From Polyangium fumosum (GTDB lineage Bacteria; Myxococcota_A; Polyangia; Polyangiales; Polyangiaceae), in NCBI RefSeq assembly GCF_005144585.1, contig NZ_SSMQ01000007.1, forward strand, positions 186,001 through 250,000: a DNA stretch of 64,000 nucleotides, written 5' to 3'. Each line of letters begins with the position of its first letter. The first letter of the stretch is position 1. The position numbers and the translations under genes were made by a program. The notes under the pieces are model-generated. The model searched no databases and was not told the DNA's origin. It saw only the letters and a list, made by a program, of their open reading frames with translations. Below, in pieces: positions 1-64,000 of this stretch.

Positions 1-1291
1 CACCACGCAGGTGAAGGTCTGGGTCTACGCCGAGACGAAGGAGCCCTCCATCCTCGTCGTGGACAACACGGCGAGCGACGCGACGTACGTGATGGAGAGC
101 GGCGAGGTCGTGGTCGACGAGCCGAGGTCGCTCGACCTGGTGGCGACGACGGGCTGGACGGGGGTTTCGTACGGCAACCCTCGGCTCGCGGCGCCGTTTT
201 CGGTGCTCGACGCGGCCTACACGGCGGCGCGGCGGTTCCTCGACGAGACGACGCCGCCGCCCGTGTTCCCGAAGCTCGAGATCAACTGGAGCGTGGAGAA
301 CCGGCCCGAGGACGGGCTCGTCGGGCTCGGTCAGATCGGGACCTCGCACTGGGACGGCAACGAGATCTACGTGCTCGGCAAGGAGAACGTGGACACGGAC
401 GAGTTCGACACGCACGTGCTGGTGCACGAGTGGGGGCACTCGTTCGAGGAGCACATCACGCGCTCGGATAGCTGGGGCGGCTCGCACGGGTACGGCGACG
501 TGCTCGATCCGCGGCTCGCGTTCAGCGAGGGGTTCTGCAACGCGCTCTCGGCGATGATCCTCGACCCGGACACGATCTACAGCGACGCGATGGGCGCCGG
601 GCAGAAAGACGGGTTCTGGGAGGACATCGAGGAGAACGATACGAGCCAGTCCGCGAAGCCCGGCTGGTACTCGGAGACGACGGTGCAGAACGTGGTGTTC
701 GACGCGTACGACGGGAACGCCGAGGCCTTCGACAACGTCGAGGTGAAGCTGCAAGGCGTGTACGCGGTGATGATCGGCGATCTGAAGTCGACGCCGGCGA
801 TGACCACGCTGTTCCCGTTCGTCGCGGGGCTGAAGGGCGCGCATCCGGACGCGGCGACGGCGATCGACGCGCTGGTCGGGCATCACGGGTCGGGCAGCTC
901 GTTCGGGATCGATCCGGTGGCGGACGCGTGGGGGACGGGCGAGACGCACACGGCCGGAGATCCGGGGGCACTGCCGGTGTTCGTGCCGCTCGCGGTGAAC
1001 GAGTCGGTGAAGCTGACGTTGATCGGCGGGATCGATCCGGCGCTGCTCGGGCAGAACCGCTTCCTCCGCGTGAAGGGCACGGGCGGGACGCTGAAGGTGA
1101 GCTCGAGCGCGACGAGCGACGTGGACCTCTACGTGTACCTGCGCGGCAAGGAGCTCGACAGCGCCGCGTCGGAGAGCGGCGAGGAGACGGTGTCGTTCGC
1201 CACGACTGTCGGCGAAGACTACGTGGTGAACGTGCAGGGCTACGGAGAATTTTCGGGCCCGTATGAAGTGACGATCGAGGTCCTGCCATGA
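1..1291 (+). CDS. Secreted zinc metalloprotease, 5'-truncated by the window edge
   Basis: The reading frame is open to the window start, so the N-terminus and any signal peptide are missing. A zinc-protease motif HEWGH (about residues 139-143 counting from the GTG at 11) is followed by an acidic/His stretch and a Gly-rich loop, as in extracellular metallopeptidases. The last ~110 residues form a beta-rich domain containing VDLYVYLRGKEL, resembling the pre-peptidase C-terminal (PPC) domains of secreted proteases. The stop overlaps the ATG of the next gene (ATGA at 1288-1291), so the two are probably co-translated. Likely role: extracellular or envelope proteolysis, which suits a predatory myxobacterium; the substrate is unknown. 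The peptidase family cannot be settled without the missing N-terminus. Confidence 0.75.
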   Translation, partial: TTQVKVWVYAETKEPSILVVDNTASDATYVMESGEVVVDEPRSLDLVATTGWTGVSYGNPRLAAPFSVLDAAYTAARRFLDETTPPPVFPKLEINWSVENRPEDGLVGLGQIGTSHWDGNEIYVLGKENVDTDEFDTHVLVHEWGHSFEEHITRSDSWGGSHGYGDVLDPRLAFSEGFCNALSAMILDPDTIYSDAMGAGQKDGFWEDIEENDTSQSAKPGWYSETTVQNVVFDAYDGNAEAFDNVEVKLQGVYAVMIGDLKSTPAMTTLFPFVAGLKGAHPDAATAIDALVGHHGSGSSFGIDPVADAWGTGETHTAGDPGALPVFVPLAVNESVKLTLIGGIDPALLGQNRFLRVKGTGGTLKVSSSATSDVDLYVYLRGKELDSAASESGEETVSFATTVGEDYVVNVQGYGEFSGPYEVTIEVLP

Positions 1292-1818
1292 AGAGAGGGA
1301 ACGAGATGCGCGTGCTCTGGATGCTCGCTTGTGTCGTGGCCGGGTGCGGGACGGTCGATCGGAAGGAGCCCGATCACGTCGGTCCGGAGGCGCCCCTCGC
1401 CGAGGCAAACGCCGAGGAGGGAAGCGCGGTCCGGACGCAGAAGCCGGGGGCGCCCGTGAAGGTCGAGGGGAAGCTCGGGGCGTCGAGCGCCGCGCTGACG
1501 GTCGATTTCGAGGAGGCCGCGAGCGACGTGACCGTGGAAGTGTGGGGCGTGGACGGGCTCGTCGTGACGAGCGCGAAGGAGCCCGTGCAGAACCGGCGCT
1601 TCGGCCAGGGCGAGAAGGTCTCCGTGGAGGTGTCGTTCACGGCGCCGGCGACGCGGGCCGACCTCGCCGTGCGGGTGCGCGGGACGTTCGACGGGCGGGT
1701 ACGCGAGCGGGTGCAGTCGTTCACCGTGAACGCGGGCGCGCCGAGCTTGACGCAGCCGCCGGGGGAGCTTCGTACGGGGCCGGATGGGAAGCCGGTGCGT
1801 GTGCTTCGGGCGGAGTGA
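1288..1818 (+). CDS. Small lipoprotein, function unknown
   Basis: A 176-residue protein with a lipoprotein signal: a short basic start, a hydrophobic run and a lipobox VVAGC with Cys at residue 20. The start overlaps the stop of the metalloprotease gene by four bases. An in-frame ATG at 1306 (MRVLWML) would give an equally good signal peptide. The mature part is Glu/Val-rich with predicted beta strands and no motif I recognise. Co-translation with the protease suggests a companion or envelope-anchored chaperone role, but that is inference only. Confidence 0.65.
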   Translation: MKRGNEMRVLWMLACVVAGCGTVDRKEPDHVGPEAPLAEANAEEGSAVRTQKPGAPVKVEGKLGASSAALTVDFEEAASDVTVEVWGVDGLVVTSAKEPVQNRRFGQGEKVSVEVSFTAPATRADLAVRVRGTFDGRVRERVQSFTVNAGAPSLTQPPGELRTGPDGKPVRVLRAE

Positions 1819-1830
1819 CGAGGGTGGAGG

Positions 1831-2125
1831 CTGCCCCGGGTCACCTGCGAGGCCGATCGATCGGTGCTCGCGGCTGCCTCGGGTCACCTGCAAGGCCGGT
1901 CGGTCGGCTGTGGGAGCTGACCCGGGTCACCTGCAAGGCCGGTCGGTCGGCCGTGGAAGCTGACCCGGGTCACCTGCGAGGCCGGTCGGTCGGCCGTGGG
2001 AGCTGACCCGGGTCACCTGCGAGGCCGGTCGGTCGGTCGTGGAGCTGCCCCGGGTCACCTGCGAGGCCGGTCGGTCGGTCGTGGAGCTGACCCGGGTCAC
2101 CTGCGAGGCCGGTCGGTCGGTGCGG
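1831..2125. repeat. Seven-copy 42/43-bp tandem repeat (minisatellite)
   Basis: The core GGGTCACCTGC begins at 1838, 1881, 1924, 1967, 2010, 2052 and 2094, so the period is 43, 43, 43, 43, 42, 42. Each unit continues with a GGCCGGTCGGTCGG-like stretch and GTGGGAGCTGA. The first two units are the most diverged and the central ones nearly identical, as expected for recent unequal exchange or slippage. The change from 43 to 42 bp breaks any continuous reading frame, so I consider it non-coding. It fills the gap between a lipoprotein gene and the end of the ATPase/nuclease pair; 2126-2206 shows nothing further. Confidence 0.9.
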
Positions 2126-2206
2126 GACGCTGGTCGGGGTGGCTTGGTGGCGCAGTCGTTGATGTGGTGTGGTTGGCTATGATGGGCGACGAAGGGGCCA
2201 ACGCGC

Positions 2207-2761
2207 CTACACGGTCGACAACCTACGCACCTTCACCCGATCTCCGAGCGCTCGATTCCACTCGTTCAACGAAAGAATCATGCAGTCCTTGATGTAGAGA
2301 GGAGCCCTCGCCCAGCCCTGCCCCCGAGGGCCGCGCAGCCCAAGCGCCCTGCGCAGCTCATCGGCAGCGGTTCGATAGTACTTTGCCCGCTTCGCGAGCG
2401 AAAACGCGTCACACGCGAAAAGGACGATGTACGTGATGCTGGTGCCCGCCGGGAGTTCGTCATCGAGGAGGAGGTGAAGAAACGTATCCTTCGCCTTCGG
2501 CGCCAAGCTCTCGTGAATGAGCTTCTTTTGCTTGAAGTCTTCGATCAGGCGCGCGGGCTCTCCCTGCACGTAGGGGTTGTCGGGATCCTTGATCTCGACG
2601 AGCCACAGTTCCTTCGTTTCCGGCCAGTGAAATACGAAGTCGACCTTCTTCCAGTGGTTGATCCCGTGCACCTCGTCGTCGAAGCGCCAGGGTCGCGGAA
2701 CCTCGGAGACGTCGAGTTCGAGGTCGCCTGTGTCCTCGTCCCTCCACCAGCACTCGGTCAT
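2207..2761 (-). CDS. Small PD-(D/E)XK-like putative nuclease, partner of the upstream ATPase
   Basis: A 184-residue protein without signal peptide or membrane segment. Residues 38-59 read KKVDFVF...LWLVEIKD, matching the nuclease core D(41)-x14-E(56)-x-K(58): an acidic residue ending one strand and E-x-K in the next. The rest is helical. Its ATG overlaps the TGA of the ATPase gene (2758-2761), so the two are translationally coupled and probably form a complex. The base composition looks lower in GC than the flanks and a tandem repeat array abuts its 3' end, which suggests acquired DNA. Nuclease activity is inferred from the motif alone. Alternative: a non-catalytic DUF-type subunit. Confidence 0.6.
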   Translation of the reverse strand: MTECWWRDEDTGDLELDVSEVPRPWRFDDEVHGINHWKKVDFVFHWPETKELWLVEIKDPDNPYVQGEPARLIEDFKQKKLIHESLAPKAKDTFLHLLLDDELPAGTSITYIVLFACDAFSLAKRAKYYRTAADELRRALGLRGPRGQGWARAPLYIKDCMILSLNEWNRALGDRVKVRRLSTV

Positions 2762-3774
2762 TCCTTGGCCCTCCCCAGCACACGAGCGATGTCTTCGTCG
2801 TAGAGGCGCAAGTTTTCCTCGTCGATGGCGTTGCGCGTCAACGACTCGGCCCGCTCGGCCACCTCCACCTGGATCTTGTCCTCCTCCCGGTACAGGGCGA
2901 AGAAGCGCGCCTCGCCGGGGCGCTGCTGCAGATCCAGCTCCTTGAGGAGGAAATCGCTGTGCGTCGCCAGGAAAACCTGAACGCCGATCTCTCGGGCGAG
3001 GTGAAGCAGGAGGTCGACCAGATCCTTGATGCTCACCGGGTTGATGTTCGCTTCCGGTTCGTCCCAGAAGAGGAGGGAGCTCTGGCGGAGGGTCTCATTT
3101 TCGATGAGCTGAAGCAGAAGCGCGAACTTGCGTAACCCCTCCGCAAGAAGCGTGAACTCCAGCTTGCCTTGAGCGTTCTTCAGGAAGAAGTGCTCGTTCT
3201 CGACCGTGATCTTGCCGCTGATCAAGTTTTCGAGCTTCCTCCGGAGGCTTCGCCTGGAAGCGCTGGGCGCCCCCTTCCCCACGGGAGAGAACGCGCGAAC
3301 CAGGATGTCGCGGTACGTTTCCTCGAAGTAGATCTCCTTCTGTTCGTAAAGAGCCAGGAACCCTGGCGCATGCGCGAGCATGTCCTTGGGCGGGATGAAG
3401 ACGGGCTTGCCGTCATCCGAGGTCGGCGCGGGCCAATGGCTCACGAACTCCGAGAACGACGTCTCCGAGTGGTTGCTCGAGAACCGGAAGGAGAGATCGT
3501 GACCGTCTCGCACGAGGCGCACGCTGGCGGATTGCGCTTGCTTGGTCCGACGGGCAAGCCGCCCGAGGCGCCGAGGCTCCGGTAGAAAGACACGCAGGAG
3601 TTTCTGCGCGATGTCGTTCTGGAAGCGATGCGCTTCGGTCACCGCGTACAGGAGCTTGAGCAGATGGGTCTTGCCCGTCGCATTGGGACCGACAAAGACG
3701 TTGAGCCCAGGAACGAAATCCAGCTTCAAGGTCTGGAAGACCGTGAAATTCTCCAGCTCCAGGTGGCTCAGCAC
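2758..3774 (-). CDS. SMC/ABC-like AAA-family ATPase, first gene of a two-gene module
   Basis: A 338-residue soluble ATPase. The N-terminus LENFTVFQTLKLDF is the usual first strand of RecF/OLD/AAA_21-type ATPases. Walker A GPNATGKT is at 29-36, a degenerate signature LAEGLRKFALL at ~210-220, Walker B LLFWDEPE at 234-241, and an H-switch ATHSDFLL at ~270-277. There is no long coiled coil and no fused TOPRIM or HNH domain, so the effector is probably the overlapping downstream PD-(D/E)XK-like protein. Such ATPase-plus-small-nuclease pairs are common as phage-defence modules, but I could not match this pair to a named system. It lies 66 bp downstream of a kinase gene on the same strand. Confidence 0.8.
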   Translation of the reverse strand: MLSHLELENFTVFQTLKLDFVPGLNVFVGPNATGKTHLLKLLYAVTEAHRFQNDIAQKLLRVFLPEPRRLGRLARRTKQAQSASVRLVRDGHDLSFRFSSNHSETSFSEFVSHWPAPTSDDGKPVFIPPKDMLAHAPGFLALYEQKEIYFEETYRDILVRAFSPVGKGAPSASRRSLRRKLENLISGKITVENEHFFLKNAQGKLEFTLLAEGLRKFALLLQLIENETLRQSSLLFWDEPEANINPVSIKDLVDLLLHLAREIGVQVFLATHSDFLLKELDLQQRPGEARFFALYREEDKIQVEVAERAESLTRNAIDEENLRLYDEDIARVLGRAKE

Positions 3775-3840
3775 GATGTGCTCCTAGTCTCAGCGTTCCG
3801 GCTGCGTCAACAAGCCCATGGGGCCGGGGAAGGCTCAACG

Positions 3841-6750
3841 TCAGCGATACCCGTACTTGCCGAGCGAGTCCGCGACCTCGTGGGCCGTGGGGCGCGCGGC
3901 AGGGTCGGGATCCATGCAGCGCTCGAAGAGGAGCGCGAGGCCGCCCTGGAGGCCCTCGACGCGGCGCAGGCCCGTGGGGCGCGGGAGGGTTTGTCCCTGC
4001 ATGCCGACGAAGATGGGCGGGACGTTGAAGGGGCGCTTGCCCGTGAGGATCTCGTAGGCGATGACGCCGAGGCTGAAGACGTCGGAGTGCGCCTTCCAGT
4101 GACGTGAGCCCTGCGCGAGCTCCGGGCCCATGTAGGTCGGGGTGCCGACGAGGATGCCCGTGCGCGTGACCTCCTGCGGCGGCGGCGCAATGCTGCGGCG
4201 TGTGGACGGCGGCGAGTCGAGCTCGCGAGGCCGCTCGGAGAGGGGCGGGCGCTCCTGGACTTCGCCCGTGAGGGTGGAGATGCCGAAGTCGACGAGCTTG
4301 ACCTGCGCATGGCCGTCGGCGTCCTCGGCGACCATGACGTTGCCCGGCTTGAGGTCGCGGTGGATGACGCCCTGCGCGTGCACGGCGGCGAGGCCCGCGG
4401 CCATCTGGCGGAGCACCGAGCAGGACCAGGCGACGTCGCGGTAGCGCTCTTTGCAGCGATGGAGCGGCTTGCCCTTGCAAAGCTCCATGACGAGGTACAG
4501 CAGGCCCTCGGGCGTGACGTCGACGTCGGCGATCGAGGCGAGGTTCGGGTGGTCGAGGCGGGAGAGGATCTGCGCTTCGCGGACGAAGCGCGCCATCGCG
4601 AGCTTGTCGCTGCGGCTCGTGAGGACCTTCATGGCGAAGCGGCGCGTGTCGCGGACACGCTCGACCTCGTAGACGACGCCCATCGCGCCCTGGCCGAGCT
4701 CCTCGATGACGCGGTACCGCTCGGCGATGAGGGCGCCGACGTCGAAGCTCGGCGTGGCCGTGACGAGCTCGTCTTCGTCGACCTCGACGTCGGTGCGGAG
4801 CGAGGAGAGGAGGCTCGTCGTGTGCTGCTGGATCTTGCGGCGGAGCTCCTCGTTCAGGACCTCGACCTCGGCCTTCTTGGTCTCGATCGTGCGGATCTTG
4901 GCCTGCACGTCGCGGCGCATCTGGTCGAGGCCCCGCGCGAGGTCCGCGAACTCGCTCTTCTCGTCGACGGGGATCGGGGTCTTGATGTCGCCCGACGCGA
5001 GGCGCGCGGCGGCTTCGAGCAGCACCGCCTGCTCGGCGATGCGCTTCTGGTGGAGCGAGCTTTCGAGCTCGGCGCGGACGGCGCGCGTGGAGACGATGTT
5101 GATGGAGAGCTTCTCGCCGAGGGCGTTGAGGAGCGAGAGGTCGGCGTTGTCGAAGTGCCGGCGCGACTCGTCCGTTTCGAGGTAGAGGACGCCGAGGAGC
5201 TCGTCCCGCACGAGGAGCGGCGCGGCCATGGCGCTGCGGCGCGTGCCCTCGATGCGCTTCCACACGCGCGCCTCGCGGCGCAGGCGGACCTGCTCGACGA
5301 GGTCGTCGAGGTTCGAGGCAACCCCAGCGATGACCGAGGCGAGCGGGCTCTCGGCGCCGCCGGCCTCGCGACCCGCCGCGACTTCGAGATCGGCCCCCGC
5401 GACCGCGCCGCCCTCGTGGGTGACGAAGAGGAGAGCCGCACGCGCGCCGAGGAGGCGGATGATCTCGTCGAGCGCGACGCGGGCCTGGCCGCCGCGATCG
5501 AGGACCTGCGCCGAGGCGAGGCTGAGCTCGAGGACCCGCGAGGAGCGGCCCATGCGCTCGTGCACCTCGACGAAGCGGCGCGCGAGGATGATGCCGAGCG
5601 CGAGGGTGAAGGCAAACATGCCGACGTGCCCGAGCGAGACGTGGTGGCGCGGGACGATGCCGATCGCCTTGAGCACGTCGTACGAGGCCGCCGCGGCGGC
5701 CAGGAGGAACCCGCCCGTGAAGATGCGCGCGTCGAGGTTGCCGCGCGTCGCGTGGAGGATCGCGCGGGAGGTCATGAGGAGGATCGTGACGAGGAGGAGG
5801 ATCTGAAAGGGCAGGAGCGTGCGCAGCACCGGGACGAGCCCGAGCGCGACGAGGAGGGCGGAGCCGAGGAAGTACGCGGCGTGCAGCCCTTGCAGGCCGC
5901 GGAGCAGGCGGAAGCGGCCGGGGCCGAAGACGTGCTCGAAGTACGCGGCGAAGAAGATCGGCGTGAGGTAGAGGCTCGCGAGCTCGACGTGGACCCAGAG
6001 CAGCGGCGCGTCGACGAGGAGGCCGCGGATGGGCGCGGCGGCGGGGAGGTAGATCCCGAGCGTGACCGCGAGCAGGCCATAGGCGAGGTTCGATTTGTCG
6101 CGGCGCTCGGAGAGGAAGAGGCCGAGGACGAAGAGGCCCGCCGACACGAGGAGGATGCCCATCGCGAGCGCGGGGAGGTCGGCGCGGACCGCATCGAGCG
6201 CGAGGTCGGCGCGCGGGCCGATCCGCGTGTCGCCGTAGGGCCCGATGTTGACGTGATCGGAGTGGATGCGGAGCGTGAGGGTCTTGCCCGCGAAGTTCGA
6301 TCCGAGCGGGAGGAAGTGCGGCTTGTAGCCCTGGAAGCGGAGCGCGCCGTCGCCCTCGAACGCGCCGAACCGGTAGACGAGGGTGCCGTCGAGGTACGCC
6401 TCGACGATCTGATCGACGCCGCGGAGGTAGAGGACGGGCTCACGCTCGACGTGGCCGACGAGGCGCGTGCGCATCCAGAGGAAACGCTCGCCGTTCCGGC
6501 CCTCGGGCGTGGCCTTCGGCGGCAAGGCGCGCCATCCGTCGTTCCCCGTGGGCGTGGCCCAGACGAGCGCGCCCGTGGACTCGCGCGGCGAGTCGCCCCA
6601 GCGGTACTCCCACGTGCCCTGGTACGCGTGGCCGTGCGCCTCGACGGCAGAGGGAGCAGGCACGTCCGCGCGCGTGATCGGCGAGGCCGAGAGCATCGCG
6701 AGGGCAAGAGTTCCGGCGAAAAGAGTACGCCGGCGCGGCGAACGGGGCAT
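3841..6750 (-). CDS. Membrane receptor Ser/Thr kinase (7TM-DISM, GAF, kinase)
   Basis: A 969-residue protein. Residues 1-29 form a signal peptide; ~40-180 a DISM-type extracellular jelly-roll; ~195-392 seven hydrophobic segments of the 7TM-DISM receptor type; ~420-555 a GAF-like domain; ~560-650 a HAMP-like/coiled-coil linker; ~680-950 a Hanks-type kinase. Kinase motifs are complete: GQGAMGVVY, AMK (K708), HRD (797-799) and DFG (821-823), so it should be active. Fusion of a 7TM-DISM sensor to a Ser/Thr kinase rather than a histidine kinase or cyclase is a myxobacterial style of architecture. It should sense an extracellular, possibly carbohydrate-like ligand and phosphorylate cytoplasmic targets. 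The start ATG at 6750 directly precedes the basic part of the signal peptide. Confidence 0.88.
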   Translation of the reverse strand: MPRSPRRRTLFAGTLALAMLSASPITRADVPAPSAVEAHGHAYQGTWEYRWGDSPRESTGALVWATPTGNDGWRALPPKATPEGRNGERFLWMRTRLVGHVEREPVLYLRGVDQIVEAYLDGTLVYRFGAFEGDGALRFQGYKPHFLPLGSNFAGKTLTLRIHSDHVNIGPYGDTRIGPRADLALDAVRADLPALAMGILLVSAGLFVLGLFLSERRDKSNLAYGLLAVTLGIYLPAAAPIRGLLVDAPLLWVHVELASLYLTPIFFAAYFEHVFGPGRFRLLRGLQGLHAAYFLGSALLVALGLVPVLRTLLPFQILLLVTILLMTSRAILHATRGNLDARIFTGGFLLAAAAASYDVLKAIGIVPRHHVSLGHVGMFAFTLALGIILARRFVEVHERMGRSSRVLELSLASAQVLDRGGQARVALDEIIRLLGARAALLFVTHEGGAVAGADLEVAAGREAGGAESPLASVIAGVASNLDDLVEQVRLRREARVWKRIEGTRRSAMAAPLLVRDELLGVLYLETDESRRHFDNADLSLLNALGEKLSINIVSTRAVRAELESSLHQKRIAEQAVLLEAAARLASGDIKTPIPVDEKSEFADLARGLDQMRRDVQAKIRTIETKKAEVEVLNEELRRKIQQHTTSLLSSLRTDVEVDEDELVTATPSFDVGALIAERYRVIEELGQGAMGVVYEVERVRDTRRFAMKVLTSRSDKLAMARFVREAQILSRLDHPNLASIADVDVTPEGLLYLVMELCKGKPLHRCKERYRDVAWSCSVLRQMAAGLAAVHAQGVIHRDLKPGNVMVAEDADGHAQVKLVDFGISTLTGEVQERPPLSERPRELDSPPSTRRSIAPPPQEVTRTGILVGTPTYMGPELAQGSRHWKAHSDVFSLGVIAYEILTGKRPFNVPPIFVGMQGQTLPRPTGLRRVEGLQGGLALLFERCMDPDPAARPTAHEVADSLGKYGYR

Positions 6751-6818
6751 CGCTTGGTCTTGGTCCAGGGGTCCCTCGCGGAAACCGCGAGACTATCAGA
6801 GGAGCACCGCCGGCGAAC

Positions 6819-7166
6819 TCACCGCGCGCTCGCCTTCTTGTTCCCCTCGGCCACGGCCTTGCCCGCGATGCGCGCGCGGGCCGCGTGCACGAGCGGCTCG
6901 GCCGGCGTCAACGCGTCGACGAGGTCGCCCGCACGCAGCGCCGCTTCCTCGGCCCGCTTCCACGCGGCCGCCGCGCCGATCGTGTTCGGCCCGCTCCGCT
7001 GCGCGAGCGTGAGCGCCGACGCGAGGTCCCGCCCGACGCGCTCGATGCGCTGGAGCTCGACGCGACCCGCCCCCGCGAGTTTGGCGGCCGCATACATTGC
7101 CCGCACGATGCCGATGAGGTCGCGCACGGCCGCCGCGGGAAAGGGATCTTCACGCCCGGAAATCAC
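6819..7166 (-). CDS. Small helical protein, function unknown
   Basis: A frame of about 115 codons, rich in Ala, Arg and Glu, predicted wholly helical. The open frame extends upstream to 7298, but that part overlaps the end of hutH and looks non-coding. The GTG at 7166 starts a more protein-like sequence, V-I-S-G-R-E-D-P-F. No motif is recognised. It follows histidine ammonia-lyase on the same strand with a 55-bp gap and may share its transcript. The start is uncertain. Confidence 0.45.
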   Translation of the reverse strand: MISGREDPFPAAAVRDLIGIVRAMYAAAKLAGAGRVELQRIERVGRDLASALTLAQRSGPNTIGAAAAWKRAEEAALRAGDLVDALTPAEPLVHAARARIAGKAVAEGNKKASAR

Positions 7167-7221
7167 CTGAACGAACGTATCGGATTCGTGTCGAAATGGC
7201 GAGTCGGCGTGTTTCGTGAGG

Positions 7222-8778
7222 TTACCGGAGCGAGCCGGTGACCTCTTCCACGGCGCGGCGGAGGACACTCGAAAGGACGATGTCGCGGACGGCGGCAATG
7301 TCGCGATAAAGCGGGCGGTCCTCGTCGAGCGTGGGGGAGACGGCGCGGACGGCCGCGTGCGCTCGCTCGACGGCGGCCGAGGAGCGGAGGGGGCGGCGCT
7401 GGTCGATGCCCTGGGCGGCCGTGAGGATCTCGATCGCGAGCGAGGTGCGGACGTTCTCGATGACCTGCGCGAGCTTGCGGGCGCTGACGCTGCCCATGCT
7501 GACGTGGTCTTCGCGGCCGGCGCTCGAAGGGATCGAGTCGACGCTGGCGGGGTGGCAGAGGACCTTGTTCTCGCTGACGAGCGAGGCGCTCGCGACCTGG
7601 GCGATCATGAAGCCGGAGTGCAGGCCGCTCTGGGGCGCGAGGAACGGGGTGAGGCCACTCGAGAGCGCGGGGTTCACGAGCTGCTCGACGCGGCGCTCGC
7701 TGATGTTCGCGAGCTCGGCCGCGGCCATGGCCGCGAGGTCGAGCGCGAGCGCGAGCGGCTGGCCGTGGAAATTGCCGCCCGAGAGGAGATCGGCGCCGCC
7801 GTCGTCGCGGAGGAAGATGGTGGGGTTGTCGGTGACGCTGTTGATCTCGCGCGTGAGGACGTCGGCGGCCCAGCCGAGGGCGTCACGCGAGGCGCCGTGG
7901 ACCTGCGGCATGCAGCGGAGCGAGTAGGCGTCCTGCACGCGCGGGCAGTCGGCGTGGCTCTGCATGATCTCGCTGTCGTCGAGCATCGCGCGGAGGTTCG
8001 CGGCGCAAGCGGCCTGGCCCGGGTGCGGGCGGACGGCCATGAGGCGCTCGTCGAAGGGGCGCTTCGAGCCCTTGTTCGCTTCGAGGCTCATCGCCCCGGC
8101 GACGTCGGCGATCGTGCAGAGGGCGAGCGCGTCGCGCACGGCGAGCGCGCCGACGGCGGCCATGTACTGCGTGCCGTTGATGAGCGCGAGGCCCTCCTTC
8201 GCCGCGAGGATCACGGGGCGGAGATGGGCGCGCGCGAGGGCCTCGGCGCTCGTCATGCGCTCGCCGCGGAAGGAGGACTCGCCTTCACCCATGAGCGCGA
8301 GCGCGAGGTGCGCGAGCGGCGCGAGGTCACCCGAGGCGCCGACGGATCCTTGCGAGGGGATGCGCGGCGCGATCCCCGCGTTGAGCATGGAGAGGAGCAG
8401 ATCGACGACCTCGGCACGCACGCCCGAGTAACCAAGCGCGACGACCTGCGCGCGAAGGACCATCATGGCGCGGATCTCGGGCTCGCCGAGATCGGGACCG
8501 ACGCCAGTCGCGTGGCTGCGCACGAGGTTCTTCTGCAAGGCGATGACGTCGCGCTCGGCGATACGCGTCTCGGCGAGCGCGCCGAAGCCCGTGTTGATGC
8601 CGTACACGGCGGGCGCGGCGTCACCCGCCTCGGCGATGGCGTCGACGGCGCGGCGCGAGGCGATGATGCGCGCGCGCGCCTCGGGACAGAGGGCGACGGG
8701 GCGGCCGCGACGGCTCACGTCCTCGAGATCGGCGAGGGAGATCGGGCGTCCGACGAGAAGAGGCGAAAGGGTGTGCAC
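7222..8778 (-). CDS. hutH: Histidine ammonia-lyase
   Basis: Converts L-histidine to urocanate and ammonia, the first step of histidine degradation, in the cytosol. The MIO cofactor triad Ala-Ser-Gly is at 148-150 in [12 protein letters not shown]. The catalytic loop YGINTGFG is at ~59-66, and downstream signatures include QDAYSLRC and NPTIFL. With the GTG start at 8778 the protein has 518 residues, the usual family length; the frame runs on to 9282, but that upstream part is the antisense of a lipoprotein gene. A second GTG at 8787 is possible. No other hut genes are near, so the pathway must be completed elsewhere. Tyrosine ammonia-lyase or aminomutase relatives share the fold, but this sequence fits HutH best. 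Confidence 0.92.
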
Positions 8779-8841
8779 GCGCGCCACGTTAGTAAGCGGC
8801 ACTTTCACGGCAAGGGGGGATCGCCTAAGCTCCCGCCCCCG

Positions 8842-9276
8842 ATGCGGAACGTGCGATCGATCTGCGCGGCGCTCGCGCTCGCGCTCGTGGCCTGCGCAGG
8901 CGCGGCCGAACCCGGACCCGGACCAAACACGTCGCCCCCGAGCGGCGAGCCGACGGCCGGGCCGGGTGTGTCGGAAGGTGGGGGACCCGGCGCCGCCGTG
9001 AGCTCGCCCGTGGCGAGCAGCCCTCCCAGTGCAGCAGCGCCGGGCCCGTTCGTCTGCAGCTTGCCCGCGCCCGTGAAGAGCGACGACGCGTGCACGAAAG
9101 ACGCCGACTGCGCGCCCTCGGTGCCGTGCCACGCGCGGGCGTGCGTCGCGGCGTCCCGCGCCGAGCCGCGGAGGCCGGACACGGTCTGCTCGATGATGGC
9201 CGACTGCCAGAGCGCCGACGTGAACCCTTGCATGTGCTACGAGGGCCGCTGCGCTCTGGTGCCGAAAGCCAACTGA
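8842..9276 (+). CDS. Cys-rich lipoprotein
   Basis: A 144-residue lipoprotein: a hydrophobic signal ending in lipobox LVAC, a ~50-residue low-complexity Gly/Pro/Ser linker, then a domain with eight regularly spaced cysteines (C-x-L...[10 protein letters not shown]...C-x-A-x-x-C...C-x-M-x-x-D-C...CMCYEGRC). The CTKDADC and CYEGRC pieces recur in secreted myxobacterial proteins of unknown role. The ATG lies only 11 bases after a TAAGCT that could be a -10 box, so the transcript may be almost leaderless. It ends five bases before the biotin carrier gene. Confidence 0.75.
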
Positions 9277-9280
9277 TCTC

Positions 9281-9784
9281 ATGCGTTACTTCGTCAAATT
9301 CCCTTCCGGTCGCGAGGTCCCCGTCGATCTGACCGTGCTGCCCTCGGGCGAGATCCGCGCCGAGGTGGAGGGTCGCTCGTTCACGATCGACGCCTACGAC
9401 CACCAGGGCGCGGTGCACCTCGACCTCGGCGGGCGCTCGGTCGAGCTCTGGATGGAGGGCACGCCCCCCGAGGTCGGCGTCGTCACGTCGTCGCGGCGGT
9501 TTTACGCGCGCGTCGAGAACGAACGACTGCGCGCGCTTTCGAGCGTGCAGGGCGGCAAGAGCGGCGGCGGCGAGGGGCTCGTCACGTCGCCGATGCCGGG
9601 CCGCGTGCTCAAGGTGCTCGTGGCCGAGGGCGACGAGATCCACGCGGGGCGGCCGCTCGTCGTGGTCGAAGCGATGAAGATGGAGAACGAGCTCGCGTCC
9701 ACGCGCGACGGTCGGGTGAAGAAGGTCTACGTGACCGCTGGCGCGACCGTCGAGGGGGGTGCCAAGCTCGTCGAGATCGAGTAG
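9281..9784 (+). CDS. Biotin carboxyl carrier-type protein
   Basis: A 167-residue protein. The C-terminal ~70 residues form a biotinyl domain with the canonical EAMKMEN motif; K133 is the biotinylation site. The N-terminal half is a beta-rich region like that ahead of the biotinyl domain in acyl-CoA carboxylase alpha subunits or the gamma subunit of oxaloacetate/methylmalonyl-CoA decarboxylases. The carboxylase and transferase partners are not in the window, so the carboxylated substrate (acetyl-, propionyl- or methylcrotonyl-CoA) cannot be decided. Confidence 0.85.
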
Positions 9785-9789
9785 ACGAT

Positions 9790-9824
9790 GGGGGCTACGC
9801 TCGGACAAGCCGAGCTACGCCCCC
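9790..9824. repeat. 35-bp palindromic dispersed element, copy 1
   Basis: The arms are GGGGGC-TAC-GCTCGG and CCGAGC-TAC-GCCCCC around the loop ACAAG. The same 35 bases occur in reverse complement at 57188-57222. Two identical palindromes 47 kb apart suggest a REP-like family. This copy lies between the biotin carrier stop and the body of the next gene and supplies an apparent ATG (9788) that is probably not a real start. Confidence 0.8.
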
Positions 9825-9832
9825 AAACCCCC

Positions 9833-10840
<1,008 letters not shown>

Positions 10841-10867
10841 AGAACCAAAGAAGAAAGAGGCGAACCC

Positions 10868-11554
10868 ATGCTCGCGCGCGTCCTCGAACCCGAGGTCATG
10901 GACACCCCCGAGGAGGCCCGTGACTACGACGCCATGGACCACGCCGCGGTGAACCGCGCGTTCTGCGAGGATGTGCTCGCGGTCCTCCCGACCCCGAAGC
11001 GCGTGCTCGACGTCGGGACGGGCACGGCGCGGATCCCGATCGAGCTCTGCGCGCGCTCACCGGGCGCCGAGGTCGTGGCCATCGACCTCGCCGAGCACAT
11101 GCTCACGCTCGCGCGGGAAAACATCACGCGCGCGGGCCTCGCCTCCCGCGTGACCGTCGCGAAGATCGACGCGAAGGCCCTGCCCTACCCCGACGGATCC
11201 TTCGGCGCCGTCGTGTCGAACTCGATCATCCACCACATCCCCGAGCCCGCGCAGGTCCTCGCCGAGATGTGGCGCGTGACCTCCCGCGGCGGCCTGCTCT
11301 TCGTGCGCGACCTGCACCGGCCCGAAACCGAAGCCGAGATCGATCACCTCGTCGCGCTCCACGGCGGCGAACGCCCTGCCGATCCTGCCGCCGTGCCCTC
11401 GTTCGAGCACCAACGATTTCTCTTCCGCGCCTCGCTCGCCGCGGCGCTCACCGTCTCGGAGGTCGCCGCGTTCGTGGCGCCGCTCGGAATCGCGGCGTCG
11501 GCCGTGCGGAAGACGAGCGATCGGCACTGGACGCTCTCCGCCGTCAAAGCCTGA
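10868..11554 (+). CDS. Class I SAM-dependent methyltransferase
   Basis: A 228-residue Rossmann methyltransferase. Motif I VLDVGTGTARIPIEL is near residue 46; the acidic residue after strand 2 is in VVAIDLAEHML; motif post-II is KIDAKALPYPDGSFG and motif IV VVSNSIIHHIPEP. An A/G-rich ribosome-binding site (GAAAGAGGCG) precedes the ATG. The substrate is unknown; the type resembles ubiquinone/small-molecule methyltransferases. It is probably co-transcribed with the PLP enzyme. Confidence 0.82.
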   Translation: MLARVLEPEVMDTPEEARDYDAMDHAAVNRAFCEDVLAVLPTPKRVLDVGTGTARIPIELCARSPGAEVVAIDLAEHMLTLARENITRAGLASRVTVAKIDAKALPYPDGSFGAVVSNSIIHHIPEPAQVLAEMWRVTSRGGLLFVRDLHRPETEAEIDHLVALHGGERPADPAAVPSFEHQRFLFRASLAAALTVSEVAAFVAPLGIAASAVRKTSDRHWTLSAVKA

Positions 11555-11584
11555 CGACGAAGAGCGTTCCGCGCGCGAGGTGGT

Positions 11585-13159
11585 TCAGGGGTGGATGTGC
11601 ACCACGGTGCCTTCGCCCGTGGATTCGCTCGCCTGCACGCCGTGCCAGTCCGTGGGGAGCGGCGGATCGGTCCACATGAAGACGCGGCGCGCGTCGATCG
11701 GCGAGAGGTTGATGCAGCCGTGGCTCCGGGGCTTGCCGTACTCGTCGTGCCACGGCGCCGCGTGAAGCGCGTAGCCCGCCTCGAAGTACTGCACCCACGG
11801 GACGTCACGCAGCTCGAACTTGTTGCCGACCTCGTGCGAGTCCATCGTGGTCGTGACGTGTTTCTCGCGGATCTTGAAGGTGCCGCGCACGGTCGAGTAC
11901 GTCTTCTTGGGATCCCCGAGCCCGTCGCGGCCCGTCGCCACCGCCGTCGCGTAGACCGGCTTCGTCCCCTCGTACAGGATGAGGATCTGGCTCAGGATCG
12001 AGATGTCGATCCACTTCTTCGTCTTCGCCGCGAAGCTCGGCAGCTCCGAGGGTTTGACCGCGATCGCCACGTCGCTGTCCTTGATCCACGTCCCGTCCTT
12101 GGCCTCGACGAGGCGCGTCTCGCCGATCCGCATGCTCTTGCCCGTGAGCTGGATGGGTGTGTGGAACGCGAGCTTGCCCGCCTTCTCCAGCGAACGCTTG
12201 CTCGTGTCGTACTTGTACGCGTCGGGCACGCGCACGAACGCGAGCGGCAGCTCCCAGCCCTTGCGCATGTCGACGCCGTGGAACGTCGATCCCCGCGCAG
12301 GCTTGAGCTTCGACGTCGGCACGAGGCGCGCATCCGTGGTCATCGCGAAGCGCCGGTCGTTGTCGCCGACGAACGTGCCGATGAGCGCGAGGCCCGCGTG
12401 CCGCGCGACGCGGTTCGTGATGATCGCGTAGTCGGGAACCTTGAACGTCGAGATGTTCGGGATCTTGCGGCCGCCCTGGAAAAACCAGGGGATCGCGTCG
12501 TTCCCGTCGCCGCCGTAGAGCTCCTGATCCGGGAGGTCGGGCGCCTCGGTCGGCGGCTCGCCGATCGCGTTGCCCTCGGCGTCGAGCGGCACGTCGTTCG
12601 CGCCGACCTCGATCGCGTCCCACTTCTTCTGGAGGCGCTTGTAGCTGCGGAGGTGCTCCTTGAGGCGCATCTCGTACTGGAACTGCTCGGCCTTCGTCGC
12701 AGGCCGGTAGTAGTTCGGCGCGATGGCTCGTACGAACGCGTAAGGGTACGGCATCGGCTTCGCGAGGTCCGGCCGACGCGTGAGCGCCCGCAAGATCGGG
12801 TGCTTCATGTCGATCGAGGCGCTGCCCTCGGCGCAGATGTATCCAGCCGGCAGGACGCGGTAATACCCGCCCTGGCAGTCGTCGAACGCGGCCGGCTTCT
12901 CCCCGCGCACCGCGGTCGCGCCCGCGCGCAGGTAGCCGATCTTCGGCGACCTCCGATCCGGCTTCAGGTAGACGGGCGCCGCCATTTCCACGGCGCCGAT
13001 GCGGGGGCCGCCCTCCTTGGGGACCGTCGCCGGATCCGCCGCGACCTGCTCCGCAGGCGCGGACAAGCTGACGATGCCCTCGGGAGAGCCCTTGCCCTTG
13101 CACCCGGCGAGCACAAGCACACCGAGGGCCAGGAGGGAGAGCCGCTTGCGTGCGTCCAT
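11585..13159 (-). CDS. L,D-transpeptidase lipoprotein (YkuD) with SH3-like domain
   Basis: A 524-residue lipoprotein: lipobox VLAGC after a typical signal from the ATG at 13159 (the frame extends upstream, but this start carries the signal). Residues ~45-110 form a bacterial SH3-like domain. The C-terminal YkuD domain has the catalytic motif SHGCINLSP, with the nucleophilic Cys, preceded by the family His region (YALHAAPWH). It should cross-link peptidoglycan or attach proteins to it in the periplasm. It is convergent with the methyltransferase gene, 30 bp apart. Confidence 0.88.
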   Translation of the reverse strand: MDARKRLSLLALGVLVLAGCKGKGSPEGIVSLSAPAEQVAADPATVPKEGGPRIGAVEMAAPVYLKPDRRSPKIGYLRAGATAVRGEKPAAFDDCQGGYYRVLPAGYICAEGSASIDMKHPILRALTRRPDLAKPMPYPYAFVRAIAPNYYRPATKAEQFQYEMRLKEHLRSYKRLQKKWDAIEVGANDVPLDAEGNAIGEPPTEAPDLPDQELYGGDGNDAIPWFFQGGRKIPNISTFKVPDYAIITNRVARHAGLALIGTFVGDNDRRFAMTTDARLVPTSKLKPARGSTFHGVDMRKGWELPLAFVRVPDAYKYDTSKRSLEKAGKLAFHTPIQLTGKSMRIGETRLVEAKDGTWIKDSDVAIAVKPSELPSFAAKTKKWIDISILSQILILYEGTKPVYATAVATGRDGLGDPKKTYSTVRGTFKIREKHVTTTMDSHEVGNKFELRDVPWVQYFEAGYALHAAPWHDEYGKPRSHGCINLSPIDARRVFMWTDPPLPTDWHGVQASESTGEGTVVHIHP

Positions 13160-13260
13160 GGGGCCCGGATGCCGGAAGTCAGCCGCGAGGGCCAAGTTTT
13201 GAACCCGAGCCCCGGAACGACGGTCCCGACGGACTCCGCACCAAAGGACGCTCGAAGAGC

Positions 13261-13289
13261 TTGCGCAGGGGCAAACTTCCCGCTAGGTT
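13261..13289 (+). promoter_or_regulatory. Probable sigma-70 promoter for tRNA-Arg
   Basis: TTGCGC at 13261-13266, a 17-bp spacer, then TAGGTT at 13284-13289, 28 bp ahead of the tRNA. The same -35 hexamer with a similar spacer precedes tRNA-His at 58379, which supports both. Confidence 0.5.
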
Positions 13290-13317
13290 GCTGGCCCCCG
13301 CGTCGAAAACGCGGCGT

Positions 13318-13391
13318 GCGCCACTAGCTCAGCTGGATAGAGCGTCGGCCTCCGGAGCCGAAGGCCAGTGGTTCGAATCCACTGTGGCGCG
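13318..13391 (+). tRNA. tRNA-Arg (anticodon CCG)
   Basis: Complete cloverleaf: acceptor stem GCGCCAC/GTGGCGC (13318-13324 with 13384-13390), D arm GCTC-AGCTGGATA-GAGC, anticodon arm TCGGC-CTCCGGA-GCCGA with anticodon CCG at 13352-13354, and T arm AGTGG-TTCGAAT-CCACT. CCA is not encoded. It reads CGG codons, which are frequent here. A broken histidine-kinase gene abuts its 3' end, a common place for integration or recombination scars. Confidence 0.95.
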
Positions 13392-13399
13392 CAGAGTCC

Positions 13400-14575
13400 T
13401 CACCACATCTCGTTCATCACAACGAGGAGCACGTCGGTGCTCCGTGGCTTGACGGGCCATCCATCACCGGCAGCCCGATGCCGAGCACCGTCGCGTCCGG
13501 CGCGAACGACGCGAGCATCGAGAGCGCCTGCGGCCCGTTGACGGCCACGGCCACGGACCATCCCTGCGCGCGGATCATGTCTGCGAGCAACGTCGCTGCG
13601 TCCTCCGTCATCGCTCCGCGCGGTCGAGACGCGAACGCCCACGCGGGCGCTCCCTGCGCATCGGGTGCGGGTCGTCGATGACGATGGCGAGACGATCGTC
13701 GCCGCCGTGCGCGACACGGGCGCGGACATGAGCGCGGAGCTGCTCGTGCGGGTCTTCGAGCCGTTCGTGCAAGGCGCGCAGAGCATGGAGCGCAGCGCAG
13801 ACGGGCTCGGCATCGGCCTGACGCTCGTGAAGAGCTTGGTGTCGCTGCACGACGGCGAGGTGTCGGCGAACAGCGACAGTTTGGGTCATGGCAGCAGGAT
13901 TGAGCCGACACCTCGATGCTCCCGCCGGGCTCGGTGTACTTCGCCGCGTTCGTGAAGAGGTGCGCGAAGACCTGCGCGAGCCTGTCGGGATCCGCGTGCA
14001 CGACGGGTCCGATCCGCGGCACGTTCATGGTCACGTGGCGGCGACGTTTTTCGAGCAGCGGGCTCGCCATCTCGAGCGCCCGCATGAGCACCGGTTCGAG
14101 CTCGGTGGGGCGCTTCGAGAGTGAAAGAAGGCCACGCGCGCCGTCGCTCGCTCGGCGTTTTGCCGCGCCAAGCGCTCATTTTCGTGGGCTTCGCGCATGG
14201 TGCGCGATCGCCACGTTGCGCTCGTTCGTGAACCAACGGATGAGCACGCCCCTCCCGAGAAAAACAACCAGGCTCGTGACCTTTTCAGCCCACCCGCCGA
14301 GGAGCAGTTCATCGTACCGAAGGAAAAACCAGGCCACGCTGGAGCCGCCGACGAGCGTCGGCAAGCATACCGGCACGGAACTCACCATACCAGCCGCTCA
14401 ATACCACGGCGAAGAACAACGTGATGAACGGGACGGCATTACCGACGGCCGGCATCAGCAATGCATGCGCGCCGAGGCCGAGTCCGGCCGATAAGAGCGC
14501 CACGGCGTAACGTTTCCACGCCGTGACGGTCGAAGGCACCTCCGTGCGGTTCAATACCGTACTTCGTGGCTCCAC
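13400..14575 (-). pseudogene. Hybrid sensor histidine kinase remnant with frameshifts, deletion and internal inversion
   Basis: Pieces of one hybrid kinase lie in order on the minus strand. A DUF4118/KdpD-like membrane region appears around 14575-14390 (AVALLSAGLGLGAHALL...FFAVVLSGWYGEFRAG). Its continuation lies in another frame at 14388-14220. A short helical linker in a third frame contains HENERLARQNAERA. The HATPase N-half ends in DPDRLAQVFAHLFTNAAKY and TEPGGSIEV (~14115-13905). The HATPase C-half (DTG...VFEPFVQG...GLGIGLTLVKSL) is on the plus strand at 13665-13900, i.e. inverted. A receiver fragment, AATLLADMIRAQGWSV...GIGLPVMDG, follows on the minus strand at ~13625-13440; its phospho-Asp is Gly and the acidic pair is lost. 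The phospho-His segment is deleted. It cannot make a working kinase. Confidence 0.85.
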
Positions 14576-14750
14576 GATATTCCGGCGATCGGAACGAAAT
14601 GGCTACGGATCTCGCGACAGCGCGATTCTGGTCGAACCGCGGCGCCCTGCGAGGAGAGACCGGCTGTGGAATGGATGGAAAGGAAACCCGTTTGAGCAAA
14701 AACGGATGCTGGGGAGGGACGAAACGCTCAGCGCCCGAGCGTCCGGACGG

Positions 14751-15158
14751 TCAGGGCGCTTTGACGTCCTCGAAGTTCGTCCTCGCGGCAATGTGCTCCT
14801 CGCTCAGGTTGAGCAGGATGGGAAGGGTCTCGCATTGCCAATCGTCGTCAGCGATACGGCGCACGGTGACGCGGCCGGGGACGAGGTTGTAAACCGCGTC
14901 GACGATATCCATGATGACGTAGAACCCGTTCGAGTTGCAGAAGCGCATCTTGACGAAGTCCATCGTCGTCTCGGTGACGGACTGCCGGGGGAGGACCTTC
15001 GCGAGCTCCTCGAGGTACGTGTGGAGGTAGCGGTAGGGGTTGTCCACCCGGATGACGCCCTCGAACGTCAGGATCAGGTGATGATCATCGAGCTTCGCGA
15101 CCGAGTGGAACACGCTCAGTCCGCCGTCCATGATTTCACCATAGGTGAGGACCTTCAT
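14751..15158 (-). CDS. STAS-like regulator, slr1659-type, last gene of the partner-switching operon
   Basis: A 135-residue soluble protein resembling anti-anti-sigma-like STAS domains and the proteins named slr1659-superfamily regulators. It aligns by eye with the C-terminal domain of the 305-residue protein in this operon: LTFEGVIRV and the NSNG motif match VYFEGILRL and NSSG there. The Ser in NSNG occupies the position of the phosphorylated residue in STAS regulators, so it is a likely switch residue. Its ATG overlaps the stop of the ATPase gene by four bases, pairing it with that ATPase as cognate kinase/antagonist. From 14576 to 14750 nothing is recognisable. Confidence 0.72.
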   Translation of the reverse strand: MKVLTYGEIMDGGLSVFHSVAKLDDHHLILTFEGVIRVDNPYRYLHTYLEELAKVLPRQSVTETTMDFVKMRFCNSNGFYVIMDIVDAVYNLVPGRVTVRRIADDDWQCETLPILLNLSEEHIAARTNFEDVKAP

Positions 15159-15661
15159 GCGAAACCTCTCATCGGGAATAGCGCTTTGACAACGAGGAAC
15201 CCCTGCTCGTACTCAGCCGTGAGCTTGAACTTGCTCTCCGCGGTGAGCCGCATGAGGCCGAGGCCTCCCTTCGCCTTGTCGATACGCCGGCGATAGACCG
15301 TGTCAGCGAGGAGCTTGCGCGGGTCCTCGGCGTTGGCGATGATGGTGAAGCGATCGCGGACGGCTTTGAACTCGTCTTCCGTGGCGGGATTCGCCACGGT
15401 GATCATGAGCTCGTCGCCGTCGATCTTCAGGTCGACGCGCAATGCGCCGTCCCGGATCGAGCAGTGCTCCATCACGTTGGTGACCAGCTCGATGACGACC
15501 ACGTTCGCCTTCGAGCAGATCTGCCGCGGGTAAAACATCCCCAAAAGGTCGAAGAGAAAGTTCCCGAGCAGGCCTGCCACGTCTCCGGCCACGTGATCGA
15601 GCGGCGCGATGGAAATCGACGCTCCGACGGCCGTCTGCGTCCGGTTGCCCCCGGCGCTCAT
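15155..15661 (-). CDS. GHKL-type ATPase / anti-sigma-like kinase
   Basis: A 168-residue protein with a histidine-kinase-like ATPase fold. The N box IELVTNVMEH is at ~59-68, and a glycine-rich lid AKGGLGLMRL at ~139-148. It lacks any phospho-His domain, as in RsbW/SpoIIAB-type serine kinases, but is also close to slr1658-type regulators. It overlaps by four bases with the genes on both sides (the phosphatase before it and the STAS-like gene after it), giving the minimal phosphatase-kinase-STAS triad. Predicted role: phosphorylate and bind the 135-residue STAS-like protein. Confidence 0.75.
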   Translation of the reverse strand: MSAGGNRTQTAVGASISIAPLDHVAGDVAGLLGNFLFDLLGMFYPRQICSKANVVVIELVTNVMEHCSIRDGALRVDLKIDGDELMITVANPATEDEFKAVRDRFTIIANAEDPRKLLADTVYRRRIDKAKGGLGLMRLTAESKFKLTAEYEQGFLVVKALFPMRGFA

Positions 15662-16647
15662 TTAGCGCACCTTCGCATGATGAGGAGCGTGATGTCGTCG
15701 ATGTCCTCGGCCCTGAAGGACGTATAGTCGTCCACACATCTCTTCAGGATATCCTGGACGGGTTCTTCGCTATGCCGCGCGATGATGTCGTTGAGACGTT
15801 GCACGGTATAACCCTTTCCCTCTGCATCTAAAGCCTCGACCATACCATCCGTGTACAGCGCCAGGACGTCTCCCTGCTCGAACGGCAGCTCGAACTCACG
15901 GAATGGTTTGGTCCTCAAACCGATGTAATTGCCCACCCTGTTGAACGTTCGCTGCATCCCGTGCCGGACCAGAAGCCCATATCCGCCTCCGGAAACGTAC
16001 CGGATGAACCGATCGCTGAACACAACGAAGTTCACCGTGGCATACCGCCTCACTCCACGGAGGAAGGCATACGACGCACGGTTGACCCAATCCACGATCG
16101 CGCTCGGGCTGTCGGAACGCCGCGTCGCATTCTCGATCTGCGCCTTCAAGAAGGACATGATGAGCGCCGACGACACCCCGTGCCCCGAGATGTCGAACAC
16201 GCTGACCGCGAAGCGTTCCCCGGGTAGCTGGGAAAAATCGTAGTAATCTCCTCCAACCTCCGCGAGCTGCTTGTGGTAGATGGCGATTTCCAGCTCCGCG
16301 GAAAGCGCGGACGCGTCTGGCAAAAGCGCCTGCTGGATCCCTCGGGCAACTTCGAGGTCCTCGCTCAGGGTTCGGTGCTGAAGCTCGAGCTCGTTCTCGA
16401 TGCGCGTCGCGTGCTCGAGCGTGAGCTCGTGCACCACGGACATCTCGTCGATGTCGGCTCGGAGGCGCTCGCATTGCTCGACCAAGCCTCGACACCGGGC
16501 AAGGAGCTCGAGAGCCCCCCCCTCGCGTGCGAGCAAAGCCTTGCAAGCAGCGTCGTCCGATAGGAGCGCCTTGACGGCTTCGAGATCCGTCTGCTCCGAC
16601 CGAGCTTCGGCCACCGGATCCGACGAGCTGTCCTTCGATGCGGTCAT
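15658..16647 (-). CDS. SpoIIE/RsbU-type PP2C phosphatase, cytosolic
   Basis: A 329-residue protein. Residues ~25-110 form a coiled coil; ~115-329 a PP2C-like SpoIIE domain with metal-binding motifs GGDYYDFS, FDISGHG, LYTDGMVEA and DDITLLI all intact. No membrane segment or PAS domain is visible, so the input probably comes through the coiled coil or a partner. Expected reaction: dephosphorylation of a Ser/Thr-phosphorylated STAS-like protein, releasing the partner switch. It sits 48 bp downstream of the ATPase-STAS fusion gene and overlaps the following ATPase gene by four bases. Confidence 0.85.
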   Translation of the reverse strand: MTASKDSSSDPVAEARSEQTDLEAVKALLSDDAACKALLAREGGALELLARCRGLVEQCERLRADIDEMSVVHELTLEHATRIENELELQHRTLSEDLEVARGIQQALLPDASALSAELEIAIYHKQLAEVGGDYYDFSQLPGERFAVSVFDISGHGVSSALIMSFLKAQIENATRRSDSPSAIVDWVNRASYAFLRGVRRYATVNFVVFSDRFIRYVSGGGYGLLVRHGMQRTFNRVGNYIGLRTKPFREFELPFEQGDVLALYTDGMVEALDAEGKGYTVQRLNDIIARHSEEPVQDILKRCVDDYTSFRAEDIDDITLLIMRRCAK

Positions 16648-16695
16648 CGTTCGAAGAAATCCTCTGACGCGGACGCCCTACGTTCCCCTCTCCTA

Positions 16696-17613
16696 TCAGT
16701 CACAGAAGATCATCTCGAAGTTCTGGTTGAACTTCTTGAGGTTCGGGAGCGATTTGCCCTGCCACGGAATGGCCTTCGAGCCCCGGACGACGAGCTGCAC
16801 GTCCCCTTTCTTCCGCATGGCGATGGCGAACTTGTAGAGCACGTTGATGCCCGAGCTGTTCAGGAAGTTCAGCGTGCGCATGTCGATCGTGATCGACTTC
16901 GCGTTGCCCAGGAGGACCTTCTCGAGCAGATCCTCGATCGGCTGGTATTCCTGCGGCCCGCCGAGGCGCAAGATACCCTCGAAGTAGACCGTGACCTCCG
17001 CGGGGTCGTACCAGACTCGATAGTTTCCACCTTTGATTTCCATTCTCGCCCTTTCCTTCAAGATGGGCAGCCGCGCCATCGTCCTAATGCAAGTGTTCTG
17101 CGCTGAGACCGGATCGAGCTTCCACCCCAGGCTCACGCCATAATCGCTCATGATGATGAGATACCCGAGGCCGGAGCCCGTCGCCTCGACGTCCTCGGCG
17201 TTGGCCTCGGCCTGGCGACGCAGAAGCTCGCCCGGATCCTCACGCGAGAGCTCGAGCAGCTTCTCCCGCAGCGGAGGGACTTCACCGTTGGCGATGTGGT
17301 TGCTCACCAGGCACACCAGATCTTCCTTGCCAATCCCAACCGTGACGTTGATGTCACCGCTGCGGTTGAACTTGACGGCGTTTTCCACGAGCTCGTTCAA
17401 CACATAGCTCACCGCGCCGCTGACCTCCGCCCGGCTGATGAGCTTCCCGTCGTTGTCCGCATCCGGAAAGAGCTCGGCGAAGTACTCCGCCATGAAGTTC
17501 GCCGTGAGGTTGCAGAGGCTCCACCGCACCGCGAACGAATCCGGGTACAGGGTCAACGACATGTGCTCGCTGAACGAATCGTCCAGCGAATAGACGCCAA
17601 TGATCTCACTCAT
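16696..17613 (-). CDS. ATPase-STAS fusion regulator (slr1658-like plus slr1659-like)
   Basis: A 305-residue protein. The N-terminal ~185 residues form a GHKL ATPase module with N box LNELVENAVKFN (~72-83) and lid TGSGLGYLI (~145-153). Residues 191-305 are a STAS-like module with FEGILRL, NFLNSSG and SKAIPW. The two modules look like proteins usually encoded separately. The junction contains an ATG (17043, residue 191) preceded by AAGGAAAGG at a normal Shine-Dalgarno distance, so a separate 115-residue STAS protein may also be made. Fusion of kinase and substrate implies intramolecular switching. It lies 22 bp downstream of the sensor phosphatase gene, very likely on one transcript. Confidence 0.78.
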   Translation of the reverse strand: MSEIIGVYSLDDSFSEHMSLTLYPDSFAVRWSLCNLTANFMAEYFAELFPDADNDGKLISRAEVSGAVSYVLNELVENAVKFNRSGDINVTVGIGKEDLVCLVSNHIANGEVPPLREKLLELSREDPGELLRRQAEANAEDVEATGSGLGYLIIMSDYGVSLGWKLDPVSAQNTCIRTMARLPILKERARMEIKGGNYRVWYDPAEVTVYFEGILRLGGPQEYQPIEDLLEKVLLGNAKSITIDMRTLNFLNSSGINVLYKFAIAMRKKGDVQLVVRGSKAIPWQGKSLPNLKKFNQNFEMIFCD

Positions 17614-17635
17614 AGTGTTGCCGGTCTCCTACGCG

Positions 17636-20050
17636 TCATAGCCTCTTGATGACCAACACGGTGATGTCATCGTAGACCTTGTTGGTTCCGATGTGGTTCA
17701 TCAGGTCTTCGATGATCGCGTCCTTGATCTCCTGCGACGTCTTTTTGTGGTTCTGAGAGACGATATCGCATAGCCGCTCGACGCCGTACTGCGCCGTGTC
17801 CGTGCGCTCCGCCTCCGTCACCCCGTCCGTGAAGAGAACGACGACGTCCTCCGACTCCAGATCGATCTCGGTGTTGGAGAGGAAATCGGTGATGTCCTCG
17901 TCCATGCCCACCGGGAGCCCGAGCCCGGTCGTGTCCACACGCTCGAGCTCGCCCGAGGCCCGTACGACGATGACCTCTTCGTGCTGCCCCGTGAGCCGGA
18001 GCTTGCCGTCACTGTAGTCCATCAGCGACAGCGTGAGGTTTTTGTCCGAGCTGATGCGCTGGATGTTCTGGTAGATGACCTTGTTGACGATGCCGAGGAA
18101 CCGCGTCGGATCGGTCTCGTTGCTGGCGAGCAGCGTGCGAACCGCCGTCTGCACCATCAGCATGAGCACGCCGCTCTCGAGGCCGTGCCCCGTCACGTCG
18201 CCGATGCCGATCTTGATGACGCCGTTGCCGCGGAGCACGTCGTAATAATCACCACCGACCTCGTCCGCAGGCGCCATGTACCCCGCGATGTCGAGGTCCT
18301 TGATCTCCTGCAGCTCCTGCGCGGGCGGGAGCACCATGAGCTGGAGCTGTCGCGCCACGTTGAGCTCCGCGCCGAGCCGCAGGTTCTCCTGCGCGAGCTG
18401 GGCGTTGAGGCTCATGATCTCCTTGTTCGCGTCCTCGAGCTCACCGGTCCGTGCCTTGACGAGCGCCTCGAGGTTGTTCGTATGGGCCTGGATCTCGGCG
18501 GCCATCTCGTTGAAGGCCGCCGTGAGCTGCCCGATCTCGTCCTCGCTCGTCACGTGCACGCGCACCGCGTAGTCGCCCTGGCGCATGCGCGTCGCGCCCT
18601 CCGAGAGAGCCACGAGCGTGCCGGTCATCTTCCGCGAGACGAGGAAGACGCCCGCCATGAGGACGAGGATCGAGCCGAAGGAGACGAACGCCTGGCTCGC
18701 CACGATGCTCGTCCGGCTCGCCTCGATCGCATCCTGCGCCTTGTACAAAGACGCATAGATCTCTTTCTTCGGCACCACGAAGCCGAGCGTCCAGTTCTCC
18801 GGCGCGATCTTGCCGTCCGCCAGGGTCTGGAACGTCGTCAACTGCTTCAGCACCATGATGTGCGGCTGTCCGCCGATCTGCACATCCTCGCGGTAGTGAA
18901 CCGCCACGTCGGTCGGGAGCGCGATCGCCGCGACCTCAGGCTCGGTGCTGTCCTTCAAGAACCGATGCAGGAGCTCGAGGCCCTGCTTGTCCGCCTTCGT
19001 CGTCAGGCCGAGCTTCTTCACGCCCGTGTCATTGACCGCGACGACGTTGCCGTTCGCCTGCGCGAGGAACGCAAAGCCCGTCTCTGCGAGCTTGACGTCC
19101 TTGATGTACGTGATGAGCGTCTCCAGCGTCAGATCAACGGCGGCTGCCCCCTCGATGCCCGTCCGCTCCTTCGACCACACCGGGTGGAAGATCGTCATGA
19201 TCAGGCCGCCGCCGCCGGCATCCATGTACGGCGGGAAGATCGTCGCGTGGGTCTTGCGCGCCTGAACGCCGCCGGGCTCCTTGATCCACGTCTCCCAGCT
19301 CGGGATGAGGCCGGCATAGAAGAACTCGTAGAAGTTCGTCTTGTTATGACCCGGATAGAGCTCGTCGAAGACCTTGGCGAGGTCCACGTACGGCGAAAGG
19401 CGCACGAACGGATACGCGGGCGGCCCCACCATGTAGATCTGGAGCTTCGGCGCCCCGTGCCGCGTGAACGACGGTAGGATGAGGTCCAGGTACGCGGACT
19501 TGTCGATGGCCGCCTGCGCGTCGGGCAGGATCACGCCGTCTTTCTGCATGTAGCCCCAGGCCGTGATGACCGAAGGCTCCGTCGCGTCGTTCTGCAGCCA
19601 ATCCCCCGCGGGCTGCTCCTTGCCGTCCTTGTCCTTGCGCTGCGTCGGCGGCGTGAACGTGAACCGATCCTTGAAATACGGCATCGACGACAGGGTGGCG
19701 TGGATGCCGCTCATGTCGCCGTCCTTGTCGACGATGGTCTGCGCTATGTCGGAGACGACCTCGAGGTCGGCGATGGCTTGCTGAAAGCTCGAGTTGACGT
19801 GCTGGCTCGTGTCGACGAGATGGTTCGTCAGCGACTCGCGGTAGGCGATATTGAGGCCCGCCTCGATCTCGCGGGTCGCCTCCAGGCTCAGTTTGTGGAT
19901 GCCCTGACGGGCCACGAGCATGTTGAGGATCGCGCCGAGCAGAACGCTGACGCCCGTGACCAGAAGAAACTTGGTGTTGAATTTCTTGAATCTCGCGAGC
20001 AGGCCGTTGGCCTTCGCTCCTCTGAGACTCTCACGAGCGTCTGACGACAC
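17636..20050 (-). CDS. Membrane sensor SpoIIE phosphatase (Cache-like, HAMP, PP2C), SiaA-like
   Basis: An 804-residue protein. The first membrane segment is at ~27-47, a ~390-residue periplasmic region resembling Cache sensors follows, then a second membrane segment near residue 450, a HAMP domain (RMRQGDYAVRV...DEIGQLTAAFNEM), a coiled coil, and a C-terminal SpoIIE phosphatase. Phosphatase motifs GGDYYDV, GDVTGHG, LFTDGVTEA and DDITVLVI keep all metal-binding acids. The layout matches the Pseudomonas SiaA class, which dephosphorylates a STAS-like protein on sensing an external signal. It is the sensory input of the operon and lies directly before the ATPase-STAS fusion gene. Confidence 0.88.
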   Translation of the reverse strand: MSSDARESLRGAKANGLLARFKKFNTKFLLVTGVSVLLGAILNMLVARQGIHKLSLEATREIEAGLNIAYRESLTNHLVDTSQHVNSSFQQAIADLEVVSDIAQTIVDKDGDMSGIHATLSSMPYFKDRFTFTPPTQRKDKDGKEQPAGDWLQNDATEPSVITAWGYMQKDGVILPDAQAAIDKSAYLDLILPSFTRHGAPKLQIYMVGPPAYPFVRLSPYVDLAKVFDELYPGHNKTNFYEFFYAGLIPSWETWIKEPGGVQARKTHATIFPPYMDAGGGGLIMTIFHPVWSKERTGIEGAAAVDLTLETLITYIKDVKLAETGFAFLAQANGNVVAVNDTGVKKLGLTTKADKQGLELLHRFLKDSTEPEVAAIALPTDVAVHYREDVQIGGQPHIMVLKQLTTFQTLADGKIAPENWTLGFVVPKKEIYASLYKAQDAIEASRTSIVASQAFVSFGSILVLMAGVFLVSRKMTGTLVALSEGATRMRQGDYAVRVHVTSEDEIGQLTAAFNEMAAEIQAHTNNLEALVKARTGELEDANKEIMSLNAQLAQENLRLGAELNVARQLQLMVLPPAQELQEIKDLDIAGYMAPADEVGGDYYDVLRGNGVIKIGIGDVTGHGLESGVLMLMVQTAVRTLLASNETDPTRFLGIVNKVIYQNIQRISSDKNLTLSLMDYSDGKLRLTGQHEEVIVVRASGELERVDTTGLGLPVGMDEDITDFLSNTEIDLESEDVVVLFTDGVTEAERTDTAQYGVERLCDIVSQNHKKTSQEIKDAIIEDLMNHIGTNKVYDDITVLVIKRL

Positions 20051-20209
20051 GTCTACCCATCTCCTGGCAACGCCCTCGGGGCCCCCGGCAGAGGTGCCAC
20101 GTTAAACGGTCTGCGTCCTGGGATCCACACGAAACATGCGCTCTTTCCCCGGCCAACGTTCGCGTCCGACGATCGACGATTCCTTGACTCCAGTGGCTCT
20201 GCGTCGCGA

Positions 20210-21445
20210 TCAACTGGTCCGGAACGGCTTGCGCCCCGACGCAGCGATGATGGGCCATACCGCATATCCACGATCGCTGAGGATCGTTTCCATGTGGGCC
20301 CGCAAACCCTTTTCAACATCCGCGTGAAGGGAGGGATCCGCGCCGGCCGCCGCGCCAAACTGCCAGGCGACGCGGATCCAGAGCTCGACGACCCGCGCGA
20401 GATCGTTCGGGTCGGAGTTCGTGTTGCTGATATTGATCTGGCTGATCTTGATGTCTTCGAGCCCCGCGCCCTGAAGGAGGAACCGCCCCTTCGGTCCCAT
20501 GTCGAGGTCCACGCCGCCATGACGGCTCGCCTGGAGGAAGCTCTTGTACCCCTGCTGAATGACCTCCTCGTTGGGATAGCCAACCACGCAGGAGAGCATC
20601 TCGTTCGTGATGTAGATACGCCCGCCGGGGCGGCATATCCGCACGAGCTCGTGGAGGATCTTCTCCGGCTGATGGAAGATCTGAAGCGATAGCCGGCAGG
20701 CCACGAAGTCGAACGAGTTGTCGGCGAGGAGGAGCGCCGCCGCGTCGCCGTATTGATACTCGATGTTCTCCAGCCCGTAATCCGATACCACCTGCCGCGC
20801 ATACCGCAGGAGGGGCCTCGAATGATCGACGCCGACGAGGTACTCGGGCCGGAAGTCACGCTGGATGAAGATGTCGAAGCAGCCGAGCCCGCAACAGATG
20901 TCGGCCACCCGCAGCCCCGGGCGCAAGCCGTGTTGCGTCAGGAGTTCCTGCTCGTGATTCCAGATGAGCTTCTCTTGCATCCGGAGGACGGTAATGAACT
21001 CGTCGTCCTCGAGCACCTGCTGGGTCGGATAGAGGGCCTTGTCATAGACCTCGATCGTGACCGCCGGATAGAGCTCGGCAATGACCTGGAACTTGCGTAT
21101 GGCCCAGGGAATGACGCTCGAGAGGACGAACTTGATACGAAGGTCCGGGCGCGCATGCGCCACCCAACGCACGAAGCGGTTCAGCTCGAGGAACGCGACG
21201 TTGTTCATGTACTTGAGCCGCTTCAAGTTCACGCACAACGTGCCTCGCGCGCTCCGAGCCGCCTGCTCGAGGGAAGCGCGAACCGAGGCCATCTCATCGG
21301 CGACGAACGGGCGCAATGTACCCGTGAGGGTCACCTCCTGCTCCTCGTTCCCCGTGAGCCTCATGTTGAGGGCCACGGGCATACACGAGGGAGGTACGCC
21401 GGAGGACGGCGTACCCGAAGACGCGGGAGCGACGGAGTTGCTCAT
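20210..21445 (-). CDS. STAS-like domain fused to a SAM methyltransferase
   Basis: A 411-residue protein. Residues ~27-137 align by eye with the slr1659-type STAS modules of this operon (VTLTGTLRP, RLKYMNNVAF, SSVIPWAIRK), but the phosphorylatable Ser of NSSG/NSNG is missing; here it reads MNNVA. Residues ~170-330 form a class I methyltransferase: motif I VADICCGLGCFDIF, acidic loop LVGVDHSRP, motif IV FDFVACRLSLQIFHQPEK. A ~75-residue helical tail follows. The gene overlaps the leading ATPase gene by four bases, and the 159 bp after it contain no gene. The methyltransferase is a plausible output whose activity or location depends on the bound ATPase. The substrate is unknown. Confidence 0.8.
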   Translation of the reverse strand: MSNSVAPASSGTPSSGVPPSCMPVALNMRLTGNEEQEVTLTGTLRPFVADEMASVRASLEQAARSARGTLCVNLKRLKYMNNVAFLELNRFVRWVAHARPDLRIKFVLSSVIPWAIRKFQVIAELYPAVTIEVYDKALYPTQQVLEDDEFITVLRMQEKLIWNHEQELLTQHGLRPGLRVADICCGLGCFDIFIQRDFRPEYLVGVDHSRPLLRYARQVVSDYGLENIEYQYGDAAALLLADNSFDFVACRLSLQIFHQPEKILHELVRICRPGGRIYITNEMLSCVVGYPNEEVIQQGYKSFLQASRHGGVDLDMGPKGRFLLQGAGLEDIKISQINISNTNSDPNDLARVVELWIRVAWQFGAAAGADPSLHADVEKGLRAHMETILSDRGYAVWPIIAASGRKPFRTS

Positions 21446-21999
21446 ACCTCCCCCATATCGTCGACCTCTGGCAGCTCAAGGAAGAGGCTCAACCGGTCCT
21501 GGCCCGGCGGCTCGGATATCGTGAGCGTACAGGTGTACACAGCGGCGAGCTCGAGCAAACCAAGCATCGTATCCTCGCCGTCCGCCGGATCCTCCAGCCT
21601 GGCGCGATACCAGCTCTTGAGATCGGGCTGGTTCACGATCTGCACGGCCATACGATAGAATACTCGATTCTGCTCGGTGACCGGAAGCGTGATCTGCAGG
21701 ATCACGTGTCGGCCCCGCTTGCGGAAGATGAGCTCGATCTGCCCGTCTGCCGCGTGGTTGCGATAGATGACCTCGAGAAGCTCGTTGATGAACGTCGAAA
21801 GCAGCGTCGCATGCCGCTCGGGGTCCCCCTCGTTCGCGCTCACATAACGGGCGAGGTAGTTCGCGAGCAGATGACAGTGACCCCACTCCCGAGCAAAGCC
21901 GCCCACTGTAAAGCGAGCCGCCATGATCATCCTGTATCGGCTCGAGGCGAACTCGGCTTCCATGGGTGGAGCCGGTGTGATGGTCTTGACAATCGACAT
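21442..21999 (-). CDS. Degenerate GHKL ATPase-like regulator (slr1658-type), first gene of the operon
   Basis: A 185-residue protein; ATG at 21999 after the ribosome-binding site CGAGGTCCCG. The frame runs upstream but looks non-coding there. It resembles the other ATPase modules of the operon: an N-box-like INELLEVIYRNH, and a lid-like TMLGLLELAAVY. The N-box Asn expected after NEL.E is Val, and the lid has lost its Gly-x-Gly, so ATP binding is doubtful. It may act as a scaffold or inhibitor for the non-phosphorylatable STAS-methyltransferase it overlaps (21442-21445). Two degenerate partners encoded side by side suggest a phosphorylation-independent branch. Confidence 0.65.
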   Translation of the reverse strand: MSIVKTITPAPPMEAEFASSRYRMIMAARFTVGGFAREWGHCHLLANYLARYVSANEGDPERHATLLSTFINELLEVIYRNHAADGQIELIFRKRGRHVILQITLPVTEQNRVFYRMAVQIVNQPDLKSWYRARLEDPADGEDTMLGLLELAAVYTCTLTISEPPGQDRLSLFLELPEVDDMGEV

Positions 22000-22354
22000 C
22001 GGGACCTCGAAGGCGGCCGACCGTCGGCCTAGAAAGGCTAGCCGGTCCCGACGTCGACGTCGAGTGCCGTCTGTCCAACCGTGGTGGCTCGCGACGTGTC
22101 TCAACATGCTTCGCAAGCGGCCGTTCGCGCACGCGCGGGTAGCAGCTACCATGCCACCCCTATCACGGTCCACCACACGGCCACGCGCAAAGCACGAAGC
22201 CCACGGCGGACGGCGAAGAGCCGCAGAAACAGAAACCTCTTGTAGCGCAGTTCACCCGAAAGCCGGCGCCAAACCCGAAGGTTTGTCCGCGGCGAGACGA
22301 AACGAGCTTCGCATGCTAGGTTCGTCTTGGCTCGCCCGGCCGAAGGTGTTTCCC
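22000..22354. promoter_or_regulatory. Divergent control region with a 14-bp palindrome
   Basis: These 355 bp lie between the divergent operon (minus) and the DUF72 gene (plus). A perfect palindrome CGACGTCGACGTCG occupies 22049-22062, 50 bp upstream of the operon start, a plausible operator. TGCTAGGTT at 22314-22322 resembles an extended -10 box for the DUF72 gene. No coding sequence is visible. Confidence 0.35.
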
Positions 22355-23299
22355 ATGAAGCAGCTCGTGTTGTTCTCGGGCAAGCCCGAGCCCGAGCTCC
22401 CCGAGATCGAAGCAGACCGCGCGATCGCCGAGAAGCTCGCTCCCACCGTTCGGCTGGGGACGTCGACATGGACGTTCCCAGGCTGGAGAGGAATTTTCTA
22501 CCCAAAGGATATCCCCGAGCGGGAAATCACGACGCACGGGCTCCGGCTCTACGCGCGAAATCCGCTGTTCCGCACCGTAGGGATCGATCGGAGTTACTAC
22601 GCGCCGCTGCGCGCCGAGGAGCTCGCGCGGTACCGCGACGATCTGCCCGACGGGTACGGCTGCGCGATGAAGGTGTGGAGCGGAATCGTGGCGCGGCGAG
22701 ATCCCCACACGGGAGAGCGCTCCCCCTGGTTCCTCGATCCGCGCGTGTTCGCGGAGCGTGTCCTCGTTCCGATCGAGAAGAGTTTTTCCCGGAACGTGGG
22801 CGTGCTCTTGCTCGTGCTCTCGCCGATCCGCGCCGAGGAGCGGATGGAGGCCGGCGAGCTCGCCGAGCGGCTCGATCGCTTCTTCGAAGCGGTGCCGCGA
22901 TCGTTTCGCTACGCCGTGGAGCTGCGAAACCCGGAGCTGCTTTCGAGGGCGTACCTCGACACGCTCGCGCGGCACGGGGTGACGCACGTGCTCGGCCTGT
23001 GGGAACGAATGCCCACGATCGGCCGGCAACTCGCGGTGCCGAAAATCCTGACGGCGCCGCTCGTCGTGTGCCGGTTGTCCATACGCCCCGGCGAGAGGTA
23101 CGAGGAGCGGCGACGCATGTGCGCACCCTTCGACAAGATCGTGGCGACGGACGAGGCGTCCCGCGCCGACGTCGTGGAGGTCGCGGCGCGCTGCGCCCGC
23201 GAGGGCCGAAGCCTCATGGTGCTCGTGAACAACAAGGTGGAAGGATCCGCGCCGCTGACCGTGCGCGCGCTCGCGCGTCGGATCGCTGCGGGTCGCTGA
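22355..23299 (+). CDS. DUF72 (YecE-like) family protein
   Basis: A 314-residue TIM-barrel protein. Family hallmarks: GTSTWTFPGWRGIFYP near the N-terminus, the EIT.HGLRLYA-type segment, FRYAVELRNP in the middle and MVLVNNKVEGSAP near the C-terminus. The biochemical role of DUF72 is not established. ATG at 22355 follows GAAGGTG, a reasonable ribosome-binding site; the open frame upstream lacks coding character. It is monocistronic and ends at a bidirectional hairpin. Confidence 0.85.
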   Translation: MKQLVLFSGKPEPELPEIEADRAIAEKLAPTVRLGTSTWTFPGWRGIFYPKDIPEREITTHGLRLYARNPLFRTVGIDRSYYAPLRAEELARYRDDLPDGYGCAMKVWSGIVARRDPHTGERSPWFLDPRVFAERVLVPIEKSFSRNVGVLLLVLSPIRAEERMEAGELAERLDRFFEAVPRSFRYAVELRNPELLSRAYLDTLARHGVTHVLGLWERMPTIGRQLAVPKILTAPLVVCRLSIRPGERYEERRRMCAPFDKIVATDEASRADVVEVAARCAREGRSLMVLVNNKVEGSAPLTVRALARRIAAGR

Positions 23300-23322
23300 G
23301 CCGTACGTCCCGACCGAAAGGA

Positions 23323-23344
23323 GGCGGACCCACGCGGGTCCGCC
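23323..23344. terminator. Bidirectional hairpin between convergent genes
   Basis: A perfect 9-bp stem GGCGGACCC/GGGTCCGCC with loop ACGC, extended by AGGAG/CTCCT past a single bulge. It lies between the stops of the DUF72 gene (23299) and the beta-barrel gene (23356). There is no strong T run, so termination is inferred from position and stem strength. Confidence 0.65.
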
Positions 23345-23355
23345 CCTCCTCTTGA

Positions 23356-23970
23356 TCAGAAGCCGCCGCCGATCTGCGCGAGCAGCGTCCAGGTGTCGGC
23401 GCCGGGCTCGTCGCCGGCCGGCGTGAGGCTCGAGCCCAGGTTGTCGAAGAAGGCCGGGCGGTAGTTGAAACGCGCGCCGACCTTGATGCTCTCGGTCAGC
23501 ATGCGATCCGCGCCCACGCCGACGGGGATGACGAGCGTGAAGCCGTCACCGTATCTGCCTGCGAAGCCGGCGTAGCCAACGCCGCCGACGATGAAGGGCT
23601 GGAGCGGGAGGCGGTTGGCGTCGGCGAGGTTGTAACGGAAGCCGGCGTCGACCGACGTCATCACGAGCTGGGTGCGGGTGTCGGCGCGGGTGTTGGCGCT
23701 TCCGAGGTAGTTGCCTTCGACCGCCCAGCGATCGTTGATCATGCCGGTGACGCGCACGTTCCAGCCGGGGCCGAGGCTGCCGACGCCGCCCAGAAACCCG
23801 ACGATGCCCGCGCCGCCTTCCACGGAGAACGCGGTCGGCCTCGGGATCTGGCGAATGGCGGGCTGATCGGCCGGCGGCAGGCCTCGCCGGGTGTCCTGCG
23901 CGTGGGCCAAGGTCGGCGCTCCCAAGGCGGCAAAAGCCACGAGGGCCGCCACGATTCGTCCGGTGGTCAT
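23356..23970 (-). CDS. Outer-membrane beta-barrel protein (OmpA-like)
   Basis: A 204-residue protein with a cleavable signal ending in AHA and repeated amphipathic strands: SVEGGAGIVGFLGG, NVRVTGMINDRWAVEGNYLG, AGFRYNL, PFIVGGVGYAGF, VGARFNYRP and a C-terminal aromatic residue (GGGF). It belongs to the small eight-stranded outer-membrane barrels. ATG at 23970 follows GGAGGAAG. Its role, structural or small-solute porin, is unknown. Confidence 0.8.
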   Translation of the reverse strand: MTTGRIVAALVAFAALGAPTLAHAQDTRRGLPPADQPAIRQIPRPTAFSVEGGAGIVGFLGGVGSLGPGWNVRVTGMINDRWAVEGNYLGSANTRADTRTQLVMTSVDAGFRYNLADANRLPLQPFIVGGVGYAGFAGRYGDGFTLVIPVGVGADRMLTESIKVGARFNYRPAFFDNLGSSLTPAGDEPGADTWTLLAQIGGGF

Positions 23971-24326
23971 TGCTTCCTCCTCAGCGAATGCTCGAGGTTT
24001 TTGCCGAGAACGAGTCTCGCCTTGCGTGTGTCCAAGTGCATGCTGCGGGCCATGGAGGCTGTGCAGGTCGGACCCTGCACGTCCAGACGGGCGGCCCGGA
24101 CTCGCGCCGTGCCGCGAGGGCGGACAGCAGGCGCGCGAGGCGCAGCATCGCGCGGCGAAGTCGGGGCGCCGCTGGCTGTCAAGCCTTTGTTGTTGCCGCC
24201 CGAGGCGCTTCGGGCAGAGAGTAGAGGAGCGACGACGAAGGCCTCGGGGAGGGCGCGGATGCTGGGCGGCGGATCCGCGCGGGGGTGAAGGCCGTAGTTG
24301 GATCACCAAGGATCGAGGAGCAGACG
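23971..24326. other. Divergent intergenic region upstream of the RiPP locus
   Basis: 356 bp between the beta-barrel gene (minus) and the precursor gene (plus). A small hairpin with GCCCGA/TCGGGC arms occurs at 24198-24215. It must hold the promoter of the MNIO locus, but I see no convincing -35/-10 pair or metal-regulator operator, and no gene. Confidence 0.4.
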
Positions 24327-24713
24327 ATGAACGCGAAGAGCATTTACGAGACCCTCGCGGCGCTCGGCGCGAGCGCGATGATCGCAGGTTGTGCCGGGAC
24401 GCAGGAGCCCGTGAAAGCCGCCGAGGAGCCGCAGGCCGAGGCCCCCGCACAGACCGCGACGGAGAAGAAGGACGAGTCGACGGCAGGGGCGGAGGCGGCA
24501 GGCACGACGAACGCGGCCGCCGCGCCCGCGGAAGCCCCGGCAGCGGCGGCGGCTCCGGCCCCGGCGGCGGCGGCTCCCGCAGCGACGCCCGCGCCCGCGG
24601 CCGCGCCGGCTCCGGCGACGACGGCGAAGGCGGCGCCGAAGGCCGCTCCGAAGAAGGCCGCGGCGCCCAAGAAGGGCGCGGAGGCGGCCTGCGGCGAAGG
24701 ATCCTGCGGCTAA
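24327..24713 (+). CDS. Lipoprotein-type RiPP precursor with C-terminal CGEGSCG core
   Basis: A 128-residue protein. The signal has the lipobox MIAGC, then comes a ~95-residue linker almost wholly of Ala, Pro, Glu and Lys, and a C-terminus AACGEGSCG with the only two other cysteines. EG-x-CG cores are the substrate sites of MNIO enzymes in HvfA/bufferin-type precursors, where Cys is turned into oxazolone- or thiooxazole-type copper ligands. The MNIO gene starts four bases after this stop, which strongly supports precursor status. ATG at 24327 follows GAGGAG. Unlike classical family members with several EGKCG repeats, this one carries a single short core on a lipid-anchored spacer. Predicted role: envelope copper capture. 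Confidence 0.75.
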   Translation: MNAKSIYETLAALGASAMIAGCAGTQEPVKAAEEPQAEAPAQTATEKKDESTAGAEAAGTTNAAAAPAEAPAAAAAPAPAAAAPAATPAPAAAPAPATTAKAAPKAAPKKAAAPKKGAEAACGEGSCG

Positions 24714-24716
24714 CGG

Positions 24717-25592
24717 GTGGCTCGCGGGTCGACGATCACGGGGGTCGGGCTCGGGCTCCGGTTCGATTTCCTCGACGACGTGCTCGCGCGGGTCGAGGCG
24801 GACGCGTCGCTCGGGCCCGCGCGGTTTTTCGAGGTCGCGCCGGAAAACTACATGCGCCGGGGCGGGTTCGTCCCGGCGGCGCTCGAGCGGATCGCGGCGC
24901 GATTTCCGCTGCTCTCGCACGGGCTCTCGATGTCCCTCGGCGGGCTCGATCCCTTCGATGACGACTACATGCGCGAGCTCGCTGCCTTCACGCGGCGGTT
25001 CGGCGTGCCGTTTCACTCGGATCACCTGTGTTTTTCGGGGTTCGGGGGGCGCATGGCGCACGAGCTCTTGCCGCTGCCGCAGACGCGGGGGGCGGCGGCG
25101 TACGTGGCCGCGCGGGCGCGCGAAGCCGAGGATCGGCTCGGGTTGCCGATGGTGGTCGAGAACATCACGCGGTACGTCGTGCCCGGCGCGCCGGAGCTCG
25201 CGGAGGCGGCGTTCGTCGCGGAGGTGCTCGATCGTTCGGGGTCAAAACTTCTGCTCGACGTGAACAACGTGTACGTAAACGCGATCAACGACGGCACGGA
25301 TCCGCTCGTGTTCCTCGCGGAGATCCCGCTCGATCGGGTCGCGGCGATCCACGTGGCGGGGCACGAAAAGCGCGCCGGGACGGACCTCGTGATCGATACC
25401 CACGGCGCCGACGTGCTCGGCGAGGTGCTGTCGCTGCTTACGTGGACGATCGAGCGGACAGGGCCCGTGCCCGTGGTGCTGGAGCGGGATCATGCGATCC
25501 CGCCGCTCGATGAGCTGCTGCGGGAGCTGTCACGGGTCGAAGCGGCCTACCAGGCAGGGCTCGCGGCGCGGGAGGCGCAGGCGCGTGGCTGA
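24717..25592 (+). CDS. DUF692 family multinuclear iron oxidase (MNIO; BufB/HvfB-like)
   Basis: A 291-residue TIM-barrel enzyme of the DUF692 family, which binds two or three irons and oxidatively modifies Cys residues in ribosomal peptides. Diagnostic stretches: [62 protein letters not shown] and VLERD, containing the His, Glu, Asp and Asn metal ligands of the family. GTG start at 24717, four bases after the precursor stop. It overlaps the DUF2063 gene by eight bases. It should act on the CGEGSCG core before export. Confidence 0.9.
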
Positions 25593-26382
25593 AGAAGAGG
25601 AGGGGCGGGCCGCGATCGCCGAGGTCGCGGCGACGTTCGCAGCGGTCGTACAAGGGCCGCCGGCGGAGACGCGCCTCGGCGTGTACAGATCGCTCGTGCG
25701 CCGCGGCATCGTGGGGGCCGTGCGGGCGCAGATGCCGCGCACGGCGGCAGCACTCGGGGCGCGGTTCGAGGCGACGGTGGACCTTTGGCTCGACGAGGCG
25801 CTGCCGCGCTCGCCGTACCTGCGTGACGCTGCGGCCGAGCTCGTCGGCTGGGCTTCCGCGCAATGGGCCGCGGATCCGGCCGTTCCGCCCTGGATTCCGG
25901 ATCTTTCGCGTCATGAGGTCGCGCGGTTCGAGGTCGCAGCGGCGGCCTCGGCCGGTGCGCCGAGTGGCCTGCCGCTCGCGCTCGATCGGGCGGTCTCGTT
26001 TGGCGGCGCGGCCCGGGTCGTTCGGTACACGTGGGCCGTACACCGCTTGCCAGAGGATACGTCGGGCGAGCCGCAAGAAGAGCCCACCGCCCTGCTCCTG
26101 TACCGGGACGGGGCGCACGAGGTCCGGTGCCTCGTGCTCTCGACGCTCGCAGCCGCGATCCTCACGCGGCTCCTCGAAGGCGCGCAGCTCGGGGAGGCGG
26201 TGACGGCGGCATGCGCGGCGCTCGGGGAGCCGCTTGGCGAGGCGGTGTTGCGAGGCACGGCGGAGGTGCTCGCGGACCTCGGGGAGCGCGGGGTGGTCCT
26301 CGGCGCGGTCGAGCAAGGAAATCACGATCCCGGCACGCACGCGGCGGGCGAGCGCGGTATAGTCGCCCCCGAACGAACATGA
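25585..26382 (+). CDS. DUF2063 family partner protein (BufC/HvfC-like)
   Basis: A 265-residue soluble protein. The N-terminal half has the DUF2063 pattern: [44 protein letters not shown]. In bufferin and HvfABC loci this protein recruits the precursor leader to the DUF692 enzyme. GTG at 25585 follows GGAGG and overlaps the MNIO stop by eight bases, so the two are co-translated. The C-terminal half contains the beta strands and acidic patches expected of the second domain. A TATAGT at 26358, inside its 3' end, may be the -10 box of the next gene. Confidence 0.82.
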
Positions 26383-26404
26383 GCCGACACCTCCGCGTTT
26401 TCCC

Positions 26405-28621
26405 ATGACGACGAGCTCGCAACAGGACCCGCTCGGCATCACGGGGACGATCCTCGCCGAGAAATACCGGATCGACGCGCTCATCGGCGAGGGTGGCTTC
26501 AGCGTCGTCTACCGCGCCGAGCACCTCATCTGGCAGCAGCCGGTCGCGATCAAATGCTTCCGCATCCTCGCGCAAGCGCCCGAGAACAAACGCGACGAGC
26601 TGCTCGACGGGTTCATCCAGGAAGGCCGGCTGCTCGCGAGCCTGTCGAGCCGATCGGCGGCGATCGTGCAGGCGCGCGACATCGGCAAGTTCACGACCGC
26701 GGACGGGATGTGGATCCCGTACATGGTGCTCGAGTGGCTCGAAGGAAAGACGCTCGATCACGTGCTCTTCGTGGAGCGCGTGAGCGGCGCGAAGCCACGC
26801 GAGATCCACGAGGCGCTCGCGTTGCTCGAGCCCGTCGCCGTGGCGCTCGAAATCGCGCACGCGAAGAACATCGCGCACCGCGACATCAAGCCCGCGAACA
26901 TCTTCGTCATCGGGGATCCGCGCGGGGCCTCGCCGTTCACGAAGATCCTCGACTTCGGCATCGCGAAGGTGATGGCCGATCACGCGGCGGCGACGGCAGA
27001 GCTCGCGCAGACGGGCAAGGAGATCACCGCGTTCACGCCGAACTATGGGGCGCCCGAGCAGTTCAGCCGATCGTACGGCGCGACGGGCCCGTGGACCGAC
27101 GTGTTCGCGATGGCGCTCATCATGGTCGAGGTGCTGCGCGGCGGGATCCCGGCGTTCGAAGGCGAGGACTTCATCCAGTTCGCCGTCGCGAGCCGTGATC
27201 CGATGCGCAGGCCGACGCCGCGCGCGTTCGGCGTGCAGGTCTCGCCCGAGGTCGAGGCCGTGTTCGAGAAGGCGCTCGCGGTCGCGCCGACGGACAGGTA
27301 CCCGTCGATGGGCCGCTTCTGGGCCGCGCTGCACGAGGCCGTGTTCCCGGACATCGCGTGGAACCCGGGCACGACGAGCGGCGTGTCGTCGTCGATCACA
27401 TCGTCGCCCGGCGGACGATCGGCGTCACGCGCGAGCATGCCGGGCGCGCTGCAGGAGACGCTCCCGCGCCCGAGCAGCGGCACCGCGGTGATGGGATCAC
27501 CCTCGCCGACAGGGGCGCAGGGCACGCAGCAACGTACGACGCAGGACCCGCCGGGATCGTTGGCGACGCCGCCGGCCGCGCCGATGCCGACGGGCAACAC
27601 GCCTGCCGCGGATCAGGGCAAGGGGCTCATGGCGTTCGCGGCGATCGCTGCGATCGCGCTGCTCGGCGGCAGCTTCGCCGCGTACAAGATGTTCACGAAG
27701 CCCTCGGGTGGAACGCCGACCGCGGCCTCGTCGGCGCCGGTGGCGAGCGCGGCGCCGAGCGCGAATTCGTCAGCCGCGATCGCGGCGGCGCGGCCGACGG
27801 AGTGCCCGGCGGGGATGGTGCTCGTGCCGGGCGGCAAGTTCTTCATGGGCTCGGACGAAGCGTCGTTCAAGCTGTGGCAACCGGCGCACAAGGTCATCCT
27901 CGACACGTTCTGCGTCGACCTGCACGAGGTGACGGCGGCCGAGTACAAGGAGTGCTCGGATCAGGGCGAATGCAAGCGCCCGGAGGTCGCGCCGAACTGG
28001 CCGAAGACGGCCGGGAGCACGGACGAGGAGCACGAGAAAAAGCGCGAGTCGTACTCGGAGTTCTGCACGTTCGGCAAGGCGGGCCGCGAGAACCATCCGG
28101 CCAACTGCGTGAGCTGGTACCAGGCCGACGGGTACTGCAAGTTCCGCAAAAAGCGCCTGCCGACGGAGGCGGAGTGGGAGTACGCGGCGCGCGGCTCCGA
28201 CGGCCGCAAGTTCCCTTGGGGCGCGGACGAGGCCGCGGCCGGGCACATGAACGCGGGCGGCAAGGAGTGGGCGGCGTGGGAGAAGGCGCAAGGCCTCAAG
28301 CTCACGGGCACGCTCTACGATATCGACGACGGCTACCCGGGCACGGCGCCCGTCGGCAGCTTCCCGCAGGGCAAGACGCGCTTCGGCGCGGACGACTTCG
28401 TGGGCAACGTGTGGGAGTGGACCGCGGACTGGTACGAGACCTACAAGGCCGACGAAGAGCAGATCAACCCGAAGGGGGCGCCCGCAGGGGACCGGAAGGC
28501 GATCCGCGGCGGCGGCTTCAACGGCGGCGTGCAGCAGTGGCTCAATCCGGCGTTCCGGTTCCACCAGGTGCCGGACGCGACGACGCCGGTGATCGGGTTC
28601 CGCTGCGTGATGAACCTTTGA
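26405..28621 (+). CDS. Membrane Ser/Thr kinase fused to a formylglycine-enzyme-like (SUMF1) domain
   Basis: A 738-residue protein. Residues ~20-310 are a kinase domain with GEGGFSVVY, K50, HRD (158-160) and DFG (183-185); ~320-400 a Pro/Ser-rich linker; ~408-427 one membrane helix; ~465-738 an extracytoplasmic SUMF1/FGE-type domain with MVLVPGGKFFMGS, NCVSWYQADGYC, RLPTEAEWEYAARG, VGNVWEWTADWY and IRGGGFNGG. The Cys pair of true formylglycine-generating enzymes, expected after RGG.F, is absent (GGFNGGVQQWLNPAFR), so this domain is probably a ligand-binding scaffold. The type is frequent in myxobacteria. Its 3' end overlaps the PAP2 gene antisense by 80 bp. Confidence 0.88.
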   Translation: MTTSSQQDPLGITGTILAEKYRIDALIGEGGFSVVYRAEHLIWQQPVAIKCFRILAQAPENKRDELLDGFIQEGRLLASLSSRSAAIVQARDIGKFTTADGMWIPYMVLEWLEGKTLDHVLFVERVSGAKPREIHEALALLEPVAVALEIAHAKNIAHRDIKPANIFVIGDPRGASPFTKILDFGIAKVMADHAAATAELAQTGKEITAFTPNYGAPEQFSRSYGATGPWTDVFAMALIMVEVLRGGIPAFEGEDFIQFAVASRDPMRRPTPRAFGVQVSPEVEAVFEKALAVAPTDRYPSMGRFWAALHEAVFPDIAWNPGTTSGVSSSITSSPGGRSASRASMPGALQETLPRPSSGTAVMGSPSPTGAQGTQQRTTQDPPGSLATPPAAPMPTGNTPAADQGKGLMAFAAIAAIALLGGSFAAYKMFTKPSGGTPTAASSAPVASAAPSANSSAAIAAARPTECPAGMVLVPGGKFFMGSDEASFKLWQPAHKVILDTFCVDLHEVTAAEYKECSDQGECKRPEVAPNWPKTAGSTDEEHEKKRESYSEFCTFGKAGRENHPANCVSWYQADGYCKFRKKRLPTEAEWEYAARGSDGRKFPWGADEAAAGHMNAGGKEWAAWEKAQGLKLTGTLYDIDDGYPGTAPVGSFPQGKTRFGADDFVGNVWEWTADWYETYKADEEQINPKGAPAGDRKAIRGGGFNGGVQQWLNPAFRFHQVPDATTPVIGFRCVMNL

Positions 28622-29141
28622 GGTCCAAGCGCCCGCGGAGCCGCGCAGCGACGAGGCCGATCGACGTGCCGAGGAGCGCGCCCACGAGGATGTCGCTCGG
28701 GTAGTGCACGGCGAGGAAGCAACGCGACCAGGCGACGAGCGCGGCGAAGACGAACACGGGGACCGCGAACGCCGGGCGCACGGAGGCGACGAACGCGGCG
28801 AACGCGAACGAGCCTGCGGCGTGTCCGCTCGGGAAGGAGTGTCCGCCGGGCGAGGCGATGAAGACGGGCTCGCAGGCGGCGAGCGCGTCGCAAGGGCGCA
28901 CGCGGCCGACGAGGGCCTTCACGGTGGAGACGAGGGCGCTCGTGGCGACGAGCGCGGCGACGAGGCGCGCGGTCGTGGCGCGGGTCGCCTCGCGCGCGAG
29001 GAAGGGGACGAGGGCGAGCATGCCCCAGCCGCCGCCGATGAAGGTGATGACGACGAAGAGGGGCGTGGCCCAGGCGGGCGAGCCGCGGGCGGCGCGGAGG
29101 ACGGCCTCGTCGGCCGCCAAGATCCCATCGAGGAGGCTCAA
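28542..29141 (-). CDS. PAP2-family membrane phosphatase
   Basis: A 199-residue protein with about five hydrophobic segments and the three-part PAP2 signature: KALVGRVRP, SFPSGHAAG and SRCFLAVHYPSD. It probably dephosphorylates a lipid phosphate such as undecaprenyl pyrophosphate or phosphatidic acid at the inner membrane. The last ~27 codons run antisense over the kinase-SUMF1 3' end. The Ser/Arg/Pro-rich tail encoded there is unusual for the family and may be read-through extension. Confidence 0.85.
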   Translation of the reverse strand: MSLLDGILAADEAVLRAARGSPAWATPLFVVITFIGGGWGMLALVPFLAREATRATTARLVAALVATSALVSTVKALVGRVRPCDALAACEPVFIASPGGHSFPSGHAAGSFAFAAFVASVRPAFAVPVFVFAALVAWSRCFLAVHYPSDILVGALLGTSIGLVAARLRGRLDLKGSSRSGTRSPASSRPAPGGTGTPD

Positions 29142-29191
29142 GCGCGGAGAGGATATTCTCTAGCGCCGGCTCCCTGCTAGGTTGTCTGGCC

Positions 29192-30670
29192 GTGCCGGTC
29201 CCCGACCATCTCCTCGGCGATACGTCGGTGACGGGGCCGCTCGGCTCCCTCGCCTTGTCCCAGGTGCGCCCTGGGAGCACCGTGCTCGCGCTGCGGGCGG
29301 TGAAGTGGCACGAGGGGCTCGGGCGGCTCGGCGTCGTCTTGCCGTTCGCGCTCGTGCACGACGTGGGTCTGCTCTTCGCGACGTCGCGGGATCACGTGGA
29401 GATCGGCCCGCGCTGCGAGCCCGCGTCGATCGCACGCGGGATGCCGGATCTCCAGCGGCTGCTCGACGGCTACCGGCGCGTGCTCGAAGAGCTCGGGCAG
29501 AGCGAGGCGGCGCGGCGCGCGCCGGAACTCAAGATGAGCGACGACCTCGTCATCGTGCTGCTCTCGCGGCTGCTCGGGGCGGTCGCGTCGCGCGTGAACG
29601 TGCCGCCGGCGTATCGCGCGGCGGTGCCGATGGACGCGTCGCTCTTCGAGCGGATCGACACGCAGCTCCCGCAGCTCTTCTCCACGGCGCGACGTGGCTT
29701 CGAGGCGTCGGCGCTCTCGGCGCTGGAGGTCTCGCGGCTCTTCGTCCTGACGATGACGGACGCGCTCGACCTCGACACGCTCCGGCTCTTCGGCATGCTC
29801 GGCGCGGAGGGCGCGGGCGGCGCGCTGACGCAGGTCGATCTGCTCGCGGCGCTCGAGTCGCCGGAGGCGAACGACATCGTGAACTTCTCGCTGGAGATCC
29901 TGCCGAGCGTGCTGGAGACGAAGACACGGCCCGCGGCGGGGACGACGGCGGCGCACGGCTACTCGGGGATCGGGACGCGCGGCTCGATCGACGGGCTCGT
30001 GCTCACGGAGCTCGCCTGGGACGACCTCGAACTCGCGCGGAGGCTGCTCGACAACGAGGTGCTCTACTACGCGCGCGAGCAGAGCCGCGACGAGCAGAAG
30101 CGGGTGCATTACCTGCTCGTCGACGCGTCGGCGTCGATGCGCGGCGACCGGCAGACGTTCGCGCGCGGGATGGCGATCGCCACCGCGAAGAAGCTCTTGC
30201 TCGAAGGCGAGGACGTGGCGTTCCGCTTCTTCGACGCGCGGCTCTACGAGATCCACCGGGCGCACGGGGACAAGCTGCCGACGGCGCACGTGCTCTCGTT
30301 CAAGGGCGAGCGCGGTCGAAACCCGGCGCGCGTATTCGCCGAGCTCTCGACGGAGCTCGATCTCCACCGGCACCGCGATCCACGCTCGCCCGTCGTGCAC
30401 CTCTTCACGCACGCGGCGCTCTACATCCCGCGCGAGATGGTGCAGGCGGTGCGGCGCTCGGCGCACATCGCGGCCGTGTTCATCCTGCCCTCGGGCGGCA
30501 AGCTCGACCTCGACTACCTCGACCTGCTCGACGCGCACTGGGTCGTCGACCACGCGACCTTGTCGAGCGGCTCGGCGCGCGCCAACGCGGCGCGGTCGAT
30601 CCTCGATCAGACGACGGCGTCCTCCGGGGAAGAGGCGGGCAAGGGCGCGGCGAAAGGGGCGGAAGCGTGA
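29192..30670 (+). CDS. VWA-domain protein
   Basis: A 492-residue soluble protein. The C-terminal ~200 residues form a von Willebrand A domain with MIDAS motif LLVDASASMRG (D-x-S-x-S). The N-terminal ~300 residues are helical and unassigned. Such proteins often work with MoxR ATPases, but none is nearby. GTG start at 29192 lies nine bases after TGCTAGGTT, an extended -10-like element, so the message could be nearly leaderless. Its stop overlaps the GTG of the next gene (30667-30670), so the pair is co-translated. Confidence 0.8.
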   Translation: MPVPDHLLGDTSVTGPLGSLALSQVRPGSTVLALRAVKWHEGLGRLGVVLPFALVHDVGLLFATSRDHVEIGPRCEPASIARGMPDLQRLLDGYRRVLEELGQSEAARRAPELKMSDDLVIVLLSRLLGAVASRVNVPPAYRAAVPMDASLFERIDTQLPQLFSTARRGFEASALSALEVSRLFVLTMTDALDLDTLRLFGMLGAEGAGGALTQVDLLAALESPEANDIVNFSLEILPSVLETKTRPAAGTTAAHGYSGIGTRGSIDGLVLTELAWDDLELARRLLDNEVLYYAREQSRDEQKRVHYLLVDASASMRGDRQTFARGMAIATAKKLLLEGEDVAFRFFDARLYEIHRAHGDKLPTAHVLSFKGERGRNPARVFAELSTELDLHRHRDPRSPVVHLFTHAALYIPREMVQAVRRSAHIAAVFILPSGGKLDLDYLDLLDAHWVVDHATLSSGSARANAARSILDQTTASSGEEAGKGAAKGAEA

Positions 30671-32535
30671 GCGGCCGGCCGGTATCCGATCTGCGCGAAG
30701 AGGCGCGGATGGCGAGCGCGCGGGGCGACCTCGCGCGGGCGCGGACCGCGCTCGTCTCGGCGCTCGGACAGACCATCGCGCGCGAGGAGGAGTACGCCGC
30801 CGCGGTCCGCGATCTGCGCGAGGTGCTCGTGGCGATCGGCGATCCGCGCGGCGCGCTCACGCTCGACTGGTACACGGGCAGCGAGAGGGGGCAGCGGGAC
30901 CTCGTGACGAGCGGGCGCGTGCCGATGATCGATCGCGCGCGCACCTACCTCGCATGGGCCGATCGGGCTGAGGACGCGTCGCGCAAGCAGGCGCTCTACG
31001 CGAAGGCCGCGGACGAGTACGAGTCGGCGGGCCTCGTGGCGCAGGCGGCGATCGCGCGGGAGCGCGGCGGTGATCTGTACCGGGCGCGCGCGCTCTGGTC
31101 GCGCCTGTCGCAGGTCCTCGGCGCGTCGGGCGGGGACTTTTACGCGGCGGGGCTCGCGCGCTTCAACCTCGCGCGGACGTCGACGCGCACGGGCGAGCCT
31201 GCGGCCGCGCGCGAGGCCGTGGTGGCGGCGGTGCACCTGCTCGAAGAGGCGGCGGATCGGTACGAGACGATCGGCCAGCGCGAGCGCGCGTTCGACTGCT
31301 ACCAGGTGCTCATCGCGATCGGCCGGGAGAGCGGCGAGTTCGAGCACGTGCTCGAGGGGTACGTGAACGTGATCCGCATCCTGCGCGAGGATCACCTGCG
31401 TTATTACGCGCTCCAATCGTACGAGGAGGCGCTCTCCGCGGCGGAGAAGCAGAAGGAGGTCTCGGCCGCGGCCACGCTCGCGCGCGAGATGAGCGCCTAC
31501 GCGCGGAAGGAGGGGCTCCCGGCCGTGGCGAACTTCGGGACGCTGGCGCAGGCGCGCCTCTGGCAAGAGGTCGCCGAGGCGTCGAAGGCGCGCGGCGCGC
31601 CGCCGTCGATCGCGGAGAACGCGCTGCTCGCGGCGGTGATCGCGCTCGGCGAGGCGGGGCAGTACGGCAAGGTCGGCGCCGTCTACGAGAAGCTCGCGGC
31701 GCTCGACCTCGAAGAGGCGCGGCGCAAGCACTACACGAACGCGCGCAAGCGCTACGTCGAAGCGCAGGACCTCCGGATCGAGAGCCAGCCCTTGCCGGCG
31801 CACCTCCGCCACGAGGTCGGCTTCCCCGAGGTCTGGCACGTCGATCTCGTCGAGTGGGAACAACGCGGCAGCGCGAGCCAGGCCTCGGGCGACGTCGTGC
31901 TCGACCCGTCTGCGTGGTCGGAGGTGACGCGAAGGCGCGCCATGCTCGCGCGTCTCACGGCGCTCGCGATCGAGGCCGAGGAGGAGGCCTCCCCCGGACG
32001 AACCGCGCAGAGCCAGCTCTACGCCACGCTCGCCGAGCAGCTCGCGCTGGTCGAGCTCTACACGATCCTCTCGCCGCTCGAGGTCCTCTTCCGCAGGCCC
32101 GAGCGCGAGGTGCGGATCGCGGTCGTCCGCGCGCTCTCGCGGTTCCTTTACAAGCGTACGTTCATCACGCTGCGCGAGGCGCTCGTCGACGCCGAAGGCG
32201 GCGTCGTCCAGGAGGGCGCCAAGGCGCTCGAAGAGCTGCGCTTCCCGCACGCGTTCGATCCGCTCGCCCGCATCTATCGCGAGTCGCAGAGCGCCGTGGT
32301 GCGCGCCTCCGCGGTGAAGGCGCTCGCGCGCATCGACACGCTGGAGGCGGCCGAGATGCTCCTCGGCGTGATCGAGCACGACGGCCGCGAGGAGCGTCAG
32401 GCTGCGCTCGAGGCCCTCAAGAGAGCGCGCGGCATGAAGTTCGTCGACGTCGCGAAGTCCGCCCTTCCTGGCCTCTCGAGCGCGGCCCAATCGGCCGTCC
32501 GCGAGGTCCTCCGGAGCCGCGGCATCGGCGGATAG
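30667..32535 (+). CDS. TPR/HEAT-like repeat protein
   Basis: A 622-residue all-helical protein. Residues ~1-380 read as TPR-like pairs (ARTYLAWADRAEDASRKQALY, RFNLARTSTRTGEPAAAREA). Residues ~500-615 are HEAT-like repeats, e.g. VRIAVVRALSRFLYKR, VVRASAVKALARIDTLEAAE and RQAALEALKRARG. GTGA overlap with the VWA gene fixes the start at 30667; the frame continues open upstream only as the antisense-like shadow of the VWA gene. Probably a scaffold that acts with the VWA protein; no catalytic motif is visible. Confidence 0.78.
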   Translation: MSGRPVSDLREEARMASARGDLARARTALVSALGQTIAREEEYAAAVRDLREVLVAIGDPRGALTLDWYTGSERGQRDLVTSGRVPMIDRARTYLAWADRAEDASRKQALYAKAADEYESAGLVAQAAIARERGGDLYRARALWSRLSQVLGASGGDFYAAGLARFNLARTSTRTGEPAAAREAVVAAVHLLEEAADRYETIGQRERAFDCYQVLIAIGRESGEFEHVLEGYVNVIRILREDHLRYYALQSYEEALSAAEKQKEVSAAATLAREMSAYARKEGLPAVANFGTLAQARLWQEVAEASKARGAPPSIAENALLAAVIALGEAGQYGKVGAVYEKLAALDLEEARRKHYTNARKRYVEAQDLRIESQPLPAHLRHEVGFPEVWHVDLVEWEQRGSASQASGDVVLDPSAWSEVTRRRAMLARLTALAIEAEEEASPGRTAQSQLYATLAEQLALVELYTILSPLEVLFRRPEREVRIAVVRALSRFLYKRTFITLREALVDAEGGVVQEGAKALEELRFPHAFDPLARIYRESQSAVVRASAVKALARIDTLEAAEMLLGVIEHDGREERQAALEALKRARGMKFVDVAKSALPGLSSAAQSAVREVLRSRGIGG

Positions 32536-32861
32536 CCCCCTGGTCATTGGCTTGTCCAGCCATCGGATTTCAGTCTCCGCGTACGTCTCGTACGGGGACA
32601 TCAGGTCCGGACCGGACACGGGATTCCAACTCGTCCCGAGCGATCCGAAGACGAAGATGGCCTATGCATGGACTCATGGACGGCGCGCTTCGGGGGGAGC
32701 GTCTCACCAGGCCGTCCCGGCCCCCGGGAAGTTGCTGCTCGACAAGGTCGACTTCTCGGTGACTCCCGGTGGCCGGCGTCTTTTGAGGCGCTTCGCCGGG
32801 GAGAAGGATCGGCGGACGGTCAATCTCCCCGGCGAAGCGCGAGGCGCTTCGTGAGGCCGCG
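32536..32861. other. Intergenic region between convergent genes, possible short ORF
   Basis: 326 bp without a gene I can support. A TTG-initiated 100-codon frame (32552-32854) exists but ends inside an inverted repeat and shows no known motif. The 3' part holds the hairpin described separately. Confidence 0.4.
32788..32840. terminator. Perfect 17-bp inverted repeat, likely bidirectional terminator
   Basis: The arm GCGCTTCGCCGGGGAGA at 32788-32804 is exactly complementary to 32824-32840, with a 19-base loop. A nested CGAAGCGC/GCGCTTCG pair directly after it allows an alternative fold. It lies between the stop of the HEAT gene and the stop of the convergent epimerase gene. There is no T run. 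Confidence 0.6.
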
Positions 32862-33800
32862 CTACGGCGTCAGGATCGACGCGAGCGCCGGGACGAGCGC
32901 CGGGTACTGGAACACGTAGCCAAGCTCCTTGGCGCGCGCCGGCACCACACGTTGCCCCGTCGTCAAAATCATGACGGCCTCGCTCCCGAGCGCGACCTTC
33001 ACCGCGAGCTCGGGCGTCGTGAACCACGAGGGCCTGTGCATCACGCGTCCGATCGCCGTCGCGAGCTCCTTGCTCGTCGCGGGCTCGGGCGAGACCACGT
33101 TGATGGGACCTCGCGCGCGCGCGTCGTTCAGCGCGAGGAGCGCGAGGCCCACGACGTCCTCCGCGTGCACCCACGCGATCACCTGCGAGCCCGGCGCGAT
33201 CGGCCCGCCTGCGAACATCTTGAACGGCAGGAGCATCTTCTCCAGCGCGCCGCCGCCCTCGCCGAGCACGACCCCGATCCGCAGCATCACCGTGCGCACG
33301 CCGAGCGCCTCGGCCTTCGCCGCCTCGGCCTCCCATCGCTCGACCACGTCTGCGAGAAACCCTTCGCCGCGGCTGCCCGTCTCGTCGAGCGCCTCGTTCG
33401 GCGGCCTCGGCCCGTAGTAGCCGACGGCCGACGCGCACACGAACACCTCGGGCTTCTTCTCGGCGCGACGGATGCCTTCGACGACAAGGCGCGTCGAGTC
33501 CACGCGGCTCGCGACGATTGCGCGGCGGGCCTCGTCGGTCCATCGCTGCGCGACGGGCTCGCCCGCGAGGTGCACGATCGCGGACGCGCGCCCGACCTCT
33601 TCGAGCCACGGCCCTTCGTGCTCGGGATCCCACGCGACGGCCGTCGCGCCTCGAGGCAGCTTGCCTCGCGCTCGGTCGGGATCCCGCGTGAGCACTGTCA
33701 CGCGATCGCCGCGCTGGAGAAGCGTCTCCGTGAGACGCCGACCGATGAACCCGGTGCCGCCCGTCAAAAGGACCGTCTTCACCACGGCGCTCTTTACCAT
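32862..33800 (-). CDS. TIGR01777-type NAD(P)-dependent epimerase/SDR
   Basis: A 312-residue extended SDR. Nucleotide-binding motif LLTGGTGFIGRRL is near the N-terminus; VHLAGEPVAQRWTDE and the SAVGYYGPR segment (with the family Tyr) follow; the C-terminal domain includes the DUF1731-like PSWFTTPELAVK...RVVPARAKELGY. Relatives are the SulA/YfcH/SDR39U1 proteins, whose reaction is not established. The likely start is the ATG at 33800; a second possible start is a few codons in (VVKTVLLTGG). It is divergent from the FabV-like gene with only 17 bp between starts. Confidence 0.85.
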   Translation of the reverse strand: MVKSAVVKTVLLTGGTGFIGRRLTETLLQRGDRVTVLTRDPDRARGKLPRGATAVAWDPEHEGPWLEEVGRASAIVHLAGEPVAQRWTDEARRAIVASRVDSTRLVVEGIRRAEKKPEVFVCASAVGYYGPRPPNEALDETGSRGEGFLADVVERWEAEAAKAEALGVRTVMLRIGVVLGEGGGALEKMLLPFKMFAGGPIAPGSQVIAWVHAEDVVGLALLALNDARARGPINVVSPEPATSKELATAIGRVMHRPSWFTTPELAVKVALGSEAVMILTTGQRVVPARAKELGYVFQYPALVPALASILTP

Positions 33801-33817
33801 GGTAAGAGGCTACGGAC

Positions 33818-34909
33818 ATGAACCTCGAGGTCTTCCGCAAGCTCCCGCTCGGCGGCACCGATCGCCGCGCCATCGTCCAAGCGCTGGCCCAGGACGGCCC
33901 TCGTGTCGCGCGGGAGCTGCTCGCCGCGCAGCGGACCCTGCTCAGGCCGCGCGGCGCGCGCATCGCCAAGGACACGGCCGTCGTCATCCTCGGCGGCTCG
34001 AACGGCATCACGCGGGCCCTCGCGGTGCAGCTCCTCTTCGGCGAGCGCGCGGCCGTCTTCGGCGTCCACTACGACAGCGAGAAGATGCAGATCGGCGGCC
34101 ACCACGTCACGGCGCTCGTCGAGGCGGCGACGGCCGAGGGGCTCACGGCGCGCGTCTGGAACGCGGACGCGACGAAGCCCGAGACGGTGGAGGAGGTCGT
34201 TTCGGCGCTGAAGGGTCAGTACCGCGCGGTTCACCTCGTCAACGGCATCGCGGCGGGCGCGACGAAGCGGTACGCCGAGCATGGCCCGACGAACGTGAAG
34301 GACATCGACGTCGCGTTCGATCCGATCCTGCAGGTCCCGGATTTCGGCCGACCGGAGAACATCCGTCGTGTCGGGCTCGTGGAGGTCGAGGTCGCGACGG
34401 ACACGGACATCGAGCGGACGAACCGGTTCATGGGCACGTCGTCGCTCCTCTGGGCCGAGCCGCTCGCGGCGGCGGGCCTGCTCGCGCGCGGCGAGAGCGT
34501 CGTTTCGTTCTGCGATTACGATTTCGAGCCCGACGATCCGGTCTACGCGATGGGCCCGCTCGCCGGCGCGAAGAAGCTCCAGCGGCAGACGATGCAGGAG
34601 ATCCAAGATCGATTCGGGGTACGGACGGTGCGCCTTTGTTATCCGGCCGTGGGGACGACGGCGCTCGGCGCGATCCCCGGCGGCCTGCTCATGTACGGGC
34701 TCTCGGCGCAGATCCTCAAAGAGCGCGGGCAATACCAGGACGTCCTCGAGCTCGGGGCGGCGACAGCGCCGATCTTCGCACCGGAGTTCCAGAGCTCGGT
34801 CTTCCGCCTCGACGAGGCCTACCAGGCGGCGCTGCCCGAGTTCCACCGGCGCAAGGACGCGCTCTCGCCGGAGAACCTGCGGCCGTCGTTCACAAAGCTG
34901 TATCGATGA
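33818..34909 (+). CDS. FabV/TER-like trans-2-enoyl thioester reductase
   Basis: A 363-residue Rossmann reductase. The nucleotide-binding segment is VVILGGSNGITRALAVQLLFG; the active site has the FabV-type spacing Tyr-x8-Lys (Y243 to K252, YAMGPLAGAK) that separates FabV/TER enzymes from classical SDRs (Tyr-x3 or x6-Lys). The length is slightly short of typical FabV (~400). Expected reaction: NAD(P)H-dependent reduction of trans-2-enoyl-ACP or -CoA. It neighbours a broken fatty-acid desaturase, which suits a lipid context. An alternative is a distinct SDR subfamily. Confidence 0.7.
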   Translation: MNLEVFRKLPLGGTDRRAIVQALAQDGPRVARELLAAQRTLLRPRGARIAKDTAVVILGGSNGITRALAVQLLFGERAAVFGVHYDSEKMQIGGHHVTALVEAATAEGLTARVWNADATKPETVEEVVSALKGQYRAVHLVNGIAAGATKRYAEHGPTNVKDIDVAFDPILQVPDFGRPENIRRVGLVEVEVATDTDIERTNRFMGTSSLLWAEPLAAAGLLARGESVVSFCDYDFEPDDPVYAMGPLAGAKKLQRQTMQEIQDRFGVRTVRLCYPAVGTTALGAIPGGLLMYGLSAQILKERGQYQDVLELGAATAPIFAPEFQSSVFRLDEAYQAALPEFHRRKDALSPENLRPSFTKLYR

Positions 34910-35352
34910 CCGGTAAAACATCGAGCTCCCAGGCGCACACCGCGAAATTCGGGGCCTGACCGAAGCGGCCGTGGTTGTTCTGGGAGAGCTCGGCCATCGT
35001 CAGGACGTCGATCGGCAGCGTATTGCGCGCGTCGTCCTTGCTATCGAAGTTCCGGTATCCATACCGGTGGCCGCATCCATTGACGAGCGCGTCGTGAATG
35101 ACGGGCAAAACGAGGTCGTGATAACGCTTCCTCGTCCCCCATATCATCGCGAATGGATGTGAACATGCGGTGCGAGGCATCGCGGTGAAGGGAAAACGTC
35201 TGGCAGAATATGGACAGCGTCCAGTGCCCGACGAAGAACAGCGCGATTGCCATCGCTCCTAGGTAAGCGCCAGGGGACGCGCCCACCGTCACGGGAGAGT
35301 CATCGTTCCGTCGGTCCATGGACAGCGAGGTGGTGGGAAGGCCGGAAACCAC
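34890..35352 (-). pseudogene. Fatty-acid desaturase remnant
   Basis: Two frames hold parts of one desaturase. At 35352-35160: a membrane helix and the first His box, GHWTLSIFCQTFSLHRDASHRMFT (H-x4-H). At 35180-34890, in another frame: the C-terminal part GHRYGYRNFDSKDDARN and AELSQNNHGRFG, where the expected HNNHH box is damaged (NNHG). The second His box and the intervening membrane segments are missing. Frameshift plus internal deletion rule out function. From 35353 to 35601 nothing is recognisable. Confidence 0.8.
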
Positions 35353-35601
35353 CTCGGTCCGGCCCGCCGCGATCCACGTTTTGAGCCTTGAATGAACCGT
35401 GGACGTCGTCGTCCAAGTTTTTTGGCCAAGCGGCGAACGGGAACCCGAGCCCGTTCGCGCGTGTTGGCTCGCTTGTGGCTCGCTTGCTTCCGATGCTTCG
35501 CTCCGTCGTGGGGCTCTTGCCCCCCGTTGGCCCGAGCGGAGAGCTCTGCTAGCCTCGGCACGTCCTTGTCGAACTCGGGTGCTTACCTGGGAGGAACTCG
35601 A

Positions 35602-36048
35602 ATGAACATGCGATTCTTTGCGATGCTCGGTGCAGTGGCTTGTATGGCGTTGGCGGGATGTGTCGTCGTCGACAACACCGGCAGCGGCGGCTCCGGTGGT
35701 GACGGCGGCTCGGGTCCGGGCGTCGGCGGCGGCGGTGGCCAGGGCGGCAACGGCGGCCAGGGCGGCCAGGGCGGCGCCGGCGGCTCCGGCGGCTCGGCCT
35801 GCACCGAATCCTGTGGCGAGGCGGCCTCGGATCCCGAGCTCACCTTCTGCGACACGCCCGACGGCAAGGCCGCGGACGAGCTCTACACCGCGGCGTATAG
35901 CTGCACCTGCGAGTCCGGCAACATCTGCGAGGCGCTCTGCAAGGACAGCCTCTGCACCGGCGGTGCCCCGAGCGCCGACTGCCTCGCCTGCATGAACGAT
36001 CCGGCGAAGTGCGGCCCCGCGGTCAGCGCTTGCGCGAACGACGTCTGA
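35602..36048 (+). CDS. Lipoprotein with Gly-rich linker and Cys-rich domain
   Basis: A 148-residue lipoprotein: lipobox ALAGC, then a ~40-residue GGxGG linker, then a compact domain with ten cysteines (ACTESCGEA, YSCTCESGNICEALCKDSLC, DCLACMNDPAKC). ATG at 35602 is preceded by GGGAGGAACTCGA. This linker style recurs in the lipoproteins at 45323, 51291 and 51883. Function unknown; probably a surface-displayed disulfide-rich module. Confidence 0.82.
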   Translation: MNMRFFAMLGAVACMALAGCVVVDNTGSGGSGGDGGSGPGVGGGGGQGGNGGQGGQGGAGGSGGSACTESCGEAASDPELTFCDTPDGKAADELYTAAYSCTCESGNICEALCKDSLCTGGAPSADCLACMNDPAKCGPAVSACANDV

Positions 36049-36072
36049 TCAGCCACGCATTCACCCATCGCG

Positions 36073-36113
36073 CGAGCGGCCTCCGGTTCTCCGGGGCCGC
36101 TCGCGGCCTTTTG
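36073..36113 (+). terminator. Rho-independent terminator
   Basis: A perfect 10-bp stem GCGAGCGGCC/GGCCGCTCGC (36073-36082 with 36096-36105), 13-base loop, then GGCCTTTT. It ends the lipoprotein transcript. Confidence 0.8.
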
Positions 36114-36158
36114 TGCACCAAAGGACGCCGGCGCGAAGGCGTGCTAACGAGCCGCTCC

Positions 36159-36932
36159 GTGAAGGCCATCATCATCGGCGCAGGCCGCGGCAGCCGGCTC
36201 CGCCACCTGACCGAAGAGATCCCGAAGACCCTGGTCCCCGTCCTCGGACGCCCGATGCTCGACGGCATCCTCGAGGCGCTCGCCGCCGGCGGCTTCTCCC
36301 GCAAGGACATCATCTTCATCTGCGGCTACAAGGCCGAGGTCATCAAGGCGCGGTACCCCGACCTGACCTACGTCGAGAACACGCGCTGGGAGCACAACAA
36401 CATCCTCGCCTCGCTGCTCTGCGCCCGCGAGCACCTCGCCGAGGGCTTCGTGTCCACGTACGCGGACATCGTCTACCGCCCCGAGATCGTCGCCGACCTC
36501 GTGCGCGCACCCTGGGACATCACGCTCGCCTGCGACACGGACTGGCGCAGGCGCTACCACGGCCGCTCGCAGCACCCGGAGACCGACGCGGAAAAGATGC
36601 GCGCGGACGACCGGCGTGTCGTGGAGCTGTCCCGGCGGATCGTGTCCGAGCAGGCGGCGGGCGAGTTCATCGGCGTGATGAAGCTCTCGGCCGGCGGCGC
36701 GCGGCGGTTCGTGCACGCCTACGACGAGGCGAAGGCCGCGCATCCGGAGGGCGTATTCCGCGAGGGACGCACGTTCGAGAAGGCGTACCTGATCGACCTC
36801 TTGCAGCACATGCTGGAGCGGGGCGAGGCGATGCACCGCGTGGACACGTTCGGCGGGTACATGGAGATCGACACCGTCGAGGATGCTTCGCTCGCCCAGT
36901 CGTGGTGGAGCGGAGGCCGGACGGACGCCTGA
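36159..36932 (+). CDS. Nucleotidyltransferase, phosphocholine cytidylyltransferase (LicC)-like
   Basis: A 257-residue NTP-transferase. The signature AIIIGAGRGSRLRHLTEEIPK with the G-x-G-x-R loop and catalytic Lys is at the N-terminus. The segment YVENTRWEHNNILASLLCA and YADIVY, with the metal-binding Asp, resemble LicC-type enzymes that make CDP-choline from CTP and phosphocholine. Other sugar-1-phosphate nucleotidyltransferases cannot be excluded. GTG at 36159 is chosen because the Rossmann strand starts at once; GTG 36141 is an alternative. Confidence 0.78.
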   Translation: MKAIIIGAGRGSRLRHLTEEIPKTLVPVLGRPMLDGILEALAAGGFSRKDIIFICGYKAEVIKARYPDLTYVENTRWEHNNILASLLCAREHLAEGFVSTYADIVYRPEIVADLVRAPWDITLACDTDWRRRYHGRSQHPETDAEKMRADDRRVVELSRRIVSEQAAGEFIGVMKLSAGGARRFVHAYDEAKAAHPEGVFREGRTFEKAYLIDLLQHMLERGEAMHRVDTFGGYMEIDTVEDASLAQSWWSGGRTDA

Positions 36933-36999
36933 AATCGCGGCGCGCCTGAAACGCCTGGCCGGCCCTGGGGTACGCTTGGGGGACAAAGGAGGCGCGGGC

Positions 37000-37728
37000 A
37001 TGCGGCGAGCTTGGGCCGAGGGCGTAGGGACGTTCATCGTGGTCTTCGCGGGGTGCGGGGCGGCGGCCGTGGGCGGGGCGGCGCTCGGGACGATCGGGAT
37101 CGCGCTCGCGTTCGGGCTCGCGTTCGCCGCCGCCGCGCTCGCGCTCGGGCCGGTGAGCGGGGCGCACCTGAACCCGGCCGTCACCGTGGCCGCCGCGCTC
37201 GCCGGGCGGATGCGGCCGCGTGACGTGTTGCCCTACGTCGCAGCGCAGAGCGCGGGCGCGACCGCGGGCGTTGGGCTCGCCGTGACGATCGCGCGGGGCA
37301 GGCCGGGCGGGGCGCCGGGCGTGTTCGACGCGCTCTCCGGCGGGTTCGGGCGGCACTCGCCCGGGTTCTACGGCGCGAACGCCGCGCTCGCTGCGGAGAT
37401 CGGCCTCTCGGCGATCCTCGCGTTCGTCCTGCTCGGTGGGGCAGAGCGCGCGCGCCCGGCCACGCAGCATGCGCTCTCGGCCGCGGCGGGCGGCATCGGC
37501 ATCACGCTCGTGCACCTCGTGGGCATGCCCGTCACGGGGCTGCCGGCGCATCCGGCGCGCGCGCTCGGCGTGGCGCTCTGCGCGGGCGGCGTCGCGCTCG
37601 ATCAGCTCTGGGTGTTCGTGCTCGGTCCGATCGTCGGCGGCGCGATCGCGGCGATGGCGCTTCGGATATTGTTCACGCCCGAACGATCGAGCGAAGGCGC
37701 ACGCGCGACGGCCGAGCGAGCGCGCTGA
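37000..37728 (+). CDS. Aquaporin-like MIP channel with altered second NPA box
   Basis: A 242-residue membrane protein of six hydrophobic segments. The first NPA box is intact (GAHLNPAVT). The second, expected as NPARS in GxPVTG...NPAR, reads LPAHPARALG: Asn is His and Ser is Ala, while the selectivity Arg is kept. The strong ribosome-binding site AAAGGAGG precedes the ATG at 37000. It should conduct water or small neutral solutes across the inner membrane; the His may change selectivity or block proton exclusion. Confidence 0.8.
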   Translation: MRRAWAEGVGTFIVVFAGCGAAAVGGAALGTIGIALAFGLAFAAAALALGPVSGAHLNPAVTVAAALAGRMRPRDVLPYVAAQSAGATAGVGLAVTIARGRPGGAPGVFDALSGGFGRHSPGFYGANAALAAEIGLSAILAFVLLGGAERARPATQHALSAAAGGIGITLVHLVGMPVTGLPAHPARALGVALCAGGVALDQLWVFVLGPIVGGAIAAMALRILFTPERSSEGARATAERAR

Positions 37729-37737
37729 GCGCCTCCC

Positions 37738-38706
37738 TCAGCCGAGCTGAAAACGAACGGCCGGCAGATCCACGGCGGCCGTGTCGACGACGAGCGTCTC
37801 GCCGCCGCGGACCACGTCACGCGGTCGTACGGGGGTGAAGCTTTCGTCGGGCTTCTTCCGGCGGCTCACGATGCGGCACGGCAAGCGGTCTTCGAGGTCC
37901 ATCACCGTCGCCTCGGCCAGCGACGCGCCGACCGTGACTTCGGCCGTCACGCGCACGACATCGTCGATCCGGTAGGCGGCGTGCACCCCCTCGTACGTCG
38001 CCTGGATGGCGATGAGCGGCGCGGAGAGCGCGCTCGTCGAGAACGACTGATCGAGCCCGAGCGCGCCGCCGACCTTCCCCGCGAGCCTCTGATCGAACAT
38101 GCGCATCACCACGCGCACGCTCGGATTCATGCGCTTTGCATCGAGCGCGATCTCCAGGTTCGCGAGGTCGTCGCTCGTCGCGCACACGACGGCCTTCGCG
38201 CGCTTGGCGCCGACCTTCTCCAGCAGCTCGTCACGACGCGCATCACCGATGTGCACGGGCACGCCCTTCTCGCGCACCTGCTCGATGAAGCCCTTCGTGT
38301 CGTTTTGCTCGATCGCCACGACGTCCTCGCCGAGGATGCAGAGCTCCTCGATCACGCGGTAGCCCACGTGCCCGACGCCGCACACCACGACGTGCCCGCT
38401 CATCATGTCGGTCATGATCGAGGTCCACACCTCCCGGCGTGTCGCGAGGTCGAGGAGCGACGCGCCGATCTTGAAGACGCCCTGCGCGAGCAGGAAGAGG
38501 CCCGCGAGCGGGGTCAACCAGAAGACGGCGCGCGCGACGGGCGTGTGAGGAAAAGGCTCGGTCGGCTCGAAGACGAGCAGCGTCCAGAGCGACCAGACCG
38601 TCTCGGAGAAGTCGGGCAGAGGCTCGCCGCCGCGCCGGAGATCCCAGCGCAGGACGAGCGTCGCGACGATGAGGTACAGGGCGGCGTAGAGGAGAGGCGG
38701 CCCCAT
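37738..38706 (-). CDS. Ion-channel-like protein with RCK/TrkA-N domain
   Basis: A 322-residue protein from the ATG at 38706. Two hydrophobic segments flank a short pore-like loop (WSLWTLLVFEPTEPF), followed by an NAD-binding RCK domain (HVVVCGVGHVGYRVIEEL, Rossmann GxGxxG) and a TrkA-C-like tail. The usual K+ filter TVGYG is absent from the loop, so ion selectivity is unclear. The frame is open upstream into the end of the EF-G gene (stop at 38775), and a start overlapping it is possible. It probably regulates or conducts cations in response to NAD(H). Confidence 0.72.
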   Translation of the reverse strand: MGPPLLYAALYLIVATLVLRWDLRRGGEPLPDFSETVWSLWTLLVFEPTEPFPHTPVARAVFWLTPLAGLFLLAQGVFKIGASLLDLATRREVWTSIMTDMMSGHVVVCGVGHVGYRVIEELCILGEDVVAIEQNDTKGFIEQVREKGVPVHIGDARRDELLEKVGAKRAKAVVCATSDDLANLEIALDAKRMNPSVRVVMRMFDQRLAGKVGGALGLDQSFSTSALSAPLIAIQATYEGVHAAYRIDDVVRVTAEVTVGASLAEATVMDLEDRLPCRIVSRRKKPDESFTPVRPRDVVRGGETLVVDTAAVDLPAVRFQLG

Positions 38707-38774
38707 GCGCCGCAGGACGTAGCCTGCGGCGGCGATGCGGAGCCTGACCGATCGGAAACGACGGCGCTTCGAGA

Positions 38775-40886
38775 TCAGTCTTCCTCTTCCGTGACCTTGA
38801 AGCCGCTGTCCTTGATGACCTTGTCCTGGACCATCGGCGGGCAGATCGCGAGGTGGTCGACGCTCATCGAGAACGTGCCCTTGCCCTGCGTCATGCTCTT
38901 TAGCTTCGACTCGTACTCGAGCACCTCGGAGAGCGGGACGTACGCGTTCACGATCGTCTGATCCTCGACCGTGTCCGTGCCGAGGATGCGGCCGCGACGG
39001 CTGTTGATGTCGCCGATCACGTCCCCCGTCGCCACGCTCGGCGCGACGACCTGCATCTTCACGACCGGCTCGAGCAGCACCGCGCCGGCCTGCGCCGCGG
39101 CGGCCTTGAAGGCCTTGCTGCCGGCCATCTGGAAGGCCGCGTCGGACGAGTCGACGTCGTGGTACTTGCCGTCGTAGAGACGCACCTTCAGGTCGACGAG
39201 CGGGAAGCCGGCGAGGAAGCCCTTCGCCATCGACTTCACGATGCCCTTCTCGACCGAGGGGATGAACTGGCGCGGGATCGCGCCGCCGACGACCGCGTCC
39301 TCGAAGACGAAACCCTCGCCGCGCGGCATGGGCTCCATGTCGATGTAACACACGCCAAACTGGCCGTGGCCGCCCGTCTGCTTCTTGTGTTTGCCCTCGA
39401 CGCCCGCGACGCGCTTCGTGATCGTCTCTTTGTAGGCGATGTGCGGCGCGCCGAGGCGGCAGTCGATGCCCACGCGGCGACGGATGCGCTCGACCGTGAT
39501 CTCGAGGTGCAACGAGCCGAGGCCCGACACCACGAGCTCGCGCGTCGTCTCCTCGATCGACACCGTGAGGCCCGGATCCTCCTCGGTGAGCTTGTAGAGC
39601 GCCGAGCTCACCTTGTCCTCGGCGCCTTTGCCCTCGAACTTCACGCCGCGCGAGAACAAGGCCGGCGGCAGCTCCGGCGCCGTGAACTGGAACGCGTGCT
39701 TCTCGTCGGAGAGCGTCTGGCCGCTCAGCGTGGACTTGAGCTTCGCGAGCGCGACGATGTCGCCGGCCTTCACCTCGTCGACGGCCTTCGCGTCTTTGCC
39801 GACGATGTTGAAGAGCTTGCCGACACGCTCGGCGTTGCCCGTCGACGCGTTGAGCAGCGAGCTGTCGGCCTTGAGCGTGCCCGAGAGGACACGCGCGAAC
39901 GACGTGCGCCCCGCGTGTGGATCGATCGAGGTCTTGAAGACGAACACCGCTGTCGGCGCGTCGATCGAGCTCGGCCGCTCGGCCGCAGCCGGCGTCGAAC
40001 CTACCTTGCCGCCGGGGACCGTACCCTTCCACGTCGGATGCGACGTGGGCGGCGGGACGAGCTCCACGATGCCGTCGAGCAGCGCCGCGACGCCGCTCGG
40101 GCGCGTGCCCGAGGCGAAGTACACGGGGACGATCTTGCCCTCGCGCACGGCGTCGCGCAGGCCCTGATCGAGCTCCTCCTGCGTGAGATCACCTTCGGTC
40201 AGGTACTTCTCGGTGAGCTCGTCGTTCGTCCCGGCGACGTCGTCGACGAGCCTCCCGCGGCCCGTCTCGAGCACGCTCGCGAGGTCGGCGGGCACCGCGC
40301 CCGCCGCGATCACGTTCGGCGCCTCAGGCTTGCCGATCCACGCCTTCTTCGTGCGCAGCGTGATGATGCCCTGGTAGTCGAGGCCCTCGCCGACGTGGTG
40401 CTCCATCACGGCGAGCGGCGCCTTGAGGCGCGCCTTGATCTCGGCGACGACGTCGTCGGGCTGCGCGTTCTCCGCGTCGACCTTCGTGACGACCACGAGG
40501 ATCGGCAGGCCTTGCGCGCGCGCCCAGCCGAAGACGCGCTCGGTGATCGGCTGCACGCCGTCCTTGCCGCTCACGACGAGGACCGCGGCGTCCACCGCGC
40601 CGAGCGCGAGGCGCGTCTCGGCGAGGAAGCTCCCCTCGCCGGGCGTGTCCACGACGTTCACCTTCTTGCCGTTCCAATGCAGGTAGGCGACGCTCGCTTC
40701 GAGCGAGGCGGCGTGGTCTTTCTCCTCGGCCGAGTCGTCGAGAACGCTCGACTTGTCGTCCACTTTGCCGAGCTTGGGCGTCGCCTTCGCCACGAAGAGC
40801 ATGGCCTCGGCGAGCGACGTCTTGCCGGCTCCTTTGTGTCCGATCAGAGCAACGTTGCGAATGTCGCTGGGCGCGGTCGTCGTCAT
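38775..40886 (-). CDS. Elongation factor G paralogue (EF-G2/FusA2-like)
   Basis: A 703-residue translational GTPase with the five-domain EF-G layout. G1 is GHKGAGKT, where true EF-G has AHIDAGKT. G3 is DTPGEGSF, where the catalytic His of DTPGH is replaced by Glu. G4 is TKVD rather than NKxD. Domain IV contains GHGQFGVCYIDMEP and domain V PLSEVLEYESKLKSMTQGKG. The altered G3 points to slow or different GTP hydrolysis and to the auxiliary EF-G class found beside the canonical one. ATG at 40886 is followed at once by the G-domain. The function of such paralogues is not settled. Confidence 0.82.
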   Translation of the reverse strand: MTTTAPSDIRNVALIGHKGAGKTSLAEAMLFVAKATPKLGKVDDKSSVLDDSAEEKDHAASLEASVAYLHWNGKKVNVVDTPGEGSFLAETRLALGAVDAAVLVVSGKDGVQPITERVFGWARAQGLPILVVVTKVDAENAQPDDVVAEIKARLKAPLAVMEHHVGEGLDYQGIITLRTKKAWIGKPEAPNVIAAGAVPADLASVLETGRGRLVDDVAGTNDELTEKYLTEGDLTQEELDQGLRDAVREGKIVPVYFASGTRPSGVAALLDGIVELVPPPTSHPTWKGTVPGGKVGSTPAAAERPSSIDAPTAVFVFKTSIDPHAGRTSFARVLSGTLKADSSLLNASTGNAERVGKLFNIVGKDAKAVDEVKAGDIVALAKLKSTLSGQTLSDEKHAFQFTAPELPPALFSRGVKFEGKGAEDKVSSALYKLTEEDPGLTVSIEETTRELVVSGLGSLHLEITVERIRRRVGIDCRLGAPHIAYKETITKRVAGVEGKHKKQTGGHGQFGVCYIDMEPMPRGEGFVFEDAVVGGAIPRQFIPSVEKGIVKSMAKGFLAGFPLVDLKVRLYDGKYHDVDSSDAAFQMAGSKAFKAAAAQAGAVLLEPVVKMQVVAPSVATGDVIGDINSRRGRILGTDTVEDQTIVNAYVPLSEVLEYESKLKSMTQGKGTFSMSVDHLAICPPMVQDKVIKDSGFKVTEEED

Positions 40887-41097
40887 GGTCGGTTCCTGTC
40901 CACGCCCTCGCGCTCCCCTTGTCGCAGGGCGGATCTCCCCTCTACGCCTGTTCGGTCGCCCTTGCCAGGGGGTTTGGGTTCGAAGCATTGCGGTTTGCGC
41001 GTCGAGCCCATGGGAGGACGGCAGCGCGTCAAGCCCCGCGCGGACCGCCCCAGACGGGAGCGGGCTCGGATAGCATCCGCCTCCCGCTCGGAGACAC

Positions 41098-41421
41098 ATG
41101 CAGGTCGCTCGTTTTGTCCTTCAGTTTGCGCTCGGAATCGCTCTGACCTACGCGCTGCTGCGCTGGGACAAGAGCGGCCTGTCCGAAGAGCAGAGGGAAC
41201 GCGCCTGGAACGCGGCGACGTGGGGGGCGGCGCTCCTGTGGTTCGGGCCCCTCTGCATACCGGCCTGGGGCTGGGTGACGCGGCGCGGAAAAGGGCGCCT
41301 GCACGCGCACTTCGGCTTTGCGCTCGGCGCCATCGTGACCTTGCTGATCGGGCTCGTGGTCCAAAGCGTCGACGCACTGTTCGTCTGGGCCGCCGGCTTG
41401 CCGCCCGAGACGCCGATCTGA
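41098..41421 (+). CDS. Small membrane protein, unknown
   Basis: A 107-residue protein with three predicted membrane segments (FVLQFALGIALTYALL, AALLWFGPLCIPAWGWV, FALGAIVTLLIGLVV) and a basic loop RRGKGR. No family is recognised. It is divergent from the EF-G-like gene (211 bp apart) and its stop is 14 bp from that of the convergent polX gene. Confidence 0.7.
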   Translation: MQVARFVLQFALGIALTYALLRWDKSGLSEEQRERAWNAATWGAALLWFGPLCIPAWGWVTRRGKGRLHAHFGFALGAIVTLLIGLVVQSVDALFVWAAGLPPETPI

Positions 41422-41435
41422 TGCTCGACGCTTGA

Positions 41436-43067
41436 TCAGCGGCGCGCGAGCAGCTTTCCGAAGGCCTCGGCGGAGAGCGTGTTCGCCACGTCCTTCGCCT
41501 CGCACCAGCCGCGCCGCGCTTGATCGAGGCCGAAGCGGACGTGCGCGGCCTGCTCCGCGTTCGACGCCCGGCTCGTGATCACGAGCTGCGCGCCCGTGTC
41601 CTTGACGGCCCGCGCGTAGCCGTCGGCGCCCGCGAGGAACGCGGGGCGCGCGTCGAGCCCGAGGAGCACGCCCTGCGCGCGGCAAACCTTCGCCACGGCC
41701 TCGACGTCGAACTGCTTCGGTTTGCCGCCGTTGAAGGGACGCGCGAGCACGTGGATACGCCCCGACTTCGCCGCGGCGATGAGCGCCTGCGTGAGCGATT
41801 TCTCGTCGAGGTCGGCCGCGTGGATCTCCCCGACCACGACGTCGACGTCCTCGCTCGCCCCGACCAAACCCTCCGCGCCGATGGACACCACCGCGCCGGC
41901 GAAGAGCGTCACCTTCCCCGCGTGCTTCTGCGCGTGCTCGACGTCGTGTCGCGACGCGCCGAGCACCACGAGCCACGCTGCGCCCGTCGCCTCGCACGCC
42001 GACGCGATCGCCGCGATGCCGTCCGCGTCGAGCTTCCCCCCCACGAAATCGCCACGCAGCTCCGCGCGCTCGACGAGCTTCGGCAGCTTCCCTTCCCGCG
42101 CCGCGTCGATCTCGCCGCGATCCTCGCGCAGCTCGGGCGGCACCCAGGCGAGCCCCACCGAGGCGAACACGTCCTCCTCGCGCTCGCCCGAGACGCGTTT
42201 GTCCTCCTGGAACACGCCCCACTCGCTGATCTTGAGCTTCCGGCGCACGCCGAGCGTGCGGATCGCGATGTTGTGCGCCTTCGACCCCGTGAAGTAGTGC
42301 ATCGCCGCGCCGAACGACTCCACGGGCACCACGCGCAGATCGACCTGCAAGCCGCTCTTCAAGAGCACGCTCGTCTTCGTGTCACCGTCCGCGAGCACCT
42401 TGTCCGTCGCCGGATCCGAGATGAGCTTCTTCCCGATCGCGACGCTCGTCTCCGCCGCGACGAGGATGTCCACGTCGCCCACGTTGTCCCTTCGCCTGCG
42501 GTAGCTCCCGGCGACCTCGATCTGCGCGACGCCCTCCGTCTCGCGCAGCCGCGCCACGATGGGCTCGACCTGCGCCTCGGCCTCGGCGAGCGAGATCCGT
42601 TTCCCGCGCGCCGCGCGCGCCGCGATGCCTTCGAGGATCTGCCCTTCGAGCTTCGGCCCCACGCCCTTCAGCGCGCGCAGCCGCCCTTCCCGCGCGGCCT
42701 TCTCCAGCTCCTCGATCGTGTCGATCCCGAGCCCCTCGTGGATCGCCTTCGCCCGCTTCGGCCCGAGCCCCGGCAGCTCCAGCAGGTGGATCAGGCTCTC
42801 CGGCGTCCGCGACTTCAGCTCGTGCAGGAGCGCGAGCTCACCCGACTCCGCGAGCTCGCGGATCTTGCCGGCCAGGTCCTTGCCGATGCCCGGCAGCTCC
42901 TCCAGCGAGCCCGGCCCCTTCTCGGGCAACGTGCTCACGGGCGAGGCCAGCGCGGAGACCGTGCGCGCGGCGCCCCGGTACGCGCGGACGCGGAACACGC
43001 TCGCGCCTTCGATCTCCAGGAGATCAGCGACCTGATCCAGCGTGCTCCCGATGGTTTCGTTGTCCAT
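41436..43067 (-). CDS. polX: DNA polymerase X family protein with inactivated PHP domain
   Basis: A 543-residue protein. Helix-hairpin-helix motifs (LPGIGKDLAGKI, LPGLGPKRAKAI, LKGVGPKLEGQI) lead into a family X polymerase core with GSYRRRRDNVGDVDILV and LQVDLRVVP, carrying the three catalytic Asp. The C-terminal PHP domain has lost its metal ligands: GDLHxHT is GDFVGGK, the HP of the LGHP segment is ARPF, and TDAH is TSRA. So gap-filling polymerase activity is expected but the 3'-5' exonuclease/AP-endonuclease seen in Bacillus-type PolX is not. ATG at 43067. Probable role: base-excision repair. Confidence 0.87.
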   Translation of the reverse strand: MDNETIGSTLDQVADLLEIEGASVFRVRAYRGAARTVSALASPVSTLPEKGPGSLEELPGIGKDLAGKIRELAESGELALLHELKSRTPESLIHLLELPGLGPKRAKAIHEGLGIDTIEELEKAAREGRLRALKGVGPKLEGQILEGIAARAARGKRISLAEAEAQVEPIVARLRETEGVAQIEVAGSYRRRRDNVGDVDILVAAETSVAIGKKLISDPATDKVLADGDTKTSVLLKSGLQVDLRVVPVESFGAAMHYFTGSKAHNIAIRTLGVRRKLKISEWGVFQEDKRVSGEREEDVFASVGLAWVPPELREDRGEIDAAREGKLPKLVERAELRGDFVGGKLDADGIAAIASACEATGAAWLVVLGASRHDVEHAQKHAGKVTLFAGAVVSIGAEGLVGASEDVDVVVGEIHAADLDEKSLTQALIAAAKSGRIHVLARPFNGGKPKQFDVEAVAKVCRAQGVLLGLDARPAFLAGADGYARAVKDTGAQLVITSRASNAEQAAHVRFGLDQARRGWCEAKDVANTLSAEAFGKLLARR

Positions 43068-43156
43068 GTTCTTCCTCTTCGCTCGCCTGCTCGCGCCAGA
43101 CCAGACTGCGAAAAGCAAATCACACGTCGGGTTTCTCGCGCTATATCCCGTCGCCC

Positions 43157-44353
43157 GTGAGGACCTCCTTCGCCGCAGCCAGCCTGTTCGTCCTGGCCGC
43201 TGCCGCTCCCGCCTCGGCGACCGTCGCCGCGCCCAACGCCGCGCCCCATGGCCCGACGGCCTGGGCCGACGCGTCGCGCGGCGGCATCCGCGGGCTCACC
43301 ATCGGCCCCATCGAGAGCCTCCGCCACGCCGGCAAAGGCTACGGCAGCCCCGCGAGCGGACGCGCGATGGACGAGGCCAAGGCGCTCGGCTCCACGTGGG
43401 TCAGCCTCACCCCCTTCGGCCGCGTGTGGGACCTCGCGCCGAACGGGATCGACCTCACCTTCGAGGCGCCGTTCGCCGAGAACCGCGCGAATGTCCTTCA
43501 CGCGATGGCGCAGGCGCACGCGCGTGGCCTCAAGGTCTTCCTCGTGCCGCACCTGTGGGTCGAGACCGGCGGATGGCGCGCGCTCATCGATCCGGGCGAC
43601 GACGCGGCCTGGGAGCGCTGGGCCGCGGCGTACAAGCGCTTCCTGCTCACCTGGGCCGAGGTCGCGGCCGAAGGCGGCGCCGAGATGCTCAGCGTCGGCG
43701 TCGAGCTCCGCAGCTTCGTCACGACGGGCCGCGCCGCCCTGTTTTACCCGATCATCCAGGAGGTCCGCCGGGTCTACCCGGGCCTCTTGACCTACTCGGC
43801 GAACTGGGACGACGCCGAGGACACGCTCATCTTCGGCGAGCTCGACCTCGTCGGGATCAACGCGTTCTACCCGCTCGCCGACAAGGACGGCGCCGGGCGC
43901 GAGGCGCTCCTCGCGGGCGGGCGCAAGGTGGCCGAGGGGATCGAGCGGCTCGCGGCGATGTGGGGGCGGCCGGTCGTGCTCACGGAGATCGGGTACACGA
44001 CCCGCAAGGATCCGGCGATCCGGCCCTGGGAGTGGCCCGACGGCATGAAGGACGTGACGATCGACGAGGAGGCCCAGGCCCTCGCGTACGAGGCGCTCCT
44101 CGCGCCGCTGCTCGACAGCCGCTCGTGCGCGGGCTTCTTCGTGTGGCGGTACTACGCCGACCCGGACGATGTCTCCCAGGAGGCCGCGTGGGGCTTCTCC
44201 CCGCGCGGCAAGCTCGCCGAGCTCGTCCTCCGCGACGCCTTCACCGCGCGCTGGGCCGCCGATGGCCCCGCGATCCTGGGTGACAACCTGGGTAGGCACC
44301 GCGCCCGCACCCCGGGACTTTTCGGCTGGGAGCTCTCCCCGCCCCTCTTTTGA
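43157..44353 (+). CDS. Secreted glycoside hydrolase-like TIM-barrel protein (GH113-like)
   Basis: A 398-residue protein with a Sec signal ending near ASA. The catalytic-type glutamates are in LSVGVELRSF (acid/base) and VVLTEIGYTT (nucleophile), spaced as in GH113/clan GH-A enzymes; WVSLTPFGR, FLVPHLWVE and FFVWRYYADP also fit. Substrate probably a beta-mannan or other polysaccharide; it may instead be a GTA-TIM-like domain protein. GTG start at 43157, divergent from polX. Confidence 0.72.
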   Translation: MRTSFAAASLFVLAAAAPASATVAAPNAAPHGPTAWADASRGGIRGLTIGPIESLRHAGKGYGSPASGRAMDEAKALGSTWVSLTPFGRVWDLAPNGIDLTFEAPFAENRANVLHAMAQAHARGLKVFLVPHLWVETGGWRALIDPGDDAAWERWAAAYKRFLLTWAEVAAEGGAEMLSVGVELRSFVTTGRAALFYPIIQEVRRVYPGLLTYSANWDDAEDTLIFGELDLVGINAFYPLADKDGAGREALLAGGRKVAEGIERLAAMWGRPVVLTEIGYTTRKDPAIRPWEWPDGMKDVTIDEEAQALAYEALLAPLLDSRSCAGFFVWRYYADPDDVSQEAAWGFSPRGKLAELVLRDAFTARWAADGPAILGDNLGRHRARTPGLFGWELSPPLF

Positions 44354-44485
44354 CCCGAAACCTTTGGACGTCCGGCGGTTGGACGTCCCACGAACGCCTG
44401 CGCCGGCCCTGGCACGGTTCTTCCTAGGCCCCTCTGCCACTCGGCCAGCCCCCTGGGCCTGGCCCATGCTGGCACAGGAGTCGAC

Positions 44486-45196
44486 ATGATCCGACGAACC
44501 TTTTCTTCCTTCTTTTCGATCTTCACGCTCGCGGCGCTCTCGGCGACGGCCGCGGGCTGCATCTTCATCGGCGCCGGCGGCGGCGCCTGCGAGGTGGACG
44601 GCAAGCAATTCTCCGTCGGCGAAGAATTCCCCGCGCCCGGCGGCTGCAACACCTGCACCTGCCAGGCCGATGGGTCGACCATCTGCACGCGATTGGCGTG
44701 CGTCGGGACCTGCACCGTGAACGGCAACGTCTTCACGGAGGGCGATAACTTCCCCGCGGACGACGGCTGCAATACGTGCACCTGCATGGCCGACGGCGCG
44801 GTCGCTTGCACCGAGAAGGCTTGCCCCGAGCCTGCATGTATCGTCGACGGCATCGGCTACAAGCCCGGCGACACGTTCCCTTCGAGCGACGGGTGCAATA
44901 CGTGCACGTGCGGCGAAGACGGCATGGTCGGCTGCACTGAAAAGGCCTGCCCACCTTGTGCGTACGGCGGACAAACCTACCAGGCCGGCGACGCCTTCCC
45001 CTCGACGGACGGCTGCAATACGTGCACCTGCGTGGCCGACGGCGCGGTCGCGTGCACCGAGAAAGCCTGCCTCGTCTGCACCTACAATGAACAGACCTAC
45101 CAACCCGGAGAATCGTGGCAGGCGAGTGACGGTTGCAACACGTGCACGTGTAGCCCCGAGGGACTCGTGGGTTGCACGAAGATCAACTGCCCGTGA
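44486..45196 (+). CDS. Lipoprotein with five VWC-like Cys-rich repeats
   Basis: A 236-residue lipoprotein (lipobox ATAAGC). After the Cys it consists of five ~40-residue repeats of the pattern C-x-V-x-G-x2-Y/F-x2-G-(D/E)-x-F-P-x3-GCNTCTC-x3-G-x3-CT-x3-C, resembling eukaryotic VWC/pacifastin modules. GCNTCTC occurs in all five; repeats 2-4 share the CTEKAC ending. Little else is present, so the protein is a string of disulfide-knotted beads displayed on the membrane. ATG at 44486 follows CAGGAG. Role unknown: adhesion, protease inhibition or metal binding are options. Confidence 0.82.
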   Translation: MIRRTFSSFFSIFTLAALSATAAGCIFIGAGGGACEVDGKQFSVGEEFPAPGGCNTCTCQADGSTICTRLACVGTCTVNGNVFTEGDNFPADDGCNTCTCMADGAVACTEKACPEPACIVDGIGYKPGDTFPSSDGCNTCTCGEDGMVGCTEKACPPCAYGGQTYQAGDAFPSTDGCNTCTCVADGAVACTEKACLVCTYNEQTYQPGESWQASDGCNTCTCSPEGLVGCTKINCP

Positions 45197-45322
45197 TCGT
45201 CCCGACGATCCCCCTCCGCGTTTCCCCCGAACAACCCTCCTGTCCCGAAAAGCCCCTTTCATCCGGTCCGCACGCCTGGTAGTGCCCATCCCAGGCGTGG
45301 GACCTCGATGAGGAGTTTTTCC

Positions 45323-47608
45323 ATGAAGCTTCGATCTCTTTCGGTGGCGGGGGTCCTCGCGGCGCTCGCCGTGGGCGTCGCCGGTTGTAGCGACGAACCG
45401 ACGCAGAACACCACCACGAGCTCGTCGAGCAGCGGCAGCGGCGGCCAGGGCGGCCAGGGCGGCCAGGGCGGCGTCGGCGGCATGGGCGGCGACGGCGGCG
45501 TCGGCGGCGGCGGCATGGGCGGCACCGGCGGCATGGGCGGCGGCGGCATGGGCGGCACCGGCGGCGTCGGCGGCATGGGCGGCGGCGGCATGGGCGGATC
45601 CGGCGGTATGGGCGGCTCCGGCGGCGGCAATCCTCCGACCGAGGCCTGCAACAACAGGATGGATGACGACGGCGACGGCGACGTCGACTGCTCCGACGCC
45701 GACTGCGCGGCGGCGTGTGCCGAGGCTTGCACGGGCGGCGCGGACGAGGACAACGACGGCGACATCGACTGCGCCGACGCCGACTGCGCGATGGCGCCCG
45801 TGTGCGGCAAGCTCGTCATCAACGAGGTCGATTACGACCAGGCCAGCGCCGACACGGCCGAGTTCATCGAAATCTACAATGCCGGCGGCGACGTGATGCT
45901 CGACGGCGTCGAGGTCATCCTCGTCAATGGCACGGGCCCCGGCGGCGCGGACGTCGTCTACGGCACCCCGAGCAAGCTCTCCGGGTTGCTCGCGGCCGGC
46001 GGGTATGTCGTCGTCGCGTCCACGGGCGTGACGAACATCGATCCGGCTGCGATCGTCGTGTCGCTCCCGAACCCGATGGACAACATCCAGAACGGCGCGC
46101 CGGACGGGATCGCGCTCTTCGATACGAAGTCGAAGACGCTGCTCGACGGGCTCTCGTACGAGAACGGCACGCCCGACGGCCAGATCACGGCCGTGATGCT
46201 CGGCGGCCAGACGTTCTCGCTGGTCTCGGGCACCGCGACGACCGCGTCCGACAACCAGGCCGCGGCCTCGCCGATCCGCTCGATGATCCGTTATCCGAAC
46301 GGGCAGGACACGAGCGACGACAGCGTCGACTGGCGCGCGACCACGCAGATCACGCCGGGCGCGGCGAACGTGGCGACGCCCGAGGTCTGCGATACCGCGA
46401 TGCTCGACGAGGACGCCGACAACCTCATCGACTGCGCCGACCCCGATTGCGCGATGGCGCCGCAGTGTGTCGAGAACTGCGGCAACATGAAGGACGACGA
46501 CGGCGACATGATGGTCGATTGCGCCGATCCCGACTGCGCCGCCGATCCCGCGTGTTTGCCGCAGGAGAACTGCAGCAACGGCACCGACGACGACGCAGAC
46601 ATGGCGATCGACTGCGCCGACACGGATTGCGCGGGCAAGTCGTGCGGGACGAACGGCCTCGTCTGCGAGGCCGCGTCGATGACGTGCGCCTGCCCGAGCG
46701 GCATGACGATGGAAATGGCCTGCGCTGACCTCGTCGACGACGATTGCGACGGCCTCGTCGACTGCGCCGACACGGATTGCGCGGGCAACATGGCGTGTGT
46801 CGCCCACAAGGTCACGTCGGTCGATTACCCGGTCCTCGCGCACGGCGGTAAGCTCGTCGTCACGGGCAATGGCTTCACGGGCGCGACGGTGGTCAAGATC
46901 GGCGGCGTCGATCAGACGTTCACGGTCGACAACAACACGCAGATCACGATCACGAACGTGCCCGACACGACGCCGATCGCGCTGCAGGACCTCGTCGTCA
47001 CCACGCCGAGCGGCGACACGGCGCCGTTCCAGGTGACGGTGATTCACCTGCTCATCAACGAGTTCGACACAGACCAGATGGGTACGGACACCGCGGAGTT
47101 CGTCGAGATCTCGACGGGCGTGCCGAACGTGAGCCTCGCGGGCTACACGCTCGTCCTCTTCAATGGCAGCAACGATCTCTCGTACGCGCCCGTGACAGCG
47201 CTCTCCGGCACGACGGATGCCAATGGCATGCTGCTCGTCGGCAGCCCGGGGATGACGCCCACGCCAACCATCGCCTTCAGCTCGACCAGCGTGCTCCAAA
47301 ATGGCCAGGACGCGGTGGTGATTTACCAGGCCGCTCCGGCGTCGTTCCCCACGGGCACGGCGGTCACGGCGAACAACCTCATCGATGTGCTCGTCTACTC
47401 CACGGGGCAAACGGCCGACGCCGGCCTGCTCGACGTCCTCATCGGGCCCGCGGGCACGCCGGGCCGCACGCAGGTGAGCGAAGGCTCGGGCGGCGCGCAG
47501 GAGACGCAATCGATCCAGCGCTGCGGCGACGGCCGCAAGAATGGCGACAAGTTCAAGGTCGGGCAGCCCACGCCCGGCGCGGCGAACAACGTCATGGCTT
47601 GCCCGTGA
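45323..47608 (+). CDS. Large lipoprotein with lamin-tail domains, Asp/Cys repeats and an IPT domain
   Basis: A 761-residue lipoprotein: lipobox GVAGC, ~75-residue GGxGG linker, then five short Asp/Cys motifs of the type DDDGDGDVDCSDADC interspersed with two lamin-tail-like domains (LVINEVDYDQ...EFIEIYN; LLINEFDTDQ...EFVEIST) and an IPT/TIG domain (VTSVDYPVLAHGGKLVVTGNGF). The Asp/Cys motifs look like calcium-binding knots. ATG at 45323 has AGGAG nine bases upstream, better placed than the ATG at 45308. Likely a surface adhesion or matrix protein. Confidence 0.85.
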   Translation: MKLRSLSVAGVLAALAVGVAGCSDEPTQNTTTSSSSSGSGGQGGQGGQGGVGGMGGDGGVGGGGMGGTGGMGGGGMGGTGGVGGMGGGGMGGSGGMGGSGGGNPPTEACNNRMDDDGDGDVDCSDADCAAACAEACTGGADEDNDGDIDCADADCAMAPVCGKLVINEVDYDQASADTAEFIEIYNAGGDVMLDGVEVILVNGTGPGGADVVYGTPSKLSGLLAAGGYVVVASTGVTNIDPAAIVVSLPNPMDNIQNGAPDGIALFDTKSKTLLDGLSYENGTPDGQITAVMLGGQTFSLVSGTATTASDNQAAASPIRSMIRYPNGQDTSDDSVDWRATTQITPGAANVATPEVCDTAMLDEDADNLIDCADPDCAMAPQCVENCGNMKDDDGDMMVDCADPDCAADPACLPQENCSNGTDDDADMAIDCADTDCAGKSCGTNGLVCEAASMTCACPSGMTMEMACADLVDDDCDGLVDCADTDCAGNMACVAHKVTSVDYPVLAHGGKLVVTGNGFTGATVVKIGGVDQTFTVDNNTQITITNVPDTTPIALQDLVVTTPSGDTAPFQVTVIHLLINEFDTDQMGTDTAEFVEISTGVPNVSLAGYTLVLFNGSNDLSYAPVTALSGTTDANGMLLVGSPGMTPTPTIAFSSTSVLQNGQDAVVIYQAAPASFPTGTAVTANNLIDVLVYSTGQTADAGLLDVLIGPAGTPGRTQVSEGSGGAQETQSIQRCGDGRKNGDKFKVGQPTPGAANNVMACP

Positions 47609-47620
47609 CGTGAACCCGAG

Positions 47621-47645
47621 GGGGGCTCGCCTCGATCGAGCCCCC
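47621..47645. terminator. Bidirectional hairpin between convergent genes
   Basis: A perfect 9-bp stem GGGGGCTCG/CGAGCCCCC with a 7-base loop, placed between the stops at 47608 and 47666. No T run. Confidence 0.65.
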
Positions 47646-47665
47646 TTCCCGCCTCCCCTACCCCC

Positions 47666-49954
47666 TCAATAAGCGTCCGGCGGCACCTCGACGTCGACCG
47701 GCACCTCCAGCGCGAGCGGCGCGACGGCCGCGTCGCCGCCTTCCATCCATTGATAGCGCGCCAGGTTCCCGAGCACGCGCGCCACGTAATTGCGCGTCTC
47801 GTCGTAGGGAATCCGCGCGACCCAGAGATCCGCCTCCGCGTCCACGCCCGGCCGCATCCATTGCCCCACGGCCTTCGGCCCTGCGTTGTAGGCGGCCACC
47901 GCGAGGACTGGGGTCTTCCGGAACGTCTTCAGCAACTTGCCGATGTAATACGAGCCGAGCCGGAGATTCACGTGTGGGCTCTTGAGCCGCGACGGCTCGA
48001 AGCTCATGCCGACCTCGGCCGCGGCCTTCTCCGCCGTCTTCGGCATGAGCTGCAAAAGGCCCACGGCGAACACGGGCGAGAGCGCCTCCTGATCAAATGC
48101 GCTCTCCTGCCGCATGAGCGAATGCACGAGCCCGCGGGGCACCTCGTGCTCCCCTTCGAGCTTCTGCACCTCGTCGAGGTACGGCCGCGGATAAAGGCAC
48201 TCCCAGGCCCACCGATCGGCCTCGCCCGGCGCGCGCAGGAGCTGCGGCATTCCCACCTGCGCCACGCCCACCCGATACCGGCGCCGCGCATGCGCGAGCT
48301 TGCCATACATGCCGCAAAGCGCCTCGGCCTCGCGACCGGCGAACCGCGCGGCCGCCTCGCGCTCGAAGGGAAGAAGCCTCCCCTCGGCCTCGGCGTCGAG
48401 CCCGACCGAGACGAGCATCCGCGCCGGGTCCGGCAAATCGAGGTCGAGCGGATTCGCCGGGCGCGCGGCCGCGGGCTCGATCAACGGCGGCAAGGGCGCG
48501 CCCGCGGCGGCCAGGCGCGAGCGGGCGGCGAGCGCGGCGAAGGAGAGCGGGAACGTACGCGCGACCTCGGTCCAGATGCGCACGGCCTCGTCGCGGTCAC
48601 CGGCGCGGAAGGCGGCGAGCCCTTCGAGCTCGCGGAGCTTTTGCGCCTCGTCGGGCTTCTTCGCGGCCTTCGCGAGCCTGCTGAGCGTCTTTTGCGCGAG
48701 CTTCGGCTGCGACGCCGAGAGCTGCGCGAGCGCCTGCTCGTATTCGGCGTCCTCGCGGTACGCGCCTTTCGGGAAGAGCGCGAGGTAACGCGTATACAGC
48801 GGCGCGGCCTCGTCATAACGACCGCGGAGCAGGAGCCAGCGCGCGGCCTGGTACAAGGAACGCTCGGCCCAGCTATTTTTCTTGAACCGCGAGGAGAGGT
48901 CGAGCCAGCGCTTGATTGCCTCGTCGGCCTGTCCGCCGCGGGCGAGCGCATTCGCGGATTGATACATCGCCTCGACCTTGCGCGGGCCGGGCAACGTGGA
49001 GAGCACACGGAACGCCTTTTCCGCCTCCGGATAATCGCGCGCCTTGAGCTTCGCTTCGGCCCGCGCGTGGAGCACGTCGAGGTGCGGCACCGTCTTCTTT
49101 TTTTCGAGCTCGTCGAGGATCGGAACCGCCGCTTCGGCCTGGCCCGCCCGGACGAGCGCGAGCGCGCGGGCGAGCTGATCCTTCGGCGCGAGCGATTGCT
49201 TTAGCCGATCGAGCGCGGCCGCGCCGGCCTCGCCCTCGGGCAAACCGGCGGCCTCCACGGCGAGCCAGCGCAGGTCGGCGATCGTGATGGGCAAGAGGCC
49301 CTGCGCCTCGGCGATCCGGGCGCGGGCGGCCCGGAGCTTCGCCTCGTCGCTCTTCCTGCGCGACCGCCCCGCCCCCGCGAGCGCGCGATCGAGGGTCGTC
49401 CGCGCCTGGGCGAGCTGCCCGTCCTTCTCCAGCGCGAGCGCGGCGCGATGCTGGTCGGAGAGCGACCTCGATTTGCCGAAAAACGCTGCGGCTTCGGCGA
49501 AGGGCCCCGCGACGGACGCGGCCTCGGCGCGCCGGCGCACGATGTCGTCCACGAGCAGCGGCAGCTCCTTTTCGAGCCCCGTGAAGAGCTCGACCGTGCG
49601 CGCCGCATCGCCCCGCTCGAGCGCGACGCGCCCCCGGACGTACCGCATCTCGGGCCGCTGCCGATCGGCCTCGGGCAACGCGTCGAGCTGCACCTCGGCC
49701 TCGTCCCAGCGCTCCAGGCGCACGGCGTCGGCCCAGCGCGCGGGCGAGGGCGCAGGCGCGGTCGTGCCGGCGGGGAGGGCCGTGGCCACGGGCGCCGCGG
49801 CGGAGGCGGACGGGGCGGCCGACGCGGACGCGGACGGCCCGCCCTCGGCGCTCGACGTGGTCTCCCCGGGCATCGGCATCGAACGAGCGCAAGCGCCGAG
49901 CCCAAGCGCCCCGAGCCCGAAGAGCCCCATCACGATCCGCCGCCTCTGCACCAC
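47666..49954 (-). CDS. Soluble-lytic-transglycosylase-like lipoprotein (SLT with TPR region)
   Basis: A protein of about 762 residues. Lipobox LGAC follows a short hydrophobic signal; a Ser/Ala/Pro linker and ~450 residues of TPR-like helices precede a C-terminal SLT domain with the catalytic Glu in RQESAFDQEALS, then GLLQLMPKTA and AYNAGPKAVGQW. It cleaves peptidoglycan to 1,6-anhydro-muropeptides. The start is one of two adjacent GTG codons (49954, 49951) after GGAGGAGAAAC, or the ATG at 49930. The open frame further upstream is a shadow. Length and layout match Slt70. Confidence 0.85.
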   Translation of the reverse strand: MVQRRRIVMGLFGLGALGLGACARSMPMPGETTSSAEGGPSASASAAPSASAAAPVATALPAGTTAPAPSPARWADAVRLERWDEAEVQLDALPEADRQRPEMRYVRGRVALERGDAARTVELFTGLEKELPLLVDDIVRRRAEAASVAGPFAEAAAFFGKSRSLSDQHRAALALEKDGQLAQARTTLDRALAGAGRSRRKSDEAKLRAARARIAEAQGLLPITIADLRWLAVEAAGLPEGEAGAAALDRLKQSLAPKDQLARALALVRAGQAEAAVPILDELEKKKTVPHLDVLHARAEAKLKARDYPEAEKAFRVLSTLPGPRKVEAMYQSANALARGGQADEAIKRWLDLSSRFKKNSWAERSLYQAARWLLLRGRYDEAAPLYTRYLALFPKGAYREDAEYEQALAQLSASQPKLAQKTLSRLAKAAKKPDEAQKLRELEGLAAFRAGDRDEAVRIWTEVARTFPLSFAALAARSRLAAAGAPLPPLIEPAAARPANPLDLDLPDPARMLVSVGLDAEAEGRLLPFEREAAARFAGREAEALCGMYGKLAHARRRYRVGVAQVGMPQLLRAPGEADRWAWECLYPRPYLDEVQKLEGEHEVPRGLVHSLMRQESAFDQEALSPVFAVGLLQLMPKTAEKAAAEVGMSFEPSRLKSPHVNLRLGSYYIGKLLKTFRKTPVLAVAAYNAGPKAVGQWMRPGVDAEADLWVARIPYDETRNYVARVLGNLARYQWMEGGDAAVAPLALEVPVDVEVPPDAY

Positions 49955-50061
49955 CGTTTCTCCTCCAAGAGAGCTAGCAGGGGAACAAGGGGACCCGCAA
50001 GAAAGTCCCGTCTGTTTTTCCTTTCGATACCAATATGTGGTCAAAGGATCCGACGCGCCGT

Positions 50062-51027
50062 TCAATCGATTCCCGCGGCGATCCGGGCGATGATCACGCG
50101 ATCCTCCTCGAACAAAAATTCGTCCACCTCCTCGATCGACCCCACCTTCGCGGGGGCGACCCCGAGCCGCAGCGCCGCCGCGCGCGCCACGGCGGCGACG
50201 ATCGGATGCGGCGAGCTCGACAGGCGCAGGAGCTTCGGCGTCACGGCCTGGGCGCCGAGCAAGGCCGCGCAGAGCGCCGCGATCGGCCGCGGATCCGCCG
50301 CTCCCGGCACGTCGCCCGCGAGCGCGCGTCCGAGCACGGCCACGGTCTCGGGGCCCGGCGCCCGCAGCAACGCCCGGCGATAATCGCCCGCCGGCAAGTG
50401 CAGCCGCGCCGCCCCCCGGCTCGTCGAGCAGAGCTCCTGCGCGTGCCGCAGGAGAAGGCCCACCACGGGCCCGAGCCCGTCCTCGTCGAGCGCGTCCATT
50501 CCTTCGAGGTCCGTGGCGAGCGGGCGCGACGCCTCGTCCGTGTAGGCGTCGAGGTTCACCGTCAGCGACTCCAGCCCCACGGCCCCGGGCGCGTGCCCGG
50601 CGAGCACGTCGTGCTCGGTCTGCACCGTCACCACGCTCGACACGATCGCGGGCGTACCGCCGCGGAGCGTGTGCTTCACCTCGACCTCGACCTTCCGAAT
50701 GGCCGACCAGCGCAGGATCCGCGCCTCCGCGCCCGGATCGACGAGCACGCCCCAGGGCACGATGGCCATGTTGACCTCGCGCGCCCCGAAGGGCGCCCGT
50801 GGCCTCTGGATCTGCCGCACGAGGCCCACGGCGAACGCCGCGCCGCCGGCCACGGCGAGCCCGATCGGGAGCGAGCCCGACGTGAGCGACCAGGCCGCCG
50901 TCTCCGGCCCGAGCGCGAGCCCGAGGCTCGAGAGCCCCACCGTGCCGGCGGCCAGCGTGAGCGCCCGGAAGCTCGGACCCGGGACCAGCCACACGTACCG
51001 AAAATCCGGCGGAGGTGCGCAGCGCAT
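50062..51027 (-). CDS. Membrane protein of unknown function
   Basis: A 321-residue protein from the ATG at 51027 (CAGGTG ribosome-binding site upstream). Two membrane segments near residues 20-70 (ALTLAAGTVGLSSLGLAL, LPIGLAVAGGAAFAVGLV) are followed by a cytoplasmic PH-like beta region (MAIVPWGVLVDPGAEARILRW...VEVEVKHTL) and a helical tail. No catalytic motif. It lies upstream of the transglycosylase gene on the same strand, 107 bp away. Confidence 0.65.
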   Translation of the reverse strand: MRCAPPPDFRYVWLVPGPSFRALTLAAGTVGLSSLGLALGPETAAWSLTSGSLPIGLAVAGGAAFAVGLVRQIQRPRAPFGAREVNMAIVPWGVLVDPGAEARILRWSAIRKVEVEVKHTLRGGTPAIVSSVVTVQTEHDVLAGHAPGAVGLESLTVNLDAYTDEASRPLATDLEGMDALDEDGLGPVVGLLLRHAQELCSTSRGAARLHLPAGDYRRALLRAPGPETVAVLGRALAGDVPGAADPRPIAALCAALLGAQAVTPKLLRLSSSPHPIVAAVARAAALRLGVAPAKVGSIEEVDEFLFEEDRVIIARIAAGID

Positions 51028-51290
51028 CACGACACCTGGAAAGGTAAGCCGATCCTCGCCCGGGCGGAAGGGCCGAGCGGATGAACGATGGCATCCGCGG
51101 AGGATGGTTCTCCAGGACTCCAGATCCGCCGGGATCTGTATGCACGAAGGATGGTCATCGGAGATTCCAGCCACGTCGAGGTCGTGCATCGTGAAGACGC
51201 GGATACGGAAACGGTGATAGGGTTGCCGTCCTATGTGGATCCGGCATCCGGGGGGAGCCGGACCACGCGAGAAAGGTTGGTAGCTTGAAC

Positions 51291-51878
51291 ATGCGAACAA
51301 TCGGTATGCTTCTGGTCGTGGGCGCGATGCTGGCTGCGGGCGCGGGTTGTGGTGACGATACCGGCGGCAGCGGCGGCACCGGCGGGACGGCCGGCACCGG
51401 CGGCACCGGCGGTATGGGCGGCACCGGGGGGATGGGCGGCGCCGGGGGAATGGGTGGCATGGGCGGCGCCGGGGGAATGGGTGGCATGGGCGGCGCCGGT
51501 GGGATGGGCGGCGCGGGCGGCGGCGGCGGCGCGGGCGGCGGCGGGATGATGGCCGTCAATGGCTGTACGGTGGATATGGCCGAGGATCACACGGCCGATG
51601 CGTCGGCGACCGTGAAGACCATGGGCCTCGCGTACGCGCCGAAGTGCATTCGCGTGAAGGCGGGGGCGGACGTGATCTTCGAGTCGAATTTCACGATCCA
51701 CCCGCTCGTGGGCGGCACGGTCGAGGGGCTCATGAAGAACGAGGACGCCGCCTCGCCGATCCAGAAGACGACCACCGGAATGGGGGCGAGCTTCAACCTC
51801 CCGGACAAGGGCACGTTCGGGTATTACTGTGACACGCACGCCCTCGGAGGGATGACGGGGGCGATCTTCGTCGAGTGA
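51291..51878 (+). CDS. Cupredoxin-like lipoprotein with Gly-rich linker
   Basis: A 195-residue lipoprotein: lipobox AGAGC, a ~60-residue GGMGG linker, then a plastocyanin-like domain with type-1 copper ligands His (FTIHPLVGG), Cys (YYC), His (CDTH) and Met (ALGGM), in the usual C-x2-H-x4-M order. It should carry electrons or bind copper outside the cytoplasm. ATG 51291 is used; a TTG at 51285 sits better behind GAAAGG. Followed five bases later by another Gly-rich lipoprotein. Confidence 0.85.
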   Translation: MRTIGMLLVVGAMLAAGAGCGDDTGGSGGTGGTAGTGGTGGMGGTGGMGGAGGMGGMGGAGGMGGMGGAGGMGGAGGGGGAGGGGMMAVNGCTVDMAEDHTADASATVKTMGLAYAPKCIRVKAGADVIFESNFTIHPLVGGTVEGLMKNEDAASPIQKTTTGMGASFNLPDKGTFGYYCDTHALGGMTGAIFVE

Positions 51879-51882
51879 TTCC

Positions 51883-52194
51883 ATGCGAACCTTTGCCATG
51901 GCCCTCCCGTGCGCCGTGCTTTGCGGCGCTGCGTTCGTGGCCTGCGGGGACGTGGAGGAGGAGAACATTCCCGTCGGGAACAACGCCACGACCTCGTCGA
52001 GCAGCAGCACGACGGGGGCCGGTGGTGCCGGCGGAATGGGCGGCGCCGGCACCGGTGGAATGGGCGGCGCCGGTGGAATGGGCGGCGGCGGCGGAATGGG
52101 CGGCACCGGCGGCGCCGGTGGGATGGGCGCCGGTGGAATGGGCGGCACCGGCGGCGCCGGTGGGATGGGCGGCGGCGGCTCGATGATGCCCTGA
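51883..52194 (+). CDS. Linker-only Gly-rich lipoprotein
   Basis: A 103-residue protein: signal with lipobox FVAC, a short acidic/Ser-Thr stretch, then ~55 residues of GGMGGAG repeats ending MMP. It has the same linker as its neighbours but no folded domain behind it. Co-transcribed with the cupredoxin gene (five-base gap) and followed by a strong terminator. Possibly a gene that lost its domain, or a real surface spacer. Confidence 0.7.
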   Translation: MRTFAMALPCAVLCGAAFVACGDVEEENIPVGNNATTSSSSSTTGAGGAGGMGGAGTGGMGGAGGMGGGGGMGGTGGAGGMGAGGMGGTGGAGGMGGGGSMMP

Positions 52195-52213
52195 TCTCGC
52201 CCGCTCGGGTGGG

Positions 52214-52252
52214 GGCCTCGCGAGGTGGTTTTCGCGAGGCCCACGCCTTTTT
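52214..52252 (+). terminator. Rho-independent terminator
   Basis: A perfect 10-bp stem GGCCTCGCGA/TCGCGAGGCC (52214-52223 with 52232-52241), 8-base loop, followed by CACGCC and a TTTTT run. It ends the cupredoxin/lipoprotein transcript. Confidence 0.85.
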
Positions 52253-52256
52253 CGAG

Positions 52257-52490
52257 TCAGCCGAGGTCCGCTCCCGGCGTGAGGTCGACCCACGCCTTGC
52301 GCCGGTGCGACGCGTAGAGCGCCTCGACGATCCTTTGCACTTCGACCGCACGCGCGAAGCTCGCCGGCGGCTCGCCCCCGTCACGGACGGCCCGCGTGAA
52401 TCCCTCGAAAAGCCTCCCGAGCGACACGCGCTGCCCGCCGCTCCCGTCCGTCGGGTCGACCGCGACGACGTGGCCGTCGATTCTGCACAG
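52257..52490 (-). pseudogene. C-terminal fragment of a Gfo/Idh/MocA-type oxidoreductase
   Basis: About 75 codons end in a proper stop and read RIDGHVVAVDPTDGSGG, SLGRLFEGFTRAV and FARAVEVQRIVEALYASH, the typical C-terminal end of Gfo/Idh/MocA dehydrogenases. The Rossmann domain and most of the protein are absent; the sequence stops where the LysR fragment begins on the other strand. Confidence 0.65.
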
Positions 52491-52854
52491 GCACAGACTG
52501 GCGAACAAGGAGCGCGTCGCGCTCGGTGATCTGGCCGAGGAGCGCCTGATGTTCTTCGCGCGGGACCTCGGTCCGCACATGTACGACTGGATGATGGCGC
52601 AGTGTGAGCAGGCGGGCTTCAAGCCGCGCGTCGTTTACCACGTCACGCAGCCACCCATGGGGATTGCGCTCGTCAAAGAGGGCGTCGGCCTGCTCTTGAA
52701 GCCCATTTCCAAGGGGTACGAGCTTCCGGGCGACCTCACCGCCGTGCGTGTCGATGGGCTGGACGCCAGTTTCCATATCGACGTTGCCTGGCGCGCGAAC
52801 GAGAAATCGCCGTCCCTGCGGGCGTTCCTCGCGGCGCTTCGCGCGAAGGCGTGA
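52491..52854 (+). pseudogene. C-terminal half of a LysR-type regulator
   Basis: About 115 codons with the second half of a LysR effector-binding domain: ALGDLAEERLMFFARDLGP, QAGFKPRVVYHVTQPPMGIA, VKEGVGLLLKPIS and a normal stop. The DNA-binding helix-turn-helix and first half are missing. It abuts the oxidoreductase fragment head to head, marking a deletion or rearrangement point near 52490. Confidence 0.7.
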
Positions 52855-52897
52855 CTGCGCGTCGCGGGAGCGGAGGCGGAGGCGGGGGCGGGACGGT

Positions 52898-53236
52898 TCA
52901 GCCGGCGGCCTTCACGTCGAACCCGTAGTTCTGGCCGTAGCGGCTATCCCAGGCCGAGCAGCCCGTGTGATCGGTATTGTGAAACCAGATCTCGAGCCGG
53001 CTGGTGTTCGCGGGCACGTTCACCTGGCACGCGCCCGAGGACACATCGGCGGCTTGCTCCTGCCCGCTCGGGTGAAATCGGACGTTGGCGCTGATGCTCC
53101 ACGCCTTCTGCCCATAACGCGTCGCCCTGCAATGACACACCCGCTCCGTCGCGTAGTCGATCTGCAAGGCTTCCCCGGATCGAATGTCGCCGCTCTGCTG
53201 ATGGGTCCAATCCGCTGAGAATTTCACGGTCGCCAT
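52898..53236 (-). CDS. DUF6209-type small protein
   Basis: A 112-residue beta-rich protein, MATVKFSADWTHQQSGD... with the family-like ending GCSAWDSRYGQNYGFDV. No signal peptide. GGAGG precedes the ATG at 53236. It lies 33 bp downstream of the VWA gene, so both are probably one operon. Function of DUF6209 is unknown; the fold looks like a carbohydrate-binding beta-sandwich. Confidence 0.65.
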   Translation of the reverse strand: MATVKFSADWTHQQSGDIRSGEALQIDYATERVCHCRATRYGQKAWSISANVRFHPSGQEQAADVSSGACQVNVPANTSRLEIWFHNTDHTGCSAWDSRYGQNYGFDVKAAG

Positions 53237-53269
53237 GGTCGCCCTCCTTTCATGCCTACGGCCGCCCGC

Positions 53270-55246
53270 TCAGGGCTTTGCCTCGGGCTGCTCCACGTAT
53301 TCCTGGCAGCAGCAGAACTCGGTCGTGGTGCTCGTGCTCGTCTTGCTCCCGCAGATCACCTTCTCCAGGAGGGCCTGGAAGCCGTTCAGCGCGTCCTTCG
53401 ACGTGAACGCCTTGCCGCCGGTCTCGCTGGCCACACGCGCGAACTCCTCCTCCAGCGCCTTGCGCTGCTTCTCCTTCGCGCCGCTCGTCCCGAGGTACGT
53501 GTGGACGCGGACGTCGCCCTTCTTGGCGGCGTCGATGGCACGATTGGCGGCGGCGATATCCTCCTTGTCGATGTCCGCGCCGCCGCCCTCGAAGGCCTCG
53601 TCGCCCAGGAAAAAGACCGCGCGCTTGGCGCTGGGCCGCCAGTCGTAATGCGCGACCACGTCCTCGATGGCGCGCGCCCCGTCCTCCTGCGCGCCGCCGC
53701 CCTCCACCGTACCCTTCTTTCGACCCCGCAGCGCGGCCTCGTCCGCCTTTGCCGTGGTGGTCAGGTACGTCTTGACCGTGGTGTCGAAGCGGGTGTTCTT
53801 GAACGTCCCTTCGATGCCCAGGTACGTGACGCGCAGGTCCGAGGGGCATTTCGTCTTGGCCACCTCGATGGCCGCGGTGACCGCCTCGCTCAGCGCGTTC
53901 GCCTCGTCCTTCATCGAGACGCTGGAGTCGATGACCACCACGAGATCGACCGCCGGAATGGACGTGCTCTCGTCCGTGGTCGTGGTCCCCGTGGCGAGCT
54001 TCGGGAAATCGATCGTCTTGCCGAGGTAGCTCTGCGGGCCTTCGCCGCCGATTCCCGTGAGCTGCGCCGGCAGGGTGGTGTCCGCGGTCAGGCTGCAAAT
54101 GCCCTTGGCCGGGGTCCCGGTGACGAACGTGAAGCGCTTGTCGTCACCTTCCGGATCGAAATAGAACGTCTGGACGTTGCTCTGGTTGATCGTGCCCACG
54201 ACATTGTCGTGGTAATAGAATGCGACGAGCTTGGGCGGGCCGCCGTCGGCCGGGGTCTCGTAGGTGAAGCAGCCCTTGCCCGCGATCGAGCCGTCCGGGT
54301 TCTTCACGGTGTAGGTATAGCTGGTCGTCGTCCCAGGCTTCCCGGGGTCCTTGATCACGACCGTGGGAGGGACCGGCTTCGCGGGCGTGGAAGGCTCGAC
54401 GGCCTTCGGCGGCTCGACGGCCTTCGGCGGCTCGACGGCCTTCGGCGGCTCGACCGGCTTGCGCGGGAAGGCGGAGGCGACGTACAGCCCCGAATTGTCG
54501 ATACGCGGCCCAAAGCTTCCCGGCATCGGGTAGAGGTCATAACTCAAGCGCAGGGTCTTGCAGCCGGCCGCGTCGAGCCGCACCAGGCCCATCACGGTGT
54601 CGATCGAATTGGCCTGGCCGCCGGGGGCGGGCCTGTTGGTTCCCTGAAGAACGCCGTTCGCGAGGCTCAATTGCGCGCTCGGCTGGTTGCCGCCGGCCGT
54701 ATTCGGCGCGACGCCGCCGTTGTACAGCTTCCAGCCTGCCGGGCTGACGGCGCTGCCGTTTTCGAGCGTGCCGGTGATGGTGACCGTCGTCCTCGCGTAG
54801 GTCAGGCCCGCGTAGATGTCGCTCACGCCGATGAGCGTGTTTGCCCCCGCGACGCCGTCCTTGCCCCCGACCTTCGAGCCCTTGTAGCGGGTGAAGTCGA
54901 ACTCGACCGTGAAATTGTTCCTGGCGCCGGTGAATTGCTTGTTGGCCTGCATGCGGATGGCATTGACGCTGGCCGATGCCATGTTCGCCTGCTCGTTCTT
55001 CCCGAACGAGGAGGTGCCGGTGCCGTCCTTGACCGAGCCGTGCGGGGCCACGCCCCCGAGGTTCCAATCGAAGGTGCCGAAGCCGGCGCTGACGCCGAAG
55101 CGGACGCCGATCTCGCCGCCCAACCCGTCGGGGATGTAACGCCACTGGTTCCAGTCGCCGGGGCCATTCCACCGGTACCCCGACGGGTCCCAAAACACGA
55201 GGTCGAGCGCTTCGGCGGACGCGGCTTGCGTAGGGGATGCTGACAT
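53270..55246 (-). CDS. VWA-domain protein with beta-rich N-terminal region
   Basis: A 658-residue protein; ATG at 55246 after AAAGGAT. No signal peptide or membrane segment is seen. Residues ~12-260 are Trp/Gly-rich beta structure, 264-288 a VEPPKA tandem (18-bp DNA repeat at ~54395-54465), ~295-400 another beta domain, 433-640 a VWA domain with intact MIDAS DSSVS (D440). The tail ends in a Cys cluster (EFCCCQEY). Absence of a signal suggests cytosolic or non-Sec delivery. Partner: the DUF6209 protein. Role unknown. Confidence 0.72.
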   Translation of the reverse strand: MSASPTQAASAEALDLVFWDPSGYRWNGPGDWNQWRYIPDGLGGEIGVRFGVSAGFGTFDWNLGGVAPHGSVKDGTGTSSFGKNEQANMASASVNAIRMQANKQFTGARNNFTVEFDFTRYKGSKVGGKDGVAGANTLIGVSDIYAGLTYARTTVTITGTLENGSAVSPAGWKLYNGGVAPNTAGGNQPSAQLSLANGVLQGTNRPAPGGQANSIDTVMGLVRLDAAGCKTLRLSYDLYPMPGSFGPRIDNSGLYVASAFPRKPVEPPKAVEPPKAVEPPKAVEPSTPAKPVPPTVVIKDPGKPGTTTSYTYTVKNPDGSIAGKGCFTYETPADGGPPKLVAFYYHDNVVGTINQSNVQTFYFDPEGDDKRFTFVTGTPAKGICSLTADTTLPAQLTGIGGEGPQSYLGKTIDFPKLATGTTTTDESTSIPAVDLVVVIDSSVSMKDEANALSEAVTAAIEVAKTKCPSDLRVTYLGIEGTFKNTRFDTTVKTYLTTTAKADEAALRGRKKGTVEGGGAQEDGARAIEDVVAHYDWRPSAKRAVFFLGDEAFEGGGADIDKEDIAAANRAIDAAKKGDVRVHTYLGTSGAKEKQRKALEEEFARVASETGGKAFTSKDALNGFQALLEKVICGSKTSTSTTTEFCCCQEYVEQPEAKP

Positions 55247-55370
55247 GACGATCCTTTCTCCCATCAGGAATGCGCTCCCTGATGTCTTCGCTTCCGCCTC
55301 TACGACGACCCCGGAGCGCCGGATATGGGACCTTGGTCCCATGGCGCCCTGGGCGGTTCACGAGCGCCTT

Positions 55371-55714
55371 CAGGAGGTTCCCGACAGCCTCCAGGAGGTT
55401 CACGAGCGGGTCGAGACCATCCACCGACCCTCTCCAGGAGGTCCGCGACCGGTTCGAGGAGGTCCGCGACCGGCCCCAGGAGGTCACTCGACCTCCTCCA
55501 GGAGGTCCACGACCGCCTCCAGGAGGTCCCTCGACCGGGTCGAGACCATCCACCGACCTTCTCCAACCGATCGGCGACCAGGTCGAGGAGGTCCACGACC
55601 TCCTCCAGCAGGTCCACGACCTCCTCCAGCAGGTCCACGACCTCCTCCAGGAGGTCACTCGACCTCCTCCAGCAGGTCCTCCACCCGCTCCAGGAGGTCC
55701 CTCGACCGGGTCTG
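55371..55714. repeat. Degenerate 21/22-bp minisatellite with a higher-order unit
   Basis: Units of the form CCAGGAGGTCCACGACCTCCT repeat about 14 times, most 21 bp and a few 22 bp (those with CACTCGA). A longer block, GGGTCGAGACCATCCACCGACC, occurs twice, at the two ends of the array. The 21-bp unit encodes heptads on both strands (minus: LLEEVVD x3; plus: DLLQQVH), because it is nearly palindromic. The 22-bp units shift the frame, so a single coiled-coil protein is not maintained. It fills the gap 55247-55714 between the VWA gene and the next gene. Confidence 0.75.
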
Positions 55715-57148
55715 TCAGGCCAGCGGCACCGCGAGCAAGACGACCTCCTTGCCCCGCACCTCGACCTTGTACCGCACGGGTTTTCCGTGCTTCTGCGCCA
55801 TCTGCTTCTCGCTCGCCACGATACGCGCGACGAACGCATCCCGCGTGATGTGATCGACCGGATCCCCGACGCTCTTCTTTGCGCGAATGTAATCGTCGAA
55901 GATCCGCTGGTGATAGGCGGCCTCGTCTTCCGCCCCGAGCGCCGTCGCCTCGCCGGAGGCCCGATTCTGCGCGAGCGACTCGTCGACCGCGAGCGCCTCC
56001 TCGGGCTCCTTGCCCCGCACCACCATCGCCGCCGGCGGCGCGCCGGTCTCGTCCTCCGGCATGCCGAGGAGCTGGCTCAAAAGGCTGTTCAGCCGCGAGA
56101 CGAGCCCGCCGAACTCCGGGTGCTCGATCTGGAAGCGCAGGTCCGTCCGCCCGTTCATGATGGCGAGCAGCCCCTCCTCGACCTCCTCGATCGGACGCAT
56201 GATCGATTGCCCGAGGATATGCCCCGCAATGGCCACGAGCACGATGCCGAGCGCAATGGCCCCGAGGAACGGAAACAAGAGCGTCGTCGCGGCCGGCGCG
56301 TTCGCCCGCGCCACCGCCACGAGCAGCGCGCGCTTGCCGTCGCCATACCCGCCGAGCGGGCCCACCTTCACGCCGAAATCGGGCGGCAATGCCGTCACGT
56401 CGACGGCCTGCCCGGACGAGAGCGCCGACGCCGCGCCCGCTTCGAGCTGCTTCGTATCGATCGCCGCGGCGAGGTCCGGCGTGCCGCCCTTCGATTGCGC
56501 GACGATACGATAGCCGTCCTTGTCCTTGACCTCGAACCAGAGCGTGGCCCCGCTCGTCTGGTTCGCCACGTCCGTCAAGCGCCCGTCGCTCAGCGACGTC
56601 CCGAGGACGAGCCCGCCGAGCACCTGCCCGTTTTCGCCCCGGATGGGCGCCCAGGACACGAGCAATTGCTCGTTCCGGGCGGGCGTCACCCATACGTCGG
56701 AGCCCGTCCGCCCCTCGGCGAGCCCGGCCCGGAGCGCCGGGTAAATCCCACCCAGGTCATCGCCGCGCAAAAACGGCGAGCCATCCCGGCCGAGCGCCGT
56801 GCCCTTCGCATCCACGAGCACGACGAGCGAGGGCCCGAGCCCAGCGATCACGGGCGCCTTGCCGGTGGCGCTCTTGATACCGTTCGCCACGCTCGTGGCG
56901 CCGTCGCTCCTGGCCTGGCCCGTGCCTGCGCTGAACGGCTCACGGACCAGCGGATCCGCGGCCTGGGACGCGAGCCACCGCTCGGCCTCCCCCGCCTGGA
57001 CCCGAAGGACCGCCTCGGCAGCGACGAGCGCTCGGGCCGCGTCAGCCCTGGGCGACCCCGGATTCAAGGAGGCCCGGGTCAAGGCAAACGCGAGGACCCC
57101 TACCACCAGCACGACGACCGTAAAAACGGCAATGATTTTTGCGCGCAT
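55715..57148 (-). CDS. Membrane sensor protein resembling MXAN_5187
   Basis: A 477-residue protein: N-terminal membrane helix (~4-23), ~250-residue periplasmic Cache-like sensor, a second helix (~280-305), HAMP-like MRPIEEVEEGLLAIMNGR, acidic linker, and a conserved ~75-residue C-terminal domain (YHQRIFDDYIRAKKSVGD...FVARI...KQMAQKHG..VRYKVEV) like that of Myxococcus MXAN_5187. No kinase, cyclase or methyl-accepting domain, so the signal must pass by protein contact. Downstream lies the minisatellite. Confidence 0.75.
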   Translation of the reverse strand: MRAKIIAVFTVVVLVVGVLAFALTRASLNPGSPRADAARALVAAEAVLRVQAGEAERWLASQAADPLVREPFSAGTGQARSDGATSVANGIKSATGKAPVIAGLGPSLVVLVDAKGTALGRDGSPFLRGDDLGGIYPALRAGLAEGRTGSDVWVTPARNEQLLVSWAPIRGENGQVLGGLVLGTSLSDGRLTDVANQTSGATLWFEVKDKDGYRIVAQSKGGTPDLAAAIDTKQLEAGAASALSSGQAVDVTALPPDFGVKVGPLGGYGDGKRALLVAVARANAPAATTLLFPFLGAIALGIVLVAIAGHILGQSIMRPIEEVEEGLLAIMNGRTDLRFQIEHPEFGGLVSRLNSLLSQLLGMPEDETGAPPAAMVVRGKEPEEALAVDESLAQNRASGEATALGAEDEAAYHQRIFDDYIRAKKSVGDPVDHITRDAFVARIVASEKQMAQKHGKPVRYKVEVRGKEVVLLAVPLA

Positions 57149-57187
57149 GAAAGGCCGCCCTCCTTTGGGGGCGACGGGCGGGGGTGC

Positions 57188-57222
57188 GGGGGCGTAGCTC
57201 GGCTTGTCCGAGCGTAGCCCCC
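57188..57222. repeat. 35-bp palindromic dispersed element, copy 2
   Basis: Exact reverse complement of the element at 9790-9824: arms GGGGGC-GTA-GCTCGG and CCGAGC-GTA-GCCCCC, loop CTTGT. Here it lies between divergent genes (57148 minus, 57286 plus), in non-coding DNA. Confidence 0.8.
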
Positions 57223-57285
57223 GATCGTAGAAAAGGACGTTACCATCCGCCCGGGCGAGTCCTCAACCGTCCCCGCCGGAGTGCC

Positions 57286-58368
57286 ATGATCGCAACGAAC
57301 CCCGCCTCGCAGATCCTCGTCGTCGGTGACGCGCTCTTCGACGACCACCGCTCGCGCGGCTACCACCCCGAGCGCCCCGAGCGCCTGCACGCGGCGCGCG
57401 CGGCGCTCGATCGTTGCGCGGCGGAAGGCCTCGGCGTCGTCTCCGTCGAGACACGGGACGCGACGGAAGAGGAGCTCGCGCGCGTGCACGACGAGGCCTA
57501 CCTCGCGAGCCTCGCGAACCTCGCCGGCCATCACGCGTCGCTCGATCCGGACACGTACCTCGCGCCCTCGTCCGTCGCGGCGGCGCGGCGCGCGGCGGGC
57601 GCCGGCATCACGCTCGTCGACGCGCTGCTCGACCCGTCGAGCCAGAAGCCTGGCGAGGCGCGCGCACCCGGCCTCGCGCTCCTGCGCCCGCCCGGCCACC
57701 ACGCGACGCGCAGCCGCGGCATGGGCTTCTGCCTCTTGAACAACGTCGCGGTCGCGGCCGCGAGCGCGCTCGCCAAGGGCCTCGAACGCGTGGCGATCCT
57801 CGACTGGGACGTCCATCACGGCAACGGCACGCAGGACATCTTCTGGACCGATCCACGCGTGCTCTACATCTCGCTCCACCAGTACCCGTACTACCCGGGC
57901 ACGGGCGGGCTGCGCGAGAAGGGCGCGGGCGACGCGGAGGGCTACACGGTGAACGTGCCGCTCTCGCAGGGCGCGGGGGATCGGGTGTACGCGGAGGCGT
58001 TCCGGCAGATCGTCGATCCGGTGCTGGAGGCGTTCGCGCCGGAGCTGATCCTCGTGTCGGCGGGGTTCGACGCGCACCAGCGGGATCCGCTGGCGGACAT
58101 GTGCGTGTCCGATCAGGGCTACGCGACGATGGCGGCGCTGGTCGCGCGCGCGGCGCAGCGGAGCGCCGAGGGCCGGCTCGCGTTTTTCCTGGAGGGGGGC
58201 TACGACCTCGCGGCGCTCTCGAGCTCGCTCGCGGAGACGCTGCTCGGCGCCACGCGCGCGGTGACGGCCGAGTCCACGTCGAGCAGCGCGCCGCCCGCCT
58301 CCTTCCGGCACACGGGCGAGGTCACGCAAGCCCGGACGACGGCCGCCGAGCGCTGGCGAGGGATCTGA
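57286..58368 (+). CDS. Histone deacetylase-family deacetylase (acetylpolyamine amidohydrolase-like)
   Basis: A 360-residue zinc hydrolase. Motifs in order: HPERPERLHAA, LRPPGHHA, DWDVHHGNGTQ with zinc-binding Asp and His, SLHQYPYYPGTG, SAGFDAHQRDPL with the second zinc Asp, and EGGYDL. These fit the class II HDAC/acetylpolyamine amidohydrolase/acetoin-utilisation family. Likely removes acetyl groups from small amines or lysines in the cytosol. ATG at 57286 is preceded by GGAG; upstream open frame includes the palindromic element and is not coding. Confidence 0.88.
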   Translation: MIATNPASQILVVGDALFDDHRSRGYHPERPERLHAARAALDRCAAEGLGVVSVETRDATEEELARVHDEAYLASLANLAGHHASLDPDTYLAPSSVAAARRAAGAGITLVDALLDPSSQKPGEARAPGLALLRPPGHHATRSRGMGFCLLNNVAVAAASALAKGLERVAILDWDVHHGNGTQDIFWTDPRVLYISLHQYPYYPGTGGLREKGAGDAEGYTVNVPLSQGAGDRVYAEAFRQIVDPVLEAFAPELILVSAGFDAHQRDPLADMCVSDQGYATMAALVARAAQRSAEGRLAFFLEGGYDLAALSSSLAETLLGATRAVTAESTSSSAPPASFRHTGEVTQARTTAAERWRGI

Positions 58369-58378
58369 AACGAAGTCG

Positions 58379-58406
58379 TTGCGCGCTACAGTGAACCGTG
58401 TATAGT
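58379..58406 (+). promoter_or_regulatory. Sigma-70-type promoter for tRNA-His
   Basis: TTGCGC (58379-58384), 16-bp spacer, TATAGT (58401-58406), 36 bp ahead of the tRNA. The best promoter match in the window; it shares its -35 hexamer with that of tRNA-Arg. Confidence 0.65.
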
Positions 58407-58441
58407 GCGCGCCTGGTGTTGCCCCTCCGGGGTCGTACCGT

Positions 58442-58518
58442 GGTGGGTATAGCTCAGTTGGTAGAGCGCTGGTTTGTGGTACCAGTTGTCGCGGGTTCGA
58501 TCCCCGTTACTCACCCCA
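58442..58518 (+). tRNA. tRNA-His (anticodon GTG)
   Basis: Acceptor stem GTGGGTA/TACTCAC with the extra G-1 at 58442 facing the discriminator C at 58515, the hallmark of tRNA-His. Anticodon arm CTGGT-TTGTGGT-ACCAG with GTG at 58476-58478; T loop TTCGATC. CCA is encoded (58516-58518). The last eight bases overlap the stop region of the thioesterase gene on the other strand. Confidence 0.95.
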
Positions 58519-59020
58519 AGCTTCGTTGTGCATCGCGGCGCTTGCGCCGCGCCAAACGCTGAGTCCTCCGATCGTTCGCCTCCGCGGCGAGCGCCCGATC
58601 CTCCTCGGTCTCGCAGACGAGTGACGGGACGGGCGCGGGCTTGAGCGTGCCGTCGACCTCCTGCATCGCGACGAAGGTCACGAACGCGTGCGCGCAGCGC
58701 CAGCGCTTGCCCGAGGGCGCGTCCTCGCCCTCGACGTCGACGAGGATCTCGACCGACGTGCGGAACGCCGCCGTGACGCGCGCGCGGAGGAGCACGACCT
58801 GCCCGACCTGGATGGGCGCCTCGAACGAGACGTCGTCGAACTCGGCGGTCACCGCGAGCCTCCCTGCATGGCGCTGCGCGCAGATCGCCGCGCAGAGATC
58901 GATCCACGCGAGGATCTGCCCGCCGAACACGTTCCCGAGCGCGTTCGCGTGCGTCGGGAGGACGTACTCGGTCATCGTCGTGATCGAGTCGCTGACGTTA
59001 CGGGGACCAAACGTTGACAT
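58511..59020 (-). CDS. Hotdog-fold acyl-CoA thioesterase (YciA/ACOT-like)
   Basis: A 169-residue protein with the hotdog signature NALGNVFGGQILAWIDLCAA, the FEAPIQVGQVVLL strand and FVTFVAMQEVDG. It hydrolyses acyl-CoA to free acid and CoA. The stop codon lies inside the 3' end of tRNA-His on the opposite strand. The basic C-terminal tail (RRTQRLARRKRRDAQ) is longer than usual. Confidence 0.85.
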   Translation of the reverse strand: MSTFGPRNVSDSITTMTEYVLPTHANALGNVFGGQILAWIDLCAAICAQRHAGRLAVTAEFDDVSFEAPIQVGQVVLLRARVTAAFRTSVEILVDVEGEDAPSGKRWRCAHAFVTFVAMQEVDGTLKPAPVPSLVCETEEDRALAAEANDRRTQRLARRKRRDAQRSLG

Positions 59021-59068
59021 GAAAGCCGGGTAGCACGGAGGCGAGGGCGCGGGGAATAGAGGCGCGTC

Positions 59069-59884
59069 TCAGCGCTCGCGGCGGAGCCGCTCGATCTCCG
59101 CCAGCGCTTCCGCGAGCTTCTGCTCGGCCTCGATTCGCAAGCGCTCCTCCTCCGCCAGCTTGCGCTCGGCCTCCTCGCGTTGCCGCGCCTCTCCCTCTCG
59201 GTGCGCCTCGACCTGCTCCATCATGCGGCGCAGCTCGACGATCATCTCGTCCGCTTCGAGCAGCGGCGCGGTGCCCGAGAAGAACCGCAGGCGCTCATCC
59301 TGCACGCAGAGCTCGAGCCCCAGCACCTCGGACGCGTAAAAGCCGCCCTGGGGCACGATGCGTCGATACACGCGCCCCTTGTCGGCGAGCCGGTAGCCCG
59401 TGAGCCGCAGCATGCCCCGATCGAAGATGAAATATTCGCGGATGCCGAGGCGCGCGTACTTCTCGACGTTGCCTTCGAGATCCTTGCGACGGTTGCCCGC
59501 CACGTACACCTCGATCGCCAGATCGAGCCCCTTTTTCTCCGCGCTCACGACCCAGCTCATCCGCTGGTGCGTCTCCACGTCGAGCACCGCGAGGATGTCG
59601 GGGGCGAACATGCGTTCGCCCGGGTAATACACGGGCAGCTCGCACGCGAAGTAGACCTTGCGGCCCAAGCGCTGGAAGAAGCTGCCCAGCGTCTGGCGCG
59701 TGCGGGCCTTGGCGTCGAAGTGCGCGTCTCCCTCGGGCGGAGCGGCCTCGGAGGCCGGGAACGCGGACGGCAAGCTGGCGACGACGCGAGCGCGCTCTTC
59801 CTCGGACATGCGCTCCCACACGTCCTCGGGCGGAGCGCGGGGATCGTCGGGCTCTACGCGGTACGACTCGACCGGCGCGGACAT
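59069..59884 (-). CDS. Uma2 (DUF820) family PD-(D/E)XK-fold protein
   Basis: A 271-residue protein from the ATG at 59884. The Uma2 core includes YYPGERMFAPDILAVLD (Asp), LAIEVYVAGNRRKDLEGNVEKY (Glu) and GIREYFIFD, the restriction-endonuclease-like fold. The C-terminal ~60 residues form a Glu/Arg-rich coiled coil. Uma2 proteins are abundant in cyanobacteria and myxobacteria; their function is not established. The upstream in-frame start at 59920 is less likely. Confidence 0.82.
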   Translation of the reverse strand: MSAPVESYRVEPDDPRAPPEDVWERMSEEERARVVASLPSAFPASEAAPPEGDAHFDAKARTRQTLGSFFQRLGRKVYFACELPVYYPGERMFAPDILAVLDVETHQRMSWVVSAEKKGLDLAIEVYVAGNRRKDLEGNVEKYARLGIREYFIFDRGMLRLTGYRLADKGRVYRRIVPQGGFYASEVLGLELCVQDERLRFFSGTAPLLEADEMIVELRRMMEQVEAHREGEARQREEAERKLAEEERLRIEAEQKLAEALAEIERLRRER

Positions 59885-59957
59885 GCCGGGATCGTAGCGG
59901 GTTTCGGGCAGAGCGACCACGGGCAGGGACCGGCCGAGCTCCCCCGCCCCTCGCCCC

Positions 59958-62627
59958 TCACCCCACCTCGATCTCCGCCTCCGGCGACGGCGGCAGCTCC
60001 GACTTGCTCCCGCTCGTCAGTTGGAGCCGCCCGAAGATCGCCTCGGCGCGCGCATCCATCGTGCCCGCCTCCTTCTGCACGTCTTCGTTGCCGGCGAGCT
60101 CCGGGTTCTTGCGCAGGAAACGCGCGTAGGTCTTGAACGTCCGCGCGAGCTCCACCTCGTTGCCGCTCTGCTCGAAGATCGCCACGGCGCGGTCGAAGTA
60201 CTCGCGCGCGCTCGTCGTATGCGCGTGCCCCCAGCCGCCGGCCGCCGTGATCTCGCCGAGCGTCCGGAGCGCCGCGGCGAGGTGCACCTTGCTGCGCACG
60301 GAGGCGAAGAGGTCCACCGCGCGGCCGATGCAGTCGCGCGCCTTCGCGAGGTCGCCTTGCATCAGGTACGCCTTGCCGAGCGCGCGAAGCGTCTCCGCGA
60401 GCTTCAGCCGATCGCCGAGCTCGTCGCACAGGCCCTCGGCGCGCACGAGCACGCCGATCGCCTTCTCCGGCTCGCCGCTCCGGTAGTACGTCGTCCCGAT
60501 GTTCGTCAGCACGAGCGCGATCTTGTTCCGATCGCCGATCTGCTGCGCGACCTCGAGCGCCTCCTCGAACATCACGAGCGCCTTCTGGAAGTTCCGGCGC
60601 TCCTCGGCGATCGTCCCGAGGTTGTTCAGCGTCGTCACCACGCCGACGAGGTCACCGACCTCGCGCCGGATCGTGAGCGACTGCTCGAACGCCCCGAGCG
60701 CGTCCTTGAACTGACCCGAGTCCTGCAGCGCCAGGCCCACGTTGTTGAGCGAGAGCGCGATCGAGCGCCGGTCGCCGAGCTTCTGCCGCCGCGCGAGGCC
60801 GTCGCGGAAGCTCGTCAGGGCCGACGCGTATTCGCCCTTCAGCCACGCGATCTTGCCGAGGTCGTCGATCGTCGAGGCCACGCCGCGCTCGTCGCCCGAG
60901 GCTTCGAAGAGCGACATCGCCGTCGCCAGGTGCCGCTCGCCTTCGTCGAGCGAGCCCATGTCGCGGAAGAGCCGGCCGATGCGGTTGTGCGCGGCGCCGC
61001 CCTTCTTCTTCATGTCGAGCCGGTACGCGAGCGTCAGCATCCCGCGGAACGCGGCCATCGCGTCGTCGATGTAGCCCATCGACTGGAGCACGTCGCCGTA
61101 CGCGTGCAGCGCGTCGATCCGCGCGCCGTCGTGCGAGTCGCCGAGCAGCTCGAGGCCCCGCTGGTAGTACTCGCACGACTTGCCGTTCGCGTACCTGCGC
61201 CGCGCCACGGCCGCCGCCTCCAGGTACGCGATGCCCGCCTGGATCGACTCGCCCGCTTGCTCGCGGTGGCGCGCCAGCGATGCGATCCGCTCCTCGCTCG
61301 TGCGCACGCCCGGCTGGTGCTCCATCCAGTCGGCGATGACGCGGTTCGACAGGCTCTTCGCCTCCGCGCTCGTCCGCGCCGTGATCGCCTCGCGCTCCTC
61401 GCTCCGCGCCCAGGCGTACTCCACCGAGCCCGGAAAAATCGTCCCGGCGCGGCGGAGGATCCACCCGTTCTTGTGCAGCCCATCGAGCATCCGCCCGATC
61501 CGCGCGACGTCGCCCGTCTCTTCCTCGACCCAGAGGTCGGGCGCTTCGAGGCCCGTGCGCGCGAGCGCCACGAACGCGCCGCTCCAGAACACGGCGCCCA
61601 TCGCCGCCGCTTGTTCGAGCACGATGCGCTCGTCCTCGTCGAGCGAGGCCACGCGCGCTTGCACCGCGTCCTCGACCGTCGCCGGCAGCCGCGCCGCCGC
61701 GAGCCGCTCCGGGTAGAGCACGAGCCGCGCCTCGCCCTCCTCCGTCGTGGCCTCGCCGATCACGCCCTCGGCCGCGTAGATCTCCACCATCTGCGCGAGG
61801 AGCCCCGGGTTCCCTCGCGCGAACGCACACGCCGTCTCCACGAGCGGCGCGGGCACCTCGCCGCCGTTCGTGTACACGGCGAGCATCGCGCTCGACACAC
61901 GCGCGCTGTCCTCCTCGCCGAGCGGACCGAGCTCCAGCAGCGTGTGCCGGCGCTCGCCCACGCGCGCCCAGTCCTCCTGCCGGTAGACGAGGTCGTCGCG
62001 GCCCGTGCAGATCACGAAGATCGGGCCCGTCAGGTATTCGAGCAGGTACCGAAGCAGCGAGAGCGCGTCCTCGTGCGCCTCGTGCAGGTCTTCGAGCACC
62101 AGGATGAGCGGGCCCGTCTGCGCGTCCGCTTCGAGGAACGCCTTCACCACGGCGCGCCGCACGAGCTCGGCCTCGTGCGGGTCGTCGCTCACGGCGCGCG
62201 TCAGCGGGCTCTCCTCCTCGGTCAGGCCGAGGAGCTGCCCGAGGAACGTCACGGCGTCGCTCACGCGCCGCGGTTCGAGCACGCCTTCGAGCTTCTGCCG
62301 GATCGTCGCGCGCGCCTCGTCCGGATCCATGCCGCGCACGAGGCCAAAGCGCGAGCGGATGAGCCGCGCGAACGGCGAGAACGACACCGAGCCGTCCCGC
62401 GCGCTGCCTTCGAACGCGCGGACCTCGTTCGTGCGCGACGCCACGAACTCTTCGACGAGCCGTGTCTTGCCGATGCCTGCGGGTCCGACGATCGTCACGA
62501 TGCGCGTGTCGCGCCGCTCTTCGACGGCCGTGAGATTGGCGGCGAGGAGGGAAAGCTCTTCGTCCCGGCCCACGAGCGGACACGCGGGCGCGCGTGGCGC
62601 ACTGACGTTTGGTCTCTCGGTCTCCAT
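59958..62627 (-). CDS. STAND-type ATPase with C-terminal TPR array
   Basis: An 889-residue protein. Residues ~18-400 form an ORC/STAND-like ATPase with PLVGRDEEL, Walker A GPAGIGKTRL and Walker B LILVLEDLHEA. Residues ~480-870 hold about ten TPRs, e.g. ALSLNNVGLALQDSGQFKDA, TTLNNLGTIAEERRNFQKA and LVLTNIGTTYYRSGEPEKA. No effector domain (kinase, DNA-binding, nuclease, TIR) is visible. It resembles ATPase/TPR halves of MalT/AfsR-like or myxobacterial kinase-linked regulators; a signalling scaffold is likely. Confidence 0.82.
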   Translation of the reverse strand: METERPNVSAPRAPACPLVGRDEELSLLAANLTAVEERRDTRIVTIVGPAGIGKTRLVEEFVASRTNEVRAFEGSARDGSVSFSPFARLIRSRFGLVRGMDPDEARATIRQKLEGVLEPRRVSDAVTFLGQLLGLTEEESPLTRAVSDDPHEAELVRRAVVKAFLEADAQTGPLILVLEDLHEAHEDALSLLRYLLEYLTGPIFVICTGRDDLVYRQEDWARVGERRHTLLELGPLGEEDSARVSSAMLAVYTNGGEVPAPLVETACAFARGNPGLLAQMVEIYAAEGVIGEATTEEGEARLVLYPERLAAARLPATVEDAVQARVASLDEDERIVLEQAAAMGAVFWSGAFVALARTGLEAPDLWVEEETGDVARIGRMLDGLHKNGWILRRAGTIFPGSVEYAWARSEEREAITARTSAEAKSLSNRVIADWMEHQPGVRTSEERIASLARHREQAGESIQAGIAYLEAAAVARRRYANGKSCEYYQRGLELLGDSHDGARIDALHAYGDVLQSMGYIDDAMAAFRGMLTLAYRLDMKKKGGAAHNRIGRLFRDMGSLDEGERHLATAMSLFEASGDERGVASTIDDLGKIAWLKGEYASALTSFRDGLARRQKLGDRRSIALSLNNVGLALQDSGQFKDALGAFEQSLTIRREVGDLVGVVTTLNNLGTIAEERRNFQKALVMFEEALEVAQQIGDRNKIALVLTNIGTTYYRSGEPEKAIGVLVRAEGLCDELGDRLKLAETLRALGKAYLMQGDLAKARDCIGRAVDLFASVRSKVHLAAALRTLGEITAAGGWGHAHTTSAREYFDRAVAIFEQSGNEVELARTFKTYARFLRKNPELAGNEDVQKEAGTMDARAEAIFGRLQLTSGSKSELPPSPEAEIEVG

Positions 62628-62738
62628 CGAGCTCCGCGGGGGTCTGGCGAGGGAGGTTTTTCTCCGACGCGGCGAGGGTATAGCCTTGCCCGCTCCGAGG
62701 AAAGCGGCGCCGGCGGCATTTTCGCGTATCCGCCGACC

Positions 62739-64000
62739 TTACGAGGGGTGAGGCCGGAGCCGCGGGCGGACGACCGGGAAGCTCGGTCCGCCCGGGGTAC
62801 GTCCGGTCCGTCGCAGGGAGCGCCGCCGTTGCCACCACTTCTCCAGGCCGATGACCGGCAGGACCACGAGGGCGGCGGCCACGGCTTTCGCCCACTCCGC
62901 GGCGCCGAGCGGGGCCGCGCCGAAGAGCGTGTGCATGAACGGCAGGTACACGAACCCGAGCTGGAGCAAGAGGAGCGTCCCGATCCCCACGTACACGAGC
63001 GGGTTCGAGAAGAGCCCGATCGAAAGGGACGAGCCGTGGAGCGAGCGGCAGTTCAGGAGGTAGAACACCTGGAAGAGGACCATCGTGGTCACGGCCATCG
63101 TCTGCGCCTCGCGCAGGGCGAACTCCGGGGACAGGCCTTCGCCGAGCTTGTCGTGGTACTCCATCAGGAAGAGCCCCAGCGCGCCGGCCGTCATCAAGAG
63201 CGCCACGATCACGGTCCGCACGAGCACGAACCGCCCGAGGATCGGCTCGCTCGTGCGTCGCGGCGGCCGCTCCATCAGGTTCGGCTCCTTGGCCTCGAAC
63301 GCGAGCGGCAAGGAGAGCGTCACCGTGGCGACGAGGTTGATCCAGAGGATCTGCACGGGCGCCATCGGCAGGAGCGGCCGCCCGTCGACCAGCGGGAAAA
63401 AGAGCACCGCGATGAGGAGCACGAGCGCCTCGCCGATGTTCGTCGGCAGCACGAACGCGAGCGCCTTGATCAGGTTGTCGTAGACGCGCCTCCCTTCCTC
63501 CACGGCCGCGCGGATGCTCGCGAAGTTGTCGTCCGTCAGCACGATGTCGGCCGCTTGTTTGGCGACGGCCGTCCCCGTGATGCCCATGGCCACGCCGATG
63601 TTCGCTTGCTTCAGCGCCGGCGCGTCGTTCACGCCGTCGCCCGTCATCGCGACGACCTGCCCCGCGGCTTGCAGCGCCTCCACGAGCCTGAGCTTGTGCT
63701 CCGGCGCCACGCGCGCGAACACGTTCCGCGTCCGCGCCGCCTCTGCGAGATCCGCGGGCGACATCGCCGAGAGCTCGCGGCCCGTCACCACCTCGTCCGC
63801 AGCGACGAGCAGGCCGATCTCGATGCCGATCGCCTTCGCCGTCACCGGGTGATCCCCCGTGATCATCTTGACCGTGATGCCCGCGCGTTGACACGCCTTC
63901 ACCGCCTCGATCGCCTCCGGCCGCGGCGGATCGATCATCCCCACGAGCCCGAGCAGTTCGAAGCCGCTCGCCACCTCCGCCTCGCCGAGCCCCTCGATCC
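62739..64000 (-). CDS. P-type cation-transporting ATPase, C-terminal part (cut by window end)
   Basis: About 420 residues of the C-terminal part of a P2-type ATPase; the N-terminus with the phosphorylation site DKTGT is beyond the window, and the frame is open to 64000. Present are MITGDHPVTAKAIG, MTGDGVNDAPALKQANIG, AADIVLTDDNFASI and six C-terminal membrane helices, including a P-type M5/M6 region (LPTNIGEALVLLIAVLF, QILWINLVATV). The layout fits Ca2+- or Na+/K+-like transporters of the PMR1/SERCA group. The C-terminal tail is basic. Confidence 0.88.
   Translation of the reverse strand, partial: IEGLGEAEVASGFELLGLVGMIDPPRPEAIEAVKACQRAGITVKMITGDHPVTAKAIGIEIGLLVAADEVVTGRELSAMSPADLAEAARTRNVFARVAPEHKLRLVEALQAAGQVVAMTGDGVNDAPALKQANIGVAMGITGTAVAKQAADIVLTDDNFASIRAAVEEGRRVYDNLIKALAFVLPTNIGEALVLLIAVLFFPLVDGRPLLPMAPVQILWINLVATVTLSLPLAFEAKEPNLMERPPRRTSEPILGRFVLVRTVIVALLMTAGALGLFLMEYHDKLGEGLSPEFALREAQTMAVTTMVLFQVFYLLNCRSLHGSSLSIGLFSNPLVYVGIGTLLLLQLGFVYLPFMHTLFGAAPLGAAEWAKAVAAALVVLPVIGLEKWWQRRRSLRRTGRTPGGPSFPVVRPRLRPHPS

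Follow-up and report, generated by a model that had tools for sequence, protein, structure and literature searches.

We asked what a small lipoprotein ending in CGEGSCG does next to an MNIO (DUF692) enzyme in the myxobacterium Polyangium fumosum: whether it is modified and anchored to a membrane, what it would bind there, and whether related proteins occur elsewhere in the order. The locus lies in a stretch of 64,000 nt (the window; contig NZ_SSMQ01000007.1, positions 186,001 to 250,000, assembly GCF_005144585.1), which a first-pass annotation made from the DNA letters had read as containing a lipid-anchored, MNIO-modified peptide locus, probably for copper. The reading we favour, and regard as reasonably probable, is that of a lipid-anchored copper peptide system resembling the captophorins.

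Gene order and precursor of the MNIO locus

The 13-Mb host genome encodes a precursor, an MNIO maturase and a PME1-type partner in close succession, followed by a Ser/Thr kinase gene (Table 1). The MNIO gene starts 3 nt past the precursor stop codon and the partner gene overlaps it by 8 nt. The first-pass annotation had placed the enzyme "four bases later", which is the same distance counted from the last base of the stop codon, and had given the same overlap. Its lipoprotein ending in CGEGSCG, its DUF692/MNIO and DUF2063 assignments and its coordinates agreed with our analysis, in which the partner matched the Pfam families DUF2063 (E = 1.8e-9) and NGO1945_C (E = 1.5e-16); with the gene triad and the families in agreement, its view of the locus as a compact MNIO RiPP cluster that includes a lipoprotein precursor stands. 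Against NCBIfam models, the MNIO scored about equally with HvfB (268 bits, cut-off 360) and BufB (258 bits, cut-off 310), both below the cut-off, and the partner reached 103 bits with the HvfC model (cut-off 142). The precursor had no Pfam match at E up to 1 and no NCBIfam model over its cut-off, and a search of solved structures with the partner gave no match at E 0.1. The MNIO locus was present in all six Polyangium genomes searched; the sixth precursor (L040) is cut by a contig end, and the five full-length sequences were compared.

Table 1. Features of the MNIO locus in the window, and the sister gene elsewhere in the same genome
Feature	Position	Strand	Remarks
Shine-Dalgarno-like GAGGAG before the precursor	24315..24320	+	Read from the sequence; ends 6 nt before the ATG
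Precursor gene, 128 aa	24327..24713	+	ATG at 24327, stop codon 24711-24713
Signal peptide MNAKSIYETLAALGASAMIAG	24327..24389	+	Identical in the five full-length Polyangium sequences; SPII by pattern
Lipobox Cys22 (I-A-G-C), predicted lipidation site	24390..24392	+	By pattern
Tether of 99 residues, rich in Ala/Pro/Lys/Glu	24393..24689	+	From the alignment; length and sequence variable beyond the first 19 residues
EAACG-EGSCG double five-residue repeat, C-terminus	24681..24710	+	Shares its first three residues with the tether as given above
MNIO (DUF692) maturase, 291 aa	24717..25592	+	GTG start; PF05114, E = 3.3e-86
PME1-type partner, DUF2063 + NGO1945_C (RRE-type), 265 aa	25585..26382	+	GTG start; Pfam
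Ser/Thr kinase with C-terminal FGE-sulfatase-like domain	26405..28621	+	Pkinase + PF03781; functional link to the MNIO locus putative
Sister lipoprotein of the window genome	L235:4582-5022 (contig C147)		CopA/CopZ-like neighbours

The precursor ends in EAACGEGSCG, of which CGEGSCG makes up residues 122-128. In the alignment of the five full-length Polyangium precursors (that of the window and four others), the first 41 residues and CGEGSC are identical, the tether differs by substitutions and indels, and the last residue is G or A. Conservation of this kind argues for two functional ends, an anchor and a tip, with a spacer between them. By pattern, the anchor is an SPII signal of the type found in DAG-RiPPs, with IAGC after a 21-residue signal, and we are highly confident in the predicted lipidation of Cys22. 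According to the part of PMC3222651 consulted, Lys at position +2 occurs in 8 of 12 inner-membrane lipoproteins of Myxococcus and Ala at position +7 in 7 of 10 extracellular ones. Because the predicted mature start, CAGTQEPV, has neither of these sorting residues, the outer membrane is a weak default for the location of the protein.

The chemistry of the tip can be approached through FonBC, which modifies a two-repeat peptide (-8 Da) and not a one-repeat peptide, accepts EAACGEGACG as well as Thr at position 3, and takes, besides Gly, Ala alone at position 5 (PMC13097082). According to the same source, 5-thiooxazole is what every characterised MNIO-PME1 pair makes, and copper binding is general among the products. 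One position separates the precursor ending from the accepted EAACGEGACG. Since FonBC takes a two-repeat, nearly identical peptide, a thiooxazole on one or both Cys is our best guess for the product, and we consider it very likely that the MNIO modifies the precursor Cys.

Spread of the lipoprotein family and its enzyme pocket

MNIO relatives (E up to 1e-20) were present in 121 of the 144 genomes of the order. We sampled 100 of the listed MNIO places as the main group (L035-L134), to which some genomes contribute more than one and 8 of which have less than 500 bp of upstream sequence. The upstream region was searched for a same-strand ORF ending between -520 and +80 bp from the MNIO start, with a lipobox-type signal and a Cys within the last 22 residues. 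Such a Cys-tailed lipoprotein was found at 67 of the 100 loci, with CxxxxC at 64 and CGxGxC at 61; among 10,680 further ORFs from these stretches, used as a control, 102 had a Cys tail, 8 had CxxxxC and 2 had CGxGxC. A chance motif is ruled out by 61 of 100 loci against 2 of 10,680 control ORFs with CGxGxC. The counts leave aside a similar protein, recognised by eye, that failed the strict lipobox rule at seven loci (L070, L072, L083, L085, L087, L090 and L092), and the match at L134, which looks spurious by eye, is absent from the CGxGxC count. A second scan, of named genomes, kept 80 of 96 relatives, all titled myxobacteria or Delta-/Proteobacteria MAGs; it used family-derived seeds, is therefore biased, and overlaps the 100-locus set. 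The lipoprotein test was passed at 58 of these 80 loci (including L178, whose lipoprotein looks spurious by eye), with CxxxxC at 50 and CGxGxC at 47.

In the 61 CGxGxC precursors of the main group, the residue before the first Cys was S, G or A in 60, the residue before the second Cys was T or S in 59, and the residue after it was G, A or S in 60. The inner glycines are fixed by the test itself and hence are no evidence of conservation. The claim of a "single two-Cys core" held in part: the window precursor does have two core Cys in addition to the lipid Cys, but its tip consists of two repeats, EAACG and EGSCG, and precursors with exactly two Cys beyond the lipid Cys are a minority (21 of 61), the other 40 having 3 to 8.

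In the enzyme, His68, His103, Glu148, Asp181, His212, Asp227, His229, Glu256 and Asp258 were found in 100 of 100 homologues and Asn184 in 99; these residues, whose positions follow from an alignment with 3BWW and 8HCI, are what we take to be the iron site. The specificity or catalytic residues of FonB are Arg15, Arg16, Asp249 and Phe250 (PMC13097082), and their presumed equivalents in the window MNIO, mapped by motif through 3BWW, are R15, F16, D258 and H259. Position 15 was R in all 98 main-group enzymes with a residue there (2 gaps). At position 16 the 100 loci had W (37), Y (18), A (10), F (9) and Arg (2), among others, and at position 259 mostly N (40), Q (24) and H (12), with Phe in 2. 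The main-group enzyme thus appears to be neither of the EGKCG type (RR/F) nor of the Cys-Lys type (D). Loss of Arg16 fits a core that would no longer require Glu, and a pocket unlike that of FonB at the equivalents of Arg16 and Phe250 may mean that the chemistry is different.

A paralogue set of 19 loci, which includes the second and third MNIO of the window genome, had D or E at position 259 in 16 cases. A Cys-tailed lipoprotein stood upstream in 12 of the 19; of these 12, 6 had KN(D/E)C and none had CGxGxC. With D/E at position 259, Cys-tailed lipoproteins and KN(D/E)C motifs, this set resembles Buf2. The second MNIO locus of the window genome (L135, contig C114) has its own lipoprotein precursor, with HKCSGGKCSG.

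The neighbours identified at the window locus (DUF72, kinase-FGE and PAP2 genes and, by eye, an outer-membrane-protein-like gene) included no copper gene. DoxX is usual in bufferin clusters; none was present near the locus, and the closest match on the same contig lies ~127 kb away. Same-strand genes for YceI-like secreted proteins or lipoproteins were seen near 27 of the 100 main-group loci, and genes of a second YceI-like type near 7; they lie mostly ~1.4-1.7 kb upstream of the MNIO (L041-L079 and others). Four proteins scanned from the larger group had Pfam scores of 21-27.5 bits against 23.7, and an ORF near L130 scanned as YceI-like was a different, cupin-like gene. A second family of the order (L077, L081, L097, L104 and other loci) shows conserved synteny of the MNIO locus with genes that, by eye, are rpoC-, acyl-CoA-dehydrogenase- and thymidine-phosphorylase-like.

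Sister lipoproteins in copper islands and alternative readings

We searched for sister genes with the DNA pattern CGxG[ST]C[GA]-stop, which needs the motif at the stop codon and misses relatives with longer tails. As the match counts were barely above those of the reversed-pattern control, the sister genes rest on their reading frame, signal peptide and conservation. Six sister genes with CGEGSCG-stop were found outside the MNIO locus in five of the six Polyangium genomes, one of them in the window genome (Table 1) and the others at loci L237-L241; in G116, a Polyangium with the MNIO locus, the pattern search gave no sister copy. Each of the six reads as a lipoprotein; their signal peptides are similar, and all share one end, HGAQMSCGEGSCG, which closes with MSCGEGSCG. 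None has a relative of the window MNIO within its stretch of 9-9.5 kb.

Four of the sisters share one arrangement, in which a gene for an M61-like lipoprotein, the sister precursor, a CopZ-like HMA gene and a P1B ATPase gene stand together. The P1B ATPase beside the sister of the window genome scored 571 bits with TIGR01511 (cut-off 397) and is one of two ATPases of that genome over the copper-model cut-off; the three remaining copies share 88-94% identity with it. At L240 the sister lies between two multicopper-oxidase-like genes on the same strand, and at L241 it lies 30 bp past a multicopper-oxidase-like gene that itself follows a TolC-like gene (the oxidase and TolC matches are below curated cut-offs). 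CopZ-like genes are present in both stretches. Both multicopper-oxidase-like genes of L240 (3270-4691 and 5237-6148) have lipobox-like signals by eye. Eleven other copper-type regions of Polyangium, chosen among those listed (10 oxidase-like, 1 CopA), had no sister lipoprotein; the sisters sit in copper islands, and the other copper islands inspected are without them. M61-like genes, often divergent from the precursor, also occur near 28 of the 100 MNIO loci. The M61-like lipoprotein beside the window-genome sister (L235:5167-6624) contains HELFH, and such a protein could be a candidate processing protease that trims or releases the tether.

Outside Polyangium, the pattern search of 55 genomes of the family gave 37 places in 25 genomes. 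The 31 places inspected comprised 15 MNIO loci, 2 Polyangium sisters, 13 places without a plausible lipoprotein, and a single enzyme-less relative with a Sec-type signal. This relative (L251, in G112) ends in CGAGSCG and has no lipobox, and no relative of the window MNIO was found within its stretch.

The probable copper role in the first-pass annotation had drawn on knowledge of the family, and it now gains support from the sisters, which lie next to CopA/CopZ-like and multicopper-oxidase-like genes. CopA was found near 1 of the 100 MNIO loci (L068) and near one further named locus (L198), and an HMA protein near 1 of the 100 (L050); this frequency by itself is no evidence for copper, and our estimate rests on the sister genes instead. 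On that basis a copper role of the precursor is likely. Because the sister genes come without an enzyme, the MNIO pair of the window locus is their likely modifier in trans, and we lean towards such an action of the MNIO and its partner, while the sisters may also be unmodified thiol lipoproteins. Hence, the copies in copper islands suggest both a genomic link to copper and one enzyme pair that would serve dispersed substrates. Among the open-access papers listed by our literature searches, neither a myxobacterial CGxGxC lipoprotein nor MNIO precursors in copper islands appeared in a title or the opening of an abstract.

The kinase gene, which starts 22 bp after the partner gene, raises the question of whether the locus serves envelope sensing, with the modified lipoprotein as a ligand or substrate whose state the downstream kinase would sense by way of its FGE-like domain, and with copper serving at most as the signal. 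Catalytic FGEs generally need a CxxxxC pair, and the FGE-like end of the window kinase is without one and so looks like a binding domain. A kinase-FGE homologue of at least 200 bits was found near 25 of the 100 loci and in several genera, and 18 of these homologues follow the partner directly, on its strand and 600-1300 bp past the MNIO end. Near the other 75 loci, some of them on short contigs, there was no such homologue, those elsewhere were upstream in 4 loci and on the other strand in 2, and the six sisters lack such a kinase in the stretches fetched. We regard envelope sensing as quite unlikely. We would call it unlikely, too, that the lipoprotein is an MNIO-made RiPP that handles a different metal or redox stress and has its Cys modified in another way. 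A pocket of neither known type and a locus at which no copper gene was identified would suit that idea; the sister copies in copper islands speak against it, as does the uniform thiooxazole chemistry, generally copper-binding, of the cases described in PMC13097082.

It is far less probable still that the lipoprotein works with plain Cys thiols and that the MNIO acts on something else. This would account for sisters that lack an adjoining maturase, and modification of the precursor is a prediction from sequence, but 61 of the 100 MNIO loci keep the lipoprotein directly upstream, and the active-site residues of the MNIO are invariant. Overall, the lipid-anchored copper peptide system remains the reading that we prefer.

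Proposed mechanism and comparison with known systems

From the observed genes, their order, the signal, the lipobox, the conserved motif, the metal-site residues and the neighbours, we infer modification, lipidation, membrane, copper binding and action in trans as follows. The precursor would be made in the cytoplasm, where the complex of MNIO and partner would oxidise EAACG-EGSCG at one Cys or at both, with 5-thiooxazoles as the most likely products. The Sec and lipoprotein pathways (Lgt, LspA and probably Lnt) would next add lipid to Cys22 and fix the protein in a membrane, probably the outer one, with the Ala/Pro/Lys tether keeping the copper(I) ligand within the periplasm. For the enzyme-less sisters of the CopA/CopZ or multicopper-oxidase islands, modification in trans by this enzyme pair is probable. 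More tentatively, and with more doubt than belief, we propose that one MNIO-partner pair might supply dispersed tethered thiooxazole lipoproteins, with a housekeeping copy in the operon and specialised copies recruited into islands for copper export (CopA/CopZ) and copper oxidation (multicopper oxidase, TolC-like), that the tethered ligand there might hand copper(I) over to its neighbours or buffer it for them, and that the different enzyme pocket might mark a third specificity class of captophorins, with its centre in the myxobacteria.

Lipid tethering, shown recently for two MNIO products, looks usual for one MNIO group across an order with large genomes, and copper islands are now linked to a minimal tip of two repeats. 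With a C-terminal tip one residue off an accepted test peptide, the chemistry, membrane sorting and copper transfer are directly testable, and the enzyme-less copies raise the equally testable idea of one modifying enzyme with several tethered substrates.

Several known systems were rejected as the identity of the locus. The HvfA/EGKCG oxazolin model NF050137 (KCGExKCG) gave 12.9 bits (cut-off 19.5) with a precursor whose repeats are EAACG and EGSCG, and the window MNIO has R15-F16 and H259 where FonB has Arg-Arg and Phe. Buf1 would call for DUF2282, which is absent from the precursor. Buf2, which has secreted products, partly lipoproteins, and copper in common with the window family, needs 6 or 12 conserved Cys, Cys-Lys motifs and an Asp at the specificity site, whereas the window locus has two core Cys and His259. 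The methanobactin enzyme model (MbnB) reached 30.8 bits (cut-off 325), and PADLOC gave no match for the MNIO or the partner, which rejects a listed defence system.

The lipid tether had been regarded as perhaps a new architecture, a claim that published work pre-empts: lipoprotein signals are predicted in ~16% of Buf2 bufferins (PMC12452194), and in 2025 tri-acylation was demonstrated for the enzyme-modified DybA and NedA, the latter an EGKCG oxazolin, in the work that coined the term DAG-RiPP (PMC12636315). DAG-RiPPs share with the window precursor an SPII signal and an MNIO-modified Cys motif, and NedA also has a partner protein; the motifs differ, with three EGKCG in NedA, CPACGMG in DybA and EAACG-EGSCG here. 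The sections of PMC12636315 consulted do not mention copper islands and name myxobacteria solely for a ChrH-like subfamily. They also describe Cluster X, a lipoprotein cluster with a CxxxxC motif. Compared by description, CGEGSC is itself a CxxxxC with a lipobox signal beside an MNIO, and Cluster X or the CxxxxC group may include the present proteins as unnamed entries. The CxxxxC family of Antoine et al. has a signal peptide, CxxxxC, MNIO and DUF2063 in common with ours, and Lactamase_B_2 occurs in 54% of its clusters, with 46% lacking it (PMC12452194). Among the Lactamase_B_2 matches listed (286 in all, in 16 genomes), none lay within 10 kb of an MNIO, and the family was absent among the best 25 of 35 families of 76 neighbour ORFs. 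These listings lend no support to identity with the Lactamase_B_2-linked CxxxxC family, although our proteins may still belong to it, given the 46% that lack the gene.

The captophorins (fontiphorin, oxazolin/HvfA and gonophorin), as described in PMC13097082, combine an MNIO, a PME1 partner and a small secreted Cys precursor. The window locus has an MNIO next to a PME1 partner, with PF05114, DUF2063 and NGO1945_C all over their cut-offs, and a small secreted precursor with two core Cys plus the lipid Cys; its family differs in having Ala, Ser or Thr in place of Lys, two repeats instead of many, a lipid anchor and other specificity residues. Overall, the locus is real and conserved, its tether is known in kind, and the copper role has independent genomic support. 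The CGxGxC lipoprotein family, widespread in the order and paired with an enzyme pocket unlike the EGKCG and Cys-Lys types, is a distinct variant and seems to be new.
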